NCBI RefSeq assembly: GCF_000021945.1
Contig: NC_011831.1
Location: forward strand, 3,857,353-3,921,352
Origin: Chloroflexus aggregans DSM 9485
Lineage (GTDB): Bacteria; Chloroflexota; Chloroflexia; Chloroflexales; Chloroflexaceae
Length of the DNA: 64,000 bases
Direction: 5' to 3'
The translations under genes were made by a program, and so were the position numbers. The notes beneath the pieces were generated by a model. The model ran no database searches, was not told where the DNA came from, and saw only the letters and a program-made list of their open reading frames with translations. Below, in pieces: positions 1 to 64,000 of this stretch (within the stretch, counting starts at the first letter, position 1; each line of letters opens with the position of its first letter).

Positions 1-253
1 TACGTTGGGTATCGAGTTCCTCTTGCGCCAAAGCGCGCAATTCGGGATCGTTCTCATCGAGCATCGCCTCGGCCTCAGCAATGGCACGCTGGGCCGCCTG
101 GTATTCGCGGTAGGTAGTAACAATATCTTCTAATTCACGCTGTTCACGCGCATACTGCTGCAAGAGGGTGACATTGGTTGCCACCTCGGGCTGAGCCATA
201 AGCTGAGTCAATTCATCGTAGCGCTGCGCAACAGCTTCAAGCTTATCAAACAT
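1..253 (-). CDS. prfA: Peptide chain release factor 1, N-terminal part (runs off the window)
   Basis: The reverse strand starts at ATG 253 and reads MFDKLEAVAQRYDEL, followed by a charged helical stretch, until the window ends. This matches the N-terminal coiled domain of bacterial RF1, which recognises UAA/UAG stop codons and triggers peptide release on the ribosome. Only about 84 residues are present, so the PXT and GGQ motifs lie outside the window and RF1 versus RF2 rests on the N-terminus alone. An AAGGGA Shine-Dalgarno lies about 9 nt before the ATG. The gene follows rpsU on the same strand but is separated from it by a strong hairpin. Confidence 0.85.
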   Translation of the reverse strand, partial: MFDKLEAVAQRYDELTQLMAQPEVATNVTLLQQYAREQRELEDIVTTYREYQAAQRAIAEAEAMLDENDPELRALAQEELDTQR

Positions 254-357
254 ATGTGACGATCCCTTGGGATGATTTTATCTTTTGGTTAAAAACACTT
301 GCCGGCAAAGCAATGGCTTTTCGTATCACGATCTCTCATGTATTTTCAGATAGTTAG

Positions 358-397
358 TGGCACAATGCGCGCGCAACCGCATCAGCGCATCGTGCCA
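358..397 (-). terminator. Hairpin downstream of rpsU, probable terminator
   Basis: TGGCACAATGCGC (358-370) pairs with GCGCATCGTGCCA (385-397). The result is a 13-bp stem with one G-U pair and a 14-nt loop, about 15 nt after the rpsU stop. No strong U-run follows, so it may be a weak terminator or an mRNA-stabilising 3' structure. Confidence 0.6.
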
Positions 398-411
398 CCG
401 ATAAACGTCTC

Positions 412-615
412 CTACAAACCAAGAGCAGCAGCTTTCGCCAGCTTCTTGCGGCGATTACGTTCGGCGCGGCGGCGCTTCTCTTTGCGCTGCTCGCTCTTCG
501 AGATGAAGTGCATCTTTTCGCGGTAGGTCTTGGTGATTCGCTCGGCAACGACACCTTTATTGAAGCGACGAATCAGTTGTTCTACTGTTTCACCTTCACG
601 ACGTTCAACTCGCAT
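412..615 (-). CDS. rpsU: 30S ribosomal protein S21
   Basis: This 67-residue, very basic protein starts MRVERREGETVEQLIRRF and has an Arg/Lys-rich C-terminal half (EKRRRAERNRRKKLAKA). It is a typical S21, a late-binding small-subunit protein that lies near the anti-Shine-Dalgarno region of 16S rRNA. ATG 615 is chosen because it gives the family's normal N-terminus; a GTG at 642 would add nine unrelated residues. No Shine-Dalgarno precedes ATG 615. A leader ORF with its own strong Shine-Dalgarno ends inside the rpsU start region (605), so translational coupling is possible. A promoter at 789-817 gives a leader of about 165 nt. Confidence 0.95.
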   Translation of the reverse strand: MRVERREGETVEQLIRRFNKGVVAERITKTYREKMHFISKSEQRKEKRRRAERNRRKKLAKAAALGL

Positions 616-718
616 AGCGCTGCTGGATCGGCGGCACGGCACCCACTATCGGCATAGAACTGTCATGCGGCGTGGGGCGTCGCCCAGTTCTATGGTCGTA
701 TCCGCGATCCTCTCTCAT
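605..718 (-). CDS. Possible 37-residue leader ORF overlapping the rpsU start
   Basis: ATG 718 follows GAAGGAGGTG by only 2 nt. It opens a frame starting MREDRGYDHRTGRRP that stops at 605, 11 nt inside rpsU. The product resembles no family I recognise, so a regulatory or coupling role is likelier than a functional peptide. Within it, AGAACTG and CAGTTCT form an inverted repeat that could fold the mRNA ahead of rpsU. The tight Shine-Dalgarno spacing makes efficient initiation uncertain. The strong Shine-Dalgarno is the main evidence that something is translated here. Confidence 0.3.
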   Translation of the reverse strand: MREDRGYDHRTGRRPTPHDSSMPIVGAVPPIQQRYAS

Positions 719-788
719 CACCTCCTTCGTGCTAGATTTGGTGTGCCCCGCAGCAGCGGCAATGCCGTGATCCCTACACCGAAGCAAT

Positions 789-817
789 AGTATACCGGAA
801 GGTTCGCGAAACTGCAA
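789..817 (-). promoter_or_regulatory. Sigma-70-type promoter for rpsU
   Basis: On the minus strand, TTGCAG (817-812) and TATACT (794-789) are separated by exactly 17 nt. Transcription would start near 782 and give rpsU a leader of about 165 nt. Confidence 0.6.
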
Positions 818-827
818 CTCTCCGGTT

Positions 828-2735
828 CTAGGACAATTGTCGTAACACAGCACCGCCATACGCCGGGAGCCACACCTTTCCGGCAACGATTTCGGCAGTT
901 TGCGTGACGAACGCTATGTCCCATGTTCCTGCCGGGAGCGGTATGCTACCGGCCTGTGATGAGTGATGAAGCGCAACCAACCACGTTTCGCCGTTGGCAG
1001 TACACGTATAGGCGAGTTGTCCGTGTTGGTTATCGATGTGGGAAAAGGTGCGCCGACCACGCCAGACTGCCGTTGTAGACCGGCGGAAGGCGCCGAGTCG
1101 ACGGTAAAATGCCAACAGTTCACGATCTTGGGCCTCACCCCACAGCATCGGTAGCCGTGATTCTTCAGGGTGACCACTGCCATCGGCATGGCGAACATCG
1201 CGGCGCTGGCTCAGTCCGACTTCCGTACCGTAGTAGAGAATCGGTGTGTGCGGTAGTGTGTATTGACAGAGGGCGGCGAGCCGGAGCCGCCGGGTATCAC
1301 CACGGACCACCCACAAAAAGCGGTTCATATCGTGGTTGTCGAGGAAACTGGGCAAAGCGAAGCCGGTGGGGAAGTATGCCAAATGACGTTGGAGAAAGAC
1401 GGCGAAAGCGCTGGCGTTCATTTCATCGAAAGCGAAGAAACGACGCAACGCTTGCAACAGCAAGAAATCGAGACACCCATCGAGCCGACCGTAATACGAG
1501 CGCAGAACGTCAGCCGTATCGACTGCTTCACCGAGCAAGACACAATCAGGTTTGACGGTACGCATTGCAGCCCGAAAGACCGTCCAGAAATCGTGTGAGG
1601 GGCCAATGGTATAGTCGAGCCGGTAGCCGTCTATTCCCTGTTCGAGCCAGTAACGAGCCGCATCGATCATAAATTGTCGTGCTGCCGGATGGTCGAGGTC
1701 GAGTTGTGGCAATTCGTGTACGCCAAAAAACGAGACGTAGTGGTCGGGGTAGCGGGTAAAAATAAACCAATCGCGTTCTGGGCTGGTCGGGTCACTGATT
1801 GCACGTTGGAAGATGGGGTGTTGGTTCGAGAAATGGTTGGCGGTGAAGTCGAGGAGCACGCGCAGGCCGCGATCATGAGCGGCGGCAAGTAGCTGTTGCA
1901 GATCGGTCATAGTGCCTAACCGCGGCTCGACGCTGTAGTAATCGGTAGCATCGTAGCCGTGGTGAGACGGTGAAGGAAAGAGTGGGGAGAGCCAAATCGC
2001 AGTTGTGCCCAGACTGGCCATATAGTCGAGCTGAGCGGTAATACCGGCTAACGTACCCCCGTAAATTCCCATCGGTGTCGGTGGATCGGCGAATTGCCGA
2101 CCGGGGCCGGGGTGAAAACGGTCGACAAAGATATGGTAGATCAGCGCTTCATCGAGCCACGCCGGTGTTCCCTCATCACCGACGCGGTAGGCACACGTGC
2201 GGGGCCGACGGTAGAACGTGAGGTTGAACTCGGCGCCCATCTCGCGCAGATAGTGATCGCCGGGGCCGGGTTGCCCGATCACACTCCCATCGCCTTCAGT
2301 CGCGCCGATCACTTCGCTATACCATAGCGAACCCTTGCCTTCACTTAGCCACGCTTCAATCCGATAACGCACGACGGTGCCGGTGGGCTGGGGAGGTAAC
2401 TCAATCATCCATTCTTCGGCATACCCCCACAGTAAGGTGTCCCACTGACTGGCGATCCGATGACCGGGAGCTACTGCACTGCCGGGCGCAGACTGACCGC
2501 GCTGCCCCGCCGGTTCGCTGCCATCGGTGGTGTAGTAGACACTGACGTGATCGGCAGTAATCGAGGGACCAAGAGTCACAAATAGCCGCACCGGCTCACC
2601 GGCTTTGGGGGCAGATGGTTCCATACGGTAGCGGTGCGAAATACCGGCCAATTCAGCGCGCACATAACCAAGCCGGCGGCTGTCGGTGGCCATCGTGCCA
2701 AAAATAAAATCGGCAGAAACGTGTATCTGTTCCAC
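828..2735 (-). CDS. GH13 alpha-amylase-family glycosidase (cyclomaltodextrinase/neopullulanase-like)
   Basis: This 635-residue protein has a beta-rich N-terminal half (about 1-190) followed by a GH13 TIM barrel. The four GH13 regions are present: DFTANH (H301), GYRLD (nucleophile D374), LLGE (acid/base E403) and FLDNHD (D469). No signal peptide is evident, so it probably acts in the cytoplasm on imported maltodextrins or cyclodextrins. An accessory N-terminal domain before the barrel is typical of neopullulanase and cyclomaltodextrinase, but the exact substrate cannot be read from sequence. The start is GTG 2735, with GAGG about 10 nt upstream. It is the last gene of the sugar-importer operon, 60 nt after the MalG-like permease. 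Confidence 0.9.
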   Translation of the reverse strand: MEQIHVSADFIFGTMATDSRRLGYVRAELAGISHRYRMEPSAPKAGEPVRLFVTLGPSITADHVSVYYTTDGSEPAGQRGQSAPGSAVAPGHRIASQWDTLLWGYAEEWMIELPPQPTGTVVRYRIEAWLSEGKGSLWYSEVIGATEGDGSVIGQPGPGDHYLREMGAEFNLTFYRRPRTCAYRVGDEGTPAWLDEALIYHIFVDRFHPGPGRQFADPPTPMGIYGGTLAGITAQLDYMASLGTTAIWLSPLFPSPSHHGYDATDYYSVEPRLGTMTDLQQLLAAAHDRGLRVLLDFTANHFSNQHPIFQRAISDPTSPERDWFIFTRYPDHYVSFFGVHELPQLDLDHPAARQFMIDAARYWLEQGIDGYRLDYTIGPSHDFWTVFRAAMRTVKPDCVLLGEAVDTADVLRSYYGRLDGCLDFLLLQALRRFFAFDEMNASAFAVFLQRHLAYFPTGFALPSFLDNHDMNRFLWVVRGDTRRLRLAALCQYTLPHTPILYYGTEVGLSQRRDVRHADGSGHPEESRLPMLWGEAQDRELLAFYRRLGAFRRSTTAVWRGRRTFSHIDNQHGQLAYTCTANGETWLVALHHSSQAGSIPLPAGTWDIAFVTQTAEIVAGKVWLPAYGGAVLRQLS

Positions 2736-2795
2736 AGTGATCGATCCTCTAGTAGACAGTACTACTTTGGCGACGGTGCAGTGTCGCTATCGAGA

Positions 2796-3896
2796 TTACC
2801 CCTTCACACCACCTAGGGTTAGCCCACCGACGATATACTGCTGCAACAGCAGATAGACAATCGCTACCGGCAGCGACAACAAGATCGAAAACGCAGCGAA
2901 ACGCGACCACGGAATTTGTCCGGCGTACTGGCCGGTCATGTTGTAAAGGGACATCGCCAACGTAAAATCTTTAGGGTCGGTGAGGAACTGCCACGACAAA
3001 AAGAACTCGGTCCAACCGCCGGCAAAGCCCAGAAACCCGGTCACGGCTAATGCAGGAGTAGCCAGCGGCAACACTATCTGAAAGAAGACCTGATTAGGAG
3101 AAGCACCATCGATAATCGCAGCTTCTTCCAGCTCTTTCGGAATGGTATCGAGATACCCCTTAAGGTTCCAAATTGCAAACGGTAGGGCGCCTGATACCAT
3201 CGCAATACCGACCCCAAGCAACGAATTGCGCAACACAAACACGTCGCTCCGTGCTGGAGTTAACCCGCCATAGATCAAACCAAGACTAATAACTAAGCCC
3301 ACCGCGCCGAAGAAATAGTTGCCCGGCCCGGCAGAACCTAAGCGAATAGCCGGAGCAACGGCGAATATGGTTAGTCCAAGGAGCATCAGACCGGCCAGGA
3401 TCAACACGATACTCATTATCGCACTACTAATGCGGATACTATTGAGCAGTGCGAAGAGCGGGGCAATAGTAGCGACACTCGGCAAGACGGTAATCGCCAG
3501 CACGGCAATCATCATAAACTGGCGACCGGGAAATTTAAACCGCGAGAACGCATACGCTGCACTGACGCCGACAAGTAACGAAAATGCCGATACGCCACCG
3601 GCAAGGCGAACACTGTTAAAGGCCAACTCGGCGAACGTCACCGGATTGGCGGTTGGGCGGTCGAGCACCTGCAAATACGCTTGGAGGGACGCGCCGGGGG
3701 GGATCAGGTTCAGCTCGGTGGGACGCGAGATGTTCCGTGGATCGAGCGACATACTTACAATCCAAAGGATGGGAAACAGCACCGTTGCGGCGATAAACAG
3801 ACAGATCGCCTGCAAGATCAGTTGCTGCCACCACTTTAACCGACGACCGGCGGAGGTACTGCCTGAACGGCGAGGATGAGCAGTTACACTAGACAT
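2796..3896 (-). CDS. Maltodextrin-type ABC permease, MalG-like, enlarged
   Basis: This is an inner-membrane permease subunit of a CUT1 sugar importer. It carries the EAA loop that contacts the ATPase (EEAAIIDGASPNQVF, residues about 258-271) and ends in the usual YIVGGLTLGGVKG. ATG 3896 is chosen over 3914 because GGAGAG lies 7 nt upstream and it overlaps the malF-like stop by only 8 nt. At 366 residues it is about 70 longer than a typical MalG. The extra material (about 156-222) lies between the third helix and the segment before the EAA loop, and contains two additional hydrophobic stretches. No ATPase gene is in this operon, so a shared MsmX-type ATPase encoded elsewhere is inferred. Confidence 0.92.
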   Translation of the reverse strand: MSSVTAHPRRSGSTSAGRRLKWWQQLILQAICLFIAATVLFPILWIVSMSLDPRNISRPTELNLIPPGASLQAYLQVLDRPTANPVTFAELAFNSVRLAGGVSAFSLLVGVSAAYAFSRFKFPGRQFMMIAVLAITVLPSVATIAPLFALLNSIRISSAIMSIVLILAGLMLLGLTIFAVAPAIRLGSAGPGNYFFGAVGLVISLGLIYGGLTPARSDVFVLRNSLLGVGIAMVSGALPFAIWNLKGYLDTIPKELEEAAIIDGASPNQVFFQIVLPLATPALAVTGFLGFAGGWTEFFLSWQFLTDPKDFTLAMSLYNMTGQYAGQIPWSRFAAFSILLSLPVAIVYLLLQQYIVGGLTLGGVKG

Positions 3897-4968
3897 CGTA
3901 GCTCTCCGTGGCACGCGAAATCTTGTTGGTAATTAAGAAGATCGGGATCAGCACCAGCGCAATGATTACCGAGAAAGCGGCTGCGACGCCGTAGAGTTGG
4001 TTAACGTTGATCAGCTTAAACGCCTGCGTCACCATGATCTCGGTACGACCGAGTGGCCCACCACCGCTCATAAAATAGATCACGTGGAAGAGGTTAAATG
4101 TCGTTACAATTCCAACCATTGCAGCCGGAACCATTGCCGGACGTAGCAATGGCAGGGTGATCCGCCAAAACTGCTGTATCCCGGTTGCACCGTCAATACT
4201 CGCCGCTTCGTACATCTCTTTTGGGATCGACTGCAACGCACCGGTGGCGACGATAGTCATAAACGGCCAACCGAGCCAAATGTTGGCGATGAGCATTGCG
4301 TAATAGCTGAGCGGTAGGCCAATGCCGGGAATAGGGTCTTGGATCTGATTAAACCAGCGGATTTGGACCGGATCGAAGCCAAAGGGGGTGACAATAAGGT
4401 TGATCAATTGGTTGATCGAACCATACTGATCATCAAACATGTTACGCCAGACGGTGGCAACCACAATATTGGGTAACACCATCGGTAAAATATAAATAGC
4501 ACGGTAGATTTTACGTCCCCAAAGACCTTCTACATTCAGCAGGACAGCAATAATGATACCAAGTGCAACGTGAAACCCAACATTTGAGAAGGTCCACCAT
4601 AGATTAAATGCAAGTAATCGCCAAAAGTCAAAGTTACCGCCCAGTCGAGCAACGAATTGGGGGTTGTTGGTAATAATATCGAGATAATTTTTGAAGCCAA
4701 CGTATTGAGCTGGGCGGTAGTTAGGTGGCGTAGTTCCATTAGGACCAAAAGGGTTGAGGGTTTGCTTGCCCTCTTCTTTGATTACCCCGTAATCGGTAAA
4801 CGACATCCAGACTTGAAATGCCAGCGGGTAGAAGGTAACGACCAGCATAATGATCAGTGCCGGCAACAGGTAGATAAGCGGGGTACGTAATTGTTTCCAT
4901 CCCTCACGCAGGGCCGATCGCGACGTCTGTGCCGATGGTGAGGCCAGCTCCGGGTTCGTGATTGCCAT
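3889..4968 (-). CDS. Maltodextrin-type ABC permease, MalF-like
   Basis: This 359-residue protein is the partner permease of the CUT1 importer. It has an N-terminal cytoplasmic segment, a first helix (LIYLLPALIIMLVVTFYPLA), a long extracytoplasmic insert between helices 1 and 2, and an EAA loop (EMYEAASIDGATGIQQFW) near the C-terminus. ATG 4968 has AGAGG upstream; a TTG two codons earlier is less likely. It overlaps the MalG-like gene, so the two are translationally coupled. A strong hairpin separates it from the binding-protein gene upstream. Confidence 0.92.
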   Translation of the reverse strand: MAITNPELASPSAQTSRSALREGWKQLRTPLIYLLPALIIMLVVTFYPLAFQVWMSFTDYGVIKEEGKQTLNPFGPNGTTPPNYRPAQYVGFKNYLDIITNNPQFVARLGGNFDFWRLLAFNLWWTFSNVGFHVALGIIIAVLLNVEGLWGRKIYRAIYILPMVLPNIVVATVWRNMFDDQYGSINQLINLIVTPFGFDPVQIRWFNQIQDPIPGIGLPLSYYAMLIANIWLGWPFMTIVATGALQSIPKEMYEAASIDGATGIQQFWRITLPLLRPAMVPAAMVGIVTTFNLFHVIYFMSGGGPLGRTEIMVTQAFKLINVNQLYGVAAAFSVIIALVLIPIFLITNKISRATESYDV

Positions 4969-5013
4969 ATGCAATTCCTCTCACGGTTGGACTTGGTGCC
5001 GATAATGATACCA

Positions 5014-5045
5014 TTGCCGGCTCCTCAGTGTCGAGGAGCCGGCAA
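5014..5045 (-). promoter_or_regulatory. Intercistronic hairpin between binding protein and permease genes
   Basis: TTGCCGGCTCCTC (5014-5026) and GAGGAGCCGGCAA (5033-5045) form a perfect 13-bp stem around a 6-nt loop. It begins 11 nt after the binding-protein stop and lies 45 nt before malF. No U-run follows. In mal-type operons such hairpins protect the upstream binding-protein mRNA and reduce read-through into permease genes; that role is inferred here. Confidence 0.75.
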
Positions 5046-5056
5046 GGTACAGGTAT

Positions 5057-6292
5057 TTACTTACCGTTTGCGGTGTTCATCAGCGCACAGGCTTCGGCCA
5101 CAGCCGCAGCCGGATCGGCGCCACCATCGAGCACCTTCGTCATAGCGTCGCCAAAGGGGCCCCAGTAGTTGTCGAGTTCAGGAATCTGTGGCCGTGGTAC
5201 ACCGGTTGCCGAAGCCTGGGCAAACGCTTGCACCAGTGGGTCGGAAATCTGAACTTTGGTGCTTACCGGCACATGACCGGCCTCGTCGACATATACCTTC
5301 ATCGACTCAGGGCTGGTCAGGAACATTGCTAATGCGACGGCACCGGCAATGTTCTGGCTGTTGATGCTCACGTAGAAGCCATCAACACCGGTGAGCGGCC
5401 CGGCAGGTTTGGTAGCGCCCGGCATCGGTGCCACACCGAGGTTATCGCCTAACACGGCGCGGTAGTCACCGAGTACCCAAGGGCCGTTGATGATCATGTC
5501 GGCCTTGCCATCCTTGAACAACGAATCGGCCTGCCCACCGTCGGTCGAGAAGGTGACGGTTGGCACCTCCTTCAACGCCTTGAGGTAGGCGAACCACTCA
5601 GGACCACCGGCCTGATCGGCAATGCACTTGCCGTTATTATCCATCAGTTGGCCGCCAAATGCCTGCAACCAGCCGAAATTGTGGTAGGCATTCTGGTTGA
5701 GCACCAGCGTCTTGCCCTCTTTGACCATGGCCAACAGCTCATCGGTCGTTGTTGGCGGGTTTGTAATCTTGCTCTTGTTGTAATAGAGTGCTACCGCCTT
5801 GAACGACTCGGGAATACCGTACAGCTTGCCATTGAGCGACATACCGGCCACACCGGTCGGCGCGACGTCGGTCAGCATGCTCTGATACTCGCTGAGATCG
5901 GCCAAGACGCCGGCGCGAATCTGGCTACCGAGACTATCGTTCGGGGCAATGAACATATCAGGCCCACCACCGGACGATACTTCGTTGTTGAACTTGTTGA
6001 AAATCTGGTCGAACGGGATTTGCAACACATTGATGGTAGCCTGCGGATACGCGGCACGGGCACGGTCGATCAGTATATTGATGGCCTTCTCTTCGGCACT
6101 GCCGGTCCCGTAGGCGTGCCAGAGCGTGACAGTACCGGTAATCGCCATTCCGCCGGTAGCAGGTTGGCTAGCAGCAGTCGGTTGAGCGGGGGCCGATGTT
6201 GGCTGAGCGGGAGTGGGAGCTGAACCGCAAGCAGCGAGGAAGGTAGCGAACAGAGCGAGCAGGGTAAGCAGTGAAAACGTCGAACGCTTCAC
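5057..6292 (-). CDS. Sugar-binding lipoprotein of the ABC importer (MalE-like)
   Basis: This 411-residue extracellular solute-binding protein (family 1) has a lipoprotein signal peptide with lipobox LAAC at about 19-22. A Pro/Ala/Thr-rich linker follows, then a mature part starting TVTLWHAYGTGSAEEKAI, as in maltose/maltodextrin-binding proteins. It captures oligosaccharide outside the membrane and delivers it to the MalF/MalG-like permeases. The start is GTG 6292, with a perfect AAAGGAGG five nt upstream; the longer frame would spoil the signal peptide. It lies 75 nt after the marR gene and may share its promoter. Confidence 0.93.
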   Translation of the reverse strand: MKRSTFSLLTLLALFATFLAACGSAPTPAQPTSAPAQPTAASQPATGGMAITGTVTLWHAYGTGSAEEKAINILIDRARAAYPQATINVLQIPFDQIFNKFNNEVSSGGGPDMFIAPNDSLGSQIRAGVLADLSEYQSMLTDVAPTGVAGMSLNGKLYGIPESFKAVALYYNKSKITNPPTTTDELLAMVKEGKTLVLNQNAYHNFGWLQAFGGQLMDNNGKCIADQAGGPEWFAYLKALKEVPTVTFSTDGGQADSLFKDGKADMIINGPWVLGDYRAVLGDNLGVAPMPGATKPAGPLTGVDGFYVSINSQNIAGAVALAMFLTSPESMKVYVDEAGHVPVSTKVQISDPLVQAFAQASATGVPRPQIPELDNYWGPFGDAMTKVLDGGADPAAAVAEACALMNTANGK

Positions 6293-6367
6293 AAGTTCCT
6301 CCTTTGTTCGAGGCAACAGTGCCTGATCAACCATACAACACCGTTCGAGAGTTGTTGAGTACGCGCA

Positions 6368-6856
6368 TTACCGATCATCGACAGATTCGAGCGATAGATC
6401 ACCTCCCTTTGTATCAAGCTTACCGTGCTGCGAGATGTTCAATTGGTGGCGGAGTTTGAGTAGCAAGCGGGTGAGCGTATCGCGCTCAGCTTGATCAAGC
6501 ACCGACCACCGTCGGATAAGCGATTCACTGTGAGCTGCTCGTACCTTTGCCAGATGTAACCGACCCTTTGGCGTGAGAACGATCCGCTGAACCCGCCGAT
6601 CGGTTGGATCCGCTACTCGTTCAACGTACTGAAGGGCGCACAACCGATCGACCAGGCGCGTGGTACTGCTTTTGTCGATCAAAAGATAGTGGCTCAGATC
6701 CGACAACCGCACCCCGTGGTGTTCATCCAGCAGCAACAGTGCTGCGTACTGGGTAGGATTGAGCTGGAATTGGCGTAACACGCGACGATCGCCATCGTCC
6801 AGCAGAACATAAATTTCTTGGATCATACGGTGCTGCTCGATGCCGGATGGCGCCAT
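6368..6856 (-). CDS. MarR-family transcriptional regulator
   Basis: This 162-residue winged-helix protein has a recognition helix region at LSHYLLIDKSSTTRLVDRL and the MarR wing signature DPTDRRVQRIVLTPKG. Such proteins dimerise and bind palindromic operators, usually repressing their own operon until a ligand binds. It is the first gene of the transporter-amylase operon. Its promoter contains the inverted repeat GACAA-N4-TTGTC (6924-6937), a reasonable autoregulatory operator. The ligand is unknown; a sugar or sugar-linked signal is inferred only from position. Confidence 0.9.
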   Translation of the reverse strand: MAPSGIEQHRMIQEIYVLLDDGDRRVLRQFQLNPTQYAALLLLDEHHGVRLSDLSHYLLIDKSSTTRLVDRLCALQYVERVADPTDRRVQRIVLTPKGRLHLAKVRAAHSESLIRRWSVLDQAERDTLTRLLLKLRHQLNISQHGKLDTKGGDLSLESVDDR

Positions 6857-6877
6857 AGAATTGCTTTGTTGTCAATC

Positions 6878-6902
6878 GAATTGTTGTATTTTGAATTATT
6901 GT
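6878..6902. repeat. Short direct repeats in the marR leader
   Basis: GAATTGTTGT (6878-6887) and GAATTATTGT (6893-6902) are spaced 15 bp apart. A diverged third half (GAATTGC) lies at 6858. They sit between the marR promoter and its start codon and could be additional regulator-binding half-sites. Confidence 0.35.
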
Positions 6903-6909
6903 GAAAGCG

Positions 6910-6939
6910 ATTATATCCTATGAGACAACTGTTTGTCAA
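6910..6939 (-). promoter_or_regulatory. Near-consensus promoter with operator for the marR-sugar importer operon
   Basis: The minus strand carries consensus TTGACA (6939-6934) and TATAAT (6915-6910) with an 18-nt spacer. The inverted repeat GACAA-CTGT-TTGTC (6924-6937 on the plus strand) covers the -35 edge and spacer, where a bound dimer would block RNA polymerase. Confidence 0.75.
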
Positions 6940-7057
6940 GCAGTGACGTAGTGCCTCTGCTGCCGAAGCCGATGTGCTTCCCGGTGCTTATCGATGCGGT
7001 TCAGAAACGGGTATAATACGAGTTAGAATCTGTGATTACGATTGTTGTTTGGTTTGT

Positions 7058-8614
7058 ATGACAACCATCACTGTGCGCGATGTTGTGCGATTGGCATTGC
7101 CGGATGGAACCACGGTGGTAGCCGGGGCCACCAACTTAGGCCGTCAAGTGAGTTGGATCGCCACCCTGCGGGCGACACTACCGGCTTTTGCCGAGCTTCG
7201 CGGCGGTGAACTTGCCTTACTATCGGTTGCAGCGGCACAAGCTCTTGATCCACGGTTAACCCTGGACGTATTGGTACGTCGCTTGGCGCAAGCACCGGTG
7301 CCAATTGCCGGTGTGGTTGCCTTAGGTACCATCACGCCGAGTGATGTGCAGGCGGCGGAGGAAGCCCGGTTACCGTTATTGCAATTGCCTGATAGCGCCG
7401 ATCTGCGGGAAGTTGAGCGTGAGATTAAGCGCTTGATTACCGATTATGAAGCGCAATTTGAACGTCGAGCTGCGCAACTGTACGATCTACTCACCCAGTG
7501 CTCGTTGCAGGGTGGCGGGATCGGCGGGTTGCTCGATTTGTTGCACGAGCGGACCGGCCAGAGTGTCGCTTGTTATGCACCAAACGGCGTACTGCGCGCG
7601 CAACGCGGGCGTGGTCAGGCGCGGTTGGCGTTGCAGGCGTTGCGTCCAACTGCGCGTGGTGAGATAACGTTACTCAATCAGCAGATTTGGGTTGAGCCGA
7701 TCGGTAATCAAAATGTACCAACCGGCTACGTCGCCATTGCCGGTCCTACCCTCGATCGCTGGGATCAGACGGCAGTGCAGCGGGGTGCGCTGGCATTGGC
7801 GTTAGAGCTGGCAAAGGAACAAGCCGTGCAGGCGGCTGAGGAACGGTTGCGCGGTGACTTTATCGCCAGTATTTTGGTCGGTACCTCCGGTGATCTCGCC
7901 GCCGCGATCCAGCGCGGTCAAGAGCTTGGCTATACGCTGAACATGCCTCATACCGCATTGTTGGTGCATATCGATGCGGCAAGTGTGGCAACCTTGGGAC
8001 GTGCGGCGGCAAATATTCAGAGTGAGTTGAAGCGGCTAAATGTCAACGCGCCGATCTCACGTCGTGAGAGTAGTGTGCTTTGTATGATACCGACGGTGAG
8101 TATCGCCCGAACGCGCGAGTTGGCCGAGCAGTTACGCGAACGACTGCTGCCAGATCACCCCCATCTGGTGATAGCGATGGGTACGCCGGTGGCGCATTTG
8201 TCTGAATGGCGGCGTTCGCTCGAAGAGGCTGAGCAAGCATTGAGCCTAGGGCGCCAGCTTTTTGGTAATGATCGCGTGTTGGCTTTTGCCGATCTTGGTG
8301 TGTATCGCTTGTTAATCCGTTTGCGTGAGACACCTGAGCTGTGGTCATTTTATCGTGAGACGTTGGCCAGCCTTGCGGAGTACGATGCACGCCAGCACGC
8401 CGATCTGATCAAAACCCTTGAAGCCTATTTTAACCATCTCGGTAATCTGCGGGCAACTTCTGAGGCGTTATACATTCACCGGAATACGCTCCTTTACCGT
8501 CTTGAACGGATCAAAGAAATTAGCGGGATGGATCTCGATAATGCCGAAGAGTATTTTGCCTTGTGGTTGGCGATCCGTGTCCATCGTATCCTGGCGACCC
8601 TCAACGATGGATAA
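7058..8614 (+). CDS. PucR-family transcriptional regulator
   Basis: This 518-residue protein starts MTTITVRDVVRLALPDG. The N-terminal PucR sensory domain (about 5-125) is followed by a GGDEF-like middle region and a C-terminal PucR helix-turn-helix (about 455-512, LGNLRATSEALYIHRNTLLYRLERI). PucR-type proteins activate purine or amino-acid catabolic genes; the target here is unknown. ATG 7058 is preferred over 6974 because the PucR domain begins there and a TATAAT at 7012-7017 lies between the two. It is divergent from marR and shares the intergenic region. Confidence 0.88.
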   Translation: MTTITVRDVVRLALPDGTTVVAGATNLGRQVSWIATLRATLPAFAELRGGELALLSVAAAQALDPRLTLDVLVRRLAQAPVPIAGVVALGTITPSDVQAAEEARLPLLQLPDSADLREVEREIKRLITDYEAQFERRAAQLYDLLTQCSLQGGGIGGLLDLLHERTGQSVACYAPNGVLRAQRGRGQARLALQALRPTARGEITLLNQQIWVEPIGNQNVPTGYVAIAGPTLDRWDQTAVQRGALALALELAKEQAVQAAEERLRGDFIASILVGTSGDLAAAIQRGQELGYTLNMPHTALLVHIDAASVATLGRAAANIQSELKRLNVNAPISRRESSVLCMIPTVSIARTRELAEQLRERLLPDHPHLVIAMGTPVAHLSEWRRSLEEAEQALSLGRQLFGNDRVLAFADLGVYRLLIRLRETPELWSFYRETLASLAEYDARQHADLIKTLEAYFNHLGNLRATSEALYIHRNTLLYRLERIKEISGMDLDNAEEYFALWLAIRVHRILATLNDG

Positions 8615-8616
8615 TG

Positions 8617-8656
8617 GACGCACAGGTCGTATCATTTGCGACGGTGCCTGTGCGTC
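8617..8656. terminator. Bidirectional hairpin between pucR and the LCP gene
   Basis: GACGCACAGG (8617-8626) pairs perfectly with CCTGTGCGTC (8647-8656). It sits in the 65-nt gap between two convergent genes. The loop is 20 nt and there is no strong U-run. Confidence 0.6.
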
Positions 8657-8679
8657 GGCGGAATCGTTAGCCACAATCA

Positions 8680-10035
8680 TTACGGGGCGCGGTCTTTCCC
8701 TACGATCACCACAATCTCAGCCTCGCTCACGATCCCCGGCGGTGCATCATTCACCAGATCGGCGTTCAGGACTCGGGCAAGGCGACGGGCGGTAAAGGGG
8801 GCATCACCGACCTGATAGACGATAGTTCGTGGGTAGTCTCCTGGTGGCGCATCGGCCGGCGTGAGGACGGTAAACCCGTGCGCCTGTAGCTCGTCACTCG
8901 TCCACCGTGCCAGCCCCGTCACACCGACACCGTTGAAAACCTGAACTCGTGCTTGTTCGCTCGCTTCTCCCGGTGGGGTTAACCACCGGTCGACGAGTGT
9001 AGCTATGTCATTGGGGTCCCAAATCAGGTTGGTGCCGTTCGTGGTGACACCCACCTTGCTTGGTTCAATCCGATAACGCCCGATCAGGGCCGGATCGAGA
9101 GTCATGGCGATATGCCCCAGCGCCAGTAGCGTATCAACATTCGACAACGGCAAGGTTGTGATGATGGCCGGTGTTGTGCCGTTGCCGGTCACAGCTTGCA
9201 GGACGCGCGGCAAGAGGAGGACACGCTCGACCCAGTTGCGTTGGCGAATCTCTTGCATAATTGCCTGCACGACCTGTTGCTGACGTTCGGTGCGACCAAA
9301 ATCGCTATCGGCGTGGCGGGTACGAGCGTACATCAGCGCACGAGCACCGTCCATTCGTTGTGGGCCGGGTTCAAATTCAACCCGCATTGTGCCGTAATCG
9401 GGTGTGGGGTAGGCATCGTCAACGATCCGTCGGGGGACATCAATGGTTATCCCGCCGAGTGCATCGATCAATGCGGCGAAGCCATCGAAATCGATCTGAA
9501 CAATGTAATCAACCCGCATGCCGCGCTGATCGAGGTTGAGGAAGGAACTAACCGTCTCGGCGGCGAGGGCCATCCCACCCTGTTCAGGAGTAGTGTCTGC
9601 ACCGTAGAGCGTAGCTGCGTTCAGATAGCCATAGGCATACGCAGCATTGATCTTGCTCGGCCCTCGCTCAGGGAGATCGATTTGGGTGTCGCGTGGGATC
9701 GAGAGCAAATTGAACCAACCGCCCATCCCATCTAATCGTACAACCATCAACGTGTCACTCCGTACCCCCTCTTCAGGACGGTCACGACGGATGTCTACCC
9801 CGACTACCAGAATGTTTGCGCCCAATAGCGGTGAGGCCGCCGCCGACCCGCGTGGATCGGCGACGACAATCTGCCGAGCCAATTGGTGGATCTGCCAGTA
9901 TCCGATCCCTACTACGGCCACTACCAATATCACCAGACCGAGAATAATCCGACCAAATAACCGGTACCGGCTTGGAGGAGACGTGCTCGTTGGTGATGAA
10001 CGACGGTGTTGTTTAGGATTAGGTGTACGCCGCAT
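8680..10035 (-). CDS. LytR-CpsA-Psr (LCP) family protein with LytR_C domain
   Basis: This 451-residue membrane-anchored protein has a cytoplasmic N-terminus and one TM helix (about 28-48). An extracellular LCP domain (about 72-320) follows, with NILVVGVD, RSDTLMVVRLD, SIPRDTQIDLP and the basic YARTRHADSDFGRTERQQQV motif. A LytR_C domain is at the C-terminus (about 358-448). LCP proteins transfer undecaprenyl-linked glycopolymers onto the wall. ATG 10035 lacks a clear Shine-Dalgarno. The IS200/IS605 right-end hairpin sits only 26 nt upstream, so the native promoter was probably displaced. A second LCP protein without LytR_C lies at 53471. Confidence 0.92.
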   Translation of the reverse strand: MRRTPNPKQHRRSSPTSTSPPSRYRLFGRIILGLVILVVAVVGIGYWQIHQLARQIVVADPRGSAAASPLLGANILVVGVDIRRDRPEEGVRSDTLMVVRLDGMGGWFNLLSIPRDTQIDLPERGPSKINAAYAYGYLNAATLYGADTTPEQGGMALAAETVSSFLNLDQRGMRVDYIVQIDFDGFAALIDALGGITIDVPRRIVDDAYPTPDYGTMRVEFEPGPQRMDGARALMYARTRHADSDFGRTERQQQVVQAIMQEIRQRNWVERVLLLPRVLQAVTGNGTTPAIITTLPLSNVDTLLALGHIAMTLDPALIGRYRIEPSKVGVTTNGTNLIWDPNDIATLVDRWLTPPGEASEQARVQVFNGVGVTGLARWTSDELQAHGFTVLTPADAPPGDYPRTIVYQVGDAPFTARRLARVLNADLVNDAPPGIVSEAEIVVIVGKDRAP

Positions 10036-10049
10036 AACTACCGTTGTAT

Positions 10050-10250
10050 CGGTCTGACACTCCCACGGCTAAAGCCTGTGGGGTTCTCGGTTCTTCGGCC
10101 CGCCCAACGGCAAAGCCTCCCCGAAGGCGGTGCCCCCGCCCTTCTTTAGGATAGTAAGCGCAGCATTATGATCGCGGTGCAACGCACAACCACAATACGG
10201 GCAGGAGTGCCAACGAACGGCAAGCCGTTTGGGAACGGACTCGCCACAGT
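10050..10250 (-). ncRNA. Expected omega (reRNA) guide region at the tnpB 3' end
   Basis: TnpB nucleases use an RNA from the tnpB 3' end through the right-end hairpin, with the flanking host DNA as guide. The right-end hairpin CCCAC-GGCTAAAGCC-TGTGGG overlaps the tnpB stop, as expected. The guide would be read from below about 10055 and would cover the start region of the LCP gene. Boundaries are inferred from the family. Confidence 0.45.
10062..10082. repeat. Right-end hairpin of the IS200/IS605 element
   Basis: CCCAC-GGCT-AA-AGCC-T-GTGGG is a subterminal palindrome recognised by TnpA. Its arms and TAAAG centre match the left-end hairpin at 11673-11693. Confidence 0.8.
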
Positions 10251-11211
10251 GCGCGCATACGTGCGACGTTCCGGCAGGGTTGACTGCCACCACGACTCGC
10301 CCAGCACGTGCAGCCTTGGCGAGCAGGATATTCAGAACGATACCCCATCCGGCGTCGGAGATCGATTTGGCAAGGGGACGGTTCCGTACCATCCCCCGAA
10401 TGTTCAGTTTTTCAACCACAATATGGTCATCCTCATTGACCGGTGCGCGGGCGATTGTGTGGGCGAAGTCCCGTCGCGCCCGCTTGACCTTCAGGTGAGC
10501 GTTCGCAAGCAACGTGCGTGCCTTGCGGGAGCGATTGCTGCCCTTCACGCGACGAGCGAGCCGTCGTTGTGCCTGTTTCAGCGTGCGTTCGGCGGTGCGA
10601 TAGGAGCGCGGGTTGGCAATCTGCACGCCGTTCGACAGCGTTGCAAACGACTCACGTCCAACATCAATCCCTACCGACCTGCCGGTTGGCGGGAGCGGCG
10701 ACGGTGCAACGTCACACACGACATGTGCGTACCATCCATCCGCGTTGCGAACGATGATACAGATGTTTGGCGTGCCCTCAACCGGGCGATCGTTGTGCAG
10801 CCGGAGAGCGCCGATTTTGGAGAGGACGAGCCGTCCCTGCTCCCGCTTGACGCCGTTGCCCCACCGGGGATAGGTGAAGCTATCGTATCGGCCCCGCCCT
10901 TTGCAGCGCGGATACCCCGCCTTTTCACCGGCGTTCACCCGCCGAACGAACGCTTGAAACGCGCGGTCTCCTCGACGCACGACATCCTGCACCACTTGGG
11001 AGTGGACACGCTGCAGATGCGGCACCTCCCGTTTCAGCATAGGCAGGCTGGCGCATTGGCGCGCAAAGCCGATGGACTCGCCACGCTCCCGATAGGCGGT
11101 CTTGCGCTCGCTCAGAGCGTGGTTGTAGCGTTGGCGGCAGGTTTCGACCGTCTCAGAAAGACACGCTCCTTGAGCAGGTGTTGGACGTAACGTGTAGACA
11201 AACGTCTTCAT
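10069..11211 (-). CDS. tnpB: TnpB RNA-guided nuclease of IS200/IS605 element
   Basis: This 380-residue protein has all three RuvC acidic residues: D183 (GIDVG), E267 (VVEKLNIRGM) and D347 (HRDHNAA). It also has a Cys4 zinc ribbon, C319-x2-C322 and C337-x2-C340. TnpB is the compact ancestor of Cas12 and cuts donor DNA copies lacking the element, guided by RNA from the element's right end. Its ATG overlaps the tnpA stop in an ATGA arrangement, so the two are translationally coupled. The stop codon lies inside the right-end hairpin. Nothing suggests decay. Confidence 0.93.
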   Translation of the reverse strand: MKTFVYTLRPTPAQGACLSETVETCRQRYNHALSERKTAYRERGESIGFARQCASLPMLKREVPHLQRVHSQVVQDVVRRGDRAFQAFVRRVNAGEKAGYPRCKGRGRYDSFTYPRWGNGVKREQGRLVLSKIGALRLHNDRPVEGTPNICIIVRNADGWYAHVVCDVAPSPLPPTGRSVGIDVGRESFATLSNGVQIANPRSYRTAERTLKQAQRRLARRVKGSNRSRKARTLLANAHLKVKRARRDFAHTIARAPVNEDDHIVVEKLNIRGMVRNRPLAKSISDAGWGIVLNILLAKAARAGRVVVAVNPAGTSHVCAHCGESVPKRLAVRWHSCPYCGCALHRDHNAALTILKKGGGTAFGEALPLGGPKNREPHRL

Positions 11212-11606
11212 CCGCGTGTGCGCTGCGCTTCGCTATACCGCCGGATGGTATCGGCGGAAACGTGTCCGGTCGTTGACCAGACATACGAACGAGTCCCCAA
11301 GGACGGCATGCGTTGCAGGAAAGGAAACTCCTGTCGCACGATGCGGCTGGTTTTGCCCTTGAACCGCCCAACGATGTGGTTGGGTACCCAGTGCGGCGTT
11401 GCCGAAACAACCAGATGGAGATGGTCAGGCATGATTTCAAGCGCCACCATCGCACACTCCAGCTCTGGCGCCGTCTCACGAATCAGGTCTTCTAAACGTG
11501 TTTTTAGGCGGTCACCTACCATCTTCCGTCGCCGCTTGGGACACCAGACCAGGTGGTAGTTGATGAGCAACACGCACGGATCGTTGGAGTGGTACATCTG
11601 TTTCAT
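11208..11606 (-). CDS. tnpA: TnpA, IS200-like Y1 HUH transposase
   Basis: This 132-residue single-domain transposase has the HUH motif (DHLHLVV, H62 and H64) and the catalytic tyrosine Y124 in VSADTIRRYSEAQ. It excises and inserts the element as single-stranded DNA through a 5'-phosphotyrosine intermediate. Length and motifs are normal for the IS200 group, and a Shine-Dalgarno-like AGGA-poor leader precedes the start. It is followed directly by tnpB. Confidence 0.93.
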   Translation of the reverse strand: MKQMYHSNDPCVLLINYHLVWCPKRRRKMVGDRLKTRLEDLIRETAPELECAMVALEIMPDHLHLVVSATPHWVPNHIVGRFKGKTSRIVRQEFPFLQRMPSLGTRSYVWSTTGHVSADTIRRYSEAQRTRG

Positions 11607-11672
11607 AGCAACAGGATATCATAGATTGTGTGGATGTGCAATGCGTATCTACACGTCAGTACCGCGCTTCAT

Positions 11673-11693
11673 CCCACCCCTAAAGGGTGTGGG
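11673..11693. repeat. Left-end hairpin of the IS200/IS605 element
   Basis: CCCAC-CCCT-AA-AGGG-T-GTGGG lies about 67 nt upstream of tnpA. It is the same fold as the right end, with compensatory changes in the upper stem (CCCT/AGGG versus GGCT/AGCC). The rest of 11607-11935 holds the element's left flank, host DNA and the gnd promoter; no gene is seen in it. Confidence 0.8.
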
Positions 11694-11875
11694 CTTTCGC
11701 GCGCCTGTTCTGTAAGGGGAGTGGCCTGAATGTGGTTGATTCGGCATAGATATGCTCCATAGCCAGGTGAATGTTGGGACGCTAGCACGTGTCAATAGAC
11801 AGATCGTCTGCGTAATGGGTGCGGAATAGCGAGCAACAATGCTCGTTCGTCCGAAACTTCCATTTCAGACCGGAG

Positions 11876-11881
11876 TATAAT
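11876..11881 (+). promoter_or_regulatory. Putative -10 element for the gnd-zwf genes
   Basis: A perfect TATAAT lies 54 nt before the gnd-like ATG. No good -35 is seen 16-18 nt upstream (GAAACT), so an activator or alternative sigma factor may be needed. Confidence 0.4.
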
Positions 11882-11935
11882 GCTTGTGTCTGAATTGTCA
11901 ATCGTCTGATAATTGGAGTTGTCAAGGAGCAGATC

Positions 11936-12838
11936 ATGGAAGTCGGACTGATCGGTCTTGGTCGCATGGGAGCCAATATGGCGATTCGGTTACGCCGTGG
12001 CGGTCATCGGGTGATTGTCTATAACCGTACAGTGGCGAAAGCCCATGAGTTGGCGACCGAGCACGATCTGATCGCTGCCGATAGTTTGGCCGATCTGGTT
12101 GCGATGCTGACCCCACCGCGCGTCGTTTGGCTCATGTTACCGGCAGGTGCAGCCACCGACGAGCATCTTGCTACGCTAATACCGCTGTTGACACCGGGTG
12201 ATATTGTCGTTGATGGCGCAAACAATAACTACAAAGCGAGTATTGCTCATGCGGAGCAATTGACGGCGCATGGGTTGCGCTTTCTCGATGCCGGCGTGAG
12301 TGGTGGCATCTGGGGGTTGCAAGTCGGCTATTGTTTGATGATCGGCGGTGACGAAGAGACGTTCCGTTTCGTTGAGCCACTATTGCAGACGCTGGCCCCA
12401 CCGGAGGGTTATCTGTTGTGTGGGCCGCACGGTGCCGGTCATTTCGTCAAAATGATTCACAACGGTATCGAATACGGCATGATGCAGGCCTATGCCGAGG
12501 GATTTGAGATTCTGCGTCAGTCGCGTTACGATTTCGATCTCGCCAAGATTAGCCATCTCTGGAATCAGGGCAGTGTCGTGCGATCATGGCTGCTTGAGCT
12601 GGCCGAGCGGGCCTTTACCGCCGATGCCGATCTGAGCGGTATCCGCGGTTATGTCGAAGATAGTGGTGAGGGACGGTGGACGGTTCAAGAGAGTATTGAT
12701 CTCGATGTCCCGGCTCCGATCATTACCCTGTCGCTGCAAATGCGCTTCCGGTCGCGTCAGGAAGATAGCTTTAGTGCGAAGGTGCTGGCAGCGTTGCGCC
12801 AGCAATTCGGTGGTCATGCGGTGAAGAAAGCGGAATAG
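11936..12838 (+). CDS. gnd: 6-phosphogluconate dehydrogenase (decarboxylating), short form
   Basis: This 300-residue enzyme has an N-terminal Rossmann motif (GLIGLGRMGANMAIRL), substrate loop DAGVSGGIWG and the 6PGDH helix KMIHNGIEYGMMQAYAEG. It oxidises and decarboxylates 6-phosphogluconate to ribulose 5-phosphate. At about 300 residues it belongs to the short GntZ/YqeC-type class, often NAD-preferring, rather than the ~470-residue form; cofactor use is inferred. AAGGAG precedes ATG 11936 at good spacing. zwf follows within a few nt and opcA is next. Confidence 0.92.
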   Translation: MEVGLIGLGRMGANMAIRLRRGGHRVIVYNRTVAKAHELATEHDLIAADSLADLVAMLTPPRVVWLMLPAGAATDEHLATLIPLLTPGDIVVDGANNNYKASIAHAEQLTAHGLRFLDAGVSGGIWGLQVGYCLMIGGDEETFRFVEPLLQTLAPPEGYLLCGPHGAGHFVKMIHNGIEYGMMQAYAEGFEILRQSRYDFDLAKISHLWNQGSVVRSWLLELAERAFTADADLSGIRGYVEDSGEGRWTVQESIDLDVPAPIITLSLQMRFRSRQEDSFSAKVLAALRQQFGGHAVKKAE

Positions 12839-12841
12839 GGC

Positions 12842-14383
12842 TTGAACACGGGGTTTACCATTGTGACAACGTCAGCTCAACAGAATCCACTACGCACCGG
12901 ATTACGCATCGCTCGTACTCCCGAACCATGTACTATGGTCATTTTCGGGGCCAGTGGTGATCTTACCAGTCGCAAACTCGTGCCGGCTCTCTACAACTTG
13001 GCCCGTGAACGTCGCTTGCCCGGCGGCTTTTCGGTTGTCGGTTTTGCCCGTCGAGACTGGACGGATGAATATTTTCGCGATTTGTTGCGTCAAGCAGTGA
13101 ATGCCAATTCACGTTCAGGTGAGGTTGATCCAGAGTTATGGGCAAGCTTTGCCCAGAGTATCCAGTATCATCGCGGTACCTTTGACGACTCCACTGCGTA
13201 TGAGCGTCTGGCTGAACGTTTAGCAGCAATTGATGCTGAACGCGGTACGGGCGGGAATCGAGTCTTTTATCTTGCGACGCCGCCTGAAGCTTATCCGACC
13301 ATCATAGCCCAGTTAGGCGCGCATGGGCTTGCCCATTCCCATGGGTGGACGCGCATTATCATCGAAAAGCCGTTTGGTCACGATTTAGCGAGCGCACAGG
13401 CCCTCAATGCCGAGGTATTATCGGTCTTTCAGGAAGATCAGGTGTATCGGATCGATCATTATCTCGGCAAGGAGACGGTCCAAAACATTCTGATCTTTCG
13501 CTTTGCCAACGGTATCTTCGAGCCGATCTGGAATCGTAGTCATATCGATCACGTGCAGATCACCGTCGCTGAGACGATTGGGGTGGAGGATCGTGGCGGG
13601 TATTACGATACGTCAGGCGCGTTGCGCGATATGATCCAAAACCATCTGATGCAGTTGCTCTGTTTGGTAGCGATGGAACCGCCGGCAATTTACGATGCCG
13701 ATGCCGTGCGCGATGAGAAGGTGAAAGTGCTACGCGCGGTACGACCATTGTCGGTGAAGGACACGGTGCGCGGTCAATATGGGCCGGGGAGTGCGAACGG
13801 TATTCCGGTGCGCGGTTATCGTGAAGAAAAGGGAGTATCGCCAACGTCACAAACCGAGACCTACGTGGCGCTCAAGCTATTTATCGATAATTGGCGTTGG
13901 GCAGGCGTCCCGTTCTATCTCCGCAGTGGCAAACGCCTCCCGCGGCGAGTCAGCGAGATCGCGATTCAGTTTAAAGCTGCACCGACGATGATCTTCGCCG
14001 ATACTCCCCTAAACGATCTCGATCCCAACGTTTTGGCAATACGCATCCAGCCCGATGAGGGAATATCGCTGAAGTTTAGCTCGAAGACTCCCGGTCAACC
14101 ACAGATCCGTCCGGTCACAATGGATTTTCGCTATGGGGTCTCGTTCGGTGTCACCTCACCGGATGCCTACGAGCGGTTGTTACTCGATTGTATGCTCGGT
14201 GACAGTACACTCTTCACCCGTCGCGACGAAGTTGAGGCCAGTTGGGCATTGTTGACTCCCATCTTACAAGCGTGGGCTGAAGGGCCACCATTGCCGTTTC
14301 CCAATTACGAAGCCGGTAGTTGGGGTCCGGCGGCAGCCGATGATTTTATTGCCCGTGATGGCCGATCGTGGCGACGATTATAG
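12842..14383 (+). CDS. zwf: Glucose-6-phosphate 1-dehydrogenase
   Basis: This enzyme of about 510 residues has the dinucleotide motif [18 protein letters not shown], the active-site peptide RIDHYLGKE and the normal C-terminal domain ([17 protein letters not shown]). It makes 6-phosphogluconolactone and NADPH, the first step of the oxidative pentose phosphate route. TTG 12842 and GTG 12863 are both possible starts; neither has a convincing Shine-Dalgarno, and 12863 gives a slightly more usual N-terminus. It directly follows gnd and precedes opcA. Confidence 0.95.
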
Positions 14384-14540
14384 CGGTGTGTTGTTTTTTT
14401 CATTCACCAACCTGATAGCCGATGCTTGCAGTGGGATCTGTGTCGCCGGCGACCGTGCTGCTGCGGGCACGGCGCCAGTCTGACAATCGCAGAGCAACAT
14501 TTATGCTGATATTCACCGCCTACGTTAAGACGGAGCAGGT
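14384..14540 (+). other. zwf-opcA intergenic region with nested palindromes
   Basis: The region contains a T-run at about 14393, the 12-bp palindrome GTCGCCGGCGAC (14442-14453), and a hairpin CCGTGC/GCACGG (14453-14458, 14467-14472). Together these could form a terminator or processing site ahead of opcA. No gene is seen. Confidence 0.4.
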
Positions 14541-15677
14541 ATGAGCGAAGCAACGGTTGATATTCACGCCATCGAGCGTGAGCTACGTCAGATGTGGCAA
14601 GAGCAAGCGAATCATCCCAATGCGGGTGGGCAGGCCGTGATTCGAGCGCTTACGCTCAACCTGATCGTGCGAGTATATGATGACGAATGGGCTGAGAAGG
14701 CGCTGGCAGTAGCGCCGGTGCTCACGGCTCAGCATCCGAATCGTATGGTGATCGTCATCGATCGGCCCGGAGATAAGACCGAGTTGCAGGCAAGTGTGCA
14801 AGCACTTTGTACGCTCGTCAATGCCGGTCGGACACAAGTGTGTGGCGAACAGGTAACGATTAGCGCACGAGGTACACCCGCCGGTCAATTAGCCAGTCTT
14901 GTTCTCCCCTTGCTATTACCCGATCTTCCGGTTGTGTTATGGGCACCGGGCCCACAACCGTTTACCCAGCCGTTGGTCCAACGCCTCTATCGCTTGTGTG
15001 ACCGTGTCATCGTCGACTCCACGACGTTTGCCGATCCGGTGCGTGAACTCGGCGCACTGGCGGCTTTTGAGCAGACGACCAACGGGTCACCGGCGATAAG
15101 TGATCTCGGCTGGACTCGACTGACCCCGTGGCGTGAGTTAACTGCCCAGTTTTTCGATACGCGACCCTTTTTGCCGCATTTGCATCGGATTGACGAAATT
15201 GTGATCGAATATGCTGCCAACACCACCATTAATCCGGTGGGCGCACTGCTCTTTGTGGGTTGGCTGGCCAGTTGCCTGAAGTGGATACCACTTGAAGATG
15301 CAGTGGGGATTGAAGGTGAGATCATTCGGCTCTATCTACGCCGTCCAGCAGTTGGCGTCGGGCCGTCAGCGATCCGATTGGTCAATGTTGAAATTCGTCC
15401 GGTTCAGCACAGTGGCGAGGGCTTCGTGCGTTTGTCGATGCGAGCTGTCGACAACCAGCAAGCCTCTTTTGATGTCGAGTTGATCGACGATGAAGGTCAC
15501 GCCTGCACACGAGCCACGATTGCCGGGACAGCCCCGATCGAACGTACAGTATCCATCGAACAACCAACGCTCGCCGATCTGCTCGCTAGCGAGCTGCGCC
15601 TGCTCAGTCGTGACCGAACGTTTGCCGCAGCGCTCCAAGTCGCCGGCGGGTTAGCCCGACGTTGTGCCTTACATTGA
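14541..15677 (+). CDS. opcA: Glucose-6-phosphate dehydrogenase assembly protein OpcA
   Basis: This 378-residue protein resembles cyanobacterial and actinobacterial OpcA, with an N-terminal region (LTLNLIVRVYDDEWAEKA), the core LPLLLPDLPVVLWAPG, and VDSTTF. OpcA activates or helps assemble zwf-encoded G6PDH under redox control; that function is taken from cyanobacterial work. ATG 14541 has CGGAGCAGG upstream. Its position right after zwf supports the call. Confidence 0.88.
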   Translation: MSEATVDIHAIERELRQMWQEQANHPNAGGQAVIRALTLNLIVRVYDDEWAEKALAVAPVLTAQHPNRMVIVIDRPGDKTELQASVQALCTLVNAGRTQVCGEQVTISARGTPAGQLASLVLPLLLPDLPVVLWAPGPQPFTQPLVQRLYRLCDRVIVDSTTFADPVRELGALAAFEQTTNGSPAISDLGWTRLTPWRELTAQFFDTRPFLPHLHRIDEIVIEYAANTTINPVGALLFVGWLASCLKWIPLEDAVGIEGEIIRLYLRRPAVGVGPSAIRLVNVEIRPVQHSGEGFVRLSMRAVDNQQASFDVELIDDEGHACTRATIAGTAPIERTVSIEQPTLADLLASELRLLSRDRTFAAALQVAGGLARRCALH

Positions 15678-15733
15678 GCAAATATCCGCTATAATCAGGC
15701 GATAAGTAGTTTTGGTCAATAGGGATGATGTAG

Positions 15734-16102
15734 ATGTTTCCATTTGCCGAACTTTTTTTAAGTCCGTTGGGCGTAGGCATCATTATTCTGATGCTCCTCA
15801 TCGAGTGGCAGGCGATGGTGCAAATCAAATGGCAGCCATTGTTCCGTGCATTAGGTGATGTTGTCGTTGCCAGCGCGGTTTCATCCGTCGTCATCGTGTT
15901 GTTAAGCCGCTTGCTATTAACGCTAGAAAATCCATTGTTTGTCATCGTAGCCGCATTTGCGGTAGCCGTTATTGTCGAGGGATTTGTATTGATGTTGATT
16001 CGCAAGCGCAAAGCTTCCGCTAGTTATATGGCGGCTTTAATTGCCAATGCAGTCTCGTTTATTTTCTTGCTGATCTTTTATCTGTCGTTTTTAGCGATGT
16101 AG
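15734..16102 (+). CDS. Small integral membrane protein, unknown function
   Basis: This 122-residue protein has about four hydrophobic helices (LGVGIIILMLLIEW, VVASAVSSVVIVLLS, LFVIVAAFAVAVIVEGF, ANAVSFIFLLIFYLSFLAM), with a basic loop IRKRKASASY before the last. I do not recognise a family. It follows opcA on the same strand after 56 nt and converges on secA. Confidence 0.7.
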   Translation: MFPFAELFLSPLGVGIIILMLLIEWQAMVQIKWQPLFRALGDVVVASAVSSVVIVLLSRLLLTLENPLFVIVAAFAVAVIVEGFVLMLIRKRKASASYMAALIANAVSFIFLLIFYLSFLAM

Positions 16103-16176
16103 TGGCGATTTTGATAAGAACGTATTTTTGGTACGGTAGTTTCACGTTCGCGATGGTACACCTACCGGATAACAGA

Positions 16177-16201
16177 AATGCGGCAGTCATCCTACCGCAT
16201 T
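16177..16201. terminator. Hairpin between the membrane protein gene and secA
   Basis: AATGCGG (16177-16183) and CCGCATT (16195-16201) extend to a 10-bp stem with one wobble on the minus strand, with loop GATGA. It lies 17 nt past the secA stop. No strong U-run follows. Confidence 0.55.
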
Positions 16202-16218
16202 CCAGAGCGCTATACTTC

Positions 16219-19197
16219 TTATCGTTTCTTCCCTCGCGGGACAGCCTGAGGTTGTCGTCCACGCGGTGTCTTAGGGCTCGCAGCCGGCAACGTCCCATTA
16301 TCAATCGCTGCCTTAATCTTCGCCGCCTCTTCGGCGATAGCCGGCTTCACGGGTTGCGGCTCTACCTTCGGTGTCGTCGCCGGTGCGTTATTCATAAAGG
16401 CGGCCAGCTCATGCTCTCGACCTAAATGGCAATGCTTGAACTTCTTGCCACTCCCGCACGGACACGGATCATTCCGCCCGATCTGCTGCACCGTGCGTCG
16501 TTGCGGCTTGCGCGTTTGTTCAACCTCACTGCTCCCACCGGCAATTTGCGCGGTTGCCAAACGACGTGCCTGCTCTTCAGCAATTTGGCGCAGATACGCT
16601 TCATACTGGAACGAAGCCGGAATAATGTTGTAGACAATGTCGTGCGCTATGTTTGCCTTCAATTCGTCGAACATGCGGAACGATTCGCGCTTGAATTCGA
16701 CCAAGGGGTCTTTTTGCGCATACGCTTGCAACAAGATATTTTGGCGCAACTCATCCATCGCCGTCAGATAATCGACCCACTGGCGATCGATGGCTCCCAA
16801 CATCACCCGTCGCTCGACGGTGCGCATCACCTCCGGCCCGATAGCCTTCTCCCGTTCGGCATACGTGGTCTCGAGGTGGTCGAGTAAGAACTGCTCGATC
16901 TCCTCCTTCGTTTTGCCTTTCAACGTCTCGGCTGTGACGGTTGCCGGCAGGGTTGGGTCAATCCGGCGATACACGCGCAACAGCTCGGTCAGCCCAAACT
17001 CATCAACCCCATCGCTGAGATGTTCATCGATCTGGCGCTGAATCTCTTCGGCCATCAGATCGAGCACCCGTTCCCGCATATCGGCTTCGTCAAGGATCGC
17101 CTTGCGGTCGGCGTAGATGATCTGACGCTGCTTGTTCATCACATCGTCAAACTCGACGGTGTGTTTACGGATATCGAAGTTGTAGCCCTCGACGCGCGTC
17201 TGAGCACTCTCAATCGTGCGGTCGAGCAAGCCGGCTTGCAGGGGTACGTCAGAATCGACAAACCGCTCCATCAAGCCCTTAATTCGCTCAACCGGCCCAA
17301 ATCGGCGCAGCAGTTCATCTTCGAGCGAGAGGAAGAACCGTGACGAGCCGGGGTCACCTTGGCGACCGGCACGTCCGCGCAACTGATTGTCAATCCGGCG
17401 TGCTTCGTGACGTTCGGTGCCGATCACGTGCAATCCGCCCAACTGACGTACCTCCTCGCCTTCCGCCTCCGTCAACGCTTTAGCCTTCTCCCATGCTGCT
17501 CGCTTCTGCTCAGGCGTAGCCGTTTCCAGCGTCAGGCCCTCTTTGCGCAAGAACTCTTCGACCAGACCATCGGGGTTACCGCCGAGTAAAATGTCGGTAC
17601 CACGACCGGCCATGTTGGTAGCAACCGTCACCGCCCCCTTGCGCCCAGCCTGTGCGACAATCGCTGCCTCGCGCTCGTGGTGCTTCGCATTGAGCACATT
17701 GTGCGGAATACCGGCTTGCTTTAGCATAGCGCTCAGCCGTTCCGATGTCTCGACCGAAGTGGTGCCGATCAACACCGGGCGCCCGATCTCGTGCATCTCC
17801 TGTACTTCACGCAACACTGCACGGAACTTCGCCTCTTCAGTAGCGTAAATCTGGTCGGGCAGATCCTTACGGATCATCGGCTTGTGGGTCGGGATGACCA
17901 CCACGTCAAGGTTGTAGATTTTGGCGAACTCTTCACGTTCGGTATACGCAGTACCGGTCATACCGGCCAGCTTCTTATACATGCGGAAGTAGTTCTGGAA
18001 TGTGATGGTCGCGAGGGTGACGTTTTCGTTCTTGATCGGCACCCCTTCCTTTGCTTCAATTGCTTGATGCAAGCCATCGCTCCAGCGTCGCCCCGGCATA
18101 GCCCGCCCGGTGAACTCATCGATAATCACCACTTCACCGTTCGGCGTCACCATGTAGTCGCGGTCCCGCTGGTAGATGAACTGTGCCTTGAGCGCATTCT
18201 CGACGTAGTGCGTCTTTTCGTAGTGTTCAGGATCGAATAGGCTTTCGCCGGGAGGGATATTGAGCAACTTTTCGAGTTTCTCAATCCCCTTTTCACTGAG
18301 ATAAATGCTCTTAGTGCGCTCATCGACGAAGAAATCACCGTCTGGTTCTAATCCTTCCTCCTTCACCTGTTTGGCCGTCACCGATGAGCGTCGCAATTGG
18401 CGCACCAGCTTCGCCATTTGCCGGTACAGGTCTGACGACTTCTGCGCGGGGCCGGAGATAATCAGCGGTGTACGTGCTTCATCAATCAAGATGTTGTCCA
18501 CCTCGTCAACGATGGCGTAATGCAGCTCACGCTGAACGAGTTGCGACTTATCGTAGGCCATATTGTCGCGCAAATAGTCGAAGCCGAATTCGTTATTGGT
18601 GCCGTAGGTGATGTCGGCCAAATAGGCTTCGCGGCGGGTGCAAGGCCGCCAGTGGACGAGTCGTTGATCTTCCGGGTTGGCGTTGGGGTCGATGTAATCA
18701 GGATCGTATAACGCACTCTGATCGTGGGCGATAAACCCAACCGACAAACCGAGAAAGTGATAGATCGGCCCCATCCACCCGGCGCCGACTTTAGCCAGAT
18801 AGTCGTTGACCGTCACCAGATGCACGCCTTTGCCTTCCAGTGCATTCAAGTAGAGCGGCAGTGTTGCCACCAGTGTCTTTCCTTCGCCGGTCTTCATTTC
18901 GGCAATTTTGCCTTGGTGGAGCACAATACCACCGATCAACTGCACATCGTAATGGCGGAGACCTATGGTACGCGCGGCAGCTTCACGCACCGTCGCAAAG
19001 GCTTCGGGCAAGATATCATCAAGCGTCTCACCATCGGCAAGACGCTGGCGAAATTCATCGGTCTTGGCGCGTAATTCGGCATCGCTCAGCCTGGCGAATT
19101 CTGGGCCAAGCCGGTTGATCTCTTCCACTATCGGCTGTAGCCGGCGTATTTCTTTCTCGTTGCTGTCACCGAGCAAACGCCGGAAAAAATTCAACAT
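16219..19197 (-). CDS. secA: Preprotein translocase ATPase SecA
   Basis: This 992-residue motor protein drives secretion through SecYEG. It has nucleotide-binding fold 1 with MKTGEGKTLVA and DEVDNILIDEARTPLIISGP, the preprotein cross-linking domain and fold 2 (TNMAGRGTDILLGG). The helical scaffold and wing domains follow, with the C-terminal SecB/phospholipid zinc motif CPCGSGKKFKHCH. All parts are present at slightly above normal length because of a linker near the C-terminus. ATG 19197 has AAGGAG upstream. It is a single-gene unit. Confidence 0.98.
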   Translation of the reverse strand: MLNFFRRLLGDSNEKEIRRLQPIVEEINRLGPEFARLSDAELRAKTDEFRQRLADGETLDDILPEAFATVREAAARTIGLRHYDVQLIGGIVLHQGKIAEMKTGEGKTLVATLPLYLNALEGKGVHLVTVNDYLAKVGAGWMGPIYHFLGLSVGFIAHDQSALYDPDYIDPNANPEDQRLVHWRPCTRREAYLADITYGTNNEFGFDYLRDNMAYDKSQLVQRELHYAIVDEVDNILIDEARTPLIISGPAQKSSDLYRQMAKLVRQLRRSSVTAKQVKEEGLEPDGDFFVDERTKSIYLSEKGIEKLEKLLNIPPGESLFDPEHYEKTHYVENALKAQFIYQRDRDYMVTPNGEVVIIDEFTGRAMPGRRWSDGLHQAIEAKEGVPIKNENVTLATITFQNYFRMYKKLAGMTGTAYTEREEFAKIYNLDVVVIPTHKPMIRKDLPDQIYATEEAKFRAVLREVQEMHEIGRPVLIGTTSVETSERLSAMLKQAGIPHNVLNAKHHEREAAIVAQAGRKGAVTVATNMAGRGTDILLGGNPDGLVEEFLRKEGLTLETATPEQKRAAWEKAKALTEAEGEEVRQLGGLHVIGTERHEARRIDNQLRGRAGRQGDPGSSRFFLSLEDELLRRFGPVERIKGLMERFVDSDVPLQAGLLDRTIESAQTRVEGYNFDIRKHTVEFDDVMNKQRQIIYADRKAILDEADMRERVLDLMAEEIQRQIDEHLSDGVDEFGLTELLRVYRRIDPTLPATVTAETLKGKTKEEIEQFLLDHLETTYAEREKAIGPEVMRTVERRVMLGAIDRQWVDYLTAMDELRQNILLQAYAQKDPLVEFKRESFRMFDELKANIAHDIVYNIIPASFQYEAYLRQIAEEQARRLATAQIAGGSSEVEQTRKPQRRTVQQIGRNDPCPCGSGKKFKHCHLGREHELAAFMNNAPATTPKVEPQPVKPAIAEEAAKIKAAIDNGTLPAASPKTPRGRQPQAVPRGKKR

Positions 19198-19294
19198 ACG
19201 AACTCCTTATATCCTGCGCTGTTGCACAGTGGATTGTGAAATGTAGATAGTCTTTGGTAAGAACGCTGAGCGTCTGCGCCATCATAACGGCCGC

Positions 19295-21517
19295 TCACTC
19301 CATTATAGCATTGCTCTCCATTTCGGCGATGACCTGCTCGAAGATTGCTACGACGTGCGGATCAAAGTGTCGTCCGGCTTGTTCACGGATATACGCCAAT
19401 GCCCGTTCGCGTGACCAGGCTGCTCGGTAAGGGCGGTCGCTGGTCAGTGCATCGTACACGTCTACGACAGCAAAAATACGGGCTGCTAATGGAATCTCTT
19501 CGCCACGTAGCCCTCGTGGATAGCCGGTGCCATCCCATTTTTCATGATGGCACCACGGAATATCGAGTGCCGGAGCGAGAAATTCTATCGGACGGAGTAA
19601 TTCCACCGCAAGCGTAGGGTGGGTGCGCATAATCGCCCACTCTTCATCGTTGAGCGGACCGGCTTTGAGGAGAATTGCATCGGGAATCCCCATTTTGCCG
19701 ATGTCGTGCAGGAGGGCGCCTCGTCGGATATGAACCAGCTCTTCATCACGAAACCCCATCCGGGCTGCGATCTGGACCGTTAGCTCGGTTACACGGCGGG
19801 AATGACCTTCCGTTTCCCGATCACGTAGATCGAGTGCGCGTGACCAGCCCTCAATCGTTGTGTCGTAGGCGGCTCGTAGTTCGGCATTGGCCGTGCGCAG
19901 TTGCTCGAATAGGTCGGTACGATGCAGGGCATTGGCCGCAAGTTCAGCGATGTCATTGAGGAGTTCATGTTCCGCTTCGCTGAGTGGGGTAGCCCGTGCC
20001 AGCAAGAGAACCCCTACCTGTCGGTTGGCAGTATTGAGTGAGATTCCGATTACCGTATGGTCGTGGATATGCTGCAGCGCGGTCACATGCACCCATCCGG
20101 TGCCAATCGGCGTCTCGCTTAGCACCGCCAGTATCTCTGGTTGATGCGAAAGTACCTCAAGCCATCCTCGTGTGCAATCTACAAGAAATCGTGCGTTATC
20201 CGTCCGCAAGAGGGCTACACTACTTGCCTGCAACACCTCCTGTACTTGTTCGAGCAAGATCGGTGTCAATTCGGCCCACGATTGTGCCGGACGAATGGCC
20301 GCACCAACGCTTGCCAATGTGGCCCGTCGTTGTTCATGCACTACCTGCTCGGTAACATCTTGCTTAATCGCAATAAAGCGATGGATCACACCGGTTTCAT
20401 CGGTGAATGGCGTGATCGTCATCTCTTCGTGGTAGAGACTGCCATCTTTACGCCGATTGATCAACCGGCCTCGCCATGGCTGACCACCAAGAATGTGTGA
20501 CCAGAGTGCAGCATAAAAGGTTTGATCGTGCTTCCCCGAGCGAAGGATACGGGTTGATTGGCCGATGGCTTCAGCGGCAGTGTAACCGGTTAGAGTGGTG
20601 AAGGCTGGATTCACCCATTCGATAACCCCGTCGCGATTCGTAATGACAATAGCGTTGGCAGCATTGTTAATCGCCTGTGCCTGCAAGCGTAGTTGGTCGT
20701 GTTGGTGATGTAGTTGTGCTCGATAATACGCATTTTCAAGCGCAATCGGCACCTGGCTCAGAAACGATTCGTGTTTGATAATGTAGTCACTCACGCCGAG
20801 CCGTAACGCTTGCAACGGAAACTCTTCATTGCTCAGTTGGGCCATCACAATGATCGGTTGAGTGAGCCGACGAAACTGAATCAGTTCTTTCACCAGATCG
20901 AGCATTGCCAGTCGAGGTTTGTCACAATCAATGACAATCACATCACCAATCGATTGCCGGCGGTCGATCAGGTTGAGGAAGTTGATCCCGCCACGGATCG
21001 GGATACAGTGAATATGCGGTGCAGTACGTTGCAAAAAATGGATCGTTCTGGCACAATCGGTGGTGTCAATCTCGATGTACGAGACGGTAATGGGCTGATT
21101 GCGGCGGATTTGTTGTGAGTGAAAACGCCGACAAGCTTGATCAATAACTGGCCCGATCCGGTCGAGGTAATCACCACGTTTGGTGACATAATCATCAGCA
21201 CCGGCTTTCAAGGCGCTGATGACCATCTGCTCGCCGCCACCACCGGTCAGGATAATTACCGCCACCGGCAAGTTACAGGCTCGAATGTGTGACAACAGAT
21301 CAAGCCCATCACCGTCTCGTAGATGGAGATCGAGAATGACGGCGTCATACCCCGGCGCAAGCGGTGATAAGCTGCTGAGATGAGTATAAGCTGCGTGATA
21401 GGAATGAAGATGGGTAATCGAGATTGCCGGTTCGTAGTTCTGTATCGCTCGCCGAAAGAGATCGGCATCGAAGAGATTATCTTCAATCAACAACAGCCGA
21501 TATGGGTGTGATGCCAT
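19295..21517 (-). CDS. Response regulator with two receiver-like domains, PAS, GAF and HD-GYP output
   Basis: This 740-residue protein starts MASHPYRLLLIEDNLFDADL. The order is receiver 1 (5-125, phospho-acceptor in VILDLHL), a second degenerate receiver-like domain (about 145-265), PAS (about 280-390), GAF (about 405-545) and HD-GYP (about 575-735, LLHDIGKMGIPD and WDGTGYPRGLRG). HD-GYP domains hydrolyse cyclic di-GMP, and the catalytic motifs look intact. ATG 21517 has GGAG 8 nt upstream. It starts inside the 3' end of the kinase gene (35-nt overlap), marking the two as a cognate pair. Confidence 0.9.
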   Translation of the reverse strand: MASHPYRLLLIEDNLFDADLFRRAIQNYEPAISITHLHSYHAAYTHLSSLSPLAPGYDAVILDLHLRDGDGLDLLSHIRACNLPVAVIILTGGGGEQMVISALKAGADDYVTKRGDYLDRIGPVIDQACRRFHSQQIRRNQPITVSYIEIDTTDCARTIHFLQRTAPHIHCIPIRGGINFLNLIDRRQSIGDVIVIDCDKPRLAMLDLVKELIQFRRLTQPIIVMAQLSNEEFPLQALRLGVSDYIIKHESFLSQVPIALENAYYRAQLHHQHDQLRLQAQAINNAANAIVITNRDGVIEWVNPAFTTLTGYTAAEAIGQSTRILRSGKHDQTFYAALWSHILGGQPWRGRLINRRKDGSLYHEEMTITPFTDETGVIHRFIAIKQDVTEQVVHEQRRATLASVGAAIRPAQSWAELTPILLEQVQEVLQASSVALLRTDNARFLVDCTRGWLEVLSHQPEILAVLSETPIGTGWVHVTALQHIHDHTVIGISLNTANRQVGVLLLARATPLSEAEHELLNDIAELAANALHRTDLFEQLRTANAELRAAYDTTIEGWSRALDLRDRETEGHSRRVTELTVQIAARMGFRDEELVHIRRGALLHDIGKMGIPDAILLKAGPLNDEEWAIMRTHPTLAVELLRPIEFLAPALDIPWCHHEKWDGTGYPRGLRGEEIPLAARIFAVVDVYDALTSDRPYRAAWSRERALAYIREQAGRHFDPHVVAIFEQVIAEMESNAIME

Positions 21518-22547
21518 GTGGTATCTCCACGTAGAAGATTGCACCGGCGCCGGGTGTACTCTCGGCCCATACACGGCCGCCCATCCGTTCGATAGCTTTA
21601 CGCACAATTGCCAAGCCAACCCCAGAACCGGGATATGATTCTTGTGGATGTAAACGTTGAAAAATAGCAAATATGCGATCGTAATCACGCATATCGAACC
21701 CGATCCCGTTATCTTTCACCCACAGTCGTACTGTATGATCCTGTACTTCGGAGCCGATTGCCAGTCGTGGTTGTGGCACGTGCGCGCTAAACTTCAGGGC
21801 GTTATCGATCAGGTTGCGCAATGCGAGGCGCAACCCGATCAGGTCGGCGCGAATCGTCAGGCAGCGCAGGTCGCGATCGATGATCACATTGCGTTCCGCG
21901 ATCTGATCGGCATAAATTGCGAGAATCTCTTCTACCAGATTGATAAGATGGATTTCGGCGTATTCAAGTGATTTGCGCTCGATGTGGGTGTAGGTCAGCA
22001 AATCGTCAATGAGCTGATACATCTGTGTAACCGCAGTGCGGATGTTGTGCAGGCACTGCTGTCCGTCGGCATCGAGACGCTGGATGTGGAAGTGCAACAG
22101 GATTTGGCTGTAACCGTCGATTGCGCGCAGTGGTGCTTTGAGATCGTGTGATACAGCATAGGTAAACTCTTCCAACTCTTGATTGATGTGACTCAATTCA
22201 GCGTTGGCCGCTTGCAGCGGCGCCGTCCGTTCGGCGATGCGTCGTTCGAGCGAGGCGTTTAGTTCTTGTAACTCGGTGTTGGCCGCCCGGAGTTCTTCAT
22301 TGATCTGTTGCTGCCGGCTAAGGGTCCGCCATCGTTCGTACCCAAGCCAACCTGCCATGACCAGGATGAAGAGCCAACCTTTTACCGTTTGCCAGACTGT
22401 CAGTTGTTCAATATCGCTCACCATCAGTGTGAGCAACCGATCAGAGAACGCAACCCATGTCCCGGCGAGAACGATATACCAACCTGCCAGTCGTAGCGCA
22501 CCGGTGACAGGATTGCCGATCGGCCGGAGTAGTATTGCGGATGACAT
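21483..22547 (-). CDS. Membrane sensor histidine kinase
   Basis: This 354-residue kinase has two N-terminal TM helices (about 18-40 and 52-68), a coiled coil (about 75-125) and the H-box FTYAVSHDLKAPLRAIDGY. An N-box (NLIDNALKF) and glycine boxes (DNGIGFD, GSGVGLAIV) follow. The sensor part is only a short hairpin, so it probably senses membrane or internal signals. The H-box style resembles phytochrome-type kinases (HWE-unrelated). It overlaps the HD-GYP regulator and likely phosphorylates it, linking the signal to c-di-GMP turnover. Confidence 0.92.
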   Translation of the reverse strand: MSSAILLRPIGNPVTGALRLAGWYIVLAGTWVAFSDRLLTLMVSDIEQLTVWQTVKGWLFILVMAGWLGYERWRTLSRQQQINEELRAANTELQELNASLERRIAERTAPLQAANAELSHINQELEEFTYAVSHDLKAPLRAIDGYSQILLHFHIQRLDADGQQCLHNIRTAVTQMYQLIDDLLTYTHIERKSLEYAEIHLINLVEEILAIYADQIAERNVIIDRDLRCLTIRADLIGLRLALRNLIDNALKFSAHVPQPRLAIGSEVQDHTVRLWVKDNGIGFDMRDYDRIFAIFQRLHPQESYPGSGVGLAIVRKAIERMGGRVWAESTPGAGAIFYVEIPHGITPISAVVD

Positions 22548-22728
22548 AGTGCTATCCTACAAAGAATTAGGTATAAGTAGTGCATACATGGGACTGAATT
22601 CATCAGACGGGAATGTAGGATCGAGCATTTCAGTACATCATAGCATATGAGGTTTGCCAATGCTATGTTACAATTCATAGACATTTGCACAGCTTGCGCC
22701 GGTTTGACGGCATTGCAGAGGAGGCGGC

Positions 22729-23343
22729 ATGGCGAAGGCTGGTGTTCTCTACGTTGGTACTGATAGTGGTTTGTATATTTTGAGTGATCCGGGTGGGTTA
22801 GGACGTTGGCGCTTGTTGCCCAATGTGGCGTTTCCTACTGAGCCGGTGTTTGGGTTGGTTGCTGCCGATTCGCGAAGTCTGGTGATCGCGACGAAACAAG
22901 CCTTTTGGCGCAGTGATGATGGTGGGCAGCAGTGGCGTGAAGCTGACACTGAGGATCAGACATTGTTCAATTTTCTGGCCGGTGATCGGTTGCCGGTCGC
23001 GACGGTACAAGGGATGGGAGTTTGGCGCGAGCATCACGTACCCCTCACCGGAGTTAATCTGCTCGCCGTTCTATCAGGAAAACAAGAGGTGTTGCTCGCG
23101 TCAGTCGATGAGGGTTCCCGTCTCCTCCGCAGTGACGACGGTGGCAAGTCGTGGCACCCTGTCACTACGGAGTGGCAGGGTGCTCTCAGTGCCTTGGCCC
23201 CCAGCAGCTACCATATTGATGTGGTATGGGCCGGGACCGATAGCGGTCAGATTTGGCGCAGTGATGACCGGGGTCGAACGTGGCAATATGTAAGTACAGT
23301 GCCGGCGGCGGTACGCTGTATGGCAGCAGTACGGGTGGCCTAG
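22729..23343 (+). CDS. BNR/Asp-box repeat beta-propeller-like protein
   Basis: This 204-residue protein has three Asp-box repeats: RSDDGGQQW, RSDDGGKSW and RSDDRGRTW. Each sits on a beta-hairpin as in sialidases, Vps10 and photosystem II stability factor HCF136. No signal peptide or catalytic residues are visible. Three or four blades are too few for a closed propeller, so it may oligomerise. The Shine-Dalgarno GAGGAGG precedes ATG 22729. Its stop abuts the stop of the convergent AAA+ gene with no gap. Confidence 0.8.
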   Translation: MAKAGVLYVGTDSGLYILSDPGGLGRWRLLPNVAFPTEPVFGLVAADSRSLVIATKQAFWRSDDGGQQWREADTEDQTLFNFLAGDRLPVATVQGMGVWREHHVPLTGVNLLAVLSGKQEVLLASVDEGSRLLRSDDGGKSWHPVTTEWQGALSALAPSSYHIDVVWAGTDSGQIWRSDDRGRTWQYVSTVPAAVRCMAAVRVA

Positions 23344-24972
23344 TTAATAGCCGTAAAAGTCAGTGTATCCTTCGCGGTCAAGGCGTGCTAACATCTGTTC
23401 GAGCCGCTCGGCGCTGCGCGGTAAGCGGCCACTACAGAGGGTAAGTAAGCTGCGCAGCGCTTGGCGGAACCGTGGTGTGTCATCACCACGGACACGAGGC
23501 AGTAATCGTTGCATAAGCTGCATATCGAGCGCTTCCAATGCACTCATTCCACTTACTTGCTCGATGAAGCGCAACGTCTCGCCGAGCGCTCGGTATCCCG
23601 CTGGCTTGCCGGCTGCACTCAGATGCGTTTGGAACTCGGTGAGCAGGTGCCATACCTGTTCGTCAATACGCTGCCCATACATCGTGCGTAACGCCGGCAG
23701 ATCGACCTGTTTTAACTCGATCAGATTGGCCCTGTCGAGCACTTTGTCGCTCAGCGCAAAGGTGCTTTCATCAACATTAACCGTGCCGATCAGCCGTACA
23801 TTGATCGGTAAACGGAATGGATTGCGCACGGTGCCACCGCCCGCGAGTGGTGTTTCGGCGAGCGGAGTACCCAGATCGATCAGTCCGTCGGACGTTTCCA
23901 TTGCCGATAAGATTGGGGCAAGGTAATATTCAGGTCGGGCCAGATTCATCTCATCGAGGCAGACAATGTACGTTTGACCGGGATCGCCCGCGGCTGCAAG
24001 CAGGTGACGCAAAAATGGTGTTGGTTGGTATAACCCGGTCAACGAATTGTAATACCCTAGCAGATCACGGGCGCTATGCCAGTCAGGTTGGACGGCTACC
24101 GGCAGATAGATCGGATTCGCTTGACCCTCTCCAACCCCGATCAATGCGTCGGCGTAGAGGCGGGTCAACCACGTCTTACCACTACCGCTTGGCCCGGCCA
24201 GAATGACCAACGGCCGGGCTTGTACGGCGAGGTGAAAAGCGTGTAGCGTTTGATCGTCGATCACCATCCCGCGTCGCCGAATAGTAGCTGCGATCTGCTC
24301 GAACAGCGGTGTTCCCGCTACGTACACTGCCGATGTTTCGCAGAGCGTATTGGTTGCTGCCAGATCAAGCTCTGCTAGTTCCATCAACGCTTCATTGAGC
24401 GGCAAGAGCGCACAAAGATCATCAATCAACCGTTCAGCCGATGGCAAATTCTCCCACGGATAAACAAATCCGGCCCACAGATACTGTGCCTGGCGTTGTG
24501 CCAAATAATGATCGATCCAGCGCATCCCCGGCAGTAGCGGCCGGCGACTGGTAAAGCGGGCCTGTCCCTCGGTGCCGATCCGGTCAATGAGCGGCTCCCA
24601 CAAAGGACGGGCATCGCGCCAGAGTTGGGCTAATTGTGGCCGGCGGATGCCCCAGAGTTGCAGGCCGGCTGCAACCGTGCGTTCTGCCCCACTTACCGTC
24701 AGCATAACCCCGGCGCCGCGCGGTGGCCGGTCGAATGCAAACCAGTAATCTTCAATCGGGTCACGCCGACCGCGACCACGGTCAATTGCGCGACGTGTCT
24801 TAAAACTCAGCTCGTACAGTGGCCATTGGCGAGCCAACAATTTTGCTGCGCGCTCGGCAACTCGATTGGCGAGCGCCAACATTTCTGGATGGAGTAGGCG
24901 TTGCACCGCTTGCCAGCGTGGTCCAACGCCGGGTTCGAGCAAGGCTTGCAGGGCGGGTAACGAGAACGGCAT
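23344..24972 (-). CDS. McrB-like AAA+ ATPase
   Basis: This 542-residue protein has an N-terminal region of about 240 residues with no family I recognise. A McrB-type AAA+ module follows: Walker A GPSGSGKT (260-267), Walker B YIVCLDEMNLA (335-345), sensor region GTVNVDESTFALSDKVLDRAN (around 397-416). McrB proteins are GTPase/ATPase motors of modification-dependent restriction, and relatives serve as MoxR-like chaperones. No McrC nuclease is next to it. Its ATG overlaps the stop of the preceding gene (ATGA), so the two products are likely partners. Confidence 0.82.
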   Translation of the reverse strand: MPFSLPALQALLEPGVGPRWQAVQRLLHPEMLALANRVAERAAKLLARQWPLYELSFKTRRAIDRGRGRRDPIEDYWFAFDRPPRGAGVMLTVSGAERTVAAGLQLWGIRRPQLAQLWRDARPLWEPLIDRIGTEGQARFTSRRPLLPGMRWIDHYLAQRQAQYLWAGFVYPWENLPSAERLIDDLCALLPLNEALMELAELDLAATNTLCETSAVYVAGTPLFEQIAATIRRRGMVIDDQTLHAFHLAVQARPLVILAGPSGSGKTWLTRLYADALIGVGEGQANPIYLPVAVQPDWHSARDLLGYYNSLTGLYQPTPFLRHLLAAAGDPGQTYIVCLDEMNLARPEYYLAPILSAMETSDGLIDLGTPLAETPLAGGGTVRNPFRLPINVRLIGTVNVDESTFALSDKVLDRANLIELKQVDLPALRTMYGQRIDEQVWHLLTEFQTHLSAAGKPAGYRALGETLRFIEQVSGMSALEALDMQLMQRLLPRVRGDDTPRFRQALRSLLTLCSGRLPRSAERLEQMLARLDREGYTDFYGY

Positions 24973-25637
24973 CAGGCTGTGGGTGGTCGCAAGTAGAATT
25001 GCGGATCAAGACCACGATCGTTATCTATTTTAGCAGCTTGAAATACGTTGGCTAACCGTGGCAACATCTCACGAAGTTCGTTGCACAGCGTATCAATGGT
25101 CTCGGCTACCGAATCGACATTCAACTGCTCAACTGGGAAGAGGCGAGTCGCTGTCAAGTGCGCGAGGATCGATGCCTGACGACCCTGAGCACGCAGTAAA
25201 CCACTAATCTCAAGATTGTCTTCGACATTCGGTTGATCGATAAAGAGATCAACGACTCTTGCTGCTAAGAGTTCGATATCCGCTGCTTGCCGTTCTTCGT
25301 CGCTTAGCGGGAGAAAGTAGGTTACTTCCAGCAACAGTGTGCTCAGCGGCTGGATTGATGACATCTGTTCATTGACGATCTTATGAATGACATCGATAAT
25401 CGGTTGACCGTGTAGTGAAGCGACCGTCAGTTCAGCCGTCCAATTCACCGTAATCACCGCCCGGAGCGGCGGCTGCATCCACACCCCATTCGTATCCAAA
25501 TTGGGCGGTAAACACGTAATGCGTAGGTTACGTCCAAGACTATGAACGTCGAGCAGTTCCTGAGTGTGCGCAATTGGAATGTCTTGTTCTTCAAGACTCT
25601 CAATGAGTAGTGAGATAAGTTGCTCGTAAGTGAGCAT
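24972..25637 (-). CDS. Unknown protein coupled to the McrB-like ATPase
   Basis: This 221-residue, mixed alpha/beta, acidic protein starts MLTYEQLISLLIESLEEQ. I see no signal peptide, TM helix or known motif. It ends in an ATGA overlap with the AAA+ gene, which implies co-translation. It may be a substrate adaptor or regulator of the ATPase. No nuclease signature (PD-ExK, HNH) is visible. Confidence 0.7.
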   Translation of the reverse strand: MLTYEQLISLLIESLEEQDIPIAHTQELLDVHSLGRNLRITCLPPNLDTNGVWMQPPLRAVITVNWTAELTVASLHGQPIIDVIHKIVNEQMSSIQPLSTLLLEVTYFLPLSDEERQAADIELLAARVVDLFIDQPNVEDNLEISGLLRAQGRQASILAHLTATRLFPVEQLNVDSVAETIDTLCNELREMLPRLANVFQAAKIDNDRGLDPQFYLRPPTA

Positions 25638-25874
25638 AAGCTATCCTCTGGCGCAGTCTGGCGATACTGATACCTCGATTATACCATTATCGCTCTCACT
25701 ACGGTGTATTTTGGCCGCCTTGAGCTAACGAATTTGGCTACACCTCATTTAGCCACCAAACCAACCTGCTCATATCGGTCATGTGTGTCGAGCATGTCGG
25801 CTTGTCCTGAGTTGTTGGATCGATTGGCGAGATACAACCCCCCTCCAACCCCAACTACCGCGTCCGTCGCTCTC

Positions 25875-25883
25875 TGGTATAAT
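25875..25883 (+). promoter_or_regulatory. Extended -10 promoter for dnaX
   Basis: TGGTATAAT (TG at 25875-25876, TATAAT 25878-25883) lies 35 nt before ATG 25918, with no clear -35. The rest of 25638-25917 shows only a C-rich tract (about 25838-25855) and no gene. Confidence 0.5.
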
Positions 25884-25917
25884 ACCCTTTGCTGTTTGAA
25901 CAATACCTGAAAGCGCG

Positions 25918-27759
25918 ATGGCAGTTCAATCACTCTACCGCAAATGGCGTTCCCAGACCTTTGCCGAGCTGGTAGGGCAAGAGCATGTGGTGCAGACCCT
26001 GCGCAATGCAATTGCCGAAGACCGGGTCGGTCATGCCTATCTGTTCACCGGTCCGCGCGGTGTTGGGAAGACGACAATGGCGCGGTTATTGGCGAAGGCG
26101 GTGAACTGTCTCCATCCCGATCCCTCGGCTCGTCCGTGCGGTACCTGCGAGATGTGTACCGCTATCGCCGAGGGTCGTGCCGTTGATGTGATTGAAATGG
26201 ATGCTGCCTCGCATACCAGTGTTGAAGACGCCCGTGAGATTATCGAGCGGGTGCAGTTCCGCCCCAGCGTTGCGCGCATGAAGGTCTATATTATTGACGA
26301 GGCCCACATGCTCTCGACGGCAGCGTTTAATGCCCTGCTCAAGACATTGGAAGAGCCGCCCGATCACGCCCTGTTTATTCTCGCGACGACCGAAGTGCAT
26401 AAGGTGCCGGCGACAATTTTGTCGCGGTGTCAACGATTTACCTTCGTGCGCCATAGTGTAACTTCGATGGCGGCCCACGTGCGCCGGATTGCTGCTGCCG
26501 AAGGTATTGTGCTCGTCGAAGGGGCGCCGGAAGCGATTGCCCGTGCTGCGACCGGGAGTATGCGCGATGCGCTCGGTATTCTCGAACAGTTAGCCTCGTT
26601 CGTTGAAGGGCCGATCACGCTTCAGCATGTGCAAAGCTTGCTCGGTATGACCGCTGCGGCTGAGGTTGATGCGCTGATTGAGGCTCTGCTCTCTGCCGAT
26701 CTGACCGCTGCGCTGCGTGCAGTGAATGCTGTGGCGAATCAGGGTGCCGATCTGCGCCAGTTCGCCCGCGATGTGGTAGAACGGCTGCGTGCCGTGATGT
26801 TGCTCAACGCGACCGGTGACCGCACGCTGCTCGATCTTGGTGATGATGAGGTGGCGCAGTTGATGCAATGGGCACAGCGGGCCGAAATGGCGGCATTGGT
26901 GCAGTGGGTGAAACTGTTTAGCGGCCTCGATTATCAGTTGCGTACCACTCCCTATGGTCATCTCCCCCTCGAAGTGGCGGTCGTCGAGGCGCTAGTAGCT
27001 CCGGTTCCCGTCGTCCAACCGGTCACGCCGCATCCACACGCAGTTCGTCCCCAATCGCGTCCGTCGGTGCCTGCTTCGCCCACTACCTCGTCGGCACGCC
27101 CAAACATCGATCAGAGCATGGCATTTACGGTTGCTCCCGCTCTCACGCAACCATCGGCGCCGGTCAAACCGAGCCGCGCAACGCCTCCGCCGTCCACCGA
27201 GCCGCCAACCTCCTCTCCACTGCCCGCAACACCGCCGGTTGCGCCGCCAACCACGCCCGAATCAGGAGTGGCGCCCACTGCCGATCCGCCGCCCCCGCCG
27301 CCGGCAGTATGGGCGGCAGTGCAGCAGAGTCGCCCACCGGTTGATTATCCTGCGGCTCGTGCTGCCGATGCCGAGCTGTCGCTCCTCGAACGCCTCGAAG
27401 CGACGTGGGAAGACTTCAAGCGCGATGTGCGCCCGCGTAGTCCTACCGTACAGGCTCTGCTCAACAGTGCGCGACCCTACGATGTCGAGGGGAATACCAT
27501 CATTTTGCTCGTCACCTCGACCTTCCATAAAGAGCGGCTAGAAGAGCCGAAAAATCGCGCCATTATCGAAGAAGTTCTGCGTCGTCGGTTTGGTAAAACG
27601 TATGCAGTGCGCTGTACGATCGAAGAGAAGTCGACTGAGCCGATCGATCTGCGCGCTAAAATTCGTGAAGCACGCAAAGATGAATTGGTGCGCGCTGCAC
27701 TCAATATTTTCGATGCCCATATTGTCGGTATTGAGCCACTGGAGCAAGAACCGGAATAA
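25918..27759 (+). CDS. dnaX: DNA polymerase III subunit gamma/tau
   Basis: This 613-residue clamp-loader ATPase has Walker A (TGPRGVGKTT), the zinc module (C-x8-C-x2-C-x2-C around 64-79), DEAHMLS and sensor SRCQRF. A Pro/Thr/Ala-rich linker (about 365-465) leads to a C-terminal tau-like domain. It loads the sliding clamp and, through tau, joins polymerase cores to helicase. I did not find an obvious slippery heptamer in the linker, so a frameshifted gamma is not supported. It heads the conserved dnaX-ebfC-recR cluster. Confidence 0.96.
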   Translation: MAVQSLYRKWRSQTFAELVGQEHVVQTLRNAIAEDRVGHAYLFTGPRGVGKTTMARLLAKAVNCLHPDPSARPCGTCEMCTAIAEGRAVDVIEMDAASHTSVEDAREIIERVQFRPSVARMKVYIIDEAHMLSTAAFNALLKTLEEPPDHALFILATTEVHKVPATILSRCQRFTFVRHSVTSMAAHVRRIAAAEGIVLVEGAPEAIARAATGSMRDALGILEQLASFVEGPITLQHVQSLLGMTAAAEVDALIEALLSADLTAALRAVNAVANQGADLRQFARDVVERLRAVMLLNATGDRTLLDLGDDEVAQLMQWAQRAEMAALVQWVKLFSGLDYQLRTTPYGHLPLEVAVVEALVAPVPVVQPVTPHPHAVRPQSRPSVPASPTTSSARPNIDQSMAFTVAPALTQPSAPVKPSRATPPPSTEPPTSSPLPATPPVAPPTTPESGVAPTADPPPPPPAVWAAVQQSRPPVDYPAARAADAELSLLERLEATWEDFKRDVRPRSPTVQALLNSARPYDVEGNTIILLVTSTFHKERLEEPKNRAIIEEVLRRRFGKTYAVRCTIEEKSTEPIDLRAKIREARKDELVRAALNIFDAHIVGIEPLEQEPE

Positions 27760-27934
27760 TTGCTGTACAATCTATCGGCAGTATGGTACCCTGTGTAAAA
27801 GAAGTACATCGTGCCGTGGTGCTATTCAGCGAAAACGCGGATGGTGATAGTCCTGTGGCAACGCGACATAATAAATGTCACCTTCCCAACCCGAACCTAA
27901 ACCTCTTTATCCGTGTGTGAAAGGAGAAACCTCG

Positions 27935-28237
27935 ATGAATCAACGCCAACTCATGCAGATGGCTCAGCAAATGCAACGCCAAATGCAGAAGGTGCAGGAA
28001 GAACTGGCCGCAACTATCGTCGAAGGGACTGCCGGCGGCGGTGCGATCGTCGTGAAAATGAACGGCCATCGTGAAGTGCAGTCGATCACCATCTCGCCTG
28101 AAGTTGTTGATCCTAACGATGTTGATATGTTGCAAGACCTTCTGCTGGTCGCGATCAACGATGCGTCGCGTAAGGCTCAGCAATTGGCCGAAGAGCGCAT
28201 GCAACCACTGACCGGCGGCCTGAAGGGTCTCTTCTAA
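27935..28237 (+). CDS. ebfC: YbaB/EbfC nucleoid-associated protein
   Basis: This 100-residue protein starts MNQRQLMQMAQQMQRQMQKVQ. A long Gln/Met-rich helix leads into a central beta-sheet (GGGAIVVKMNGHREVQSITI) and a C-terminal helix. EbfC dimers form a tweezer that binds DNA. ATG 27935 has AAAGGAG 8 nt upstream; the in-frame ATG at 27875 has none. It sits between dnaX and recR as in most bacteria. Confidence 0.93.
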   Translation: MNQRQLMQMAQQMQRQMQKVQEELAATIVEGTAGGGAIVVKMNGHREVQSITISPEVVDPNDVDMLQDLLLVAINDASRKAQQLAEERMQPLTGGLKGLF

Positions 28238-28255
28238 GTTCGTTGTGGGGAAGGT

Positions 28256-28873
28256 ATGACCGTTCACCCAGATCATTATCTGATCGCCGCTCCGGTAGCC
28301 CGCTTGATCGAGGAGTTTGCCAGGCTGCCCGGTATTGGCCCGAAGACAGCCTCTCGTCTCACGTTTTATCTGTTGCGTGCCGAACCAAAGCAAGCCCAAG
28401 CGCTTGCCCAGGCAATCCTCGATGTCAAAGCGCAGGTGGGTTATTGCCGACGTTGTTTCAATATTACGGTCGATGAGCTGTGCCCAATCTGCCGCGACCC
28501 CTCACGCGATCAGACCAAAATCTGCGTGGTCGAAGAGCCACTCGATGTACTCGCTATTGAACGTACCGGTGCCTACCGTGGTCTCTACCACGTGTTACAC
28601 GGTCATATCGCTCCCCTCGAAGGTATCTACCGCGAGGATCTGAAAATCGATGAACTCATTGCTCGTGTGCGCAGTGAACCGGTGAATGAAGTCATCCTTG
28701 CTACGAATCCCAATACTGAAGGGGAAGCAACGGCGTTCCTGTTGCTCCGCGATTTAGCACCGCTTGGGGTACGAGTAACGCGCCCGGCCCGCGGTTTGCC
28801 AACCGGTGGTGATTTAGAGTGGGCCGATCCTGAAACCCTCGGGTCAGCATTAGAGGGCAGACGGGAATTGTGA
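28256..28873 (+). CDS. recR: Recombination mediator protein RecR
   Basis: This 205-residue protein has a helix-hairpin-helix (RLPGIGPKTASRLTFYLL), a Cys4 zinc finger (CRRCFNITVDELCPIC), a Toprim domain (CVVEEPLDVLAIERTG) and the C-terminal Walker-B-like region. RecR works with RecF/RecO to load RecA on gapped DNA. It starts 18 nt after ebfC. Confidence 0.97.
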   Translation: MTVHPDHYLIAAPVARLIEEFARLPGIGPKTASRLTFYLLRAEPKQAQALAQAILDVKAQVGYCRRCFNITVDELCPICRDPSRDQTKICVVEEPLDVLAIERTGAYRGLYHVLHGHIAPLEGIYREDLKIDELIARVRSEPVNEVILATNPNTEGEATAFLLLRDLAPLGVRVTRPARGLPTGGDLEWADPETLGSALEGRREL

Positions 28874-28877
28874 GAAT

Positions 28878-28928
28878 ACTGTGCGTGAGGTTGGGTGCAG
28901 GGCAACCCTACCTCTTCCTCTGCACAGT
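28878..28928 (+). terminator. Terminator-like compound hairpin after recR
   Basis: Outer stem ACTGTGC/GCACAGT (28878-28884, 28922-28928) encloses inner stem GAGGTTGGGT/ACCCTACCTC (28887-28896, 28905-28914, one mismatch). It begins 4 nt after the recR stop. Confidence 0.7.
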
Positions 28929-29017
28929 CATTCATTCTTTCGCTCCTGTCGTGAGGAGTAGCCGGGTGTGAGGGGAATCATCCCCCACAAGTGAGCAGTA
29001 CGTTCATCGCTATACCT

Positions 29018-29064
29018 AGCCCCTTCTCCCCATTGGTGAGGAGAAAGTCCGGGGATAAGGGGCT
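29018..29064. repeat. REP-like nested inverted repeat
   Basis: Outer arms AGCCCCTT (29018-29025) and AAGGGGCT (29057-29064) enclose a second stem TTCTCC/GGAGAA (29024-29029, 29040-29045). C-rich arms of this kind suggest a dispersed palindromic repeat. The rest of 28929-29108 holds no gene. Confidence 0.45.
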
Positions 29065-29108
29065 TCTTCCCTGCGTAAGTGCTTGACCATGCCTGGACAA
29101 CGTAATCT

Positions 29109-29480
29109 ATGAACGTCACCACGATCCTCAACGAAACGATCACCAGTGTCAAGGGCGCCCAGTTTGCCGGGATTGTCGGCACTGATGGTCTCGGTGTCGC
29201 AATGGCGTACCATCCTGCTACTGCCGAACTCGACCTTGACATCGAACTGGCCGAACTCGAACTCGCCGAACTGGCCTCACGCGCTACTGCTGCTGCTGCG
29301 CGCATTGGGGCCGGTTTCGTCCGTGATCTGGTCATTGAAACCGATGTCTTGCTTATGTTGGCAATCCAGATCATGCCCGGCTACTACGGTGTCCTCGGGG
29401 TCCTTAGCGAAATGGCTAATTTGGGAAAAGCACGCTTTGCCCTCCAAGCAATGGTCGAACGGCTACGAACCGAGCTATAA
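29109..29480 (+). CDS. Roadblock/LC7-domain protein
   Basis: This 123-residue protein consists of one roadblock fold: N-terminal helix MNVTTILNETITSVKG, strand FAGIVGTDGLGVAMAY, an acidic helix (IELAELELAELASRA) and the C-terminal helix. Roadblock proteins regulate small Ras-like GTPases such as MglA. No GTPase gene adjoins it, so its partner is elsewhere. Its stop overlaps the convergent DUF3037 gene by 6 nt. Confidence 0.75.
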   Translation: MNVTTILNETITSVKGAQFAGIVGTDGLGVAMAYHPATAELDLDIELAELELAELASRATAAAARIGAGFVRDLVIETDVLLMLAIQIMPGYYGVLGVLSEMANLGKARFALQAMVERLRTEL

Positions 29481-29903
29481 GCCCATTGCGGGCGTTTGTT
29501 GGTCGGCAATAACCCCGCCCGACACCGGCACCATCTGCCGAAAGATGTGGGTGAGCATTGTTGGGGCGTGTTCGCATAATCCGCAGTGTACCGCCGATGG
29601 TTGGATCATCGTACTACGAGTAGCCGTCAGCCAGCGGAAGCGCTCATAGATCGGCAGTTCGCCAAGTGGGCCGGCTGCCGCACCGCCGGCACATATCAAC
29701 TCAAAAGCCGTCAATTGCTCTCGTATTGGGCCAAGATCGAGGTCGGGCCAGAGTGCATGAATCCGCGCTTCATCGAGATGAAATTGAATACCAAGAAACC
29801 CCTGTTGCCGACAAAGCAAAACGACCCCGATATTGATCTGCTCACCGCGCTCAACCCGCGGGACCAACCGCAAGAGGGCATACTCAAAGGCGCTCGCGGG
29901 CAT
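29475..29903 (-). CDS. DUF3037-family protein
   Basis: This 142-residue protein starts MPASAFEYALLRLVPRVERGE and continues INIGVVLLC, the start typical of DUF3037, a family of unknown function. A perfect AGGAGG lies 7 nt before ATG 29903. The start lies 20 nt inside the 3' end of the HipA-like gene, so the two are co-translated. Such pairing of DUF3037 with HipA-like kinases recurs in bacteria, from general knowledge rather than a search here. Confidence 0.8.
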   Translation of the reverse strand: MPASAFEYALLRLVPRVERGEQINIGVVLLCRQQGFLGIQFHLDEARIHALWPDLDLGPIREQLTAFELICAGGAAAGPLGELPIYERFRWLTATRSTMIQPSAVHCGLCEHAPTMLTHIFRQMVPVSGGVIADQQTPAMGL

Positions 29904-30660
29904 CGATAGCCTCCTGTACGAATGCACGCGGCGCTGCTAGCCGCAGACTAAGATACTCGATATACGCTTCCCGATGGGCTTCGACCGATGGGAACCTTGG
30001 ATCAACGAGCCACTCGTCCGGGACAAGCTCTACAATTTCCCTAAGCAATTCCGGGGTGATCCGATGTGTCAACTCGGTATCAGCCGCTGCCAGATCGTTT
30101 GCCGCCGGCAACAGCACATGATCGCGGATCTGGTTGAACGGCGCACGGGCGCGTTGTTGATAGTCGTGCCACGTATAATGCATATAGAGCGCTGCGCCAT
30201 GATCGATTAAGAAGAGCTGCCGGTGCCACCAAAGCATATTCGTGTTGCGCGGTGTCCGATCGACGTTGGTGATAAACGCATCAAACCAGACGATCATCGA
30301 AGCCAGCTTGGGATCGAGTTTGCGGGTCGTCGTTGGTTCAAACGCTAACGCGCCGGGCAAAAAATCTACCGCTAGATTCAAACCGGCGCTGGCCATTACC
30401 AAGTCTTGTATCTCGCCGTCAGGCTCATTACGCCCAAGGGCTGGATCAACCTCGATCAGTACGAGTTCGGGTGCCGGTAAGCCCACGGCGCGGGCGAGTT
30501 CACCACAGATCAACTCGGCCACCAGCACTTTAGGCCCTTGTCCCGCCCCACGAAACTTCACCACATACAGACCATCGTCATCGGCTTCAACAATCGCCGG
30601 CAACGAACCGCCTTCGCGTAACGGTTCTACGTAACGGGTTGCAGTGACTCGCCGTAACAT
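29884..30660 (-). CDS. HipA-like kinase domain protein
   Basis: This 258-residue stand-alone protein has a HipA/PI-kinase-like core: ATP-contacting lysine in YVVKFRG (K35), catalytic loop NVDRTPRNTN (D134) and metal-binding LIDHG (D153). It lacks the N-terminal extension of HipA toxins and no HipB-type HTH antitoxin is nearby. Its ATG overlaps the amylase stop (ATGA), and it overlaps DUF3037 downstream. A protein or small-molecule kinase is inferred; the substrate is unknown. Confidence 0.8.
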   Translation of the reverse strand: MLRRVTATRYVEPLREGGSLPAIVEADDDGLYVVKFRGAGQGPKVLVAELICGELARAVGLPAPELVLIEVDPALGRNEPDGEIQDLVMASAGLNLAVDFLPGALAFEPTTTRKLDPKLASMIVWFDAFITNVDRTPRNTNMLWWHRQLFLIDHGAALYMHYTWHDYQQRARAPFNQIRDHVLLPAANDLAAADTELTHRITPELLREIVELVPDEWLVDPRFPSVEAHREAYIEYLSLRLAAPRAFVQEAIDARERL

Positions 30661-32411
30661 CAGCGCTCCAATTTCAATATGTATCCCGTCTGAGCGGGAA
30701 TCTCGCTAAACGGTTGATAGTCAGTAATCGCTCCGTCACTGATGGTCAACGGTGTCGGTGCGGTCGGTGGTGTTCCGTACAATGGTCTCAGCCGGTACGT
30801 TCCTGTCGGTAGGTCACTTCCACTCACTGTAAGCGTGAACGGTTCGGTTGGTGTGACATCGAAATTAATGATCACAAGAACAAGATCATCGCCGCTGCGC
30901 CGAATATATGCCGCTACATCATCACCCTTCGCTTGCAACGGTATCAAATCGCCGTGGGCCAATGCCGGTGTGTTGATGTGCAAGTGTATCAATTGTCGGT
31001 AAGCGTTGAGTAATGAATCAGGATCTTCGTCTTGCAGCATGACATTCTTGACCGGATAATCGGGTTGTGGCAGTTGCCACGGAAAGCCGCTGGTGAAGCC
31101 GCCAAACTCCTCTTTCGTCCATTGCATCGGTGTGCGAATGCGCTCATCGGGTTTGACACCAACCATCCCAATCTCTTCACCATAGTAGATGAAGGGTAAT
31201 CCCGGTATCGTCAGCAACGCGAGCGCTGTCAGTTTGGCCTTGGCAACATCATCTCCCAGAGTCGACATCACTCGATTTTGGTCGTGATTGGTCAAAAACG
31301 GTGCCCAACGTTGGTAGGGGAGTTGGGTATAGGCATCTTGAACTGCTCGCATAAAGAGCTTGCTTAGCCCGGTATTGGCCGCTCCGACGATCTGTTTGGC
31401 GACCTCAAACTCGAAATAGTAGTCGAGCTGGTCAGGGTAATAGGGCGCTAGGGTGCGCGGGTTACCGTTAAATACTTCACCGACGGTGAATGTTCCCGGT
31501 AGCTCGCGTTCAAGAAAACGACGGAAATTACGCAGCCATTCAAATGTCTCGGCAGTATCTTCTTGCAGGGTGTAGTATTCGATCAGATGCTTGATCGCAT
31601 CGAGTCGAAAGCCGGCCACGCCCATCTCTTCCACCCAGAAGCGGGCAATGTTGTAAGCTTCCGCAGTGACCTCAGGATTACGATAGTTGAGATCGGGCAT
31701 TCCGCTCCAAAAAACACCGTAGTAGTACTCGTCACGGAACGGTGATTTGTGCCAGACGACATTATTGCCGAACGGTCCGCGATAGCCGGGATCGATTGCC
31801 GACCAAAGATACCGGTCGCGATAGGGAGAGGTGGGGTCGCGTAACGCTGCCTGGAACCAAGGGTGTTGCGTACTGGTGTGGTTTAACACCAGATCGATAA
31901 TAATCTTGATCCCACGCTTATCGGCTTCGGCGACCAATCGCTTAAAATCATCGTTGGTACCGTAATCCCGTTCGACCGTGTAGTAATCAATCGTATCGTA
32001 GCCATGATAACTGGCTGCTTCAGCGACCGGCATCAGCCAAATGCAGTTGATCCCAAGATCGGTGGTGGTCGTCGGATCGCCGTCGTTCAGGTAATCGAGC
32101 TTGGCGATAATCCCGTTAAGATCGCCATTCCCATCACCGTCACTATCGTAAAACGAACGCACGAAGATCTCGTAGCAGACGGCACTATCCCACCAACCGG
32201 TTGCAAGCGGAAACGGGGTTGCCGTCGGGCCGGGCGTGATTCGGGGTGGTAGCGTTGGCAAGCGCGGATCACGGGTTGGTGTCGGCGGACGGGTATTGGT
32301 TGGGGTGGCTGCTGTGGGCGGAGACGCAACGGGACTGGGGACTGTAGCCGTCGGTAGACCACACGCTGCCAAGAGGATTGCGGTCAACAGGAAGAGAGAT
32401 ATTCGGTGCAT
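30660..32411 (-). CDS. Secreted lipoprotein alpha-amylase (GH13)
   Basis: This 583-residue protein has a lipoprotein signal (LLTAILLAAC, Cys17), a Pro/Thr-rich linker (about 20-70) and a GH13 barrel. Motifs are DLVLNH, GFRLDAIKH (nucleophile), VGEVF (acid/base) and LTNHD, followed by a C-terminal beta domain. The DSDGDGNGDLNG loop is a calcium-type site common in alpha-glucosidases and amylases. It would degrade alpha-glucan outside the cell, feeding importers such as the one at 2.8-6.3 kb. ATG 32411 has no Shine-Dalgarno; the signal peptide supports it over TTG 32432. It is coupled to the HipA-like gene. Confidence 0.92.
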   Translation of the reverse strand: MHRISLFLLTAILLAACGLPTATVPSPVASPPTAATPTNTRPPTPTRDPRLPTLPPRITPGPTATPFPLATGWWDSAVCYEIFVRSFYDSDGDGNGDLNGIIAKLDYLNDGDPTTTTDLGINCIWLMPVAEAASYHGYDTIDYYTVERDYGTNDDFKRLVAEADKRGIKIIIDLVLNHTSTQHPWFQAALRDPTSPYRDRYLWSAIDPGYRGPFGNNVVWHKSPFRDEYYYGVFWSGMPDLNYRNPEVTAEAYNIARFWVEEMGVAGFRLDAIKHLIEYYTLQEDTAETFEWLRNFRRFLERELPGTFTVGEVFNGNPRTLAPYYPDQLDYYFEFEVAKQIVGAANTGLSKLFMRAVQDAYTQLPYQRWAPFLTNHDQNRVMSTLGDDVAKAKLTALALLTIPGLPFIYYGEEIGMVGVKPDERIRTPMQWTKEEFGGFTSGFPWQLPQPDYPVKNVMLQDEDPDSLLNAYRQLIHLHINTPALAHGDLIPLQAKGDDVAAYIRRSGDDLVLVIINFDVTPTEPFTLTVSGSDLPTGTYRLRPLYGTPPTAPTPLTISDGAITDYQPFSEIPAQTGYILKLER

Positions 32412-32449
32412 ACAAAACCGTTTCGCTATCAATCATTTTGTCTGTCTGC

Positions 32450-32458
32450 ATTATACCA
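32450..32458 (-). promoter_or_regulatory. Extended -10 promoter for the lipoprotein amylase operon
   Basis: The minus strand has TGGTATAAT (32458-32450). Its predicted start near 32443 gives a leader of about 30 nt to ATG 32411. No good -35 is seen. Confidence 0.5.
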
Positions 32459-32584
32459 GAACCGGCCAATACCCCTCGTATCGTCACACCTGTGCGTGAG
32501 CCAATCCGCGGGCGTCCGAAACCCCCTGCTGGTCATAGCCAATACCCTTTGCGTTTTAGCACCTTTGCGTTAACTCCTGTGCTA

Positions 32585-33289
32585 TCACGCACGGCTTTCA
32601 TTCGACTTTCGCATCTCAGCGCCGTTGTGTTCCCTGCTGCGCAACCCCTCGGCAAACCGGCGGGCACCACCTTGTGCGGGATGGCGAACCGCATCATGCG
32701 CGATGCCGAGTTTCGTCAATGCCTGACTCGCGATCCGGCCCATCGCCACGACCGGACAACCGGCAAAGAGCGCGCAAACTTGAGCTAAGAAGGGTAACCC
32801 AAGCGCTAACTCATCGTGCCGTGGGGTGCGATTGCTGTGTGGATTACCGGGTTGGTGTGGATGCAACGGGAACGCATTCCAACCAACTGCAAACAGGTTC
32901 AGTGCTGCGAGTTCACGATAGACGATGGTTGCCGTCTGTTCACGCGAGATTCGCCCATCATTGGTAGCCAGCCGGAATCCGCGTGCCACTCCAAATTGAC
33001 CAAGTGGCTCAATCCCGTCGAGCAGAATCTGTTCGCTGGTAAACGGGATGCCGGTACGGCGTGCTCCTTTGTACCCCGGCGCTTCACCGATTAACAAGAG
33101 ATCGGGTCCTCGCTCTAGCGCTAACGCTAAGGCAAGGGCCAAATTGGCCCGTCGCGTCGCATTACCGTGTTGTTCTTCGCTACTGGTGGCCTCCCAAGCG
33201 TACATATTCACCGTATTAACCGGTGCCGGTAACGCAGCCAATGCTTCAATGATGGTTCTAATACTTGTCTCCGTTGCGTACAGCGCCAT
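32585..33289 (-). CDS. Uracil-DNA glycosylase superfamily protein
   Basis: This 234-residue protein has the UDG motif-A region LLLIGEAPGYKGARRTGIPFTSE and a distal VAMGRIASQAL segment. UDG enzymes remove uracil or deaminated bases. The GEAPG motif resembles the family 4/5 style, but the Cys ligands of an Fe-S cluster are not evident, so the subfamily is uncertain. ATG 33289. The gap 32412-32584 holds the downstream amylase promoter. Confidence 0.8.
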   Translation of the reverse strand: MALYATETSIRTIIEALAALPAPVNTVNMYAWEATSSEEQHGNATRRANLALALALALERGPDLLLIGEAPGYKGARRTGIPFTSEQILLDGIEPLGQFGVARGFRLATNDGRISREQTATIVYRELAALNLFAVGWNAFPLHPHQPGNPHSNRTPRHDELALGLPFLAQVCALFAGCPVVAMGRIASQALTKLGIAHDAVRHPAQGGARRFAEGLRSREHNGAEMRKSNESRA

Positions 33290-33391
33290 AATTGTGACTT
33301 AGCAAAATTGTCAACTTCAAGCATTATGCAGACAACACTCTGTAACTGTTTGGGATTATAGTGGATTCGGCGAATAATATGGAGGTGGATC

Positions 33392-34276
33392 ATGTCAACG
33401 TCACCGACAATTTGGGAGATAGAAAGTCCGGTAGGTCCGATTGCGTTTCGTGTATCTGGGCAAGGGCGACCCCTGATCTTAGTCCATGGGTGGGGAGGTT
33501 CAAGCCGGTACTGGCTAGCAGCGCCGGCATTTTTGCCCAACCGACGGCTCATCGCGATCGATCTGCCCGGATGTGGAGCATCACCGGCGCCGCTTGAACC
33601 GGTAACGCTCGATTCGTATGTCAACGCCATCGTAGCAGTCGCCGATGAGCTAGGTCTCGATCGCTTTGCCCTTGCCGGGCATTCGTTGGGTGCAGCGGTA
33701 GCGCTCGCAGTTGCCGGTCAGGTTGGCGAGCGGGTGGAACGACTAATCTTGGTCAGCTTTGGTTTTGGCGCCAATGTCTACGAAGATAGTCTGGTGACGG
33801 TAGCCGGTGCCCAGTGGCAAGTAGCTGCTGCGTATTGGCGTCCGTGGTTGGTATGGTGGCGACCATGGTGGAGTGCCACTCAGCAGTGGCGCGAGGCATG
33901 GTGGACGTTACCACCGACACCGGAATTGCTCGCTCGCCCGATGGTCTATCGCCCACTCGACCGATCGCTGCTAGCGCAGGGAATTGCCGATTTGATAGCC
34001 ATGGATCCCTTAGTGGCGATTGAATCGGCAGCGATTATGGGCCATCCCCAGCTCAAGCGTGCTGTTCGCCGTCCTTTACCACCAATGTTGTTGATTAGTG
34101 GTCAGCATGATCCGGTTTTTCCGCCGATCAATGTACGGGCATTCAACCGATATGTCCCTGAGGCGCAGGTTGTCTTACTTCCCGATTGTGGTCATGTACC
34201 GATGGTTGAAGAACCGGCTACGTGCTATCACACAATTGCACGCTTTCTCGATGGAGAAAACGATTATTTGTCGTAA
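33392..34276 (+). CDS. Alpha/beta hydrolase
   Basis: This 294-residue hydrolase has oxyanion motif LVHGWGGSSRYW, nucleophile elbow GHSLG, Asp in ISGQHDPVF and His in CGHVPM, a complete catalytic triad. The lid region is Trp-rich (WRPWLVWWRPWW), suggesting a hydrophobic acyl or ester substrate. No signal peptide. GGAGGT precedes ATG 33392. The substrate cannot be told. Confidence 0.85.
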   Translation: MSTSPTIWEIESPVGPIAFRVSGQGRPLILVHGWGGSSRYWLAAPAFLPNRRLIAIDLPGCGASPAPLEPVTLDSYVNAIVAVADELGLDRFALAGHSLGAAVALAVAGQVGERVERLILVSFGFGANVYEDSLVTVAGAQWQVAAAYWRPWLVWWRPWWSATQQWREAWWTLPPTPELLARPMVYRPLDRSLLAQGIADLIAMDPLVAIESAAIMGHPQLKRAVRRPLPPMLLISGQHDPVFPPINVRAFNRYVPEAQVVLLPDCGHVPMVEEPATCYHTIARFLDGENDYLS

Positions 34277-34280
34277 CTTT

Positions 34281-34313
34281 TAAACCATAGATAAACCATA
34301 AGATAAACCATAG
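34281..34313. repeat. Triple short direct repeat (ATAAACCATA)
   Basis: Three copies of TAAACCATA occur in 33 bp, immediately after the hydrolase stop and upstream of the Tad operon promoter. It is AT-rich compared with its surroundings and could be a protein-binding array or a simple slippage product. Confidence 0.5.
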
Positions 34314-34379
34314 AATTGAGCGTAATGCCTCATTGCTGCATGATAAAGAGCAACATTTCTGTCACCGCTTGCCTGTGTA

Positions 34380-34388
34380 TGCTATAAT
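34380..34388 (+). promoter_or_regulatory. Extended -10 promoter of the Tad operon
   Basis: TGCTATAAT (TG at 34380-34381) lies 57 nt before cpaB. The -35 region at 34360-34365 (TGTCAC) is poor. Confidence 0.5.
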
Positions 34389-34445
34389 GGGCAAGGTAAT
34401 GCGCGGAGTCGACCGACTTCGCTCTGAACAGGAAGGTTGCCTTCT

Positions 34446-35501
34446 ATGCGGCGTGGCGCGTTACTGTTTCTACTCATCGGACTCATCATCATTATCGGTG
34501 GATTTGCGGCTTTCTTGCTGCTACGTGGTGGTGCGACACGACCCAATGCCGTAACTGAGCCGGAAGTACCTCCACCGCCAACAGCAATCCCATTGGTGAA
34601 CGTCGTACAAGCGGCTGTCGACATTGAAGCAAATACCTTACTGAACGATCCGACCTTGCTCGAAGTCGTTGAGGTGCCGATTACCGAATTTGACGAGCAA
34701 AACGAGTTTAGCAGTATCAACGACGTTTTCGGTAAGTTAGTCATTAATCCCGTTCAGGCCGGTCGCCCAATTACACGTGACAATGTGCGTAACCCTGGTC
34801 TTGCGCAGATGCTACCCACTGCCGAACCCGGTCAGCCGCGCGTCAAAGCGTATCCCCTCGTCGTGAATAATCTCTCCGGTGTTGCCGATCAGCTTGCCGT
34901 CAACGATTTTGTCGATGTGATTGCGACCTTCTCGGTCGAACGTCAGATCATTCGCCCAGGACCTCGGCAGGTTATTACGGTGAATGATGTCGATCAGGTT
35001 ATTCGCGAGTATGAGTTTGGCGAGACGCAGACGTTTCTCACAACCAAAACCATCATTCAGCGGGCGAAGGTGCTACAAATCTTGCGTCCAGCCATACCGA
35101 CACCGGCGACCCCAGAAGGTGAAGCTGCTCCGGCTCAGGGCGAGGCACTTCCAACACAGTCGTCGAGTTTACCGCAGGTTGATGCTTCTGGTCAGCCAAT
35201 CACCTCTTCCCAATTAGAAAATGCTACTCCCGGCAGTACATTAACGCAATCAATTTGGGTGGTGATGTTGGCGCTCAATGACCAACAGATTGAGCTGCTG
35301 GAGTTTGCGTTGCAATCGAATGCTCGCATTGTCCTGGCGTTGCGCAGCAGCGATGATGTGGCCATTGAGCAGACGAGCGGTATTACCATTGATTTGCTGG
35401 TGCGTGAGTTTGGGTTGCCATTGCCGCGCCCGTTGCCGCCACGGGTGTACGGTGAAGATGAGGTTTTCGTTCCTGAACCAACGCCAACTCCGCGGCCATG
35501 A
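34446..35501 (+). CDS. cpaB: Flp pilus assembly protein CpaB
   Basis: This 351-residue protein has an N-terminal membrane anchor (about 5-28) and a SAF-type domain (about 55-110, VVQAAVDIEANTLL and GRPITRDNV). An RcpC/CpaB domain and a Pro-rich tail complete it. CpaB is a periplasmic or extracytoplasmic part of Tad pilus machines. GGAAGG lies 9 nt before ATG 34446. It is the first gene of the tad cluster. No secretin (RcpA/CpaC) is present, which fits a cell without a typical outer membrane. Confidence 0.88.
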   Translation: MRRGALLFLLIGLIIIIGGFAAFLLLRGGATRPNAVTEPEVPPPPTAIPLVNVVQAAVDIEANTLLNDPTLLEVVEVPITEFDEQNEFSSINDVFGKLVINPVQAGRPITRDNVRNPGLAQMLPTAEPGQPRVKAYPLVVNNLSGVADQLAVNDFVDVIATFSVERQIIRPGPRQVITVNDVDQVIREYEFGETQTFLTTKTIIQRAKVLQILRPAIPTPATPEGEAAPAQGEALPTQSSSLPQVDASGQPITSSQLENATPGSTLTQSIWVVMLALNDQQIELLEFALQSNARIVLALRSSDDVAIEQTSGITIDLLVREFGLPLPRPLPPRVYGEDEVFVPEPTPTPRP

Positions 35502-35505
35502 ACTA

Positions 35506-35534
35506 TTCCAGAAGTGCTTGCTCTGGGGTACAAT
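35506..35534 (+). promoter_or_regulatory. Possible internal promoter before cpaE
   Basis: TTCCAG (35506-35511) and TACAAT (35529-35534) are spaced 17 nt, 83 nt before the cpaE-like start. It is a moderate match. Confidence 0.35.
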
Positions 35535-35616
35535 AGTATGGTAACAATGTTCATTCGCATGTTCGGTATGTGCGTCCGTTGCCAAGAAGACATATCATCA
35601 TCCGAGGAGCCACCGC

Positions 35617-36867
35617 ATGAGTGAGGGTGAAAAGATTCGAGTCATGATCGTCGATGATATTGTTGACACACGCGATCAGCTCGAAAAGTTGCTCTTCTTT
35701 GAAAAGGATATTGAGGTTGTAGCCAAGGCGAGCAATGGACGCGAAGCGATAGCTTTTGCCCGTCAATATCGCCCACAAGTTATCTTGATGGATATCAATA
35801 TGCCCGATATGGATGGGATCGCGGCTACCGAAGCGATCCTTACCCAAGATCCGGGTATTCAAGTTATTATCATGAGCGTGCAGGGCGAGACCGATTATAT
35901 CCGACGGGCGATGTTGGCCGGCGCTCGCGAGTTCCTGATTAAGCCGATCAGTGCCGATGATCTCTATCGCTCGATCCGTCATGTTGCCCGCTTGGCAGCA
36001 ATGCGTCCGGTTGTGCCGGTGGCCGGCGGGGCCGTAGCCGGCGCGGCTGGTGCTGCTCAACCAGCGGTCAATGGACAGATCTTTGCCGTCTTTAGTCCTA
36101 AGGGCGGGGTTGGTGTTTCTTCAATCGCTGCCAATCTGGCCGTGGCTATCCGTCAGCAAACCAATAAAAAGGTTGCCCTGGTTGACGGTAATGTTATCTT
36201 CGGTGATCTGAGTGTTCTGCTCAATCTCCGTGCCGATAAAACGATTATCGACGTTGCGTCACGGATCGAGAACCTCGATCGCGATTTACTCAACGATGTA
36301 ATGGCGACACACCCAACCCAGGTGAAGGTGCTCTTGGCCCCTCCCGATCCGCAACGTGGTGAACTGGTCACGGCCGATCATATTCGGGCGATTCTTGAAA
36401 TGTTGCGGCAGGAGTACGACTATGTCGTGGTTGATACGCCGGCTTCGTTCCAAGATCGCTCACTTGCCGCGCTTGATTTGGCTCAGCGTGTGATTACCCT
36501 CATGACTCTTGAGATGCATTGCATCCGCAATGTCAAGCTGTTTCTCGAAGTTGCCGATCTGCTTGGCTACCCGAACGATAAGGTCGTGCTGGTGCTCAAT
36601 AAGGCCACGAATCGCACCGGTATCCGCGCTGAAGAAGTAGAAAAGCATCTCCAGCGGAAACTCGCTCTCCAAATCGGTGATGCTCCTCAAGAGATGACGC
36701 TGGCGATCAATCAGGGTACACCGATTGTTATGGCGAAGCCTAATCATCAGGTGGCAAAAGATATTATGAATTTGGCCCGCGAGTTGGTGGCAAAGGCCGA
36801 CAAAGAGGCGGTGGCTTCGAGTAGTTCGAAGCCGAAGCTGTTCGGTCAGTGGTTACCACGACGGTAA
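35617..36867 (+). CDS. cpaE: CpaE-like protein: receiver domain fused to ParA/MinD-type ATPase
   Basis: This 416-residue protein has a receiver domain (1-125) with all phosphorylation residues intact (D13/D14, D59, S87, K109). An Ala/Gly-rich linker leads to a MinD-like domain with atypical Walker A SPKGGVGVSS (160-169), where the usual signature lysine is Val, as in other CpaE proteins. CpaE positions Tad machines at cell sites. The intact receiver implies control by a histidine kinase. CGAGGAGC precedes ATG 35617. Confidence 0.9.
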   Translation: MSEGEKIRVMIVDDIVDTRDQLEKLLFFEKDIEVVAKASNGREAIAFARQYRPQVILMDINMPDMDGIAATEAILTQDPGIQVIIMSVQGETDYIRRAMLAGAREFLIKPISADDLYRSIRHVARLAAMRPVVPVAGGAVAGAAGAAQPAVNGQIFAVFSPKGGVGVSSIAANLAVAIRQQTNKKVALVDGNVIFGDLSVLLNLRADKTIIDVASRIENLDRDLLNDVMATHPTQVKVLLAPPDPQRGELVTADHIRAILEMLRQEYDYVVVDTPASFQDRSLAALDLAQRVITLMTLEMHCIRNVKLFLEVADLLGYPNDKVVLVLNKATNRTGIRAEEVEKHLQRKLALQIGDAPQEMTLAINQGTPIVMAKPNHQVAKDIMNLARELVAKADKEAVASSSSKPKLFGQWLPRR

Positions 36868-36917
36868 TGAAACCTTAGCTTCGTACAGTCGCTTGCGTTT
36901 TTCAGGAGGTGATCGCG

Positions 36918-38309
36918 ATGTCGTTATTGAAACGAATTGGTGGTGCAACTCCTCCGCCGGTAGAACCGACGGTGTCGCGGTCGCCGGTGCGCCCCGAAAC
37001 CGGACGTATAGCACCGGTTGGTGTGCCGAATACGGAAGATACGTTCCGAGAGCTACGTGCTCGTGTGCAGGATCGCCTCATCAACGAGCTAAACTCGCAG
37101 ATTGATTTGAATAATCAGGCGAAAGTGCGCAAGCAGGTCGAAGAGATCTTTAACTCGATCCTCGATAGTGAAAGTATTGTGCTCTCGCGGGCTGAGCGCC
37201 AACGCCTTTTCGAGAGTATTACCGCCGATATTATCGGTTTGGGGCCGCTCGAGCCATTGCTGGCCGATGATGATGTAAGCGAGATCATGGTCAACGGGCC
37301 AAAGCAGGTCTATATTGAAAAGAAAGGTAAGTTGATCAAAACCGACATCACGTTTGCCGATGACGATCACGTGATGCGGATTATCGACCGCATTGTGGCT
37401 CCGTTGGGCCGCCGCGTTGATGAATCATCGCCAATGGTTGATGCCCGTCTCAAAGACGGTTCGCGGGTGAATGTGGTAATCCGTCCGTTGGCATTGAATG
37501 GACCGACAATTACTATCCGCAAGTTCCGCAAAGACAAACTCACCGTACAAGATTTGGTGCGCTTTGGCTCGATGTCGCAAGATATGGCTGATTTTCTTGC
37601 CGCTTGTGTTCAAGCGCGCCTCAATATTGTGGTTGCCGGCGGTACCGGTTCCGGTAAGACCACCCTATTGAACGTACTGTCGTCGTTCATCCCGGAAGAT
37701 GAGCGGATTATTACCGTCGAAAATGCTGCCGAATTGCAGCTTCGCCAAGAGCATGTGGTGACCCTCGAATCACGTCCGCCAAACGTGGAAGGTAAGGGTG
37801 AAGTTACCATCCGTGATCTAGTCATCAACTGTCTGCGTATGCGTCCTGAGCGGATTATTGTCGGTGAGTGTCGCGGCGGTGAGACCCTCGACATGTTGCA
37901 GGCAATGAACACCGGTCACGATGGCTCGATGACGACGATCCACGCGAATTCGCCACGTGATGCAGTGAGCCGTATCGAGACTATGTGCTTAATGGCCGGT
38001 ATGGATCTCCCTGCACGCGCCATTCGTGAGCAGATCGCGTCGGCTATTCATGTGTTCGTCCAACAATCGCGCCTGAAAGATGGTTCACGTAAGGTGACCC
38101 AGATTACCGAAGTCGCCGGTATGGAAGGTGATGTGGTTGTTCTCCAAGATATTTTCGTCTTTGAGCAGACGGGTATTGATGAGAAAGGCAAGATTGTTGG
38201 TCATCTGCGCCCGACCGGTGTTCGACCACGCTTCCTCGAGAAGTTTGAAGCGCTTAATATCTTCTTGCCGCCAACCATTTTCGGTGCGTCGGAACGCTTC
38301 AGCTTCTAA
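36918..38309 (+). CDS. cpaF: Tad secretion ATPase CpaF/TadA
   Basis: This 463-residue secretion ATPase has an N-terminal domain, Walker A GGTGSGKTT (241-249), the acidic box VENAAELQL, GECRGGE and the His box TGHDGSMTTIHAN. It powers pilus assembly. AGGAGGT lies 7 nt before ATG 36918. It is in the middle of the operon. Confidence 0.96.
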   Translation: MSLLKRIGGATPPPVEPTVSRSPVRPETGRIAPVGVPNTEDTFRELRARVQDRLINELNSQIDLNNQAKVRKQVEEIFNSILDSESIVLSRAERQRLFESITADIIGLGPLEPLLADDDVSEIMVNGPKQVYIEKKGKLIKTDITFADDDHVMRIIDRIVAPLGRRVDESSPMVDARLKDGSRVNVVIRPLALNGPTITIRKFRKDKLTVQDLVRFGSMSQDMADFLAACVQARLNIVVAGGTGSGKTTLLNVLSSFIPEDERIITVENAAELQLRQEHVVTLESRPPNVEGKGEVTIRDLVINCLRMRPERIIVGECRGGETLDMLQAMNTGHDGSMTTIHANSPRDAVSRIETMCLMAGMDLPARAIREQIASAIHVFVQQSRLKDGSRKVTQITEVAGMEGDVVVLQDIFVFEQTGIDEKGKIVGHLRPTGVRPRFLEKFEALNIFLPPTIFGASERFSF

Positions 38310-38336
38310 CGACGCTAACAAGGAGGGTCGATCCGA

Positions 38337-39335
38337 ATGGATGTCCTACTTTCACCTGAGATGATGCCGGTTACGCTAGCCTTGTTGGGCTTATTGCTCC
38401 TTGTGCTGGTTGTGGCCGTCGTAATGCTCATGCGCTCGTCGGCTACCGTCGATGTGTCACAGCGTCTTGAGACGTTTGCCGGCGGTAAGGTGCAAGAGCG
38501 CTCGAATGAACCGATTGCGCGACAGGCCATCGAACGGATCGACGCAGTGGTCGCCAAGAGTAAGCAGGGGAGTTCAATAAAGAATGAGTTGTCCCGTGCT
38601 GCTCTGAAGTTAACGGTGGCTGAGTTCTTCGGTCTGAAGCTTGGCGCTGCCCTCTTGGGTGGGGTGTTCGGAGCGTTTTTGGGACGGGCGAGTCCTTATG
38701 CTGCGCTCGCTTTAGGTCTGTTGTGTGCTATCATCTTCGCATTTCTCCCTGATATATACGTGAAAGTGCGTGCTGCACAGCGCGTGAAAGCATTCAATAA
38801 TCAGTTGGGTGATGTGATAACGATGATGGCTAACGCCTTGCGTGGCGGCTATAGTTTTTTGCAAACGCTCGATATGGTTGCCCGCGAAGCACCGGACCCT
38901 GCTTCCACCGAGTTTCGTCGTGTTGTGCAAGAAGTTGGACTTGGTCGTTCAACCGAGGAAGCTTTGCAGAATTTGCTCCGACGGGTGCCGTCTGATGATC
39001 TTGATCTCCTCGTTACTGCGGTTAGTATCCAAATGGAGGTGGGTGGTAATCTGGCGCAGGTACTCGATACTATCGGCCATACCATTCGTGAGCGAGTACG
39101 GATCAAAGGTGAGATTTCAACGCTGACCGCCCAGGGTCGTATTTCCTCGTGGATTATTACCGGCCTTCCGATCGGTTTAGCCGCATTCATTACGGTTGTT
39201 AATCCCGACTATATGGCTCCTCTTTTTACGTTTGGGCTGCCACCCCAAGCGTGGTGTTGCATGCCGGTAACGTCGCTGTTTATGATCGCGCTGGGCTATT
39301 TTGCGATTCAGAAAATTATCGATATCGAAGTGTGA
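38337..39335 (+). CDS. tadB: Tad inner-membrane platform protein TadB
   Basis: This 332-residue protein has an N-terminal TM helix, a T2SSF domain (about 155-280, FNNQLGDVITMMANALRGGYSFLQTL) and C-terminal TM pairs. It forms the platform with TadC. AAGGAGGG precedes ATG 38337. The gap to cpaF is 27 nt. Confidence 0.92.
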   Translation: MDVLLSPEMMPVTLALLGLLLLVLVVAVVMLMRSSATVDVSQRLETFAGGKVQERSNEPIARQAIERIDAVVAKSKQGSSIKNELSRAALKLTVAEFFGLKLGAALLGGVFGAFLGRASPYAALALGLLCAIIFAFLPDIYVKVRAAQRVKAFNNQLGDVITMMANALRGGYSFLQTLDMVAREAPDPASTEFRRVVQEVGLGRSTEEALQNLLRRVPSDDLDLLVTAVSIQMEVGGNLAQVLDTIGHTIRERVRIKGEISTLTAQGRISSWIITGLPIGLAAFITVVNPDYMAPLFTFGLPPQAWCCMPVTSLFMIALGYFAIQKIIDIEV

Positions 39336-39344
39336 GGTGCAGCG

Positions 39345-40280
39345 ATGATGGAAATCTTAGTTCTCACCGGTGTTTTAGTGATAGGAGCTGCACTGATTAT
39401 CATCGCCGTTAGGCAGATGAACCAGTCGCGTGCAATTAGTGAGCGTCTCGATCAATATACCGATGTTTCGTTGTCGCTCGAAGAGTTGGAGTTGCAGCAG
39501 CCGTTCCGTGAGCGTGTGCTTATTCCGATGTTTCGCGCGTTGTTGAGTTACTTGGGTCGCTTTGGACTCAAGCAAAATCAGGAACGCTTGCGGGCGAATC
39601 TGCAAATGGCCGGTAATCCCGGTAATATTTCACCCAATATGTTCATTGGGTTGCGAATGGCACTGGCTCTTACGTTGGCGACTGTCATCGTTCCGCTGGT
39701 GATAGGTCGTTTGTCGCTTATTCAGGCTCTGGCCGGTGTAGCAATTGCATTTATGATCGGCTATATCTTGCCCGGTATTTGGCTTGATCGTAAGATTAAA
39801 GAGCGCAAGAAGAATATTCTTAAAGCGCTACCTGATGCGCTTGATCTGCTCTGTATTAGTGTCGAAGCAGGTCTGGCGTTTGATTTGGCTCTGCAACGTG
39901 TGGCCCAAAAGTGGGACAACGAATTGTCGCACGAGTTTCAGCGTGTGCTACAAGATATCCGGCTTGGCCGCACTCGCCGTGAGGCATTACGGGATATGGC
40001 AGCGCGTACCGGTGTCGAAGATGTGCAGACGTTCGTTTCAGCAGTGATTCAGGCCGACCAGTTGGGTGTCTCGATGTCAAAGATCTTGCGTATTCAGTCC
40101 GATCAGTTGCGTACTCGCCGCCGCCAACGTGCTGAAGAAGCTGCACAAAAAGCACCGGTTAAGATGTTGATTCCAATGGTCTTCTTGATCTTCCCGGCTC
40201 TGTTTGTTGTCATTCTTGGCCCTGCAGTGCCCCGGATTATGTCGGCATTGGGGGTGATGAATAGCGGCATGGGTAACTGA
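39345..40280 (+). CDS. tadC: Tad inner-membrane platform protein TadC
   Basis: This 311-residue T2SSF-domain protein has an N-terminal TM helix, central TM helices (LATVIVPLVIG, IALAFM-type), a GSPF domain with ALPDALDLLCISVEAGL, and a C-terminal TM helix. It pairs with TadB. It starts 10 nt after tadB; ATG 39345 and 39348 are both possible. Confidence 0.92.
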   Translation: MMEILVLTGVLVIGAALIIIAVRQMNQSRAISERLDQYTDVSLSLEELELQQPFRERVLIPMFRALLSYLGRFGLKQNQERLRANLQMAGNPGNISPNMFIGLRMALALTLATVIVPLVIGRLSLIQALAGVAIAFMIGYILPGIWLDRKIKERKKNILKALPDALDLLCISVEAGLAFDLALQRVAQKWDNELSHEFQRVLQDIRLGRTRREALRDMAARTGVEDVQTFVSAVIQADQLGVSMSKILRIQSDQLRTRRRQRAEEAAQKAPVKMLIPMVFLIFPALFVVILGPAVPRIMSALGVMNSGMGN

Positions 40281-40282
40281 GT

Positions 40283-40639
40283 GTGAAGGTACGTGTTGTA
40301 AACCAGACCCGGCGCGCTGTCCTCGCGTGGCACTGCGAGGTGGCGCGTACCTTTTTCTCCCGTGGCCGCGGTTTGTTGGGGCGCACGTCATTACCTGAAG
40401 GCAGTGGTCTGTTGATCGAGCCGTGTAACAGTATTCATATGCTGTTTATGCGTTTTCCGATCGATGCGATCTTTGTTGACCGTCATGGCAATGTGGTGGC
40501 ACTGTATCCATCATTACCACCATGGCGCCTCTACGCCGGTCATCGCCATGCACGGTATGTGCTCGAACTTCCGGTTGGTGTGATCGCGATAACTCAGACG
40601 GTACTCGGTGATCAGATCGTTATTCAGCCGGCAACATAG
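40283..40639 (+). CDS. DUF192-family protein
   Basis: This 118-residue protein has the DUF192 signature GLLIEPCNSIHMLFMRFPIDAIFVD. The function of the family is unknown; many members are exported, but this one has no signal peptide. The start is GTG 40283, 3 nt after the tadC stop, so it is co-translated with the Tad genes. Confidence 0.85.
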   Translation: MKVRVVNQTRRAVLAWHCEVARTFFSRGRGLLGRTSLPEGSGLLIEPCNSIHMLFMRFPIDAIFVDRHGNVVALYPSLPPWRLYAGHRHARYVLELPVGVIAITQTVLGDQIVIQPAT

Positions 40640-40655
40640 TAAGCGTTGTTTGAAG

Positions 40656-42620
40656 ATGAAACAGTATCGTGTTGATTGGGTTTGGCTGACGCCGGTACTC
40701 GGCGTCGTTTTTGTTGTATTGTATCTGACCACCCTCACCGGTGTCCATACATATGATGCGCTTTCGTACATCCTCGATGTTGACCGTAAGCCGTGGCCTG
40801 AATTGTTCCATCCTCACCATCTCCTCTACGGTCCGTTAGGGGCTACGATTCGCGCCGTTGCCATCAGTTTGGGATGGCAGGGCAGTGCCGAATGGTGGCT
40901 GCAAGCGACCAATGCGCTGGCCGGTGCTGTCGGTGTGGTTGCAGTGTTCGTCCTCTGTCGTGTCGTGACCGGTACGACGGTACCGGCGTTGGCGGCAGCG
41001 CTAAGCGTTGGCTGGAGCTATGCCTATTGGTACTACGCTGCCGAGGTTGAGGTCTATACGCTTGCCACTGTGGCCCTGATCGTTGCCTTGATCTTGTTGG
41101 TCCAACTGGTACGGACACCGCGATGGCAGACGGCATGCCGGCTGGGGCTGATCAATGGGATTGCCGTATTGGCCCACCAGACCAACGTCTTATTAGTCGT
41201 ACCGGTGCTGTTAACCATTGGATTAACGGTTTCCGATCGTCGTACCCGCTTGCGTCTTGCAGTTGCCTATCTGCTCCCATTGGTACTCCTGGTCGGCGGG
41301 GCGTACCTTTGGGTCGCCTTTGGCGTGAGTGGTATGCGCCGTTGGAATGATGTGTGGTTGTGGTTGACCGGCTATGCCCGCACCGGTTTCTGGGGAGGGG
41401 CGATTGATGTGTCTAAGCTGGCCGGCTTTGCCAGGGGCTGGAGTGAGACGCTGGCGATACACGGTGGTGGTTGGGTGGGGTTGATTGCCCTCGCCGTGTT
41501 GCTGATCGGTTGGCGGGGAATTGTTCGGCTATCCTTCCCGTTACTGGTCGGTGTTATGAGTTGGCTAGTGGTGTATGGCCTGTTTTTTCTCTGGTGGGAA
41601 CCGGACAATATCGAGTTCTGGATCGCTAGTTTACCACCGCTGGCAGTTCTGTTGAGTGCAGCATTGGCCGTTGATCATCCGCTTGATCGGCTGCACACCG
41701 GTGGGGCTGGGGTTATCGGCTTACTGATCGCAGTCGTACTCTTGAGCCTGAATCTGCCGGCAATTAAAGAGCGTGGTGATCCGACACGCGATCTCCAGCG
41801 TAGAATTGCGGCATCTTTGGTTGATGCCGGTAATCCCGGCGATCTGCTGATTGTTCCCGATGGAGTGCTCGAACTGTATTTACCGCACTACTGGCAGCGT
41901 GATACCGTTTACAGTCTGAATCAAGCAATGACCGCCGGCGGTGGTGATTGGTCTGTTGCTTGTCAACTTATTCGCCGACGGATCGACACAGCCCTGATAA
42001 GTGGTTACGCAGTATTCATTGCCGATGACGCGCGTCTGCCGTTGCCGGCGCCACCCGGCCAGCCGCCTACTCCTGCCGAACGGTTCGGTTTGGCTGCCGA
42101 AACGGTAGCAGCTTGTTACACGCCGTTCGAGACAATGTTGCGTCCATTGGTATTGGCCGACGATCTTCCTACCTATCGGATGATCCCAAGTGCAACGGCT
42201 CTCGCTGTCGGTGAGGGCTGGGATTTTCGTAACGGACGTTGGGGATGGCACGCTACCGGAGTCACGACTGAAACGATAACCGCAACCGGTTGGCAGATGA
42301 CACCGGCCATCGATCCAGCTTTGCTCAGTCCACCGGTATCGTTCACGCTTGACCGAGTGATAGCACTGGAGGTTCGCATCGCCACCACGACGACGGCTCG
42401 TGATGCCCAGCTCTTCTTACTCGATCCGGCAGGTCAGACGAGTGAAGAACTCTCGGTGCGTTTTACGCTTGATCGTGGGTCGGAAATGGCAACGTATCGG
42501 ATAGATTTGACAGGATTAGCAGAACGGCTCGATCGGGTCGGTGGTTTGCGCTTCGATCCGGTGGGTATTGGCGATGGTGGCACACTTATCGTTGAGTCAA
42601 TTCGGCTGATCTGGCGCTGA
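40656..42620 (+). CDS. Multi-pass membrane protein, GT39/GT83-like glycosyltransferase
   Basis: This 654-residue protein has about ten TM helices in residues 10-375 and a soluble C-terminal domain. The N-terminal topology with an acidic loop (YDALSYILDVDR) and WSYAYWYYAAEVEVYTL resembles polyprenyl-phosphate-sugar transferases (PMT/DUF2723). The tail (about 510-654) looks like a beta-sandwich carbohydrate-binding module. The sugar donor and acceptor are unknown. Its 3' end overlaps the convergent SpoIIM-like gene by 24 nt. It could glycosylate products of the Tad operon, inferred from position. Confidence 0.7.
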   Translation: MKQYRVDWVWLTPVLGVVFVVLYLTTLTGVHTYDALSYILDVDRKPWPELFHPHHLLYGPLGATIRAVAISLGWQGSAEWWLQATNALAGAVGVVAVFVLCRVVTGTTVPALAAALSVGWSYAYWYYAAEVEVYTLATVALIVALILLVQLVRTPRWQTACRLGLINGIAVLAHQTNVLLVVPVLLTIGLTVSDRRTRLRLAVAYLLPLVLLVGGAYLWVAFGVSGMRRWNDVWLWLTGYARTGFWGGAIDVSKLAGFARGWSETLAIHGGGWVGLIALAVLLIGWRGIVRLSFPLLVGVMSWLVVYGLFFLWWEPDNIEFWIASLPPLAVLLSAALAVDHPLDRLHTGGAGVIGLLIAVVLLSLNLPAIKERGDPTRDLQRRIAASLVDAGNPGDLLIVPDGVLELYLPHYWQRDTVYSLNQAMTAGGGDWSVACQLIRRRIDTALISGYAVFIADDARLPLPAPPGQPPTPAERFGLAAETVAACYTPFETMLRPLVLADDLPTYRMIPSATALAVGEGWDFRNGRWGWHATGVTTETITATGWQMTPAIDPALLSPPVSFTLDRVIALEVRIATTTTARDAQLFLLDPAGQTSEELSVRFTLDRGSEMATYRIDLTGLAERLDRVGGLRFDPVGIGDGGTLIVESIRLIWR

Positions 42621-43592
42621 AGGGGGTGAACCGTCTCGAACTTCATGCCCGCTTAGGAATAAATACGTATAGAGTAACCCACCTGAACCAAGGGAAACGA
42701 TGAGTTTGAGCAAAAACGGCAGATCGGTTGGTGAGATAAATGCTTCGATCAGCCCTGCCGCAACTAATATTACGGCACAGCCGATCACGAGAATGATGGC
42801 GCGGCGCCCGGCGATCATCAGCGCATTCCGTCGGCTGAGTGTTCCCGGACGTAGGATAGCCCACGCAAGTTGCAAACCGGCGCCACCGGCGATAAAAATG
42901 GCACTGAGTTCGAGCGTAAGATGGCCGATGACAAAACTCCACAAATTATCGGCGAAGGCGAAGCGTTGAGCAATCCCGGCAACTGTACCCAACAACAAGC
43001 CGTTTGTCAGCAGAATATAGAGGGTGTAGATACCAAAGGTTATCCCACCGGCAAATGCTCGGATAGCAACATTAATGTTGTTCGTCATAATCTCGGCTGA
43101 AGCAGCAGCAGGCCCTTCGTTAATCCGTAACCACCACTCTTCGCCATTTTGAATCTGGGAAACAATACCGTCGATCCCGGGAACAAACGCCTCACCCAAG
43201 GTCGGATCGCGAAATGCGGCGATAAACGCAATGATTGCCGGTAACAGAAAGACCAGGGCTGCGGTAAGCGTCATCGGCCAAGTTGCGCGAAACGTGCGCG
43301 GTAAGGTTATGCGAAAGAACGTAAGAATCCGGTTTGGCTCATTGACACTGTAACGATAGATGGTACCGTGAGCGCGGGCAACGAGCTGGTTGAGATACGC
43401 AGTCTGTGGATGATCGGGGAAGTCGCGGCGTGCAATCGCTAGATCGGTACAGACTTGGCGGTACAACTCACCCAATTCGCGCAGTTCCTCCGCCGGTAAT
43501 TGGACAATGCTTTGATGCGCTTGATCAAGTAGCGCTTCGAGTCGCGCCCACGCGCTGCTGCGTTGCCGAATCTGACGATCAGGGGTAATCAT
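42597..43592 (-). CDS. Stage II sporulation protein M-like membrane protein (DUF95)
   Basis: This 331-residue protein has a soluble N-terminal helical part (1-105) followed by the SpoIIM/DUF95 membrane region. The WPMTLTAALVFLLPAIIAFIAA segment, a long extracytoplasmic loop and the motif FVIGHLTLELSAIFIAGGAGLQLAW place it there. The organism class does not sporulate, so a membrane remodelling or transport role is more likely. Its ATG overlaps the isopentenyl phosphate kinase stop (ATGA). Confidence 0.82.
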   Translation of the reverse strand: MITPDRQIRQRSSAWARLEALLDQAHQSIVQLPAEELRELGELYRQVCTDLAIARRDFPDHPQTAYLNQLVARAHGTIYRYSVNEPNRILTFFRITLPRTFRATWPMTLTAALVFLLPAIIAFIAAFRDPTLGEAFVPGIDGIVSQIQNGEEWWLRINEGPAAASAEIMTNNINVAIRAFAGGITFGIYTLYILLTNGLLLGTVAGIAQRFAFADNLWSFVIGHLTLELSAIFIAGGAGLQLAWAILRPGTLSRRNALMIAGRRAIILVIGCAVILVAAGLIEAFISPTDLPFLLKLIVSLGSGGLLYTYLFLSGHEVRDGSPPSAPDQPN

Positions 43593-44395
43593 TGCTTGAT
43601 GAGCGTACCGTTTGTTAACGGTTGGCCGAGCAGCGCTGCCGTCAGGAGTGACGGGTCTGGCCCAATCAGACGTACTTCAAGATCGGGAAGGGTCTCGACC
43701 AACTGCCACATCAATTCGAGTTTACTCCGCATCCCGCCGGTGACATCCGCAGCACGCGAGGCACCGGCGCCGTGTAGTACCTGTGCGATATTGGTGCGGT
43801 CGATCAGTGGGATTGGTTGGGCTGTCGGATCGCGATGTGGATCGGCGGTATAGACGGCTGCTTCGCCGACGAGAATGATCCGTCGTGGGCGAAGCGGGCT
43901 ATGAAGTGCGAGAAAACGTAACAGTGCCTCGGTTGAGATAATCGCGGTGCCTTGCACGGTATCAAAGGCGACATCACCGTGGATCACGGGTACCAGGCGA
44001 CGTTGCAATGCGGCACTAATAGGTCCGATCTCCCAGTGGGTAATTTGGCCGTGGGCACTGCTCAGGGAGGCCGATGGTTGCAAACTGACAGCCGGCACAC
44101 CGGCTGTAAGCAGTGCATCAACCACAATCCGGTTGAGGCGCAGGGCAGCGGCAGCAGTCAGCGCAAACCCGGTATGGTCGGCATCAATCGGTGTGCCAAG
44201 ATGGATCCCGTAGCGCGCGGCGTAGTGATGACCAAACGAACCGCTCCCGTGGCCGAGTACGATAGCCAGGGTCGGATCGGCAGCGCGTGCTGCGGCAACT
44301 GCACCGGCCAATGCCTCGATCACAGCGAGATCGGCCGACTCACGATCGGTTTTATCGGTAATAACCGAACCGCCGAATTTGACGAAGGTATACAC
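43589..44395 (-). CDS. Isopentenyl phosphate kinase
   Basis: This 268-residue amino-acid-kinase-fold protein has FVKFGGSVITDK at the N-terminus and GHGSGSFGHHYA with the catalytic His typical of IPK. AAVYTADPHRDP and DVTGGMRSKLELM follow in the C-terminal half. IPK phosphorylates isopentenyl phosphate to IPP in a variant mevalonate route known from archaea and some Chloroflexota. GTG 44395 is chosen because it puts the kinase motif at the N-terminus; the longer frame (to 44446) overlaps ubiA. It sits between the UbiA and SpoIIM-like genes. Confidence 0.88.
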   Translation of the reverse strand: MYTFVKFGGSVITDKTDRESADLAVIEALAGAVAAARAADPTLAIVLGHGSGSFGHHYAARYGIHLGTPIDADHTGFALTAAAALRLNRIVVDALLTAGVPAVSLQPSASLSSAHGQITHWEIGPISAALQRRLVPVIHGDVAFDTVQGTAIISTEALLRFLALHSPLRPRRIILVGEAAVYTADPHRDPTAQPIPLIDRTNIAQVLHGAGASRAADVTGGMRSKLELMWQLVETLPDLEVRLIGPDPSLLTAALLGQPLTNGTLIKQ

Positions 44396-44400
44396 AGTGT

Positions 44401-45348
44401 TTACGACGGAAAAATGATCAATACCCCTAATACGGTTATACCCCACAACACGATACTCAACGCTAACGGACGATCTTGCAACACCAGATCTTCGGGTGCG
44501 CCACCCCCGTCGCGCTGATGGATCAAATACAGGTAGCGAAAGATCGCATAGACCACAAATGGGATGGTGATCATGAGCATCGGAAACGGCTCTTTTGGGG
44601 CAACAGGTGCCGAAAAGGCTGTCATGCTGTACGCCATCACGATGCTCGCTGTAACGATTGCCTGCATCTGATCGAGCAACGGGATCGAATACTCGTCAAG
44701 AATGCGCCGATGATTGCCGGCCCCATCTTCGAGTAACTTTAATTCGTGACGACGTTTACCAATACCGAGAAACAGGGCAAGTAGCCCCATACAAACGATC
44801 AGCCACGGGGTGATAATAATATCGATAACCGCAGCACCGGCAATCGCTCGTAAAATAAATCCGGCGGCAATAATTAAGATATCGAAAATAACGATATTTT
44901 TCAGCCAGAAACTATAAAGAAAACCCTGCACAATCACATAGATGGCTAGGATAAGAGCAAAATCGAGATCACCGTCGATCCAGATGGCAAAGGGAAAGAC
45001 GGTGATAATCAAAGCAATAGCAGTTACCGTGGCGAGGGTAGGACTAAGTAAGCCGGCGGCGAGCGGACGATAACGCTTTTTCGGGTGAGCGCGATCTTTT
45101 TCGATATCGACAAGATCGTTAATCAGATAAATCGCACTTGCCGCTATACAAAACGCGATAAACGCACCGATAACTCGCAAGAGCTGTATCGGTTCGGTGT
45201 ACCACAGTCGTTCTTCCGAAAAGGCAATTGCGGCGAAGACAAAGATATTCTTGATCCACTGCCGTGGACGCATTGTCCGCAACAACGCGCGGAGTGACTG
45301 GATACTCAGCGGGGTGGTGCGTTCAATTGATTGAGAAAAATCTTTCAT
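44401..45348 (-). CDS. UbiA-family prenyltransferase, decaprenyl-phosphate phosphoribosyltransferase-like
   Basis: This 315-residue protein has eight or nine TM helices and the metal-binding motif NDLVDIEKDRAHPKKRYRP, a version typical of DPPR synthase, which adds phosphoribose to polyprenyl phosphate for cell-wall arabinose. A second acidic loop (around DEYSIPLLDQM) also fits. ATG 45348 is chosen because AGGG lies upstream; the longest frame (45399) begins upstream of a promoter -10 element at 45390-45395. The IPK gene follows 6 nt later, suggesting a polyprenyl-lipid unit. Confidence 0.85.
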   Translation of the reverse strand: MKDFSQSIERTTPLSIQSLRALLRTMRPRQWIKNIFVFAAIAFSEERLWYTEPIQLLRVIGAFIAFCIAASAIYLINDLVDIEKDRAHPKKRYRPLAAGLLSPTLATVTAIALIITVFPFAIWIDGDLDFALILAIYVIVQGFLYSFWLKNIVIFDILIIAAGFILRAIAGAAVIDIIITPWLIVCMGLLALFLGIGKRRHELKLLEDGAGNHRRILDEYSIPLLDQMQAIVTASIVMAYSMTAFSAPVAPKEPFPMLMITIPFVVYAIFRYLYLIHQRDGGGAPEDLVLQDRPLALSIVLWGITVLGVLIIFPS

Positions 45349-45389
45349 TTCAACCCTATGTGACATCGCTGCGATGCGCATTTGTCTTG

Positions 45390-45398
45390 ATTGTACCA
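45390..45398 (-). promoter_or_regulatory. Extended -10 promoter for the ubiA-IPK-spoIIM operon
   Basis: The minus strand has TGGTACAAT (TG at 45398-45397, TACAAT 45395-45390). Transcription would begin near 45383 and exclude start codons upstream of that. Confidence 0.45.
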
Positions 45399-45431
45399 CG
45401 AGTAATTAACCGCTCGTGCAGGTGATGGTGT

Positions 45432-45460
45432 TTGCTCAACTTCCCTCATTCGTGTACAAT
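45432..45460 (+). promoter_or_regulatory. Sigma-70-type promoter for rdgB
   Basis: TTGCTC (45432-45437) and TACAAT (45455-45460) are spaced 17 nt, 51 nt before the rdgB start. Confidence 0.55.
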
Positions 45461-45510
45461 GGCGCATAGACTATTGTTAACTGCACAATCAGGTAATTCA
45501 TCTTTGCATC

Positions 45511-46116
45511 ATGCGCGAATTGTTAATCGCTACCCACAATCTGGGAAAATTACGCGAGTTTGCTGCGATCTTTGCCGATCTCAACTTGCGGCTCTACTCC
45601 TTGAACGATCTCGGTATTACTACTGTGATTGAGGAGACCGGGCAGACATTTGCTGAGAACGCACGGCTAAAGGCCGAGGGTTACCGAGCGTTAAGTGGCT
45701 TACCGACACTCGCCGATGATAGTGGACTAGAGGTAGCGGCACTAGGTGGTGCGCCGGGTGTCTATTCTTCCCGTTACGGTGGAGTAACAGGTGCAGCGCA
45801 GTTGCAGTATCTGCTCGATCAAATGCGTGATATACCGTGGCACCAGCGTGTAGCACGTTTCGTCTGTGTGATCGCTATCGCTCATCCCGATCATCCTACC
45901 GAGTTGGTCGAAGGTGTTCTCTCTGGAGTGATCGAGTTCGCTCCCCGGGGGATTGGTGGGTTTGGATATGACCCTCTCTTTTATGTGCTCGATGAAGATG
46001 CAACTTTAGCAGAGCTAAGTATCGAACGAAAAAATCAGATCAGTCATCGTGCCCAAGCGGCCCGTGCTGCACGTGAGATATTGGCCCGTTGGCAAAGCAT
46101 GACCATCAATCCGTAG
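45511..46116 (+). CDS. rdgB: Non-canonical purine NTP pyrophosphatase (RdgB/HAM1)
   Basis: This 201-residue enzyme starts MRELLIATHNLGKLREF and has TFAENARLKAE, LADDSGLEVAAL and the basic GIGGFGYDPLF motif. It removes ITP, XTP and similar nucleotides from the pool. All family motifs are present at normal length. ilvE follows 68 nt later behind a hairpin. Confidence 0.95.
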   Translation: MRELLIATHNLGKLREFAAIFADLNLRLYSLNDLGITTVIEETGQTFAENARLKAEGYRALSGLPTLADDSGLEVAALGGAPGVYSSRYGGVTGAAQLQYLLDQMRDIPWHQRVARFVCVIAIAHPDHPTELVEGVLSGVIEFAPRGIGGFGYDPLFYVLDEDATLAELSIERKNQISHRAQAARAAREILARWQSMTINP

Positions 46117-46121
46117 GAACG

Positions 46122-46154
46122 ACTGGTTGTGCGTTTCTGGATTGGACAACCGGT
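46122..46154. terminator. Hairpin after rdgB
   Basis: ACTGGTTGT (46122-46130) and ACAACCGGT (46146-46154) form a 9-bp stem with one wobble, just after the rdgB stop and before ilvE. Confidence 0.45.
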
Positions 46155-46184
46155 TGTGTGTGCTCACAATAAAGGAGATGATCA

Positions 46185-47105
46185 ATGCCGATCCAAAAAA
46201 TGGATTACATCTGGTTCAACGGTGAGCTGGTGGAATGGGATAAAGCAACCGTTCACGTTATGGCGCATGTTATCCATTACGGCACCAGCTTTTTTGAGGG
46301 TATTCGCTGTTATGAGACGCCGCAGGGGCCGGCCATTTTCCGTCTCACCCCTCATATGCAGCGGCTTATCGATTCGGCCAAGATCTATCGCACTACTATC
46401 CCCTATACGCTCGACCAGTTGGTAGCAGCAGTCAAGGAGACGGTACGCGCTAATCGTTTACGTTCTGGCTACATCCGGCCCGTCGTTTTCCGGGGTTATG
46501 GCGAGATTGGTGTAAATCCGCTGAACAATCCGGTTGAGGTTGCCATCGCCACGATCGAATGGGGAAAATATCTCGGCGCTGAAGCAATGGAACAGGGGGT
46601 CGATGTCTGCATTTCGTCGTGGAACCGCTTTGCCCCGAATACCATGCCGGCCCTAGCGAAGGCGGGTGGCAATTACATGAACTCACAGTTGATCAAAATG
46701 GAAGCGTTGACGAACGGTTACGCTGAGGGCATCGCGCTTGATGCTGATGGTCATGTGAGCGAGGGTAGTGGCGAGAATCTGTTTCTGGTGCGTAACGGTA
46801 TCGTTTATACCCCACCGCTCACCTCTTCCATCCTGAGCGGTATTACCCGCGATACGGTGATGACCCTCTTGCGCGATCTGGGGATCGAAGTGCGTGAACA
46901 GATACTGCCACGCGAGATGCTCTATCTGGCCGACGAACTCTTCTTCACCGGGACAGCAGCAGAGATCACACCGATCCGTTCGGTCGATCGCATCCCAATC
47001 GGTACAGGCCGGCGTGGGCCGATTACTGCCGCAGTCCAGGCAGCCTTCTTTGGAATTGTTCAGGGTGAGCAGCCTGATCGCTACGGATGGCTGGAATACG
47101 CCTGA
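46185..47105 (+). CDS. ilvE: Branched-chain amino acid aminotransferase
   Basis: This 306-residue fold-type IV PLP enzyme has [20 protein letters not shown], the PLP lysine in [13 protein letters not shown], and [12 protein letters not shown], followed by [12 protein letters not shown]. It interconverts Leu/Ile/Val and their 2-oxo acids. AAGGAGATG precedes ATG 46185. Confidence 0.96.
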
Positions 47106-47174
47106 CCGGATCATCGTTGAACTCGGTGCGTGTTCTCTTCTAACCCGTCTGACTGATGCCGGGAGCGAGTGGCG

Positions 47175-47209
47175 CAACACTGATGCACCTCCTCTTGGCA
47201 TCAGTGTTG
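47175..47209 (+). terminator. Strong hairpin after ilvE
   Basis: CAACACTGATGC (47175-47186) pairs perfectly with GCATCAGTGTTG (47198-47209) around an 11-nt loop. No long U-run follows, and it lies 16 nt upstream of the next promoter. Confidence 0.65.
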
Positions 47210-47224
47210 TATGGTTGGAGACCA

Positions 47225-47254
47225 TTGCCAGTTCTGGACAACATGCCGTATAAT
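47225..47254 (+). promoter_or_regulatory. Near-consensus promoter for the ABC ATPase gene
   Basis: TTGCCA (47225-47230) and TATAAT (47249-47254) are 18 nt apart. Transcription near 47261 gives a leader of about 28 nt. Confidence 0.65.
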
Positions 47255-47288
47255 ACACATATATCTGTGCAAATGGTGTCTATATATA

Positions 47289-47996
47289 ATGCAAATACTT
47301 GACAAAACTGTCATCCGGTGTGATCGGGTTACGAAAACCTATACCGAGGGCGATGTGCAGCGCACGGTACTGCACGACATCACGATCACGGTCACTGCCG
47401 GTGAGTTCGTTGTGTTGCTCGGCAAGAGTGGTAGTGGGAAAAGCACCCTGCTGAATCTGGTGAGCGGGATCGATACCCCCACATCGGGGACGATCTGGGT
47501 GGCCGGTCAGCGGCTCGATCAGCTTAGTGAACGTGAACGAACGCTGTTTCGCCGTCGTTCCATCGGGTTTGTGTTTCAATTCTACAACCTTGCCCCCACG
47601 CTGACGGCATTGGAAAATGTTCTGTTACCGCTGGAGTTGAACGGTCAACGCGGTGTGGCAGCGCGGTCGGCAGCTTTAGCCATGCTCGATGCGGTCGGAT
47701 TGGCCAATCGCGCTCATACCTACCCCGACCGTCTGAGCGGTGGCGAACAGCAGCGGGTGGCAATCGCGCGGGCGCTGGTACATAATCCCGATCTTGTGTT
47801 AGCCGATGAACCGACCGGCAATCTGGATAGCGACACAGGTGCGCAAGTGCTCGATCTGCTCGATAGGCTTACTCGTCAGGTGGGTAAAACTCTCGTGATG
47901 GTGACCCATAGTCGTGAGATGATCGGGGTCGCCGACCGGGTCTTGCAATTACGCAATGGTCGAATGTTTGAAGAGGCTTCATTGCCAATACAATGA
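47289..47996 (+). CDS. ABC transporter ATP-binding protein, MacB/LolD type
   Basis: This 235-residue ATPase has Walker [11 protein letters not shown]-loop FQFYNLAP, signature [15 protein letters not shown], Walker [13 protein letters not shown] and the H-loop THSREM. The MacB/LolD pattern normally pairs with FtsX-like permeases, but none adjoins. ATG 47289 is chosen: the upstream in-frame extension precedes the promoter start. No clear Shine-Dalgarno. Confidence 0.9.
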
Positions 47997-48127
47997 GTAG
48001 CTTGTTAGCCGTAAGTGATGAGATATTCAGCCGATTGCAAGGCGTATTGGTTACTGTAGCCTTGTGACCGGCATCTATATGATAAAGAGGTGTAGTCAAT
48101 TTTGAAATATAAGGAGGTACGTAACGC

Positions 48128-48325
48128 ATGATCCATACCAACCACCATACAACCCCCAAAGCCCCACGCTGGATCAAGACTGAAGCAGGTTTGTGGGCGT
48201 GGGCTACCAATGAAGAGTGGCGCCGCTTCGCCGATCGGGCGCTGAGTGTGAGTGAACGTCAGCGACTGTTGGAAGAAGCCGAGCGGCTCCATGCTCAGAA
48301 GATGGCTTTCGCCGACCACGCCTAG
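48128..48325 (+). CDS. Small hypothetical protein
   Basis: This 65-residue protein starts MIHTNHHTTPKAPRW and continues into an amphipathic, charged helix (EEWRRFADRALSVSERQRLLEEAERL). A strong AAGGAGGT lies about 11 nt before the ATG, and a perfect terminator hairpin follows. I do not recognise a family. It is probably real because both signals frame it. Confidence 0.65.
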   Translation: MIHTNHHTTPKAPRWIKTEAGLWAWATNEEWRRFADRALSVSERQRLLEEAERLHAQKMAFADHA

Positions 48326-48350
48326 GAGCGGGGAGCGGTGCAAGATACTT

Positions 48351-48374
48351 GCGGGTGGTAATCGTACCACCCGC
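48351..48374. terminator. Bidirectional terminator between the small ORF and pknB
   Basis: GCGGGTGGTA-ATCG-TACCACCCGC is a perfect 10-bp stem with a tetraloop, between two convergent genes. Confidence 0.85.
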
Positions 48375-48405
48375 ATCATAGTTTAAGCGGAAAATGCGCT
48401 CATTC

Positions 48406-50202
48406 CTATTCCTCTGCTCTCACCCCCAGGATGATCCGACTGCCACGTGGAATATAATCACCGTTGTTGAGGCCAATGTAACTGCTCCCGGCTTCGCGGG
48501 CGGCGCTCACAACTTGATTCGGTGCATAGCGGTCAAAGTCGGGAATACGATCACGTCCTTGCACATCGACAAATACGAGGATGATACCCGGCGTATTGGC
48601 TAAAATGGCTTCTGCCTCGGCACGGCTGCGACCGATGACATCGGGAAAGCGCACGACATCGCCTAAGCTGACGTAGATCGTTACCGGATCACCCTGTGGA
48701 ATGCGCAGCGTAGCACTCGGTGCTTGCCTGATGACGAAACCGGTATCAATCGTTGGATGCGGTTCCTTAACAGTCTCCACGAGAAAGCCGGCGGCGCGCA
48801 ATTGATTAGCGGCAATGTCTTCGCGGGTACCGATCACATTCGGTACTTCCACCAGCAATGGCCCTAAACTAACGGTGTACGATACCGGGCTGTTGATTTC
48901 CACAACAGTGCCGGGGGGTATGTTTTGCGTAATGACGATCCCCTGCGGTACATCACGGTTGTGTTCGCTGCTCGGTGCAGGGAGGAGCTGGTTTTGTTCT
49001 AATCGTTGACGTGCTTCGCCGTCGCTTAGCCCCACGAGGTCTGGCACAGTTGTGGTCGCAACGAGCGTCGATGTAGGGGTATCGGTCGTGCTTTGACCTC
49101 CGGGCGGTAGAGTCGTTGCGGGGCGTGTTGGGTTGTTTACAAACAGATTGTTAAAAAACCCGGTACTGATTAGAAAGACGACGGCCAATACGCCAACGAG
49201 CATGAGCATCCCGACGAAAAATACACCGCATCCCAAGCCTTCTTGCCGAGAACTGCGTACTGTAGCTTGCCGAGGGCCAGGAATCGTCACCGGACGAGCG
49301 GCGGTGATTTGTGCCGACCGTGGTGGGTTGGGTATGCGCGCCGGTGACGGTTCGAGTTGCGGATTAACGACGGTGGCTTGGGAGATCAGTTGTTCGTAGT
49401 TATGCAATTCCTCGGCCAGCTCCAGAGCCGTGCGTTGGCGTTGGGCCGGATCTTTGGCGAGTGCCCGCAGAATGATCGCTTCGAGGGCCGCCGGGATGTG
49501 GGGGTTATAACGACGCGGTGGTGGGGGAAGTTCGCTGATGTGCTTCATCACCACGGCAACCGGATTATCACCGGTGAACGGTAGCCGGCCGGTAAGCATT
49601 TCGTACAGCACTACGCCGACTGCATAAATGTCCGATTGTGGGGTTGCCGGGTGTCCTTGCGCTTGCTCAGGCGCAATGTAGTCAGCCGTGCCCAACGTAA
49701 TCCCGGTTTCGGTCATTGCCGTCGATAAATGACTTTTGGCAACACCGAAATCGGTGATCCGTACTTGCCCGTCATCGGTGACGATAATATTTTGTGGCTT
49801 AATATCGCGGTGAATCAGACCGGCGCGGTGGGCAGCGTGCAAGCCACGTGCGATCTGTTCGCCGATGCGCACGGCGCGTGGAATAGCGAACGGTGCTTCC
49901 CGGTTGATTAACTGCTTCAGCGTAACGCCGGCAACGTATTCCATCACAATATAATGTCGATCACCGTCCTGACCGACATCGTAGATGTCAACTAAGTTAG
50001 GATGGCTGACCATTGCCGCGGCGTGGGCTTCATGCCGAAACCGGGACAAGAAATCCGGGTCGGTCATTAGGTGTGGGTGTGGAATTTTTATCGCAACTGG
50101 GCGTTGGAGACGGCGATCACGGCCCAGATAGACCCGGGCCATTCCACCTTCACCCAGCAATTGTTCGATTTGATAACGACCGTCAAGGAGTTGTGGTTGC
50201 AT
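48406..50202 (-). CDS. pknB: Serine/threonine protein kinase with PASTA domains
   Basis: This 598-residue kinase has a kinase domain (about 10-270) with GEGGMARVY, K39, HRDIKPQN (D133) and DFG (151-153). A juxtamembrane linker and one TM helix (about 325-347) come next. Three extracellular PASTA repeats follow (about 388-450, 453-518, 519-596). PASTA modules bind muropeptides or lipid II, and the kinase regulates wall growth. This is the standard PknB/Stk1 layout. Nearby LCP and MurJ genes support a wall role. Confidence 0.96.
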   Translation of the reverse strand: MQPQLLDGRYQIEQLLGEGGMARVYLGRDRRLQRPVAIKIPHPHLMTDPDFLSRFRHEAHAAAMVSHPNLVDIYDVGQDGDRHYIVMEYVAGVTLKQLINREAPFAIPRAVRIGEQIARGLHAAHRAGLIHRDIKPQNIIVTDDGQVRITDFGVAKSHLSTAMTETGITLGTADYIAPEQAQGHPATPQSDIYAVGVVLYEMLTGRLPFTGDNPVAVVMKHISELPPPPRRYNPHIPAALEAIILRALAKDPAQRQRTALELAEELHNYEQLISQATVVNPQLEPSPARIPNPPRSAQITAARPVTIPGPRQATVRSSRQEGLGCGVFFVGMLMLVGVLAVVFLISTGFFNNLFVNNPTRPATTLPPGGQSTTDTPTSTLVATTTVPDLVGLSDGEARQRLEQNQLLPAPSSEHNRDVPQGIVITQNIPPGTVVEINSPVSYTVSLGPLLVEVPNVIGTREDIAANQLRAAGFLVETVKEPHPTIDTGFVIRQAPSATLRIPQGDPVTIYVSLGDVVRFPDVIGRSRAEAEAILANTPGIILVFVDVQGRDRIPDFDRYAPNQVVSAAREAGSSYIGLNNGDYIPRGSRIILGVRAEE

Positions 50203-50234
50203 GGTTACATCATCACCAGATTAAAGTGTTATGT

Positions 50235-50741
50235 TCATTCGATAATCACTTTCCAAGCCGGATTAGCCGTTGGCGTCGGGAGTGCGTCGAGGTGGGCTTC
50301 AAGCACTGCCAGGTTGACCACATCATCGCGATTGTACGTGAGAAGCGTTCGCAATGCCGTGTAATCACCGTACTGCTCATACCGTGCCCACAGCCGAGGT
50401 GCATCGCGCCCACTAAGACCGGTAGATGCGCGCGTAATGCCGAGTCGATCTTCGACCCCTTTGAGCCCGCCGCGTAACCCTCGCCGACGGCATTCGTGTA
50501 ACAGATCACGATGGTCAAATGCCGCTTTCAAATCGGCATTCAATTGACGTTTGATCGTCGGTAAATCGAAGCTGCTACCGTTAAACGTGACAATTGTTGA
50601 GATGCCTTCGAGTGCATTGTACAGCGTAATATCATAGATTCCACTGCTCACCAGTTGGATCGTACCGCGATCATGGCGGTAAATCCCGATGACACTGATC
50701 GTGCCGCTGTACGTAGTTTCGATGTCAAGATAGGCACGCAT
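50235..50741 (-). CDS. RNase H-like exonuclease domain protein (YprB type)
   Basis: This 168-residue protein starts MRAYLDIETTYSG, giving the DEDD motif Asp/Glu. FNGSSFDLPTIKRQL supplies the second Asp and YNRDDVVNLAVLE supplies the last acidic cluster. It is likely a metal-dependent 3'-5' exonuclease. It lies 32 nt upstream of pknB in the same direction. Confidence 0.82.
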   Translation of the reverse strand: MRAYLDIETTYSGTISVIGIYRHDRGTIQLVSSGIYDITLYNALEGISTIVTFNGSSFDLPTIKRQLNADLKAAFDHRDLLHECRRRGLRGGLKGVEDRLGITRASTGLSGRDAPRLWARYEQYGDYTALRTLLTYNRDDVVNLAVLEAHLDALPTPTANPAWKVIIE

Positions 50742-50828
50742 GCTCGTTCCTCTGACTGAGGCTTGCCAGCTTCATTATGGCATGTCAACGGCAAGGCGTC
50801 AACGCACGGTTGCAATGCCTTAAAGAAA

Positions 50829-50851
50829 ATTATTTAGAGGTGCTAAATAAT
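50829..50851. promoter_or_regulatory. Perfect palindrome upstream of the nucleoside hydrolase gene
   Basis: ATTATTTAG-AGGTG-CTAAATAAT has 9-bp perfect arms. It lies between the divergent RNase H-like and nucleoside hydrolase genes. A TATAGT at 50881-50886 lies 30 nt downstream. It looks like a repressor or activator dimer site. Confidence 0.6.
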
Positions 50852-50931
50852 CTATCCGAACCTCCCCAACAAAGATATGCTATAGTGATCAACGTTTGCA
50901 AGGTGTGATTTGTTTCTTGAGAGGCAGTCGT

Positions 50932-51891
50932 ATGAGTTCCACTGCACGCCGGATCATCCTCGATACCGACCCTGGCATTGATGACGCGCTCGCGATCTTG
51001 CTTGCCCTCGCCTCACCCGAAATCGAACTCATCGGTCTCAGTGTGGTTCACGGCAACTGCACGCTGGCCGAGGCCGTTGCCAATGGGTTGGCCGTACTGG
51101 AATTGGGCGGCGGTCACCACGTGCCGCTCTTTGCCGGTTGTGACCGGCCATTATTGCGCCCATTGACCACAGCCCACGACACGCACGGTCAAAGTGGGCT
51201 TGGCTATGCCCACTTGCCGACAGCCACCATTCAGCCGGCGCCGGGGCACGCGGTGGATTTTATCATCGACACCGTATTGGCGGCGCCCGGTGATGTGACC
51301 CTCGTGGCGGTGGGGCCACTCACAAACGTTGCGCTAGCACTGCGGAAAGAGCCACGTCTGGCCGGTGCATTGCGTGAAATTGTGATGATGGGTGGTGCGT
51401 TGCGTGCCGATGGTAATGTGACACCGCGGGCCGAGTTCAACGTTTTCGCCGACCCCCACGCGGCGCAGATCGTCTTTTCGGCGGGGGTACCCTTAGTGAT
51501 TATGCCGTGGGATATTACCCGACTCGTGCGGTTGCACGAAAGCGAAGTGCAGCGGTTGGCGGCGTCTGGCAAGCCCATCGGGCAATTTATTGCCGACGCG
51601 ACTCGCTTCTACATCGAGTTTCACCGTCGGTATTTCGGGTACGACGGTTGTGCTATCAACGATCCGGCAGCGTTGGCACTCGTGTTCTACCCTGATTTGG
51701 CAACATATGCCGATGTGTTTGTAACGGTGGAGACGTGTAGCCCGCTGACGATGGGGTTTACCGTCGCAGATTTTATGCTGAGTGATGGCCGTCGTCCGAA
51801 TGCGCGTGCGGTAGTGGCCTTTGATACGCCGCGCTTCCTCTCCTTGTTCACCGAGCGTATGCAAGCCCTTGAGCGACGGTTGTACGGGTGA
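50932..51891 (+). CDS. Inosine-uridine-type nucleoside hydrolase
   Basis: This 319-residue enzyme starts MSSTARRIILDTDPGIDDALAILL, whose Asp cluster binds calcium. It also has TLVAVGPLTNVALAL, IVMMGGALRADGNVTP and FNVFADPHAA. It cleaves the N-glycosidic bond of nucleosides to give base and ribose, for salvage. ATG 50932 follows GAGAGG. The preferred nucleoside is unknown. Confidence 0.92.
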   Translation: MSSTARRIILDTDPGIDDALAILLALASPEIELIGLSVVHGNCTLAEAVANGLAVLELGGGHHVPLFAGCDRPLLRPLTTAHDTHGQSGLGYAHLPTATIQPAPGHAVDFIIDTVLAAPGDVTLVAVGPLTNVALALRKEPRLAGALREIVMMGGALRADGNVTPRAEFNVFADPHAAQIVFSAGVPLVIMPWDITRLVRLHESEVQRLAASGKPIGQFIADATRFYIEFHRRYFGYDGCAINDPAALALVFYPDLATYADVFVTVETCSPLTMGFTVADFMLSDGRRPNARAVVAFDTPRFLSLFTERMQALERRLYG

Positions 51892-51905
51892 TGGAGGGCC
51901 TTGCT

Positions 51906-53459
51906 TTACACCCGCCGTAAACGCATTCGGATCACGTTTGCCAAAAAGGTCGCCGCTTCGAGACGCAGGACGATGGCGAGTAAGGTGTAGAGGGCGACAC
52001 CGATACTTCCGGCCACCACCACCTGCACGAGCGGCGGCCAACTACGCCCGAAGGCTACGATACCGCTGACCGCTAAGGCCATCAGCGCACTTGCCAGCAA
52101 TCCTTTCAGCATTGCCTCGCCGAGGCGTAAGCCGTTCAGCGGTAGCGAGCGTTGCAAAAGCCAGGCGGTGATGATCGCATGACCGATCCACTGCGCTGAA
52201 TTTCCCAAGACTAAGCCCAAAAAGCCTAGTGATGTCCATTCGGCCAATGGAATAGCTACGGCGACATAACACAGAATGGCTGCACCCTGAATCAGGTTGG
52301 GTGTCAGTGTATTTTTGCGCGCATAGAAAGCAAACAGCAGTATTTGGTCGATGGCTGCTGCCGGTAAGCCTGGTAAATAGTAGAGCAGCGCCAATGCCGT
52401 AATCGCAGTATCCTCGGCGCCAAATGCGCCTCGCTCGAAAAGGGTCGCTGTGATCGGTAAGCTTAGCGCTGCCAAACCGGCTGTTGCCGGTAAAATGAGC
52501 AAGAGCACTATTTTGAGGCCCATTGCCAGGGTGGATCGGAACGCCGCTTCATCACCGGTAGCGCTTTGGCGGGAGAGGGTTGGCAGTACGGCGAGTGCAA
52601 CTGCCGAGGCGACGAGACCCAATGGGAACTGGATCAGTGTCGTTGCGAAGCGCATTGTCGACAGGGCAGCCGGAAAGCCGGAGGCCAACCAACGGTCAAT
52701 GGTGACACCGATCAGCGAGAAACCGATTCCCAAGGTGACAGGGGCGTAGAGGCGCAAGATACGACGTACCGCCGGGTGGTGTATATCAAACCGGGGGCGG
52801 AATTGGGCATCGCGTAATCCCGGCAACTGGATCGCCAGTTGGGCGCAGGCGCCGAGTAGAGTCCCGGCGGCAAGACTCTTGATGCCGATGTAGGGAGCAA
52901 AAACGATGACTCCTACGATCATGCCGGCGTTAAAAGCAGCAGCGACAAAAGCCGGTAATAGGAAGCGACGTTGTGCGTGTAAAACTGCCGTCACGATGCC
53001 GGAAATACCCATCAGCGTGACGGCCGGCAAGAGCCAACCGACGAGTGCAATCGCTTCGGCTTGCAACGCAGATTCGGTGGGGCGTGAAAGCAGGGCAATG
53101 GCGAGTGGTGCTTGCCAGGCCAGCAGCGCGCCGGCAATGACCAGCGTAGTAAAAGCCAATGTGATCACCGTTGAGACAACGTACCAAAATTCAGTGCGAT
53201 CACGTTCGGCATATTCACTAAAGACCGGTACCAATGCTGCACTTACTGCGCCACTAATCAGCAGCTCGTACAATGCGTTGGGGAGCGTCCACGCGAGCGT
53301 AAACGCATCGACGGCCAACCCACGACTAAAGTAAGCGGCAATGATCGGTTCCCGAATCAATCCCAGCACACGGCTGGCGATATTACCCAGACTAATGAGT
53401 AATGCCGCCAGCGCGATACTGCGAAAGATGCTACCGGTGGAGGAGGAGGTTTCAGTCAC
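51906..53459 (-). CDS. murJ: Lipid II flippase MurJ
   Basis: This 517-residue MOP-superfamily membrane protein has about 14 TM helices, beginning LGNIASRVLGLIREPIIAAYFSRG. The TLPNALYELLISGAVSAALVPVFSEY segment with its essential charged residues follows. It flips lipid II outward for peptidoglycan synthesis. The start is GTG 53459. It lies 11 nt after the LCP gene, so both are probably one operon. Confidence 0.94.
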   Translation of the reverse strand: MTETSSSTGSIFRSIALAALLISLGNIASRVLGLIREPIIAAYFSRGLAVDAFTLAWTLPNALYELLISGAVSAALVPVFSEYAERDRTEFWYVVSTVITLAFTTLVIAGALLAWQAPLAIALLSRPTESALQAEAIALVGWLLPAVTLMGISGIVTAVLHAQRRFLLPAFVAAAFNAGMIVGVIVFAPYIGIKSLAAGTLLGACAQLAIQLPGLRDAQFRPRFDIHHPAVRRILRLYAPVTLGIGFSLIGVTIDRWLASGFPAALSTMRFATTLIQFPLGLVASAVALAVLPTLSRQSATGDEAAFRSTLAMGLKIVLLLILPATAGLAALSLPITATLFERGAFGAEDTAITALALLYYLPGLPAAAIDQILLFAFYARKNTLTPNLIQGAAILCYVAVAIPLAEWTSLGFLGLVLGNSAQWIGHAIITAWLLQRSLPLNGLRLGEAMLKGLLASALMALAVSGIVAFGRSWPPLVQVVVAGSIGVALYTLLAIVLRLEAATFLANVIRMRLRRV

Positions 53460-53470
53460 AGATCTACTAA

Positions 53471-54583
53471 CTACTCGCCGCCCGCCGTAGAGACAGCCTC
53501 ACCGGTAAACTGAGCGACAATCCGCTTAAGCGCCTGTGGTTGAACACGGAACGTTGCTCCACCACCAAGCTCAACAATCGACGATGAGTCAATTGCATAG
53601 CGCAAGATATTCTCTTCGCGGACGGTGCGGGCAAAATTGGCGAGTTCGAGCATCGTGCGTCGGTTGAGGTCGGTAAGGACGTAACCGCGTAACGCCCCGG
53701 TATAATCGTCGATGCTGGTCACCTGTTGCAAGAGTCCGCGTTCACGGATCCGCTGAAAGATTGCCATTAACACCTGTTGCTGGCGTTGGTTACGACCAAA
53801 ATCGCTGTCGGCGTGGCGTGTACGGGCGTAGATCAGTGCGCGCTCACTGTCCATCCATTGACGACCGGTATCAAACGACACCTCAATAGTGCCGTAATCT
53901 TCGGTGGGGTAAGCCGGGTCATAAATCGGTCGTGGTACATCAATCTCAATACCACCGATGATATCAATGATCTTTTTGAACCCATCAAAGTTGATCAAGA
54001 TAAAATAATCGACCGGAATACCGAGGAGTTTGCTAACCGTCGATTTGGCAAGCGCTGCACCTCCTCCCGGTCCAAAGCGATGCTCACCAATCGCGTAAGC
54101 GGCATTAATCCGCCCTTCGCCACCGGTTGGATAACTAACCCACAGGTCGCGCGGAATCGAAAGCATACTTACTCGACCGGTATCACGCGCGATATGCACC
54201 AAAACGATGGCGTCGGTACGAGTGGGTCCGGTATCATCCGGTCGTGCATCGGTGCCCAACAACAGAATATTGAGTTCAGGCCGACTGAGCTTTAAGGCTT
54301 CGGCCGTGGCGGTGGCCGATGGCGGATCGATCTGGGTAGTTGGGAGTGTCGTTGGCTGGGTGCTCGGAGGAGGTGGTGGACCATATATTTCTTCTGATGA
54401 CGTGATGGGTTGTGCAGTCGGGGACACAACCTCAGTTGGCAATGCCACCGGCGTGACGATCATTGCATCGATGTCGGCCAGCGCCTGACTCCATTCAAAG
54501 CCAATGCGTAGCAACGTGGCTACGACAATGACGCTTATGACGGTAGCGGCGCCAATCAAAATGCGCCTATGCAATGCTAACAT
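53471..54583 (-). CDS. LCP-family protein (second copy, no LytR_C domain)
   Basis: This protein of about 370 residues has one TM helix (ILIGAATVISVIVVATLL), a Pro/Thr-rich linker (about 40-105) and an LCP domain. Motifs are NILLLGTD, RTDAIVLVHI, SIPRDLWVSYP and YARTRHADSDFGRNQRQQQV. It lacks the LytR_C domain of the copy at 8680. ATG 54583 has AGGAGG only 2 nt upstream; TTG three codons later is an alternative. Its leader contains two hairpins. It is followed by murJ. Confidence 0.9.
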   Translation of the reverse strand: MLALHRRILIGAATVISVIVVATLLRIGFEWSQALADIDAMIVTPVALPTEVVSPTAQPITSSEEIYGPPPPPSTQPTTLPTTQIDPPSATATAEALKLSRPELNILLLGTDARPDDTGPTRTDAIVLVHIARDTGRVSMLSIPRDLWVSYPTGGEGRINAAYAIGEHRFGPGGGAALAKSTVSKLLGIPVDYFILINFDGFKKIIDIIGGIEIDVPRPIYDPAYPTEDYGTIEVSFDTGRQWMDSERALIYARTRHADSDFGRNQRQQQVLMAIFQRIRERGLLQQVTSIDDYTGALRGYVLTDLNRRTMLELANFARTVREENILRYAIDSSSIVELGGGATFRVQPQALKRIVAQFTGEAVSTAGGE

Positions 54584-54609
54584 ATCCTCCTGCTCCGCAA
54601 TCAGGTACC

Positions 54610-54652
54610 GTTCACTTCGGTGAACTGACGCAACATTGTGGTACGATGTTGC
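54610..54652. promoter_or_regulatory. Two hairpins in the leader of the LCP-murJ operon
   Basis: GTTCAC-TTCG-GTGAAC (54610-54625) and GCAACAT-N9-ATGTTGC (54630-54652) lie within the ~135-nt leader between the promoter and ATG 54583. They could control translation or transcription. Confidence 0.5.
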
Positions 54653-54724
54653 ATTGTTGCTGTCCACCCTGATCAGACGCGGATCGAAACGGTATCTGAA
54701 CAGTCATCTTTTACACCGATTGTT

Positions 54725-54753
54725 ACTATACCATATCGGGCGAACCGCGTGAA
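54725..54753 (-). promoter_or_regulatory. Promoter for the LCP-murJ operon
   Basis: The minus strand has TTCACG (54753-54748) and TATAGT (54730-54725), 17 nt apart, with TGG before the -10 (extended type). Confidence 0.55.
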
Positions 54754-54823
54754 CTCTTGTCACAATGATGTGGAGCTGAAAAATGGCTGATGTGTGCAAA
54801 TGAAGTCAGAGAATTACGTTGAT

Positions 54824-55627
54824 CTATCCCATCAAACCGACATCACCACTTTCAATCCGGTGGATGTTCCCATGGGGCGCGCGGACGATCAGCGTACCTT
54901 GCCGATCAACATCGATAGCCTCACCGTGGATCACGCCATGGCCGGTGTTGATAGTTACGTTCTGCCCAAGCGTAAGCAGACGGCTGCGCCATGTCGACCA
55001 TAGACTATCACTATCGCCAGCGTACAGTCTTTGCAACCAGAAATCGTAACGGCGCAAAAGAGCTTGTAAAAAACGTAGACGGTCAACATCAGGAGCGCCG
55101 GCCAGGGTCAGCGCGGTTGCCGGATAAAGCGTTGTCTGCGGATCAGGTGCGGCGCTGATATTAATCCCGCAACCGATGATTGCCCAGACCAGTTGGCCTT
55201 CATCCCAACCACCTTCAAGCAAGATACCAGCCGTCTTGGCCCAGCCGGCCGACGTGTTGACCAATACGTCGTTTGGCCATTTTAAGCCGGCAGTAAGCGG
55301 TGTTTCGGCTTCAATCGTTTCGAGCAACGCTACTGCGGCGAGCCAGATCAAGGCTGTTGGGGTACTCGTGGCAGCGGCCGGTGGTTGTAGACCGAGTGAG
55401 AAGAGTAATGCACTGCCCGGTGGTGCGACCCAGCGCCGGCCAAGTCGGCCACGACCGGCCGTCTGTTCTTCGGCGACGATTAATACCGGTAACGCACTTG
55501 GCGGAAGCGTAGCAATGGCAGTGCGGGCCAGATCCATTGTCGAACCGACTTGATCATAACAGTAAATGGTTGCCGGTACAGTAGGACTCGGTGGTAACCC
55601 TGCCCGGATTGCATTGGGATCGAGCAT
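54824..55627 (-). CDS. birA: Biotin--[acetyl-CoA-carboxylase] ligase
   Basis: This 267-residue enzyme has QVGSTMDLA, TAGRGRLGRRW (biotinyl-AMP loop), LKWPNDVLV and GIGCGINI-type AIIGCGINIS. It lacks an N-terminal HTH, so it is a group I ligase without a repressor role. It attaches biotin to carrier proteins such as acetyl-CoA and propionyl-CoA carboxylases, central to Chloroflexus carbon fixation. ATG 55627 has GAGGAA 6-7 nt upstream. Confidence 0.94.
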   Translation of the reverse strand: MLDPNAIRAGLPPSPTVPATIYCYDQVGSTMDLARTAIATLPPSALPVLIVAEEQTAGRGRLGRRWVAPPGSALLFSLGLQPPAAATSTPTALIWLAAVALLETIEAETPLTAGLKWPNDVLVNTSAGWAKTAGILLEGGWDEGQLVWAIIGCGINISAAPDPQTTLYPATALTLAGAPDVDRLRFLQALLRRYDFWLQRLYAGDSDSLWSTWRSRLLTLGQNVTINTGHGVIHGEAIDVDRQGTLIVRAPHGNIHRIESGDVGLMG

Positions 55628-55777
55628 GATGCATTCCTCGGTACACAAAATGAAAAGTCACTAAAAATCCATCAAATGGTATGGACTCGGTAACAATTTT
55701 TCGTTATACTACTCACTACTGAAACTATGCACTTGCCCAGCGGGTGCTGACCTCTTCGCAGCGGAAAGGATTTGCGT

Positions 55778-55912
55778 ATGATGACACTCATTCTACTGGC
55801 GGCAATGATCGTTATTGCCGGTGGAGTATGGCTATCGCTGCGTCAGGTGCAGCCCGAAGCGATACGGGTCCGGGTCCGCGATCGTGTTCAGCCGCGCCGT
55901 TGGTACCGCTAA
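55778..55912 (+). CDS. 44-residue single-pass membrane peptide
   Basis: MMTLILLAAMIVIAGGVWLS forms a TM helix, followed by a basic tail rich in Arg (RVRVRDRVQPRRWYR). The Shine-Dalgarno GGAAAGGA lies 9 nt upstream, a TATACT (55705-55710) could be its -10, and a strong terminator follows at 55943. It is too short for most gene finders. I recognise no family. Framing by promoter, Shine-Dalgarno and terminator argues that it is real. Confidence 0.55.
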   Translation: MMTLILLAAMIVIAGGVWLSLRQVQPEAIRVRVRDRVQPRRWYR

Positions 55913-55942
55913 GCACTGCTTATTGTACCGCAGCTTGTTCCT

Positions 55943-55971
55943 CCGCGCCTACCCTCAACAGGGAGGCGCGG
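55943..55971 (+). terminator. Terminator after the 44-residue ORF
   Basis: CCGCGCCT (55943-55950) pairs with AGGCGCGG (55964-55971), followed by TTGTGTTGTT. Confidence 0.75.
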
Positions 55972-56057
55972 TTGTGTTGTTAACGGAACTTTTTGTCTGC
56001 CGGTATCGTCTTTCTCTAGAGTGGTCGCCTGACAGGTGATGGGAAGGGCGTAATCTT

Positions 56058-58400
56058 ATGGGTGCAAAGCAGGTGTGGCGTTGGCTATCGGTTCTCGTCA
56101 TGCTCACAATAGTGGTTGTCGGGCAGCTTGCACCGGTAGCTGCTCAGAACACCGACGTCAGGCTAACAGTACGACCGGCATTTCAGGGATTCTTCCATCC
56201 CGGAACGTGGTTACCGGTCGAAGTTGAAGTGGCAAATGAGGGTGTCGATCGAACAGCAGAGATTGTCGTAGGCCCGACCGGTGGCCCTTTTTTTAGTACG
56301 ACTCTCGATCTTCCCGGTGGTAGCCGGAAAGGTGTTACGGTTTACGTCTATATCTATAATCAAGCATCCCGGATCCAGGCACAGTTGTTGGTGAACGGTA
56401 CCGAAGTAGCAACTGCGACGGCTCAGGTGCGATCGGTCGGTGAAGGGTTATTGATTGGAGTAGTTGGTACGCAGCAGCCGCGCTTACCGGCCCAGTTGGA
56501 AAATGGGAGCCGAATTACGACGGTGCCGTTAACATTGGGTGATATTCCGGCCGATGGTCTTGGCCTGTCACCGTTCGATGCTTTGATCTTCACCGATGTT
56601 GCCGCAGATGAACTGCGATCTGATCAGCGTGAGGCAGTACGAGCATGGGTGTTGCGTGGTGGGACTTTGGTGATCAACGGTGATTCCGGCTTGGCCCATA
56701 CGCTCGCCATCTTGCCCGATGATGTCGTTCCGGTAACGCTCGACGGTTTCGTATCTCCCCTGGCCGATCCGCCCTTGCGGCCACTGCGTCTAATACCGCG
56801 TACCTTTGCGGTCGATCAACCATTTATGGTACCGTTGCCAAAATTGCCTGACGGGTTGGCATGGGGGCGCTTGTACGGTGACGGTCAGAGTATTGTGCTC
56901 GGCTTTGATCTGGCTACACCGGAATTGGTGAACTGGTCGGGATGGCGTGCGTTGTGGCAAGTGCTCTTGCCACCGTCACAATTTGTCCCGCCCAATTTGG
57001 TATCTATTGCCAAGCTCTATTCTACTTTTCTCGAAGAGAATCTGGCGAGTGCTTTGATGAGCTTGCCGGCATTCGATCTTCCTTCACTCAATCTGATCGT
57101 TATCTTGCTTGGTTGTTATGTGGTGGTGGTCGGTCCGGTAACGTATCTGGTGTTGCGCCGGTTTGATCGACTTGCCCTGGGGTGGGTAGTTGTTCCGGTG
57201 GTAACCCTCATATTTGCGGTGATTGCCTATAGTGTTGGTTACACTCTGCGTGGCGGCGATGTGATTATTAGTCAACTGTCGCTTATCAATACCTACACTG
57301 CACCGATAGTACGTGAACGAAGCTTCGTGGGTATCTTTTCACCTGATCGGTCAACCTATCGTTTGCGTTCAACGGATGACGGTGTGCTGACGCGGCCCAT
57401 TGGGGTCCAAGGACCGTGGAGTTCAGAAGTATTAGCGAATGGCCGTTATCTACAAGGAATTTCTGATACGGTGGTAGAGGGTCTTGAGGTACCACAGTGG
57501 TCGTTGCAGGCCGTTGCAACCGATCGGGTCATTACCGCCGATGTCCTCGAGGCGCAGCTTGTCATTAATGGTGATGAAGTACAGGGCGAGGTAGTGAATC
57601 GAGGGGTGCGAACGCTTGAGGATGTGGTTGTTGTATACGGAGATCTCATCAGTCGTCTCGGTTCGCTTGCCCCCGGTGAGCGGCGGGTTAGTCGGCTTGA
57701 GCGTCCGGCCTACGCCTACGATGGCATCTCACTCAGCTACTTAATCTACGGTGAGCAATTTGATGCGATGGCACGGATGGCGCGACCGATGCCACCAGAT
57801 TTGCAACTGAAGAGTCGCGTGTTGGATGCGCTGTATGGGTATGGTACGGCGATTCGCGGCAAGCAACCGCTCGTATTTGGGTGGTACACGACGCCGGAAA
57901 CTACGATCATGCCGGTAGATCGCCGTGCTACAAGACAGCAAATTGCACTAGTGCATAGTATGGCTCGTCTACATCTGGAAACCGGAAAGGCAGTTACGCT
58001 GGATGCGGGGAGCTTTACAGGCATATTTGAACGCATCACTAATACGAGTAGTCCGTGCTATTCGGGTAATGTTCTCGGCGCTGCTCCTAATGTGGAGCCG
58101 GTTGTACTCCGTTTTATGTTGCCCCGTGATCTGATCGGTCTCCGGCCAGATAGTATGACGATGAACGTGCGTGCGGACATGTTTTGGAGTGGGCAAATCG
58201 AGGTGTACGATTGGGTTGATGGTGTTTGGGTGCTGTTACCTACCGAACCCGTCTTTCAAATCAGTAGTGTTGAGATACCGCAACCAGAACGGGTATTAGG
58301 CAGCCATGGCGTCTTACGGGTGCGGATGCAGATTCGTGATCAAATGCAGGGGGTTAGCTGTGTCTACCTCGATCCGACTGTGCAAGGACGATTACCATGA
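56058..58400 (+). CDS. Large extracytoplasmic membrane protein of an ABC export operon
   Basis: This 780-residue protein has a signal peptide (about 8-30, ending VAAQ) and a beta-rich ectodomain. A glutamine-amidotransferase-like/DUF4350-type central region (about 130-230, FDALIFTDVAADELRSDQREAVRAWVLRGGTLV) follows. Two TM helices lie at about 345-395, then a second ectodomain. It ends in an ATGA overlap with the ABC ATPase, so it is an accessory part of that transporter, comparable in layout to gliding GldG-type proteins. The substrate is unknown. Confidence 0.75.
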   Translation: MGAKQVWRWLSVLVMLTIVVVGQLAPVAAQNTDVRLTVRPAFQGFFHPGTWLPVEVEVANEGVDRTAEIVVGPTGGPFFSTTLDLPGGSRKGVTVYVYIYNQASRIQAQLLVNGTEVATATAQVRSVGEGLLIGVVGTQQPRLPAQLENGSRITTVPLTLGDIPADGLGLSPFDALIFTDVAADELRSDQREAVRAWVLRGGTLVINGDSGLAHTLAILPDDVVPVTLDGFVSPLADPPLRPLRLIPRTFAVDQPFMVPLPKLPDGLAWGRLYGDGQSIVLGFDLATPELVNWSGWRALWQVLLPPSQFVPPNLVSIAKLYSTFLEENLASALMSLPAFDLPSLNLIVILLGCYVVVVGPVTYLVLRRFDRLALGWVVVPVVTLIFAVIAYSVGYTLRGGDVIISQLSLINTYTAPIVRERSFVGIFSPDRSTYRLRSTDDGVLTRPIGVQGPWSSEVLANGRYLQGISDTVVEGLEVPQWSLQAVATDRVITADVLEAQLVINGDEVQGEVVNRGVRTLEDVVVVYGDLISRLGSLAPGERRVSRLERPAYAYDGISLSYLIYGEQFDAMARMARPMPPDLQLKSRVLDALYGYGTAIRGKQPLVFGWYTTPETTIMPVDRRATRQQIALVHSMARLHLETGKAVTLDAGSFTGIFERITNTSSPCYSGNVLGAAPNVEPVVLRFMLPRDLIGLRPDSMTMNVRADMFWSGQIEVYDWVDGVWVLLPTEPVFQISSVEIPQPERVLGSHGVLRVRMQIRDQMQGVSCVYLDPTVQGRLP

Positions 58401-59347
58401 CATTAGCAATCGAGACAATTGATCTCACCCACCGTTACAAGAAACTCATCGCGCTTGATCGACTCAACTTGCAGGTTGAACAGGGCTGTATCTACGGATT
58501 TATCGGGCCGAACGGTGCAGGCAAGACGACAACACTGCGCATTGTTGCCGGTTTGCTGCAACCGACGAAGGGTGAGGTGCGCTTACTGGGTGAACGACTA
58601 ACAACACGCACTGCGCAGCGTCTGGTTGGCTACATGCCCGATTTCTTCGGCGTCTACGACGATCTTCGGGTGTGGGAGTATCTCGACTTTTTTGCTCGCT
58701 GTTATGGGTTACGCGGATCGCGTCTGCGCCAAGTTGTTAACGAACTCCTCGATTTAGTCGATCTGAGCGAAAAGCGTCATGCTTTTGTGCAGACCCTGTC
58801 GCGTGGTATGCAGCAACGGCTCTGTTTGGCCCATGCGTTGGTGCATGACCCACCTATCCTTCTGCTCGACGAACCGGCGAGCGGTTTAGATCCGCGAGCG
58901 CGCGTAGAATTGCGTGAATTGTTGCGTACCCTGCGCGACATGGGGAAGACGATCATGCTTAGCTCACATATTCTCAGTGAGCTAGCCGAAGTGTGTGACG
59001 CAATTGGGATTATCGATCATGGGCGGATGGTGCTCAGCGGCTCACTTGCCGAAGTACAACAACAACTTGCAACCGGCTCGCGGGCGCGCATCCGTATTGC
59101 ACGTACCGATGACGTTGGGTTGGCTATGACTCTCCTCCAACGCCAATCGCTGGTACGCACTGTGAGCGCTACGCCCGCCGATCCGCGCAGTTTGACCGTC
59201 GAGTTCAATGAACCACCGAGTGAAATCCAATGTGCAGTGTTGCTTGCCGAGTTGATCGGCGCAGGCGTAGCGGTCAGCGAGTTCAGTACGCGGAGCGAGA
59301 ATCTCGAAGAACTTTTCCTGCGGCTGACAACGCAAGCGGCTAAATGA
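58397..59347 (+). CDS. ABC-2 transporter ATP-binding protein
   Basis: This 316-residue ATPase has Walker A GPNGAGKTT, signature LSRGMQQRLCLAHAL, Walker B LLLDEPASGLD and H-loop SSHILSELA, plus a C-terminal extension (about 220-316) of the DrrA/CcmA type. It energises an exporter or membrane-protein assembly pump, with the permease 18 nt downstream. Confidence 0.93.
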   Translation: MTLAIETIDLTHRYKKLIALDRLNLQVEQGCIYGFIGPNGAGKTTTLRIVAGLLQPTKGEVRLLGERLTTRTAQRLVGYMPDFFGVYDDLRVWEYLDFFARCYGLRGSRLRQVVNELLDLVDLSEKRHAFVQTLSRGMQQRLCLAHALVHDPPILLLDEPASGLDPRARVELRELLRTLRDMGKTIMLSSHILSELAEVCDAIGIIDHGRMVLSGSLAEVQQQLATGSRARIRIARTDDVGLAMTLLQRQSLVRTVSATPADPRSLTVEFNEPPSEIQCAVLLAELIGAGVAVSEFSTRSENLEELFLRLTTQAAK

Positions 59348-59365
59348 GGGTGTAGGAGAATACGT

Positions 59366-60439
59366 ATGGCGACATCTATTCGCCGGCCATTGCTTAATCC
59401 GATCTTGGTACGTGAAGCCCGCACACGGATGCGTGGGTTTCGTCCGTACCTGATTTTGACTGTCTTCTTGTTACTGCTCTTCATGACTGCATTGGGCATC
59501 TATCAATACATGATGTTGCAGGTGCGAACTGGTACAGTAGTGTTAAGTTCGCACGTTGGGCAAGCCTTGTTTCGTGGTCTGGCTTTCACCGAGATGCTCT
59601 TCATCATCCTCGTTGCACCGATTTTGACCAGTGGTGCTATTAGCAGTGAGCGCGAGCGTTTGACCTACGATATGCTGCTGGCAACACCCTTGCAACCGGG
59701 GCAGATGCTCTCGGGGAAGTTAGTCGGTGCGTTAAGTTACCTCTTGCTCTTGATTATAGCGTCGATCCCGGTCTTTAGTACGGTGTTGATGTTTGGTGGG
59801 GTCGATCTTCGCACACTGATATGGATTATCTTACTATTAAGTAGTGCTGCACTCTTCTTTGGCACTATCGGCTTATGCTGTTCGGCATTATGTAAGCGCA
59901 CGACATCGGCCACGATTGCAAGCTATGCGGTTGTGGTTCTGTTATGTGGAGTTCCGTTGCTGATTGCGACGATTTGGCCGCAATTTAGTAATCCGATGGG
60001 GCAAAGCCCACCGCCGTGGTTGCTGTATCTCAACCCACTCAGTGCGATTGTGGCCGTAACGACAGTTGTTCCAGCCGTCAACAATCCTAAGATCCCATTT
60101 TTTAGCGTCAGCGATCCGTTTATGGTTGTGCCGTTTCTGTCGCAATTTAGTGTTGGCGTCGTGCGCTATACAGATACAGGTCCGGTGTTGATGCCGGTCT
60201 ATCGGGCGACATTGTTAGGGTACTGGTTAGGGACATTTGTGTTGCTCTGGCTGAGTTCGCATCTGGCCCTGCCGGTACGACGTTGGCGACCGCGCTGGAG
60301 CGATTTAGGGTTTGTAGCAATAGTGGGTGCGATTGCACTATTAATGTGGGTGAGGATTGAATGGTGGTGGGTTGTACCACCGCCTGATCCATGGTTGGTA
60401 CCAGGCGAACCGGTACCGATGCCGGGAGCGTTGCCGTAA
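59366..60439 (+). CDS. ABC-2 type permease
   Basis: This 357-residue protein has six or more TM helices and the ABC-2 pattern: TM1 (PYLILTVFLLLLFMTALG), ISSERERLTYDMLLATPL, LGALSYLLLLIIA-type helix, and further TM pairs. The PPPDPWLVPGEPVPMP C-terminus is unusually Pro-rich. It forms the membrane channel with the ATPase upstream. GTAGGAG precedes ATG 59366. Confidence 0.88.
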   Translation: MATSIRRPLLNPILVREARTRMRGFRPYLILTVFLLLLFMTALGIYQYMMLQVRTGTVVLSSHVGQALFRGLAFTEMLFIILVAPILTSGAISSERERLTYDMLLATPLQPGQMLSGKLVGALSYLLLLIIASIPVFSTVLMFGGVDLRTLIWIILLLSSAALFFGTIGLCCSALCKRTTSATIASYAVVVLLCGVPLLIATIWPQFSNPMGQSPPPWLLYLNPLSAIVAVTTVVPAVNNPKIPFFSVSDPFMVVPFLSQFSVGVVRYTDTGPVLMPVYRATLLGYWLGTFVLLWLSSHLALPVRRWRPRWSDLGFVAIVGAIALLMWVRIEWWWVVPPPDPWLVPGEPVPMPGALP

Positions 60440-60519
60440 GGTAGGTTGTTAGGAGGTGATTGAGGTACCCCTTGACATCACTTTACATTGAGTGACGGTG
60501 AGGTTTGCAGCAGGCCCAC

Positions 60520-60650
60520 GTACCACTCGTCGTTTGGTGAGGGAAGCGGTGTGTCGCAGCGGCGGGCAGGTACTCCTGCTTAGCGCGGGTCGAGCTTGGT
60601 CGCAGCGGGGTATGTACCGCTCGTCGCTTGGTGAGGAATGCCGTGCGTGG
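60520..60650. repeat. Two imperfect copies of a ~88-nt repeat
   Basis: TACCACTCGTCGTTTGGTGA (around 60521) recurs as TACCGCTCGTCGCTTGGTGA (around 60609), with similar flanks (GTGTGTCGC versus GTGCGTGGC). Codon frames through it make no recognisable protein. It leads into the 208-bp tandem repeat. Confidence 0.6.
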
Positions 60651-60690
60651 CGGGGAAGCTTCTTTGTCGTAATAAGGTCACGGCGTACCG

Positions 60691-61106
60691 TGACCGTTGT
60701 ATAAACCATACCCAAACCTATTTCACGACTGGGTGCTGGAAAACCGGCACGGCGCAGTTCCACAACAGGGAAAGTTCCCTAGGCGCGACTGCGTGCAACG
60801 CACGGTTGTGCGTGCCGGGCGTTCCGGCTTCCTTCGTGCATCTACTGGTTGGTCAGTGCGGGAGCCTCATGCATCCACAGCAACGCCATTTGCGGTCGTG
60901 ACCGTTGTGTAAACCATACCCAAACCTATTTCGCGACTGGGTGCTGGAAAACCGGCACGGCGCAGTTCCACAACAGGGAAAGTTCCCCAGGCGCGACTGC
61001 GTGCAACGCACGGTTGTGCGTGCCGGGCGTTCCGGCTTCCTTCGTGCATCTACTGGTTGGTCAGTGCGGGAGCCTCATGCATCCACAGCAACGCCGGTTG
61101 TGGTCG
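60691..61106. repeat. Two near-identical 208-bp tandem repeats with structured arms
   Basis: Unit 1 (60691-60898) and unit 2 (60899-61106) differ at only a few positions. Each contains the hairpins GTGCTGG-AAAA-CCGGCAC, GGGAA-AG-TTCCC and ACGCAC-GGTT-GTGCGT, with CCGGCACG/CGTGCCGG as an alternative long stem. Each ends with GGGAGCCTC-ATG-CATCCACAGCAACGC, a Shine-Dalgarno-ATG module. The units sit between the ABC operon and lexA. No gene with a recognisable product fills 60440-61495. Confidence 0.85.
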
Positions 61107-61535
61107 CTTGCGCAGGAAGTGGATGCAGAGTCACGTTACCGGTTGACCGTTGTTCAACGGGAACCGGTAACCCATCCGCTATTCGGTGTTGGATGCGATA
61201 CCGTGCCGGTCGGTCCACGTGATCCGTTGCTTGGCGATGGTCTCGGTCCACGCGGGTAGATGATGCCACGGTAAAGTACGATGTTGTCAACCGATGGCAA
61301 CCCTATTGTTCATGTACGTTGTTCGCTGCCGCTCGTCGAACGCCTTATCCTGGTTTGCACGTCGTCGCAAATGCAGTCAATGATCCAACTACGCAAGCAG
61401 TTTAATCTGCTTACCGACCCGCACGGCTCATTTGACGTGTCGGCGATCAGGCGTTTCCGCACCATGCTGTGGGCAAACGCCGGGTATGAACCAGACTACA
61501 ACAAACTGCGCAGCACGCCGATCACGCGGCCCTGA
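61077..61535 (+). pseudogene. Two weak ORFs downstream of the repeats, possibly remnants of one gene
   Basis: From the second repeat's ATG (61077) a 60-residue frame runs to 61259. A second frame in the same phase runs from 61281 to 61535 (84 residues) and overlaps the lexA 3' end by 40 nt. Both have plausible codon usage but no family I recognise, and they are separated by two in-frame stops. They could be a decayed coding sequence or chance frames. Confidence 0.3.
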
Positions 61536-62146
61536 ATCTGCACATTATCAGGCGCAGTATAGATTGGTGGCATCGTCGCATTAGCCGGTTGCAGCCGAAT
61601 CCGACCATCTTCGCGATAGAACTTCTTCAGCGTCACCGCGTTTTCGTCAATCAGGCGAGCGGCAACCATCTGTCCATTCTCGGCGGTCTCTTGCCAGCGC
61701 AGCAAGACAATGTCACCATCGTCGATCAAGGCATCGATCATCGATTGGCCGCGTACCCTCATCGCATACACACCGTTGAGTCGGTTCGGTGGGATAACGT
61801 CAGCCGGAACGACGATCTGATCGGCACTGTTCAAATCAATCTCTTCGGGATCGGGTAGTGGTGAGCCGGCGGTAATAGTACCGAGCAACGGTACACGGCC
61901 GACAGCTTGGTTGAGAAGAGCTGGCGTGAGGTTCGGCAAGCTGATGCCGCGTGAAATCTTGTCGTTTCGGATAATTTTTCCAAGGCGCTCGAGCACGTTA
62001 AGGTTGTACGAAACGACCGAAGTTGACGAGATGTGCAGATCGCGTTGGATATCTCGGATGGATGGCGAAATGCCACGCTCGCGGATAAAATCAACAATGT
62101 ATTGGTAAATCTCCGCTTGTCGATCAGACATCTCATGTCTTCGCAT
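61496..62146 (-). CDS. lexA: LexA repressor
   Basis: This 216-residue SOS repressor has an N-terminal winged HTH (ISPSIRDIQRDLHISSTSVVSYNLNVLERLG). A cleavage site Ala93-Gly94 (ITAGSP), catalytic Ser135 (RGQSMID) and Lys174 (VTLKKF) complete the self-cleavage machinery. RecA-stimulated autocleavage derepresses DNA-repair genes. ATG 62146 has AAGGA 8 nt upstream; the longer frame adds an unconserved N-terminus. A candidate LexA box lies at 62226-62239, suggesting autoregulation. Confidence 0.95.
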   Translation of the reverse strand: MRRHEMSDRQAEIYQYIVDFIRERGISPSIRDIQRDLHISSTSVVSYNLNVLERLGKIIRNDKISRGISLPNLTPALLNQAVGRVPLLGTITAGSPLPDPEEIDLNSADQIVVPADVIPPNRLNGVYAMRVRGQSMIDALIDDGDIVLLRWQETAENGQMVAARLIDENAVTLKKFYREDGRIRLQPANATMPPIYTAPDNVQIQGRVIGVLRSLL

Positions 62147-62225
62147 GGCCGCTATCCTTTCAGTAGGCCGCGGCCCTGGCGGACTGCGGCAGACAAAACT
62201 AGAACTTATGAGCAATTATAACTTC

Positions 62226-62239
62226 CGAACACTTGTTTT
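62226..62239. promoter_or_regulatory. Candidate LexA-binding site
   Basis: CGAACACTTGTTTT fits the GAAC-N4-GTTC style of Gram-positive-type SOS boxes with one mismatch (GTTT). It lies 80 nt upstream of lexA and could control lexA and possibly the divergent FecR-like gene. Confidence 0.45.
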
Positions 62240-62328
62240 GTCAAGTACGGATGTTCAAGTATATGCCGATGGCGCTGCTTATGGCGGTGTTGCTGAGCTG
62301 TTAGTCGCTTCGAGTATAATGACGAGGT

Positions 62329-63744
62329 ATGGGAACACCAACAATTATTCCGCATGATCGCATAACCGCTCAACGTCGCACGTTGCGAATTGCGTGGCTA
62401 ACCCTGTTTGTTTTTTTTGCACTGTTCCTCACCATTGTCACCATGGTCGTTCTGAGCCTCAGACAATGGTATCTGACGGTCACCGATGCCCATCAGGCAG
62501 TGTTAATCGTGCGAAGTTCTAACGAGAGTATTGTTTGGCAACCGGCCGGGCGCACGATCTTTCAGGGGACGCGCGATCAGCAAGAGTTAGGTGAAGGCGA
62601 CGTTTTGCGTGCATTACCGAATGCCGGATACGGTCAGGTCGCTTCGTTACGTTTATTTGAGGGTAGCCAGCTCGATCTCTGGGCCGGGGCTGAGCTGCGC
62701 TTAGTCGAACTCCGTACTACGCGCTGGCATAGTGGAACGTTACAGATTACTCTCGAACAGACGGGTGGCTACATCCGGTACGACTTGCGCGGTGATCAGT
62801 CGTTTCAAACGGTACGATTTACCGTGCTCGTCGGTGATACGCGCGTCGAGTTGTTGCCCGGTGGTAGTTACAGCATCGGGCTGTTTCCGCCCGAACGGCG
62901 GGTTATTCGAGTTGACGACCGTCCGGCATTAGTGGCCGATGTCGCGGTACGGTCCGGTAGGGCAACCGTGACCGGCGTGGTCGGTCAGGCGGTACGGCTA
63001 ACTGCCGGTCAGCGTATCGAGATTGATCCGGCCGGTTTGCCCGGTCTTCCGGTGCCGGCACGGTGGGAATTGATCCGCGATGGTGGCTTTTCCCGCTTTT
63101 CAGAGGTGGAGTATAACAATACGACGCGCACCGATGACCCAACGCTGACACGCGCAACGACGTGGCAGGTGTCGGGAACGCCAAGTTTGCCGTTGGCTGA
63201 ACGAGGCTTCTTTCGGCTCGCTGCGATTTGTCGACCACCGAACGAGACCCTCGTTTGTCGCCCCGAAGATTGGCGTACTGCGGCGTGGTTCTACCGTGTC
63301 GGAGGGCAGGTAAACGGCTTTGTTACCAGTATTCGGCAAAACTTAGGCGTCCAGGGAACCGGGGTAGATGTGTCGGAATTCCGGTCGCTTGTCTTTTCGC
63401 TGTGGGCGCGGGTCGATTATCAGTCGCTCCCGGCAGCCGGCGATCGAGGGACCGAGTGTCCGGTTATGATTCGGATCGTGGCCCGTCGGACCAGCCCGAC
63501 CGACCCTGATGAAGAACGGGTAGTGTGTATCTACACGGCGGCTAGTGACGATGCGTTACGGGTACGGGCTGATGGTGTTTTCTACGTGCGGATTGAGCCG
63601 TCGAAGTGGTCGCAATTTCGGGTAGATTTGCGTGATTCGGGTTGGTTGCCCGATTATCGTTATCTGCGCAGTGTTGAAATCTATGCCAACGGGCACGATT
63701 ATGACTCGCGGGTCGCAGAAGTCTCGCTGATCGGAACGCAGTAG
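62329..63744 (+). CDS. Membrane-anchored FecR-like domain protein
   Basis: This 471-residue protein has one N-terminal TM helix (about 20-45) and a beta-rich FecR-like domain (about 80-245, including VLVGDTRVELLPGGSYSIG and GQAVRLTAGQRIEI). A C-terminal beta-sandwich-like part (about 250-471) with Cys pairs completes it. FecR domains sense signals outside the membrane; no sigma factor is adjacent. A TATAAT at 62315-62320 ends only 8 nt before ATG 62329, implying a leaderless or nearly leaderless mRNA. Confidence 0.7.
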   Translation: MGTPTIIPHDRITAQRRTLRIAWLTLFVFFALFLTIVTMVVLSLRQWYLTVTDAHQAVLIVRSSNESIVWQPAGRTIFQGTRDQQELGEGDVLRALPNAGYGQVASLRLFEGSQLDLWAGAELRLVELRTTRWHSGTLQITLEQTGGYIRYDLRGDQSFQTVRFTVLVGDTRVELLPGGSYSIGLFPPERRVIRVDDRPALVADVAVRSGRATVTGVVGQAVRLTAGQRIEIDPAGLPGLPVPARWELIRDGGFSRFSEVEYNNTTRTDDPTLTRATTWQVSGTPSLPLAERGFFRLAAICRPPNETLVCRPEDWRTAAWFYRVGGQVNGFVTSIRQNLGVQGTGVDVSEFRSLVFSLWARVDYQSLPAAGDRGTECPVMIRIVARRTSPTDPDEERVVCIYTAASDDALRVRADGVFYVRIEPSKWSQFRVDLRDSGWLPDYRYLRSVEIYANGHDYDSRVAEVSLIGTQ

Positions 63745-63752
63745 GCTGTTCG

Positions 63753-64000
63753 ATGTTGTACCATGGGGTTGATCTGGTTGAGGTGAGACGGATCCGGCAG
63801 GCGGTGATGCGCTACGGGCAGCGTTTTTTGGCCCGTGTCTATACCGCTGCCGAACGGGCCGATTGTGAGATTGCCCCTCAGGTGATGCGCTATGAGGCGT
63901 TGGCAGCGCGATGGGCAGCTAAAGAGGCGTGTGCCAAAGCGTTGGGGATCGGGTTGCGAGGCTTAGGGGCATTTACCGTGGATTATCCGCGTGCCGGCTT
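63753..64000 (+). CDS. acpS: Holo-[acyl-carrier-protein] synthase, N-terminal part (runs off the window)
   Basis: From ATG 63753 the frame reads MLYHGVDLVEVRRI, then RFLARVYTAAER and WAAKEACAKALGIG, the phosphopantetheinyl transferase motifs (Asp near the start, KEA). It transfers 4'-phosphopantetheine to acyl carrier protein for fatty-acid synthesis. It follows the FecR-like gene after 8 nt. The gene is complete only outside this window. Confidence 0.9.
   Translation, partial: MLYHGVDLVEVRRIRQAVMRYGQRFLARVYTAAERADCEIAPQVMRYEALAARWAAKEACAKALGIGLRGLGAFTVDYPRAG

Follow-up and report, generated by a model that had tools for sequence, protein, structure and literature searches.

Two overlapping genes of Chloroflexus aggregans encode a McrB-family AAA+ protein and a small partner protein, and our analysis suggests that, on balance, the AAA+ protein is probably the motor of a McrBC-like motor-nuclease system of the Chloroflexales, one that is dispersed in the genome and passed on vertically, with a McrC-type protein encoded far away on the chromosome acting as its counterpart. 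Here, the window refers to the whole 64,000-nucleotide stretch of DNA that was analyzed, and the features discussed are collected in Table 1.

Table 1. Features of the gene pair in window coordinates, and the distant nuclease in the coordinates of its own locus
Feature	Coordinates	Strand	Basis
McrB-family AAA+ gene, 542 aa	23344..24972	-	ORF list; AAA_5 28.7 bits; PADLOC PDC-M26A 4.5e-47
N-terminal domain, residues 1-207, predicted DUF1054 (YktB) fold, putative reader	24352..24972	-	AF2 model
AAA+ core, residues 222-434	23671..24309	-	Pfam and structure match
Walker A GPSGSGKT	24172..24195	-	Alignment of 46 members
NxD signature N399-V-D401-E402 (sensor-1 NVDE)	23767..23778	-	Alignment of 46 members
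221-aa partner gene; small predicted alpha/beta fold with a tentative likeness to YbjN / type III secretion chaperones	24972..25637	-	
Partner C-terminal tail YLRPPTA, a candidate short motif for binding, carried by a linker predicted to be disordered	24975..24995	-	
Distant McrC-type protein	L082:8446-9930		PF04411, PD-(D/E)XK

The gene pair and its neighborhood

The two minus-strand frames of 542 and 221 residues that an earlier sequence-only reading had picked out are present, and their overlap, described there as ATGA, is in fact a single base (TGATG) that recurs in all eight genomes of the window's genus. The surrounding genes encode what we take to be SecA, DnaX, a YbaB-like protein, and RecR, and the idea that the pair might lie in a defense island finds no support among these neighbors. 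A PADLOC scan of the neighbors at 12 loci, run at E 1e-20 on 118 of 120 proteins with two long ones left out, gave scattered matches to 57 families; among the matches listed, the most frequent family was mad3, with three proteins, and methyltransferase and type IV restriction models each matched single proteins. Against Rfam, nothing in the window reached the gathering scores.

Other features of this region deserve mention in their own right. A BNR/sortilin-like beta-propeller gene (22729-23343, plus strand) converges on the AAA gene. In G003 (L062) and G034 (L067), a relative is likewise a direct neighbor of the AAA gene, so this could be another associated gene. At 29475-30660 on the minus strand, a HipA_2-type kinase gene (PF20613, 5.9e-26) overlaps a DUF3037 gene (PF11236, 6.7e-43), possibly forming a toxin-antitoxin-like pair. 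The SecA loci of several genomes (G041, G044, G047, G050, G053, G056, some f1 genomes) contain frames of 1222-1705 residues with interrupted similarity, a pattern that suggests inteins.

The AAA+ motor protein

The 542-residue protein is a McrB-family AAA+ motor of the NxD branch. By sequence, McrB proteins come nearest to it among solved structures, whether it is searched as a single sequence or with a profile, and the best VIA-align match of its AlphaFold2 model is E. coli McrB (6ut6; Z 18.5 over 264 residues at 3.8 A), so the McrB-like identity first proposed for it was right. AAA_5 lies above the Pfam cut-off. In the Foldseek ranking, dynein chains stand side by side with those of McrB. 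The model has a pLDDT of 85.8 and a pTM of 0.54, a value low enough to make the relative placement of its domains unreliable. The Walker A (GPSGSGKT), Walker B (LDE), and sensor-1 (NVDE) motifs are intact, as had been read from the sequence, and their key residues are kept throughout an alignment of 46 members that includes the window's protein: G260, G263, G265, and K266 in all 46, T267 in 45 with serine in the remaining one, and N399, D401, and E402 of the NxD motif in 46/46. This signature marks a branch of McrB-like GTPases, none of them characterized according to Bell et al. (PMC11090510).

The region in front of the AAA+ core measures about 220 residues rather than the ~240 first estimated, and although the sequence-only reading had not recognized it, the model predicts an N-terminal domain with a DUF1054 (YktB) fold. 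Modeled residues 1-201 superpose on 2a8e with a Z of 16.2 over 183 residues and on 3mqz, titled DUF1054, with a Z of 14.4. We take 2a8e (B. subtilis Q45498) to be YktB, a member of DUF1054. What sets the present protein apart from that family is the fusion of the shared fold to a motor and the weakness of the sequence match, with PF06335 reaching E below 1 in 8 of the 46 members and a best E of 0.025. Neither DUF1054 nor YktB is named in a title or abstract among the literature matches listed.

Searched against its own genome, the AAA protein finds only itself, though 28 AAA_5 matches of all kinds are present. A pattern scan of 84,980 species, which is limited to relatives retaining one or the other of two short peptides, returned 56 AAA loci, 55 titled Chloroflexota or merely bacterium and one Gracilibacteria. 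In this last case (L207), from a MAG labeled Candidatus Gracilibacteria, the AAA gene shows 59% identity and has the partner as its neighbor; the locus is probably a misbinned Chloroflexales contig.

The McrC-type nuclease

The pair had been described as having no nuclease or methyltransferase alongside and no McrC; the first part holds within the window, and the second fails genome-wide. The lack of McrC is only local, as a single McrC-type gene sits elsewhere in the genome, which is one contig of 4,684,931 bases with one PF04411 match (G000:C1:680448-681929). On the map, ~3.2 Mb separate the nuclease gene from the AAA gene, a distance that falls to 1.5 Mb in the opposite direction should the chromosome be circular. 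The nuclease gene presumably has a CorA-type gene and an M48-peptidase-type gene as neighbors.

The McrC-type orthologues match PF04411 in 33/33 cases and DUF2357 (PF09823) in 27/33, the window organism's own copy reaching PF04411 only and giving no PADLOC match. Judging from their alignment, the nuclease has an active-looking PD-(D/E)XK site with its predicted catalytic residues intact: E319, P394, D395, and K415 occur in all 33 members, and position 413 is aspartate in 32 and glutamate in one.

Co-occurrence of motor and nuclease in the order

The survey comprised 82 genomes of Chloroflexales, 49 of them at 95% completeness or more. The AAA gene is present in 66/82 genomes, the nuclease in 60/82, and the partner in 51/82; the pair, whose absence beyond a single strain would have counted against the sequence-only reading, is therefore widespread. 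AAA and nuclease genes occur together in 59 genomes and are both missing from 15, while seven genomes, among them G060 (99% complete), have the AAA gene without a detected nuclease and one (G039) has only the nuclease. Among the 49 more complete genomes, the corresponding counts are 44 with both, three with neither, two with the AAA gene only, and none with the nuclease only. The co-absence reflects few independent events, since genus g21 contributes 10 of the 15 genomes with neither gene.

Motor and nuclease genes are adjacent in 0/59 genomes with both, as judged by eye from coordinates in assemblies of which many are fragmented; they lie on different contigs in 53 genomes and on one contig in six, at least 51 kb apart. 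Likewise, blastp with two nuclease queries found no nuclease in the flanks of 56 AAA loci, which extend up to 10 kb and are often shortened by contig ends.

Coupling of motor and nuclease in relatives

Outside the order, 17 loci with a relative of the AAA domain, taken as best matches and thus a non-random sample, show a different arrangement. Nine come from other families of the class (two each in G083, G091, and G094, one each in G088, G097, and G098) and eight from plasmids (H2-H5 and H7-H10, from the ten best of 264 plasmid records). In 16 of the 17, the Chloroflexales nuclease profile (A5) matches the gene adjoining the AAA gene, with E values between 1e-13 and 1e-52. At the remaining locus, L143 in G091, the sequence breaks off no more than 560 bases beyond the AAA gene and the neighbor is not visible. 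Pfam DUF2357 and PDDEXK_7 were confirmed in the three outside loci scanned (L078, L079, L081), and the adjoining gene is annotated as DUF2357 or nuclease domain-containing in 7/7 of the annotated plasmid records opened, three of which (L305, L308, L311) also have a cytosine methyltransferase gene before and a Vsr-type gene after.

A mobile-element reading was rejected. The AAA protein matches 264 plasmid records, but no match spans more than 80% of the protein, and the nuclease, which has no plasmid match as a single sequence, is found by its profile at all eight plasmid loci.

The 221-residue partner

As the sequence-only reading had noted, the partner has no known domain, matching nothing in Pfam, NCBIfam, PADLOC, or PHROG. 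A MoxR-type cofactor with a VWA domain, the identity which that reading had itself named as speaking against its proposal, was rejected: the partner has no Pfam match, and VWA is not among the 13 families that any of its 41 members match at E below 1.

Of the 49 genomes that have both genes, 35 have the partner directly next to the AAA gene (29 in family f1, five in f2, and one in f3). In the remaining 14 the two genes are split between contigs, except in G057, where 3.7 Mb lie between them. The other 17 of the 66 AAA-bearing genomes lack the partner. A diverged version in f4 was considered and rejected, a profile search having found the partner in 2/26 f4 genomes, both of genus g34. Across 400 genomes of the phylum, the profile matched 87, of which 30 belong to the order and 57 to other classes (E 8e-19 to 9e-8). 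Fifteen loci of these other-class relatives (L290-L304, ~16 kb each, two shorter) contain no AAA or nuclease gene of the Chloroflexales types, and all 15 proteins lack the PPTA ending. These loci also show a phylum-wide partner-related family with differing C-termini and, in several genomes, some conserved neighbors. The absence of the partner from those 17 genomes, together with its relatives in other classes without an AAA gene nearby, indicates that it is accessory.

The AlphaFold2 model of the partner (pLDDT 81, pTM 0.77, with pLDDT under 50 for residues 205-221) tentatively points to a fold like that of YbjN or type III secretion chaperones, with VIA-align Z scores of 8-9.4, near a best background of 7-8. 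The DNA-binding domain of T4 MotA tops the same list at Z 9.4, tied with the YbjN and chaperone folds; Foldseek gave no match at E 0.001 or better, and the best E against PDB sequences was only 0.11.

The C-terminal tail is highly conserved, its Y, P, P, T, and A occurring in 30/30 members of the A3 alignment. Of the two positions between the Y and the first P, the first is L or F, apart from a single Y, and the second is K or R, apart from a single N. The DNA pattern for the YLRPPTA tail and stop occurs once in the genome, and in a search for other PPTA-tailed proteins encoded there the exact pattern matches the partner alone. In keeping with the rejection of a mobile element, a search of 50,697 phage records and 72,556 plasmid records found nothing that matches the partner.

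Inheritance of motor and nuclease

Trees of the AAA protein (46 rows) and the nuclease (36 rows), both with long outgroup branches, follow taxonomy, and for this reason motor and nuclease look inherited rather than mobile. The family labels together need five changes on either tree, the smallest number possible; taken singly, f1 minus the window's genus needs three changes on the AAA tree and two on the nuclease tree, and f3 needs two on the AAA tree. Distance correlations are 0.94 for AAA-nuclease, 0.87 for AAA-SecA, 0.80 for nuclease-SecA, and 0.94 for DnaX-SecA. A mirror-tree argument for a partnership was rejected, as DnaX and SecA correlate just as well; shared descent of the AAA and nuclease genes is supported, with any extra co-evolution not separable from it.

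The Chloroflexus branch, expressed relative to sister genera and with genome sets that differ slightly per gene, is 1.55 for AAA, 1.69 for the nuclease, and 3.97 for the partner, compared with 1.28 for SecA and 1.21 for DnaX. The longer branches of the first three may hint at a joint change.

Proposed model and comparison with known systems

Under the motor-nuclease reading that we favor on balance, the AAA+ protein would form a hexamer on which the distant McrC-type protein would dock, stimulating NTP hydrolysis, while the YktB-fold N-terminal domain might read the target. The nucleic acid recognized would probably be modified or foreign, and translocation by the motor would drive cleavage. 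The 221-residue protein may assist the AAA+ subunit as adaptor or chaperone by docking via its C-terminal YL(R/K)PPTA tail, and this adaptor would be optional, given that some lineages lack it. The role of such a system could be type IV restriction that has become inherited or, alternatively, a domesticated task in DNA maintenance. A more specific version, possible but tentative, is that a complete McrBC-type motor-nuclease was domesticated in the Chloroflexales ancestor, its genes becoming separated and inherited in a core-like manner, with a YktB-fold reader and a lineage-specific, chaperone-like adaptor that docks by its C-terminal YL(R/K)PPTA peptide, and that it performs chromosomal surveillance or maintenance rather than mobile phage defense.

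E. coli McrBC shares the McrB-type AAA+ fold and the presence of a McrC-type nuclease in the genome; it differs in that the subunit genes here are non-adjacent wherever both occur, that the motif is NxD and not NxxD, that the trees follow taxonomy, and that a YktB-like domain stands where, according to PMC11090510, E. coli McrB has DUF3578/ADAM. The NxD-branch groups outlined in that source (CoCoNuT and methyltransferase-associated) have the same N-x-D followed by E, and the plasmid AAA relatives resemble them in their methyltransferase and Vsr associations (3/7 annotated records), whereas the gene in the window has neither a methyltransferase nor a McrC-type neighbor and the N-terminus is predicted to have the YktB fold. 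In PADLOC, the AAA domain matches PDC-M26A, but PDC-M26B is matched by neither the gene pair nor the distant nuclease. Among the literature matches listed, nothing to the point was found on McrBC in Chloroflexus or on a split, orphan, or domesticated McrBC.

Alternative explanations

The main rival, which we regard as unlikely, is that the AAA+ protein was co-opted from restriction, as in S. aureus PcdA and the animal CTTNBP2 lineage, and now performs a housekeeping task with the 221-residue protein, the distant McrC-type protein not being its partner. The spread of the AAA gene over 66/82 genomes, the agreement of both trees with taxonomy, and the housekeeping-like neighbors in the window would all fit a PcdA-like role, and PcdA itself is a precedent, a McrB-family protein kept within its lineage with no McrC gene alongside in the account of PMC10602043. 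According to the same source, however, PcdA carries EVE domains, acts in division, and has a largely degraded Walker A motif and a lost Walker B glutamate, whereas the corresponding residues are conserved here and an intact McrC-type nuclease is encoded elsewhere in 59 of the 66 AAA-bearing genomes.

The sequence-only reading had proposed a stand-alone two-gene defense or assembly module, made of the AAA+ protein and its partner without a nuclease. The observation behind it was confirmed, since no nuclease is seen locally and the pair is adjacent in 35 of the 49 genomes with both genes, and the interpretation is supported in part. We nevertheless consider such a module quite improbable: the partner is absent from 17/66 AAA-bearing genomes, the McrC-type gene, a single distant copy in the window's organism, mostly co-occurs with the AAA gene (59/66), and the window offers no defense context.

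That the genes are what is left of an ordinary McrBC restriction operon with an associated methyltransferase, now fragmented and decaying, as the plasmid AAA relatives placed between cytosine methyltransferase and DUF2357 plus Vsr-type genes in 3/7 annotated records might suggest, is highly implausible in view of the catalytic residues of motor and nuclease kept across the order and the lack of internal stops within the listed matches to the AAA protein at E below 1e-30.

Significance

The McrBC census in PMC11090510 paired neighboring genes and added only manually annotated orphans, so a co-inherited motor and nuclease encoded far apart could easily be overlooked by it. The AAA+ protein offers a member of the NxD McrB branch, in which that source reports none characterized, and the DUF1054 (YktB) fold gains a candidate role as a reader domain. 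If the dispersed, co-inherited motor-nuclease that we favor is true, it would show a restriction machine entering the core genome.
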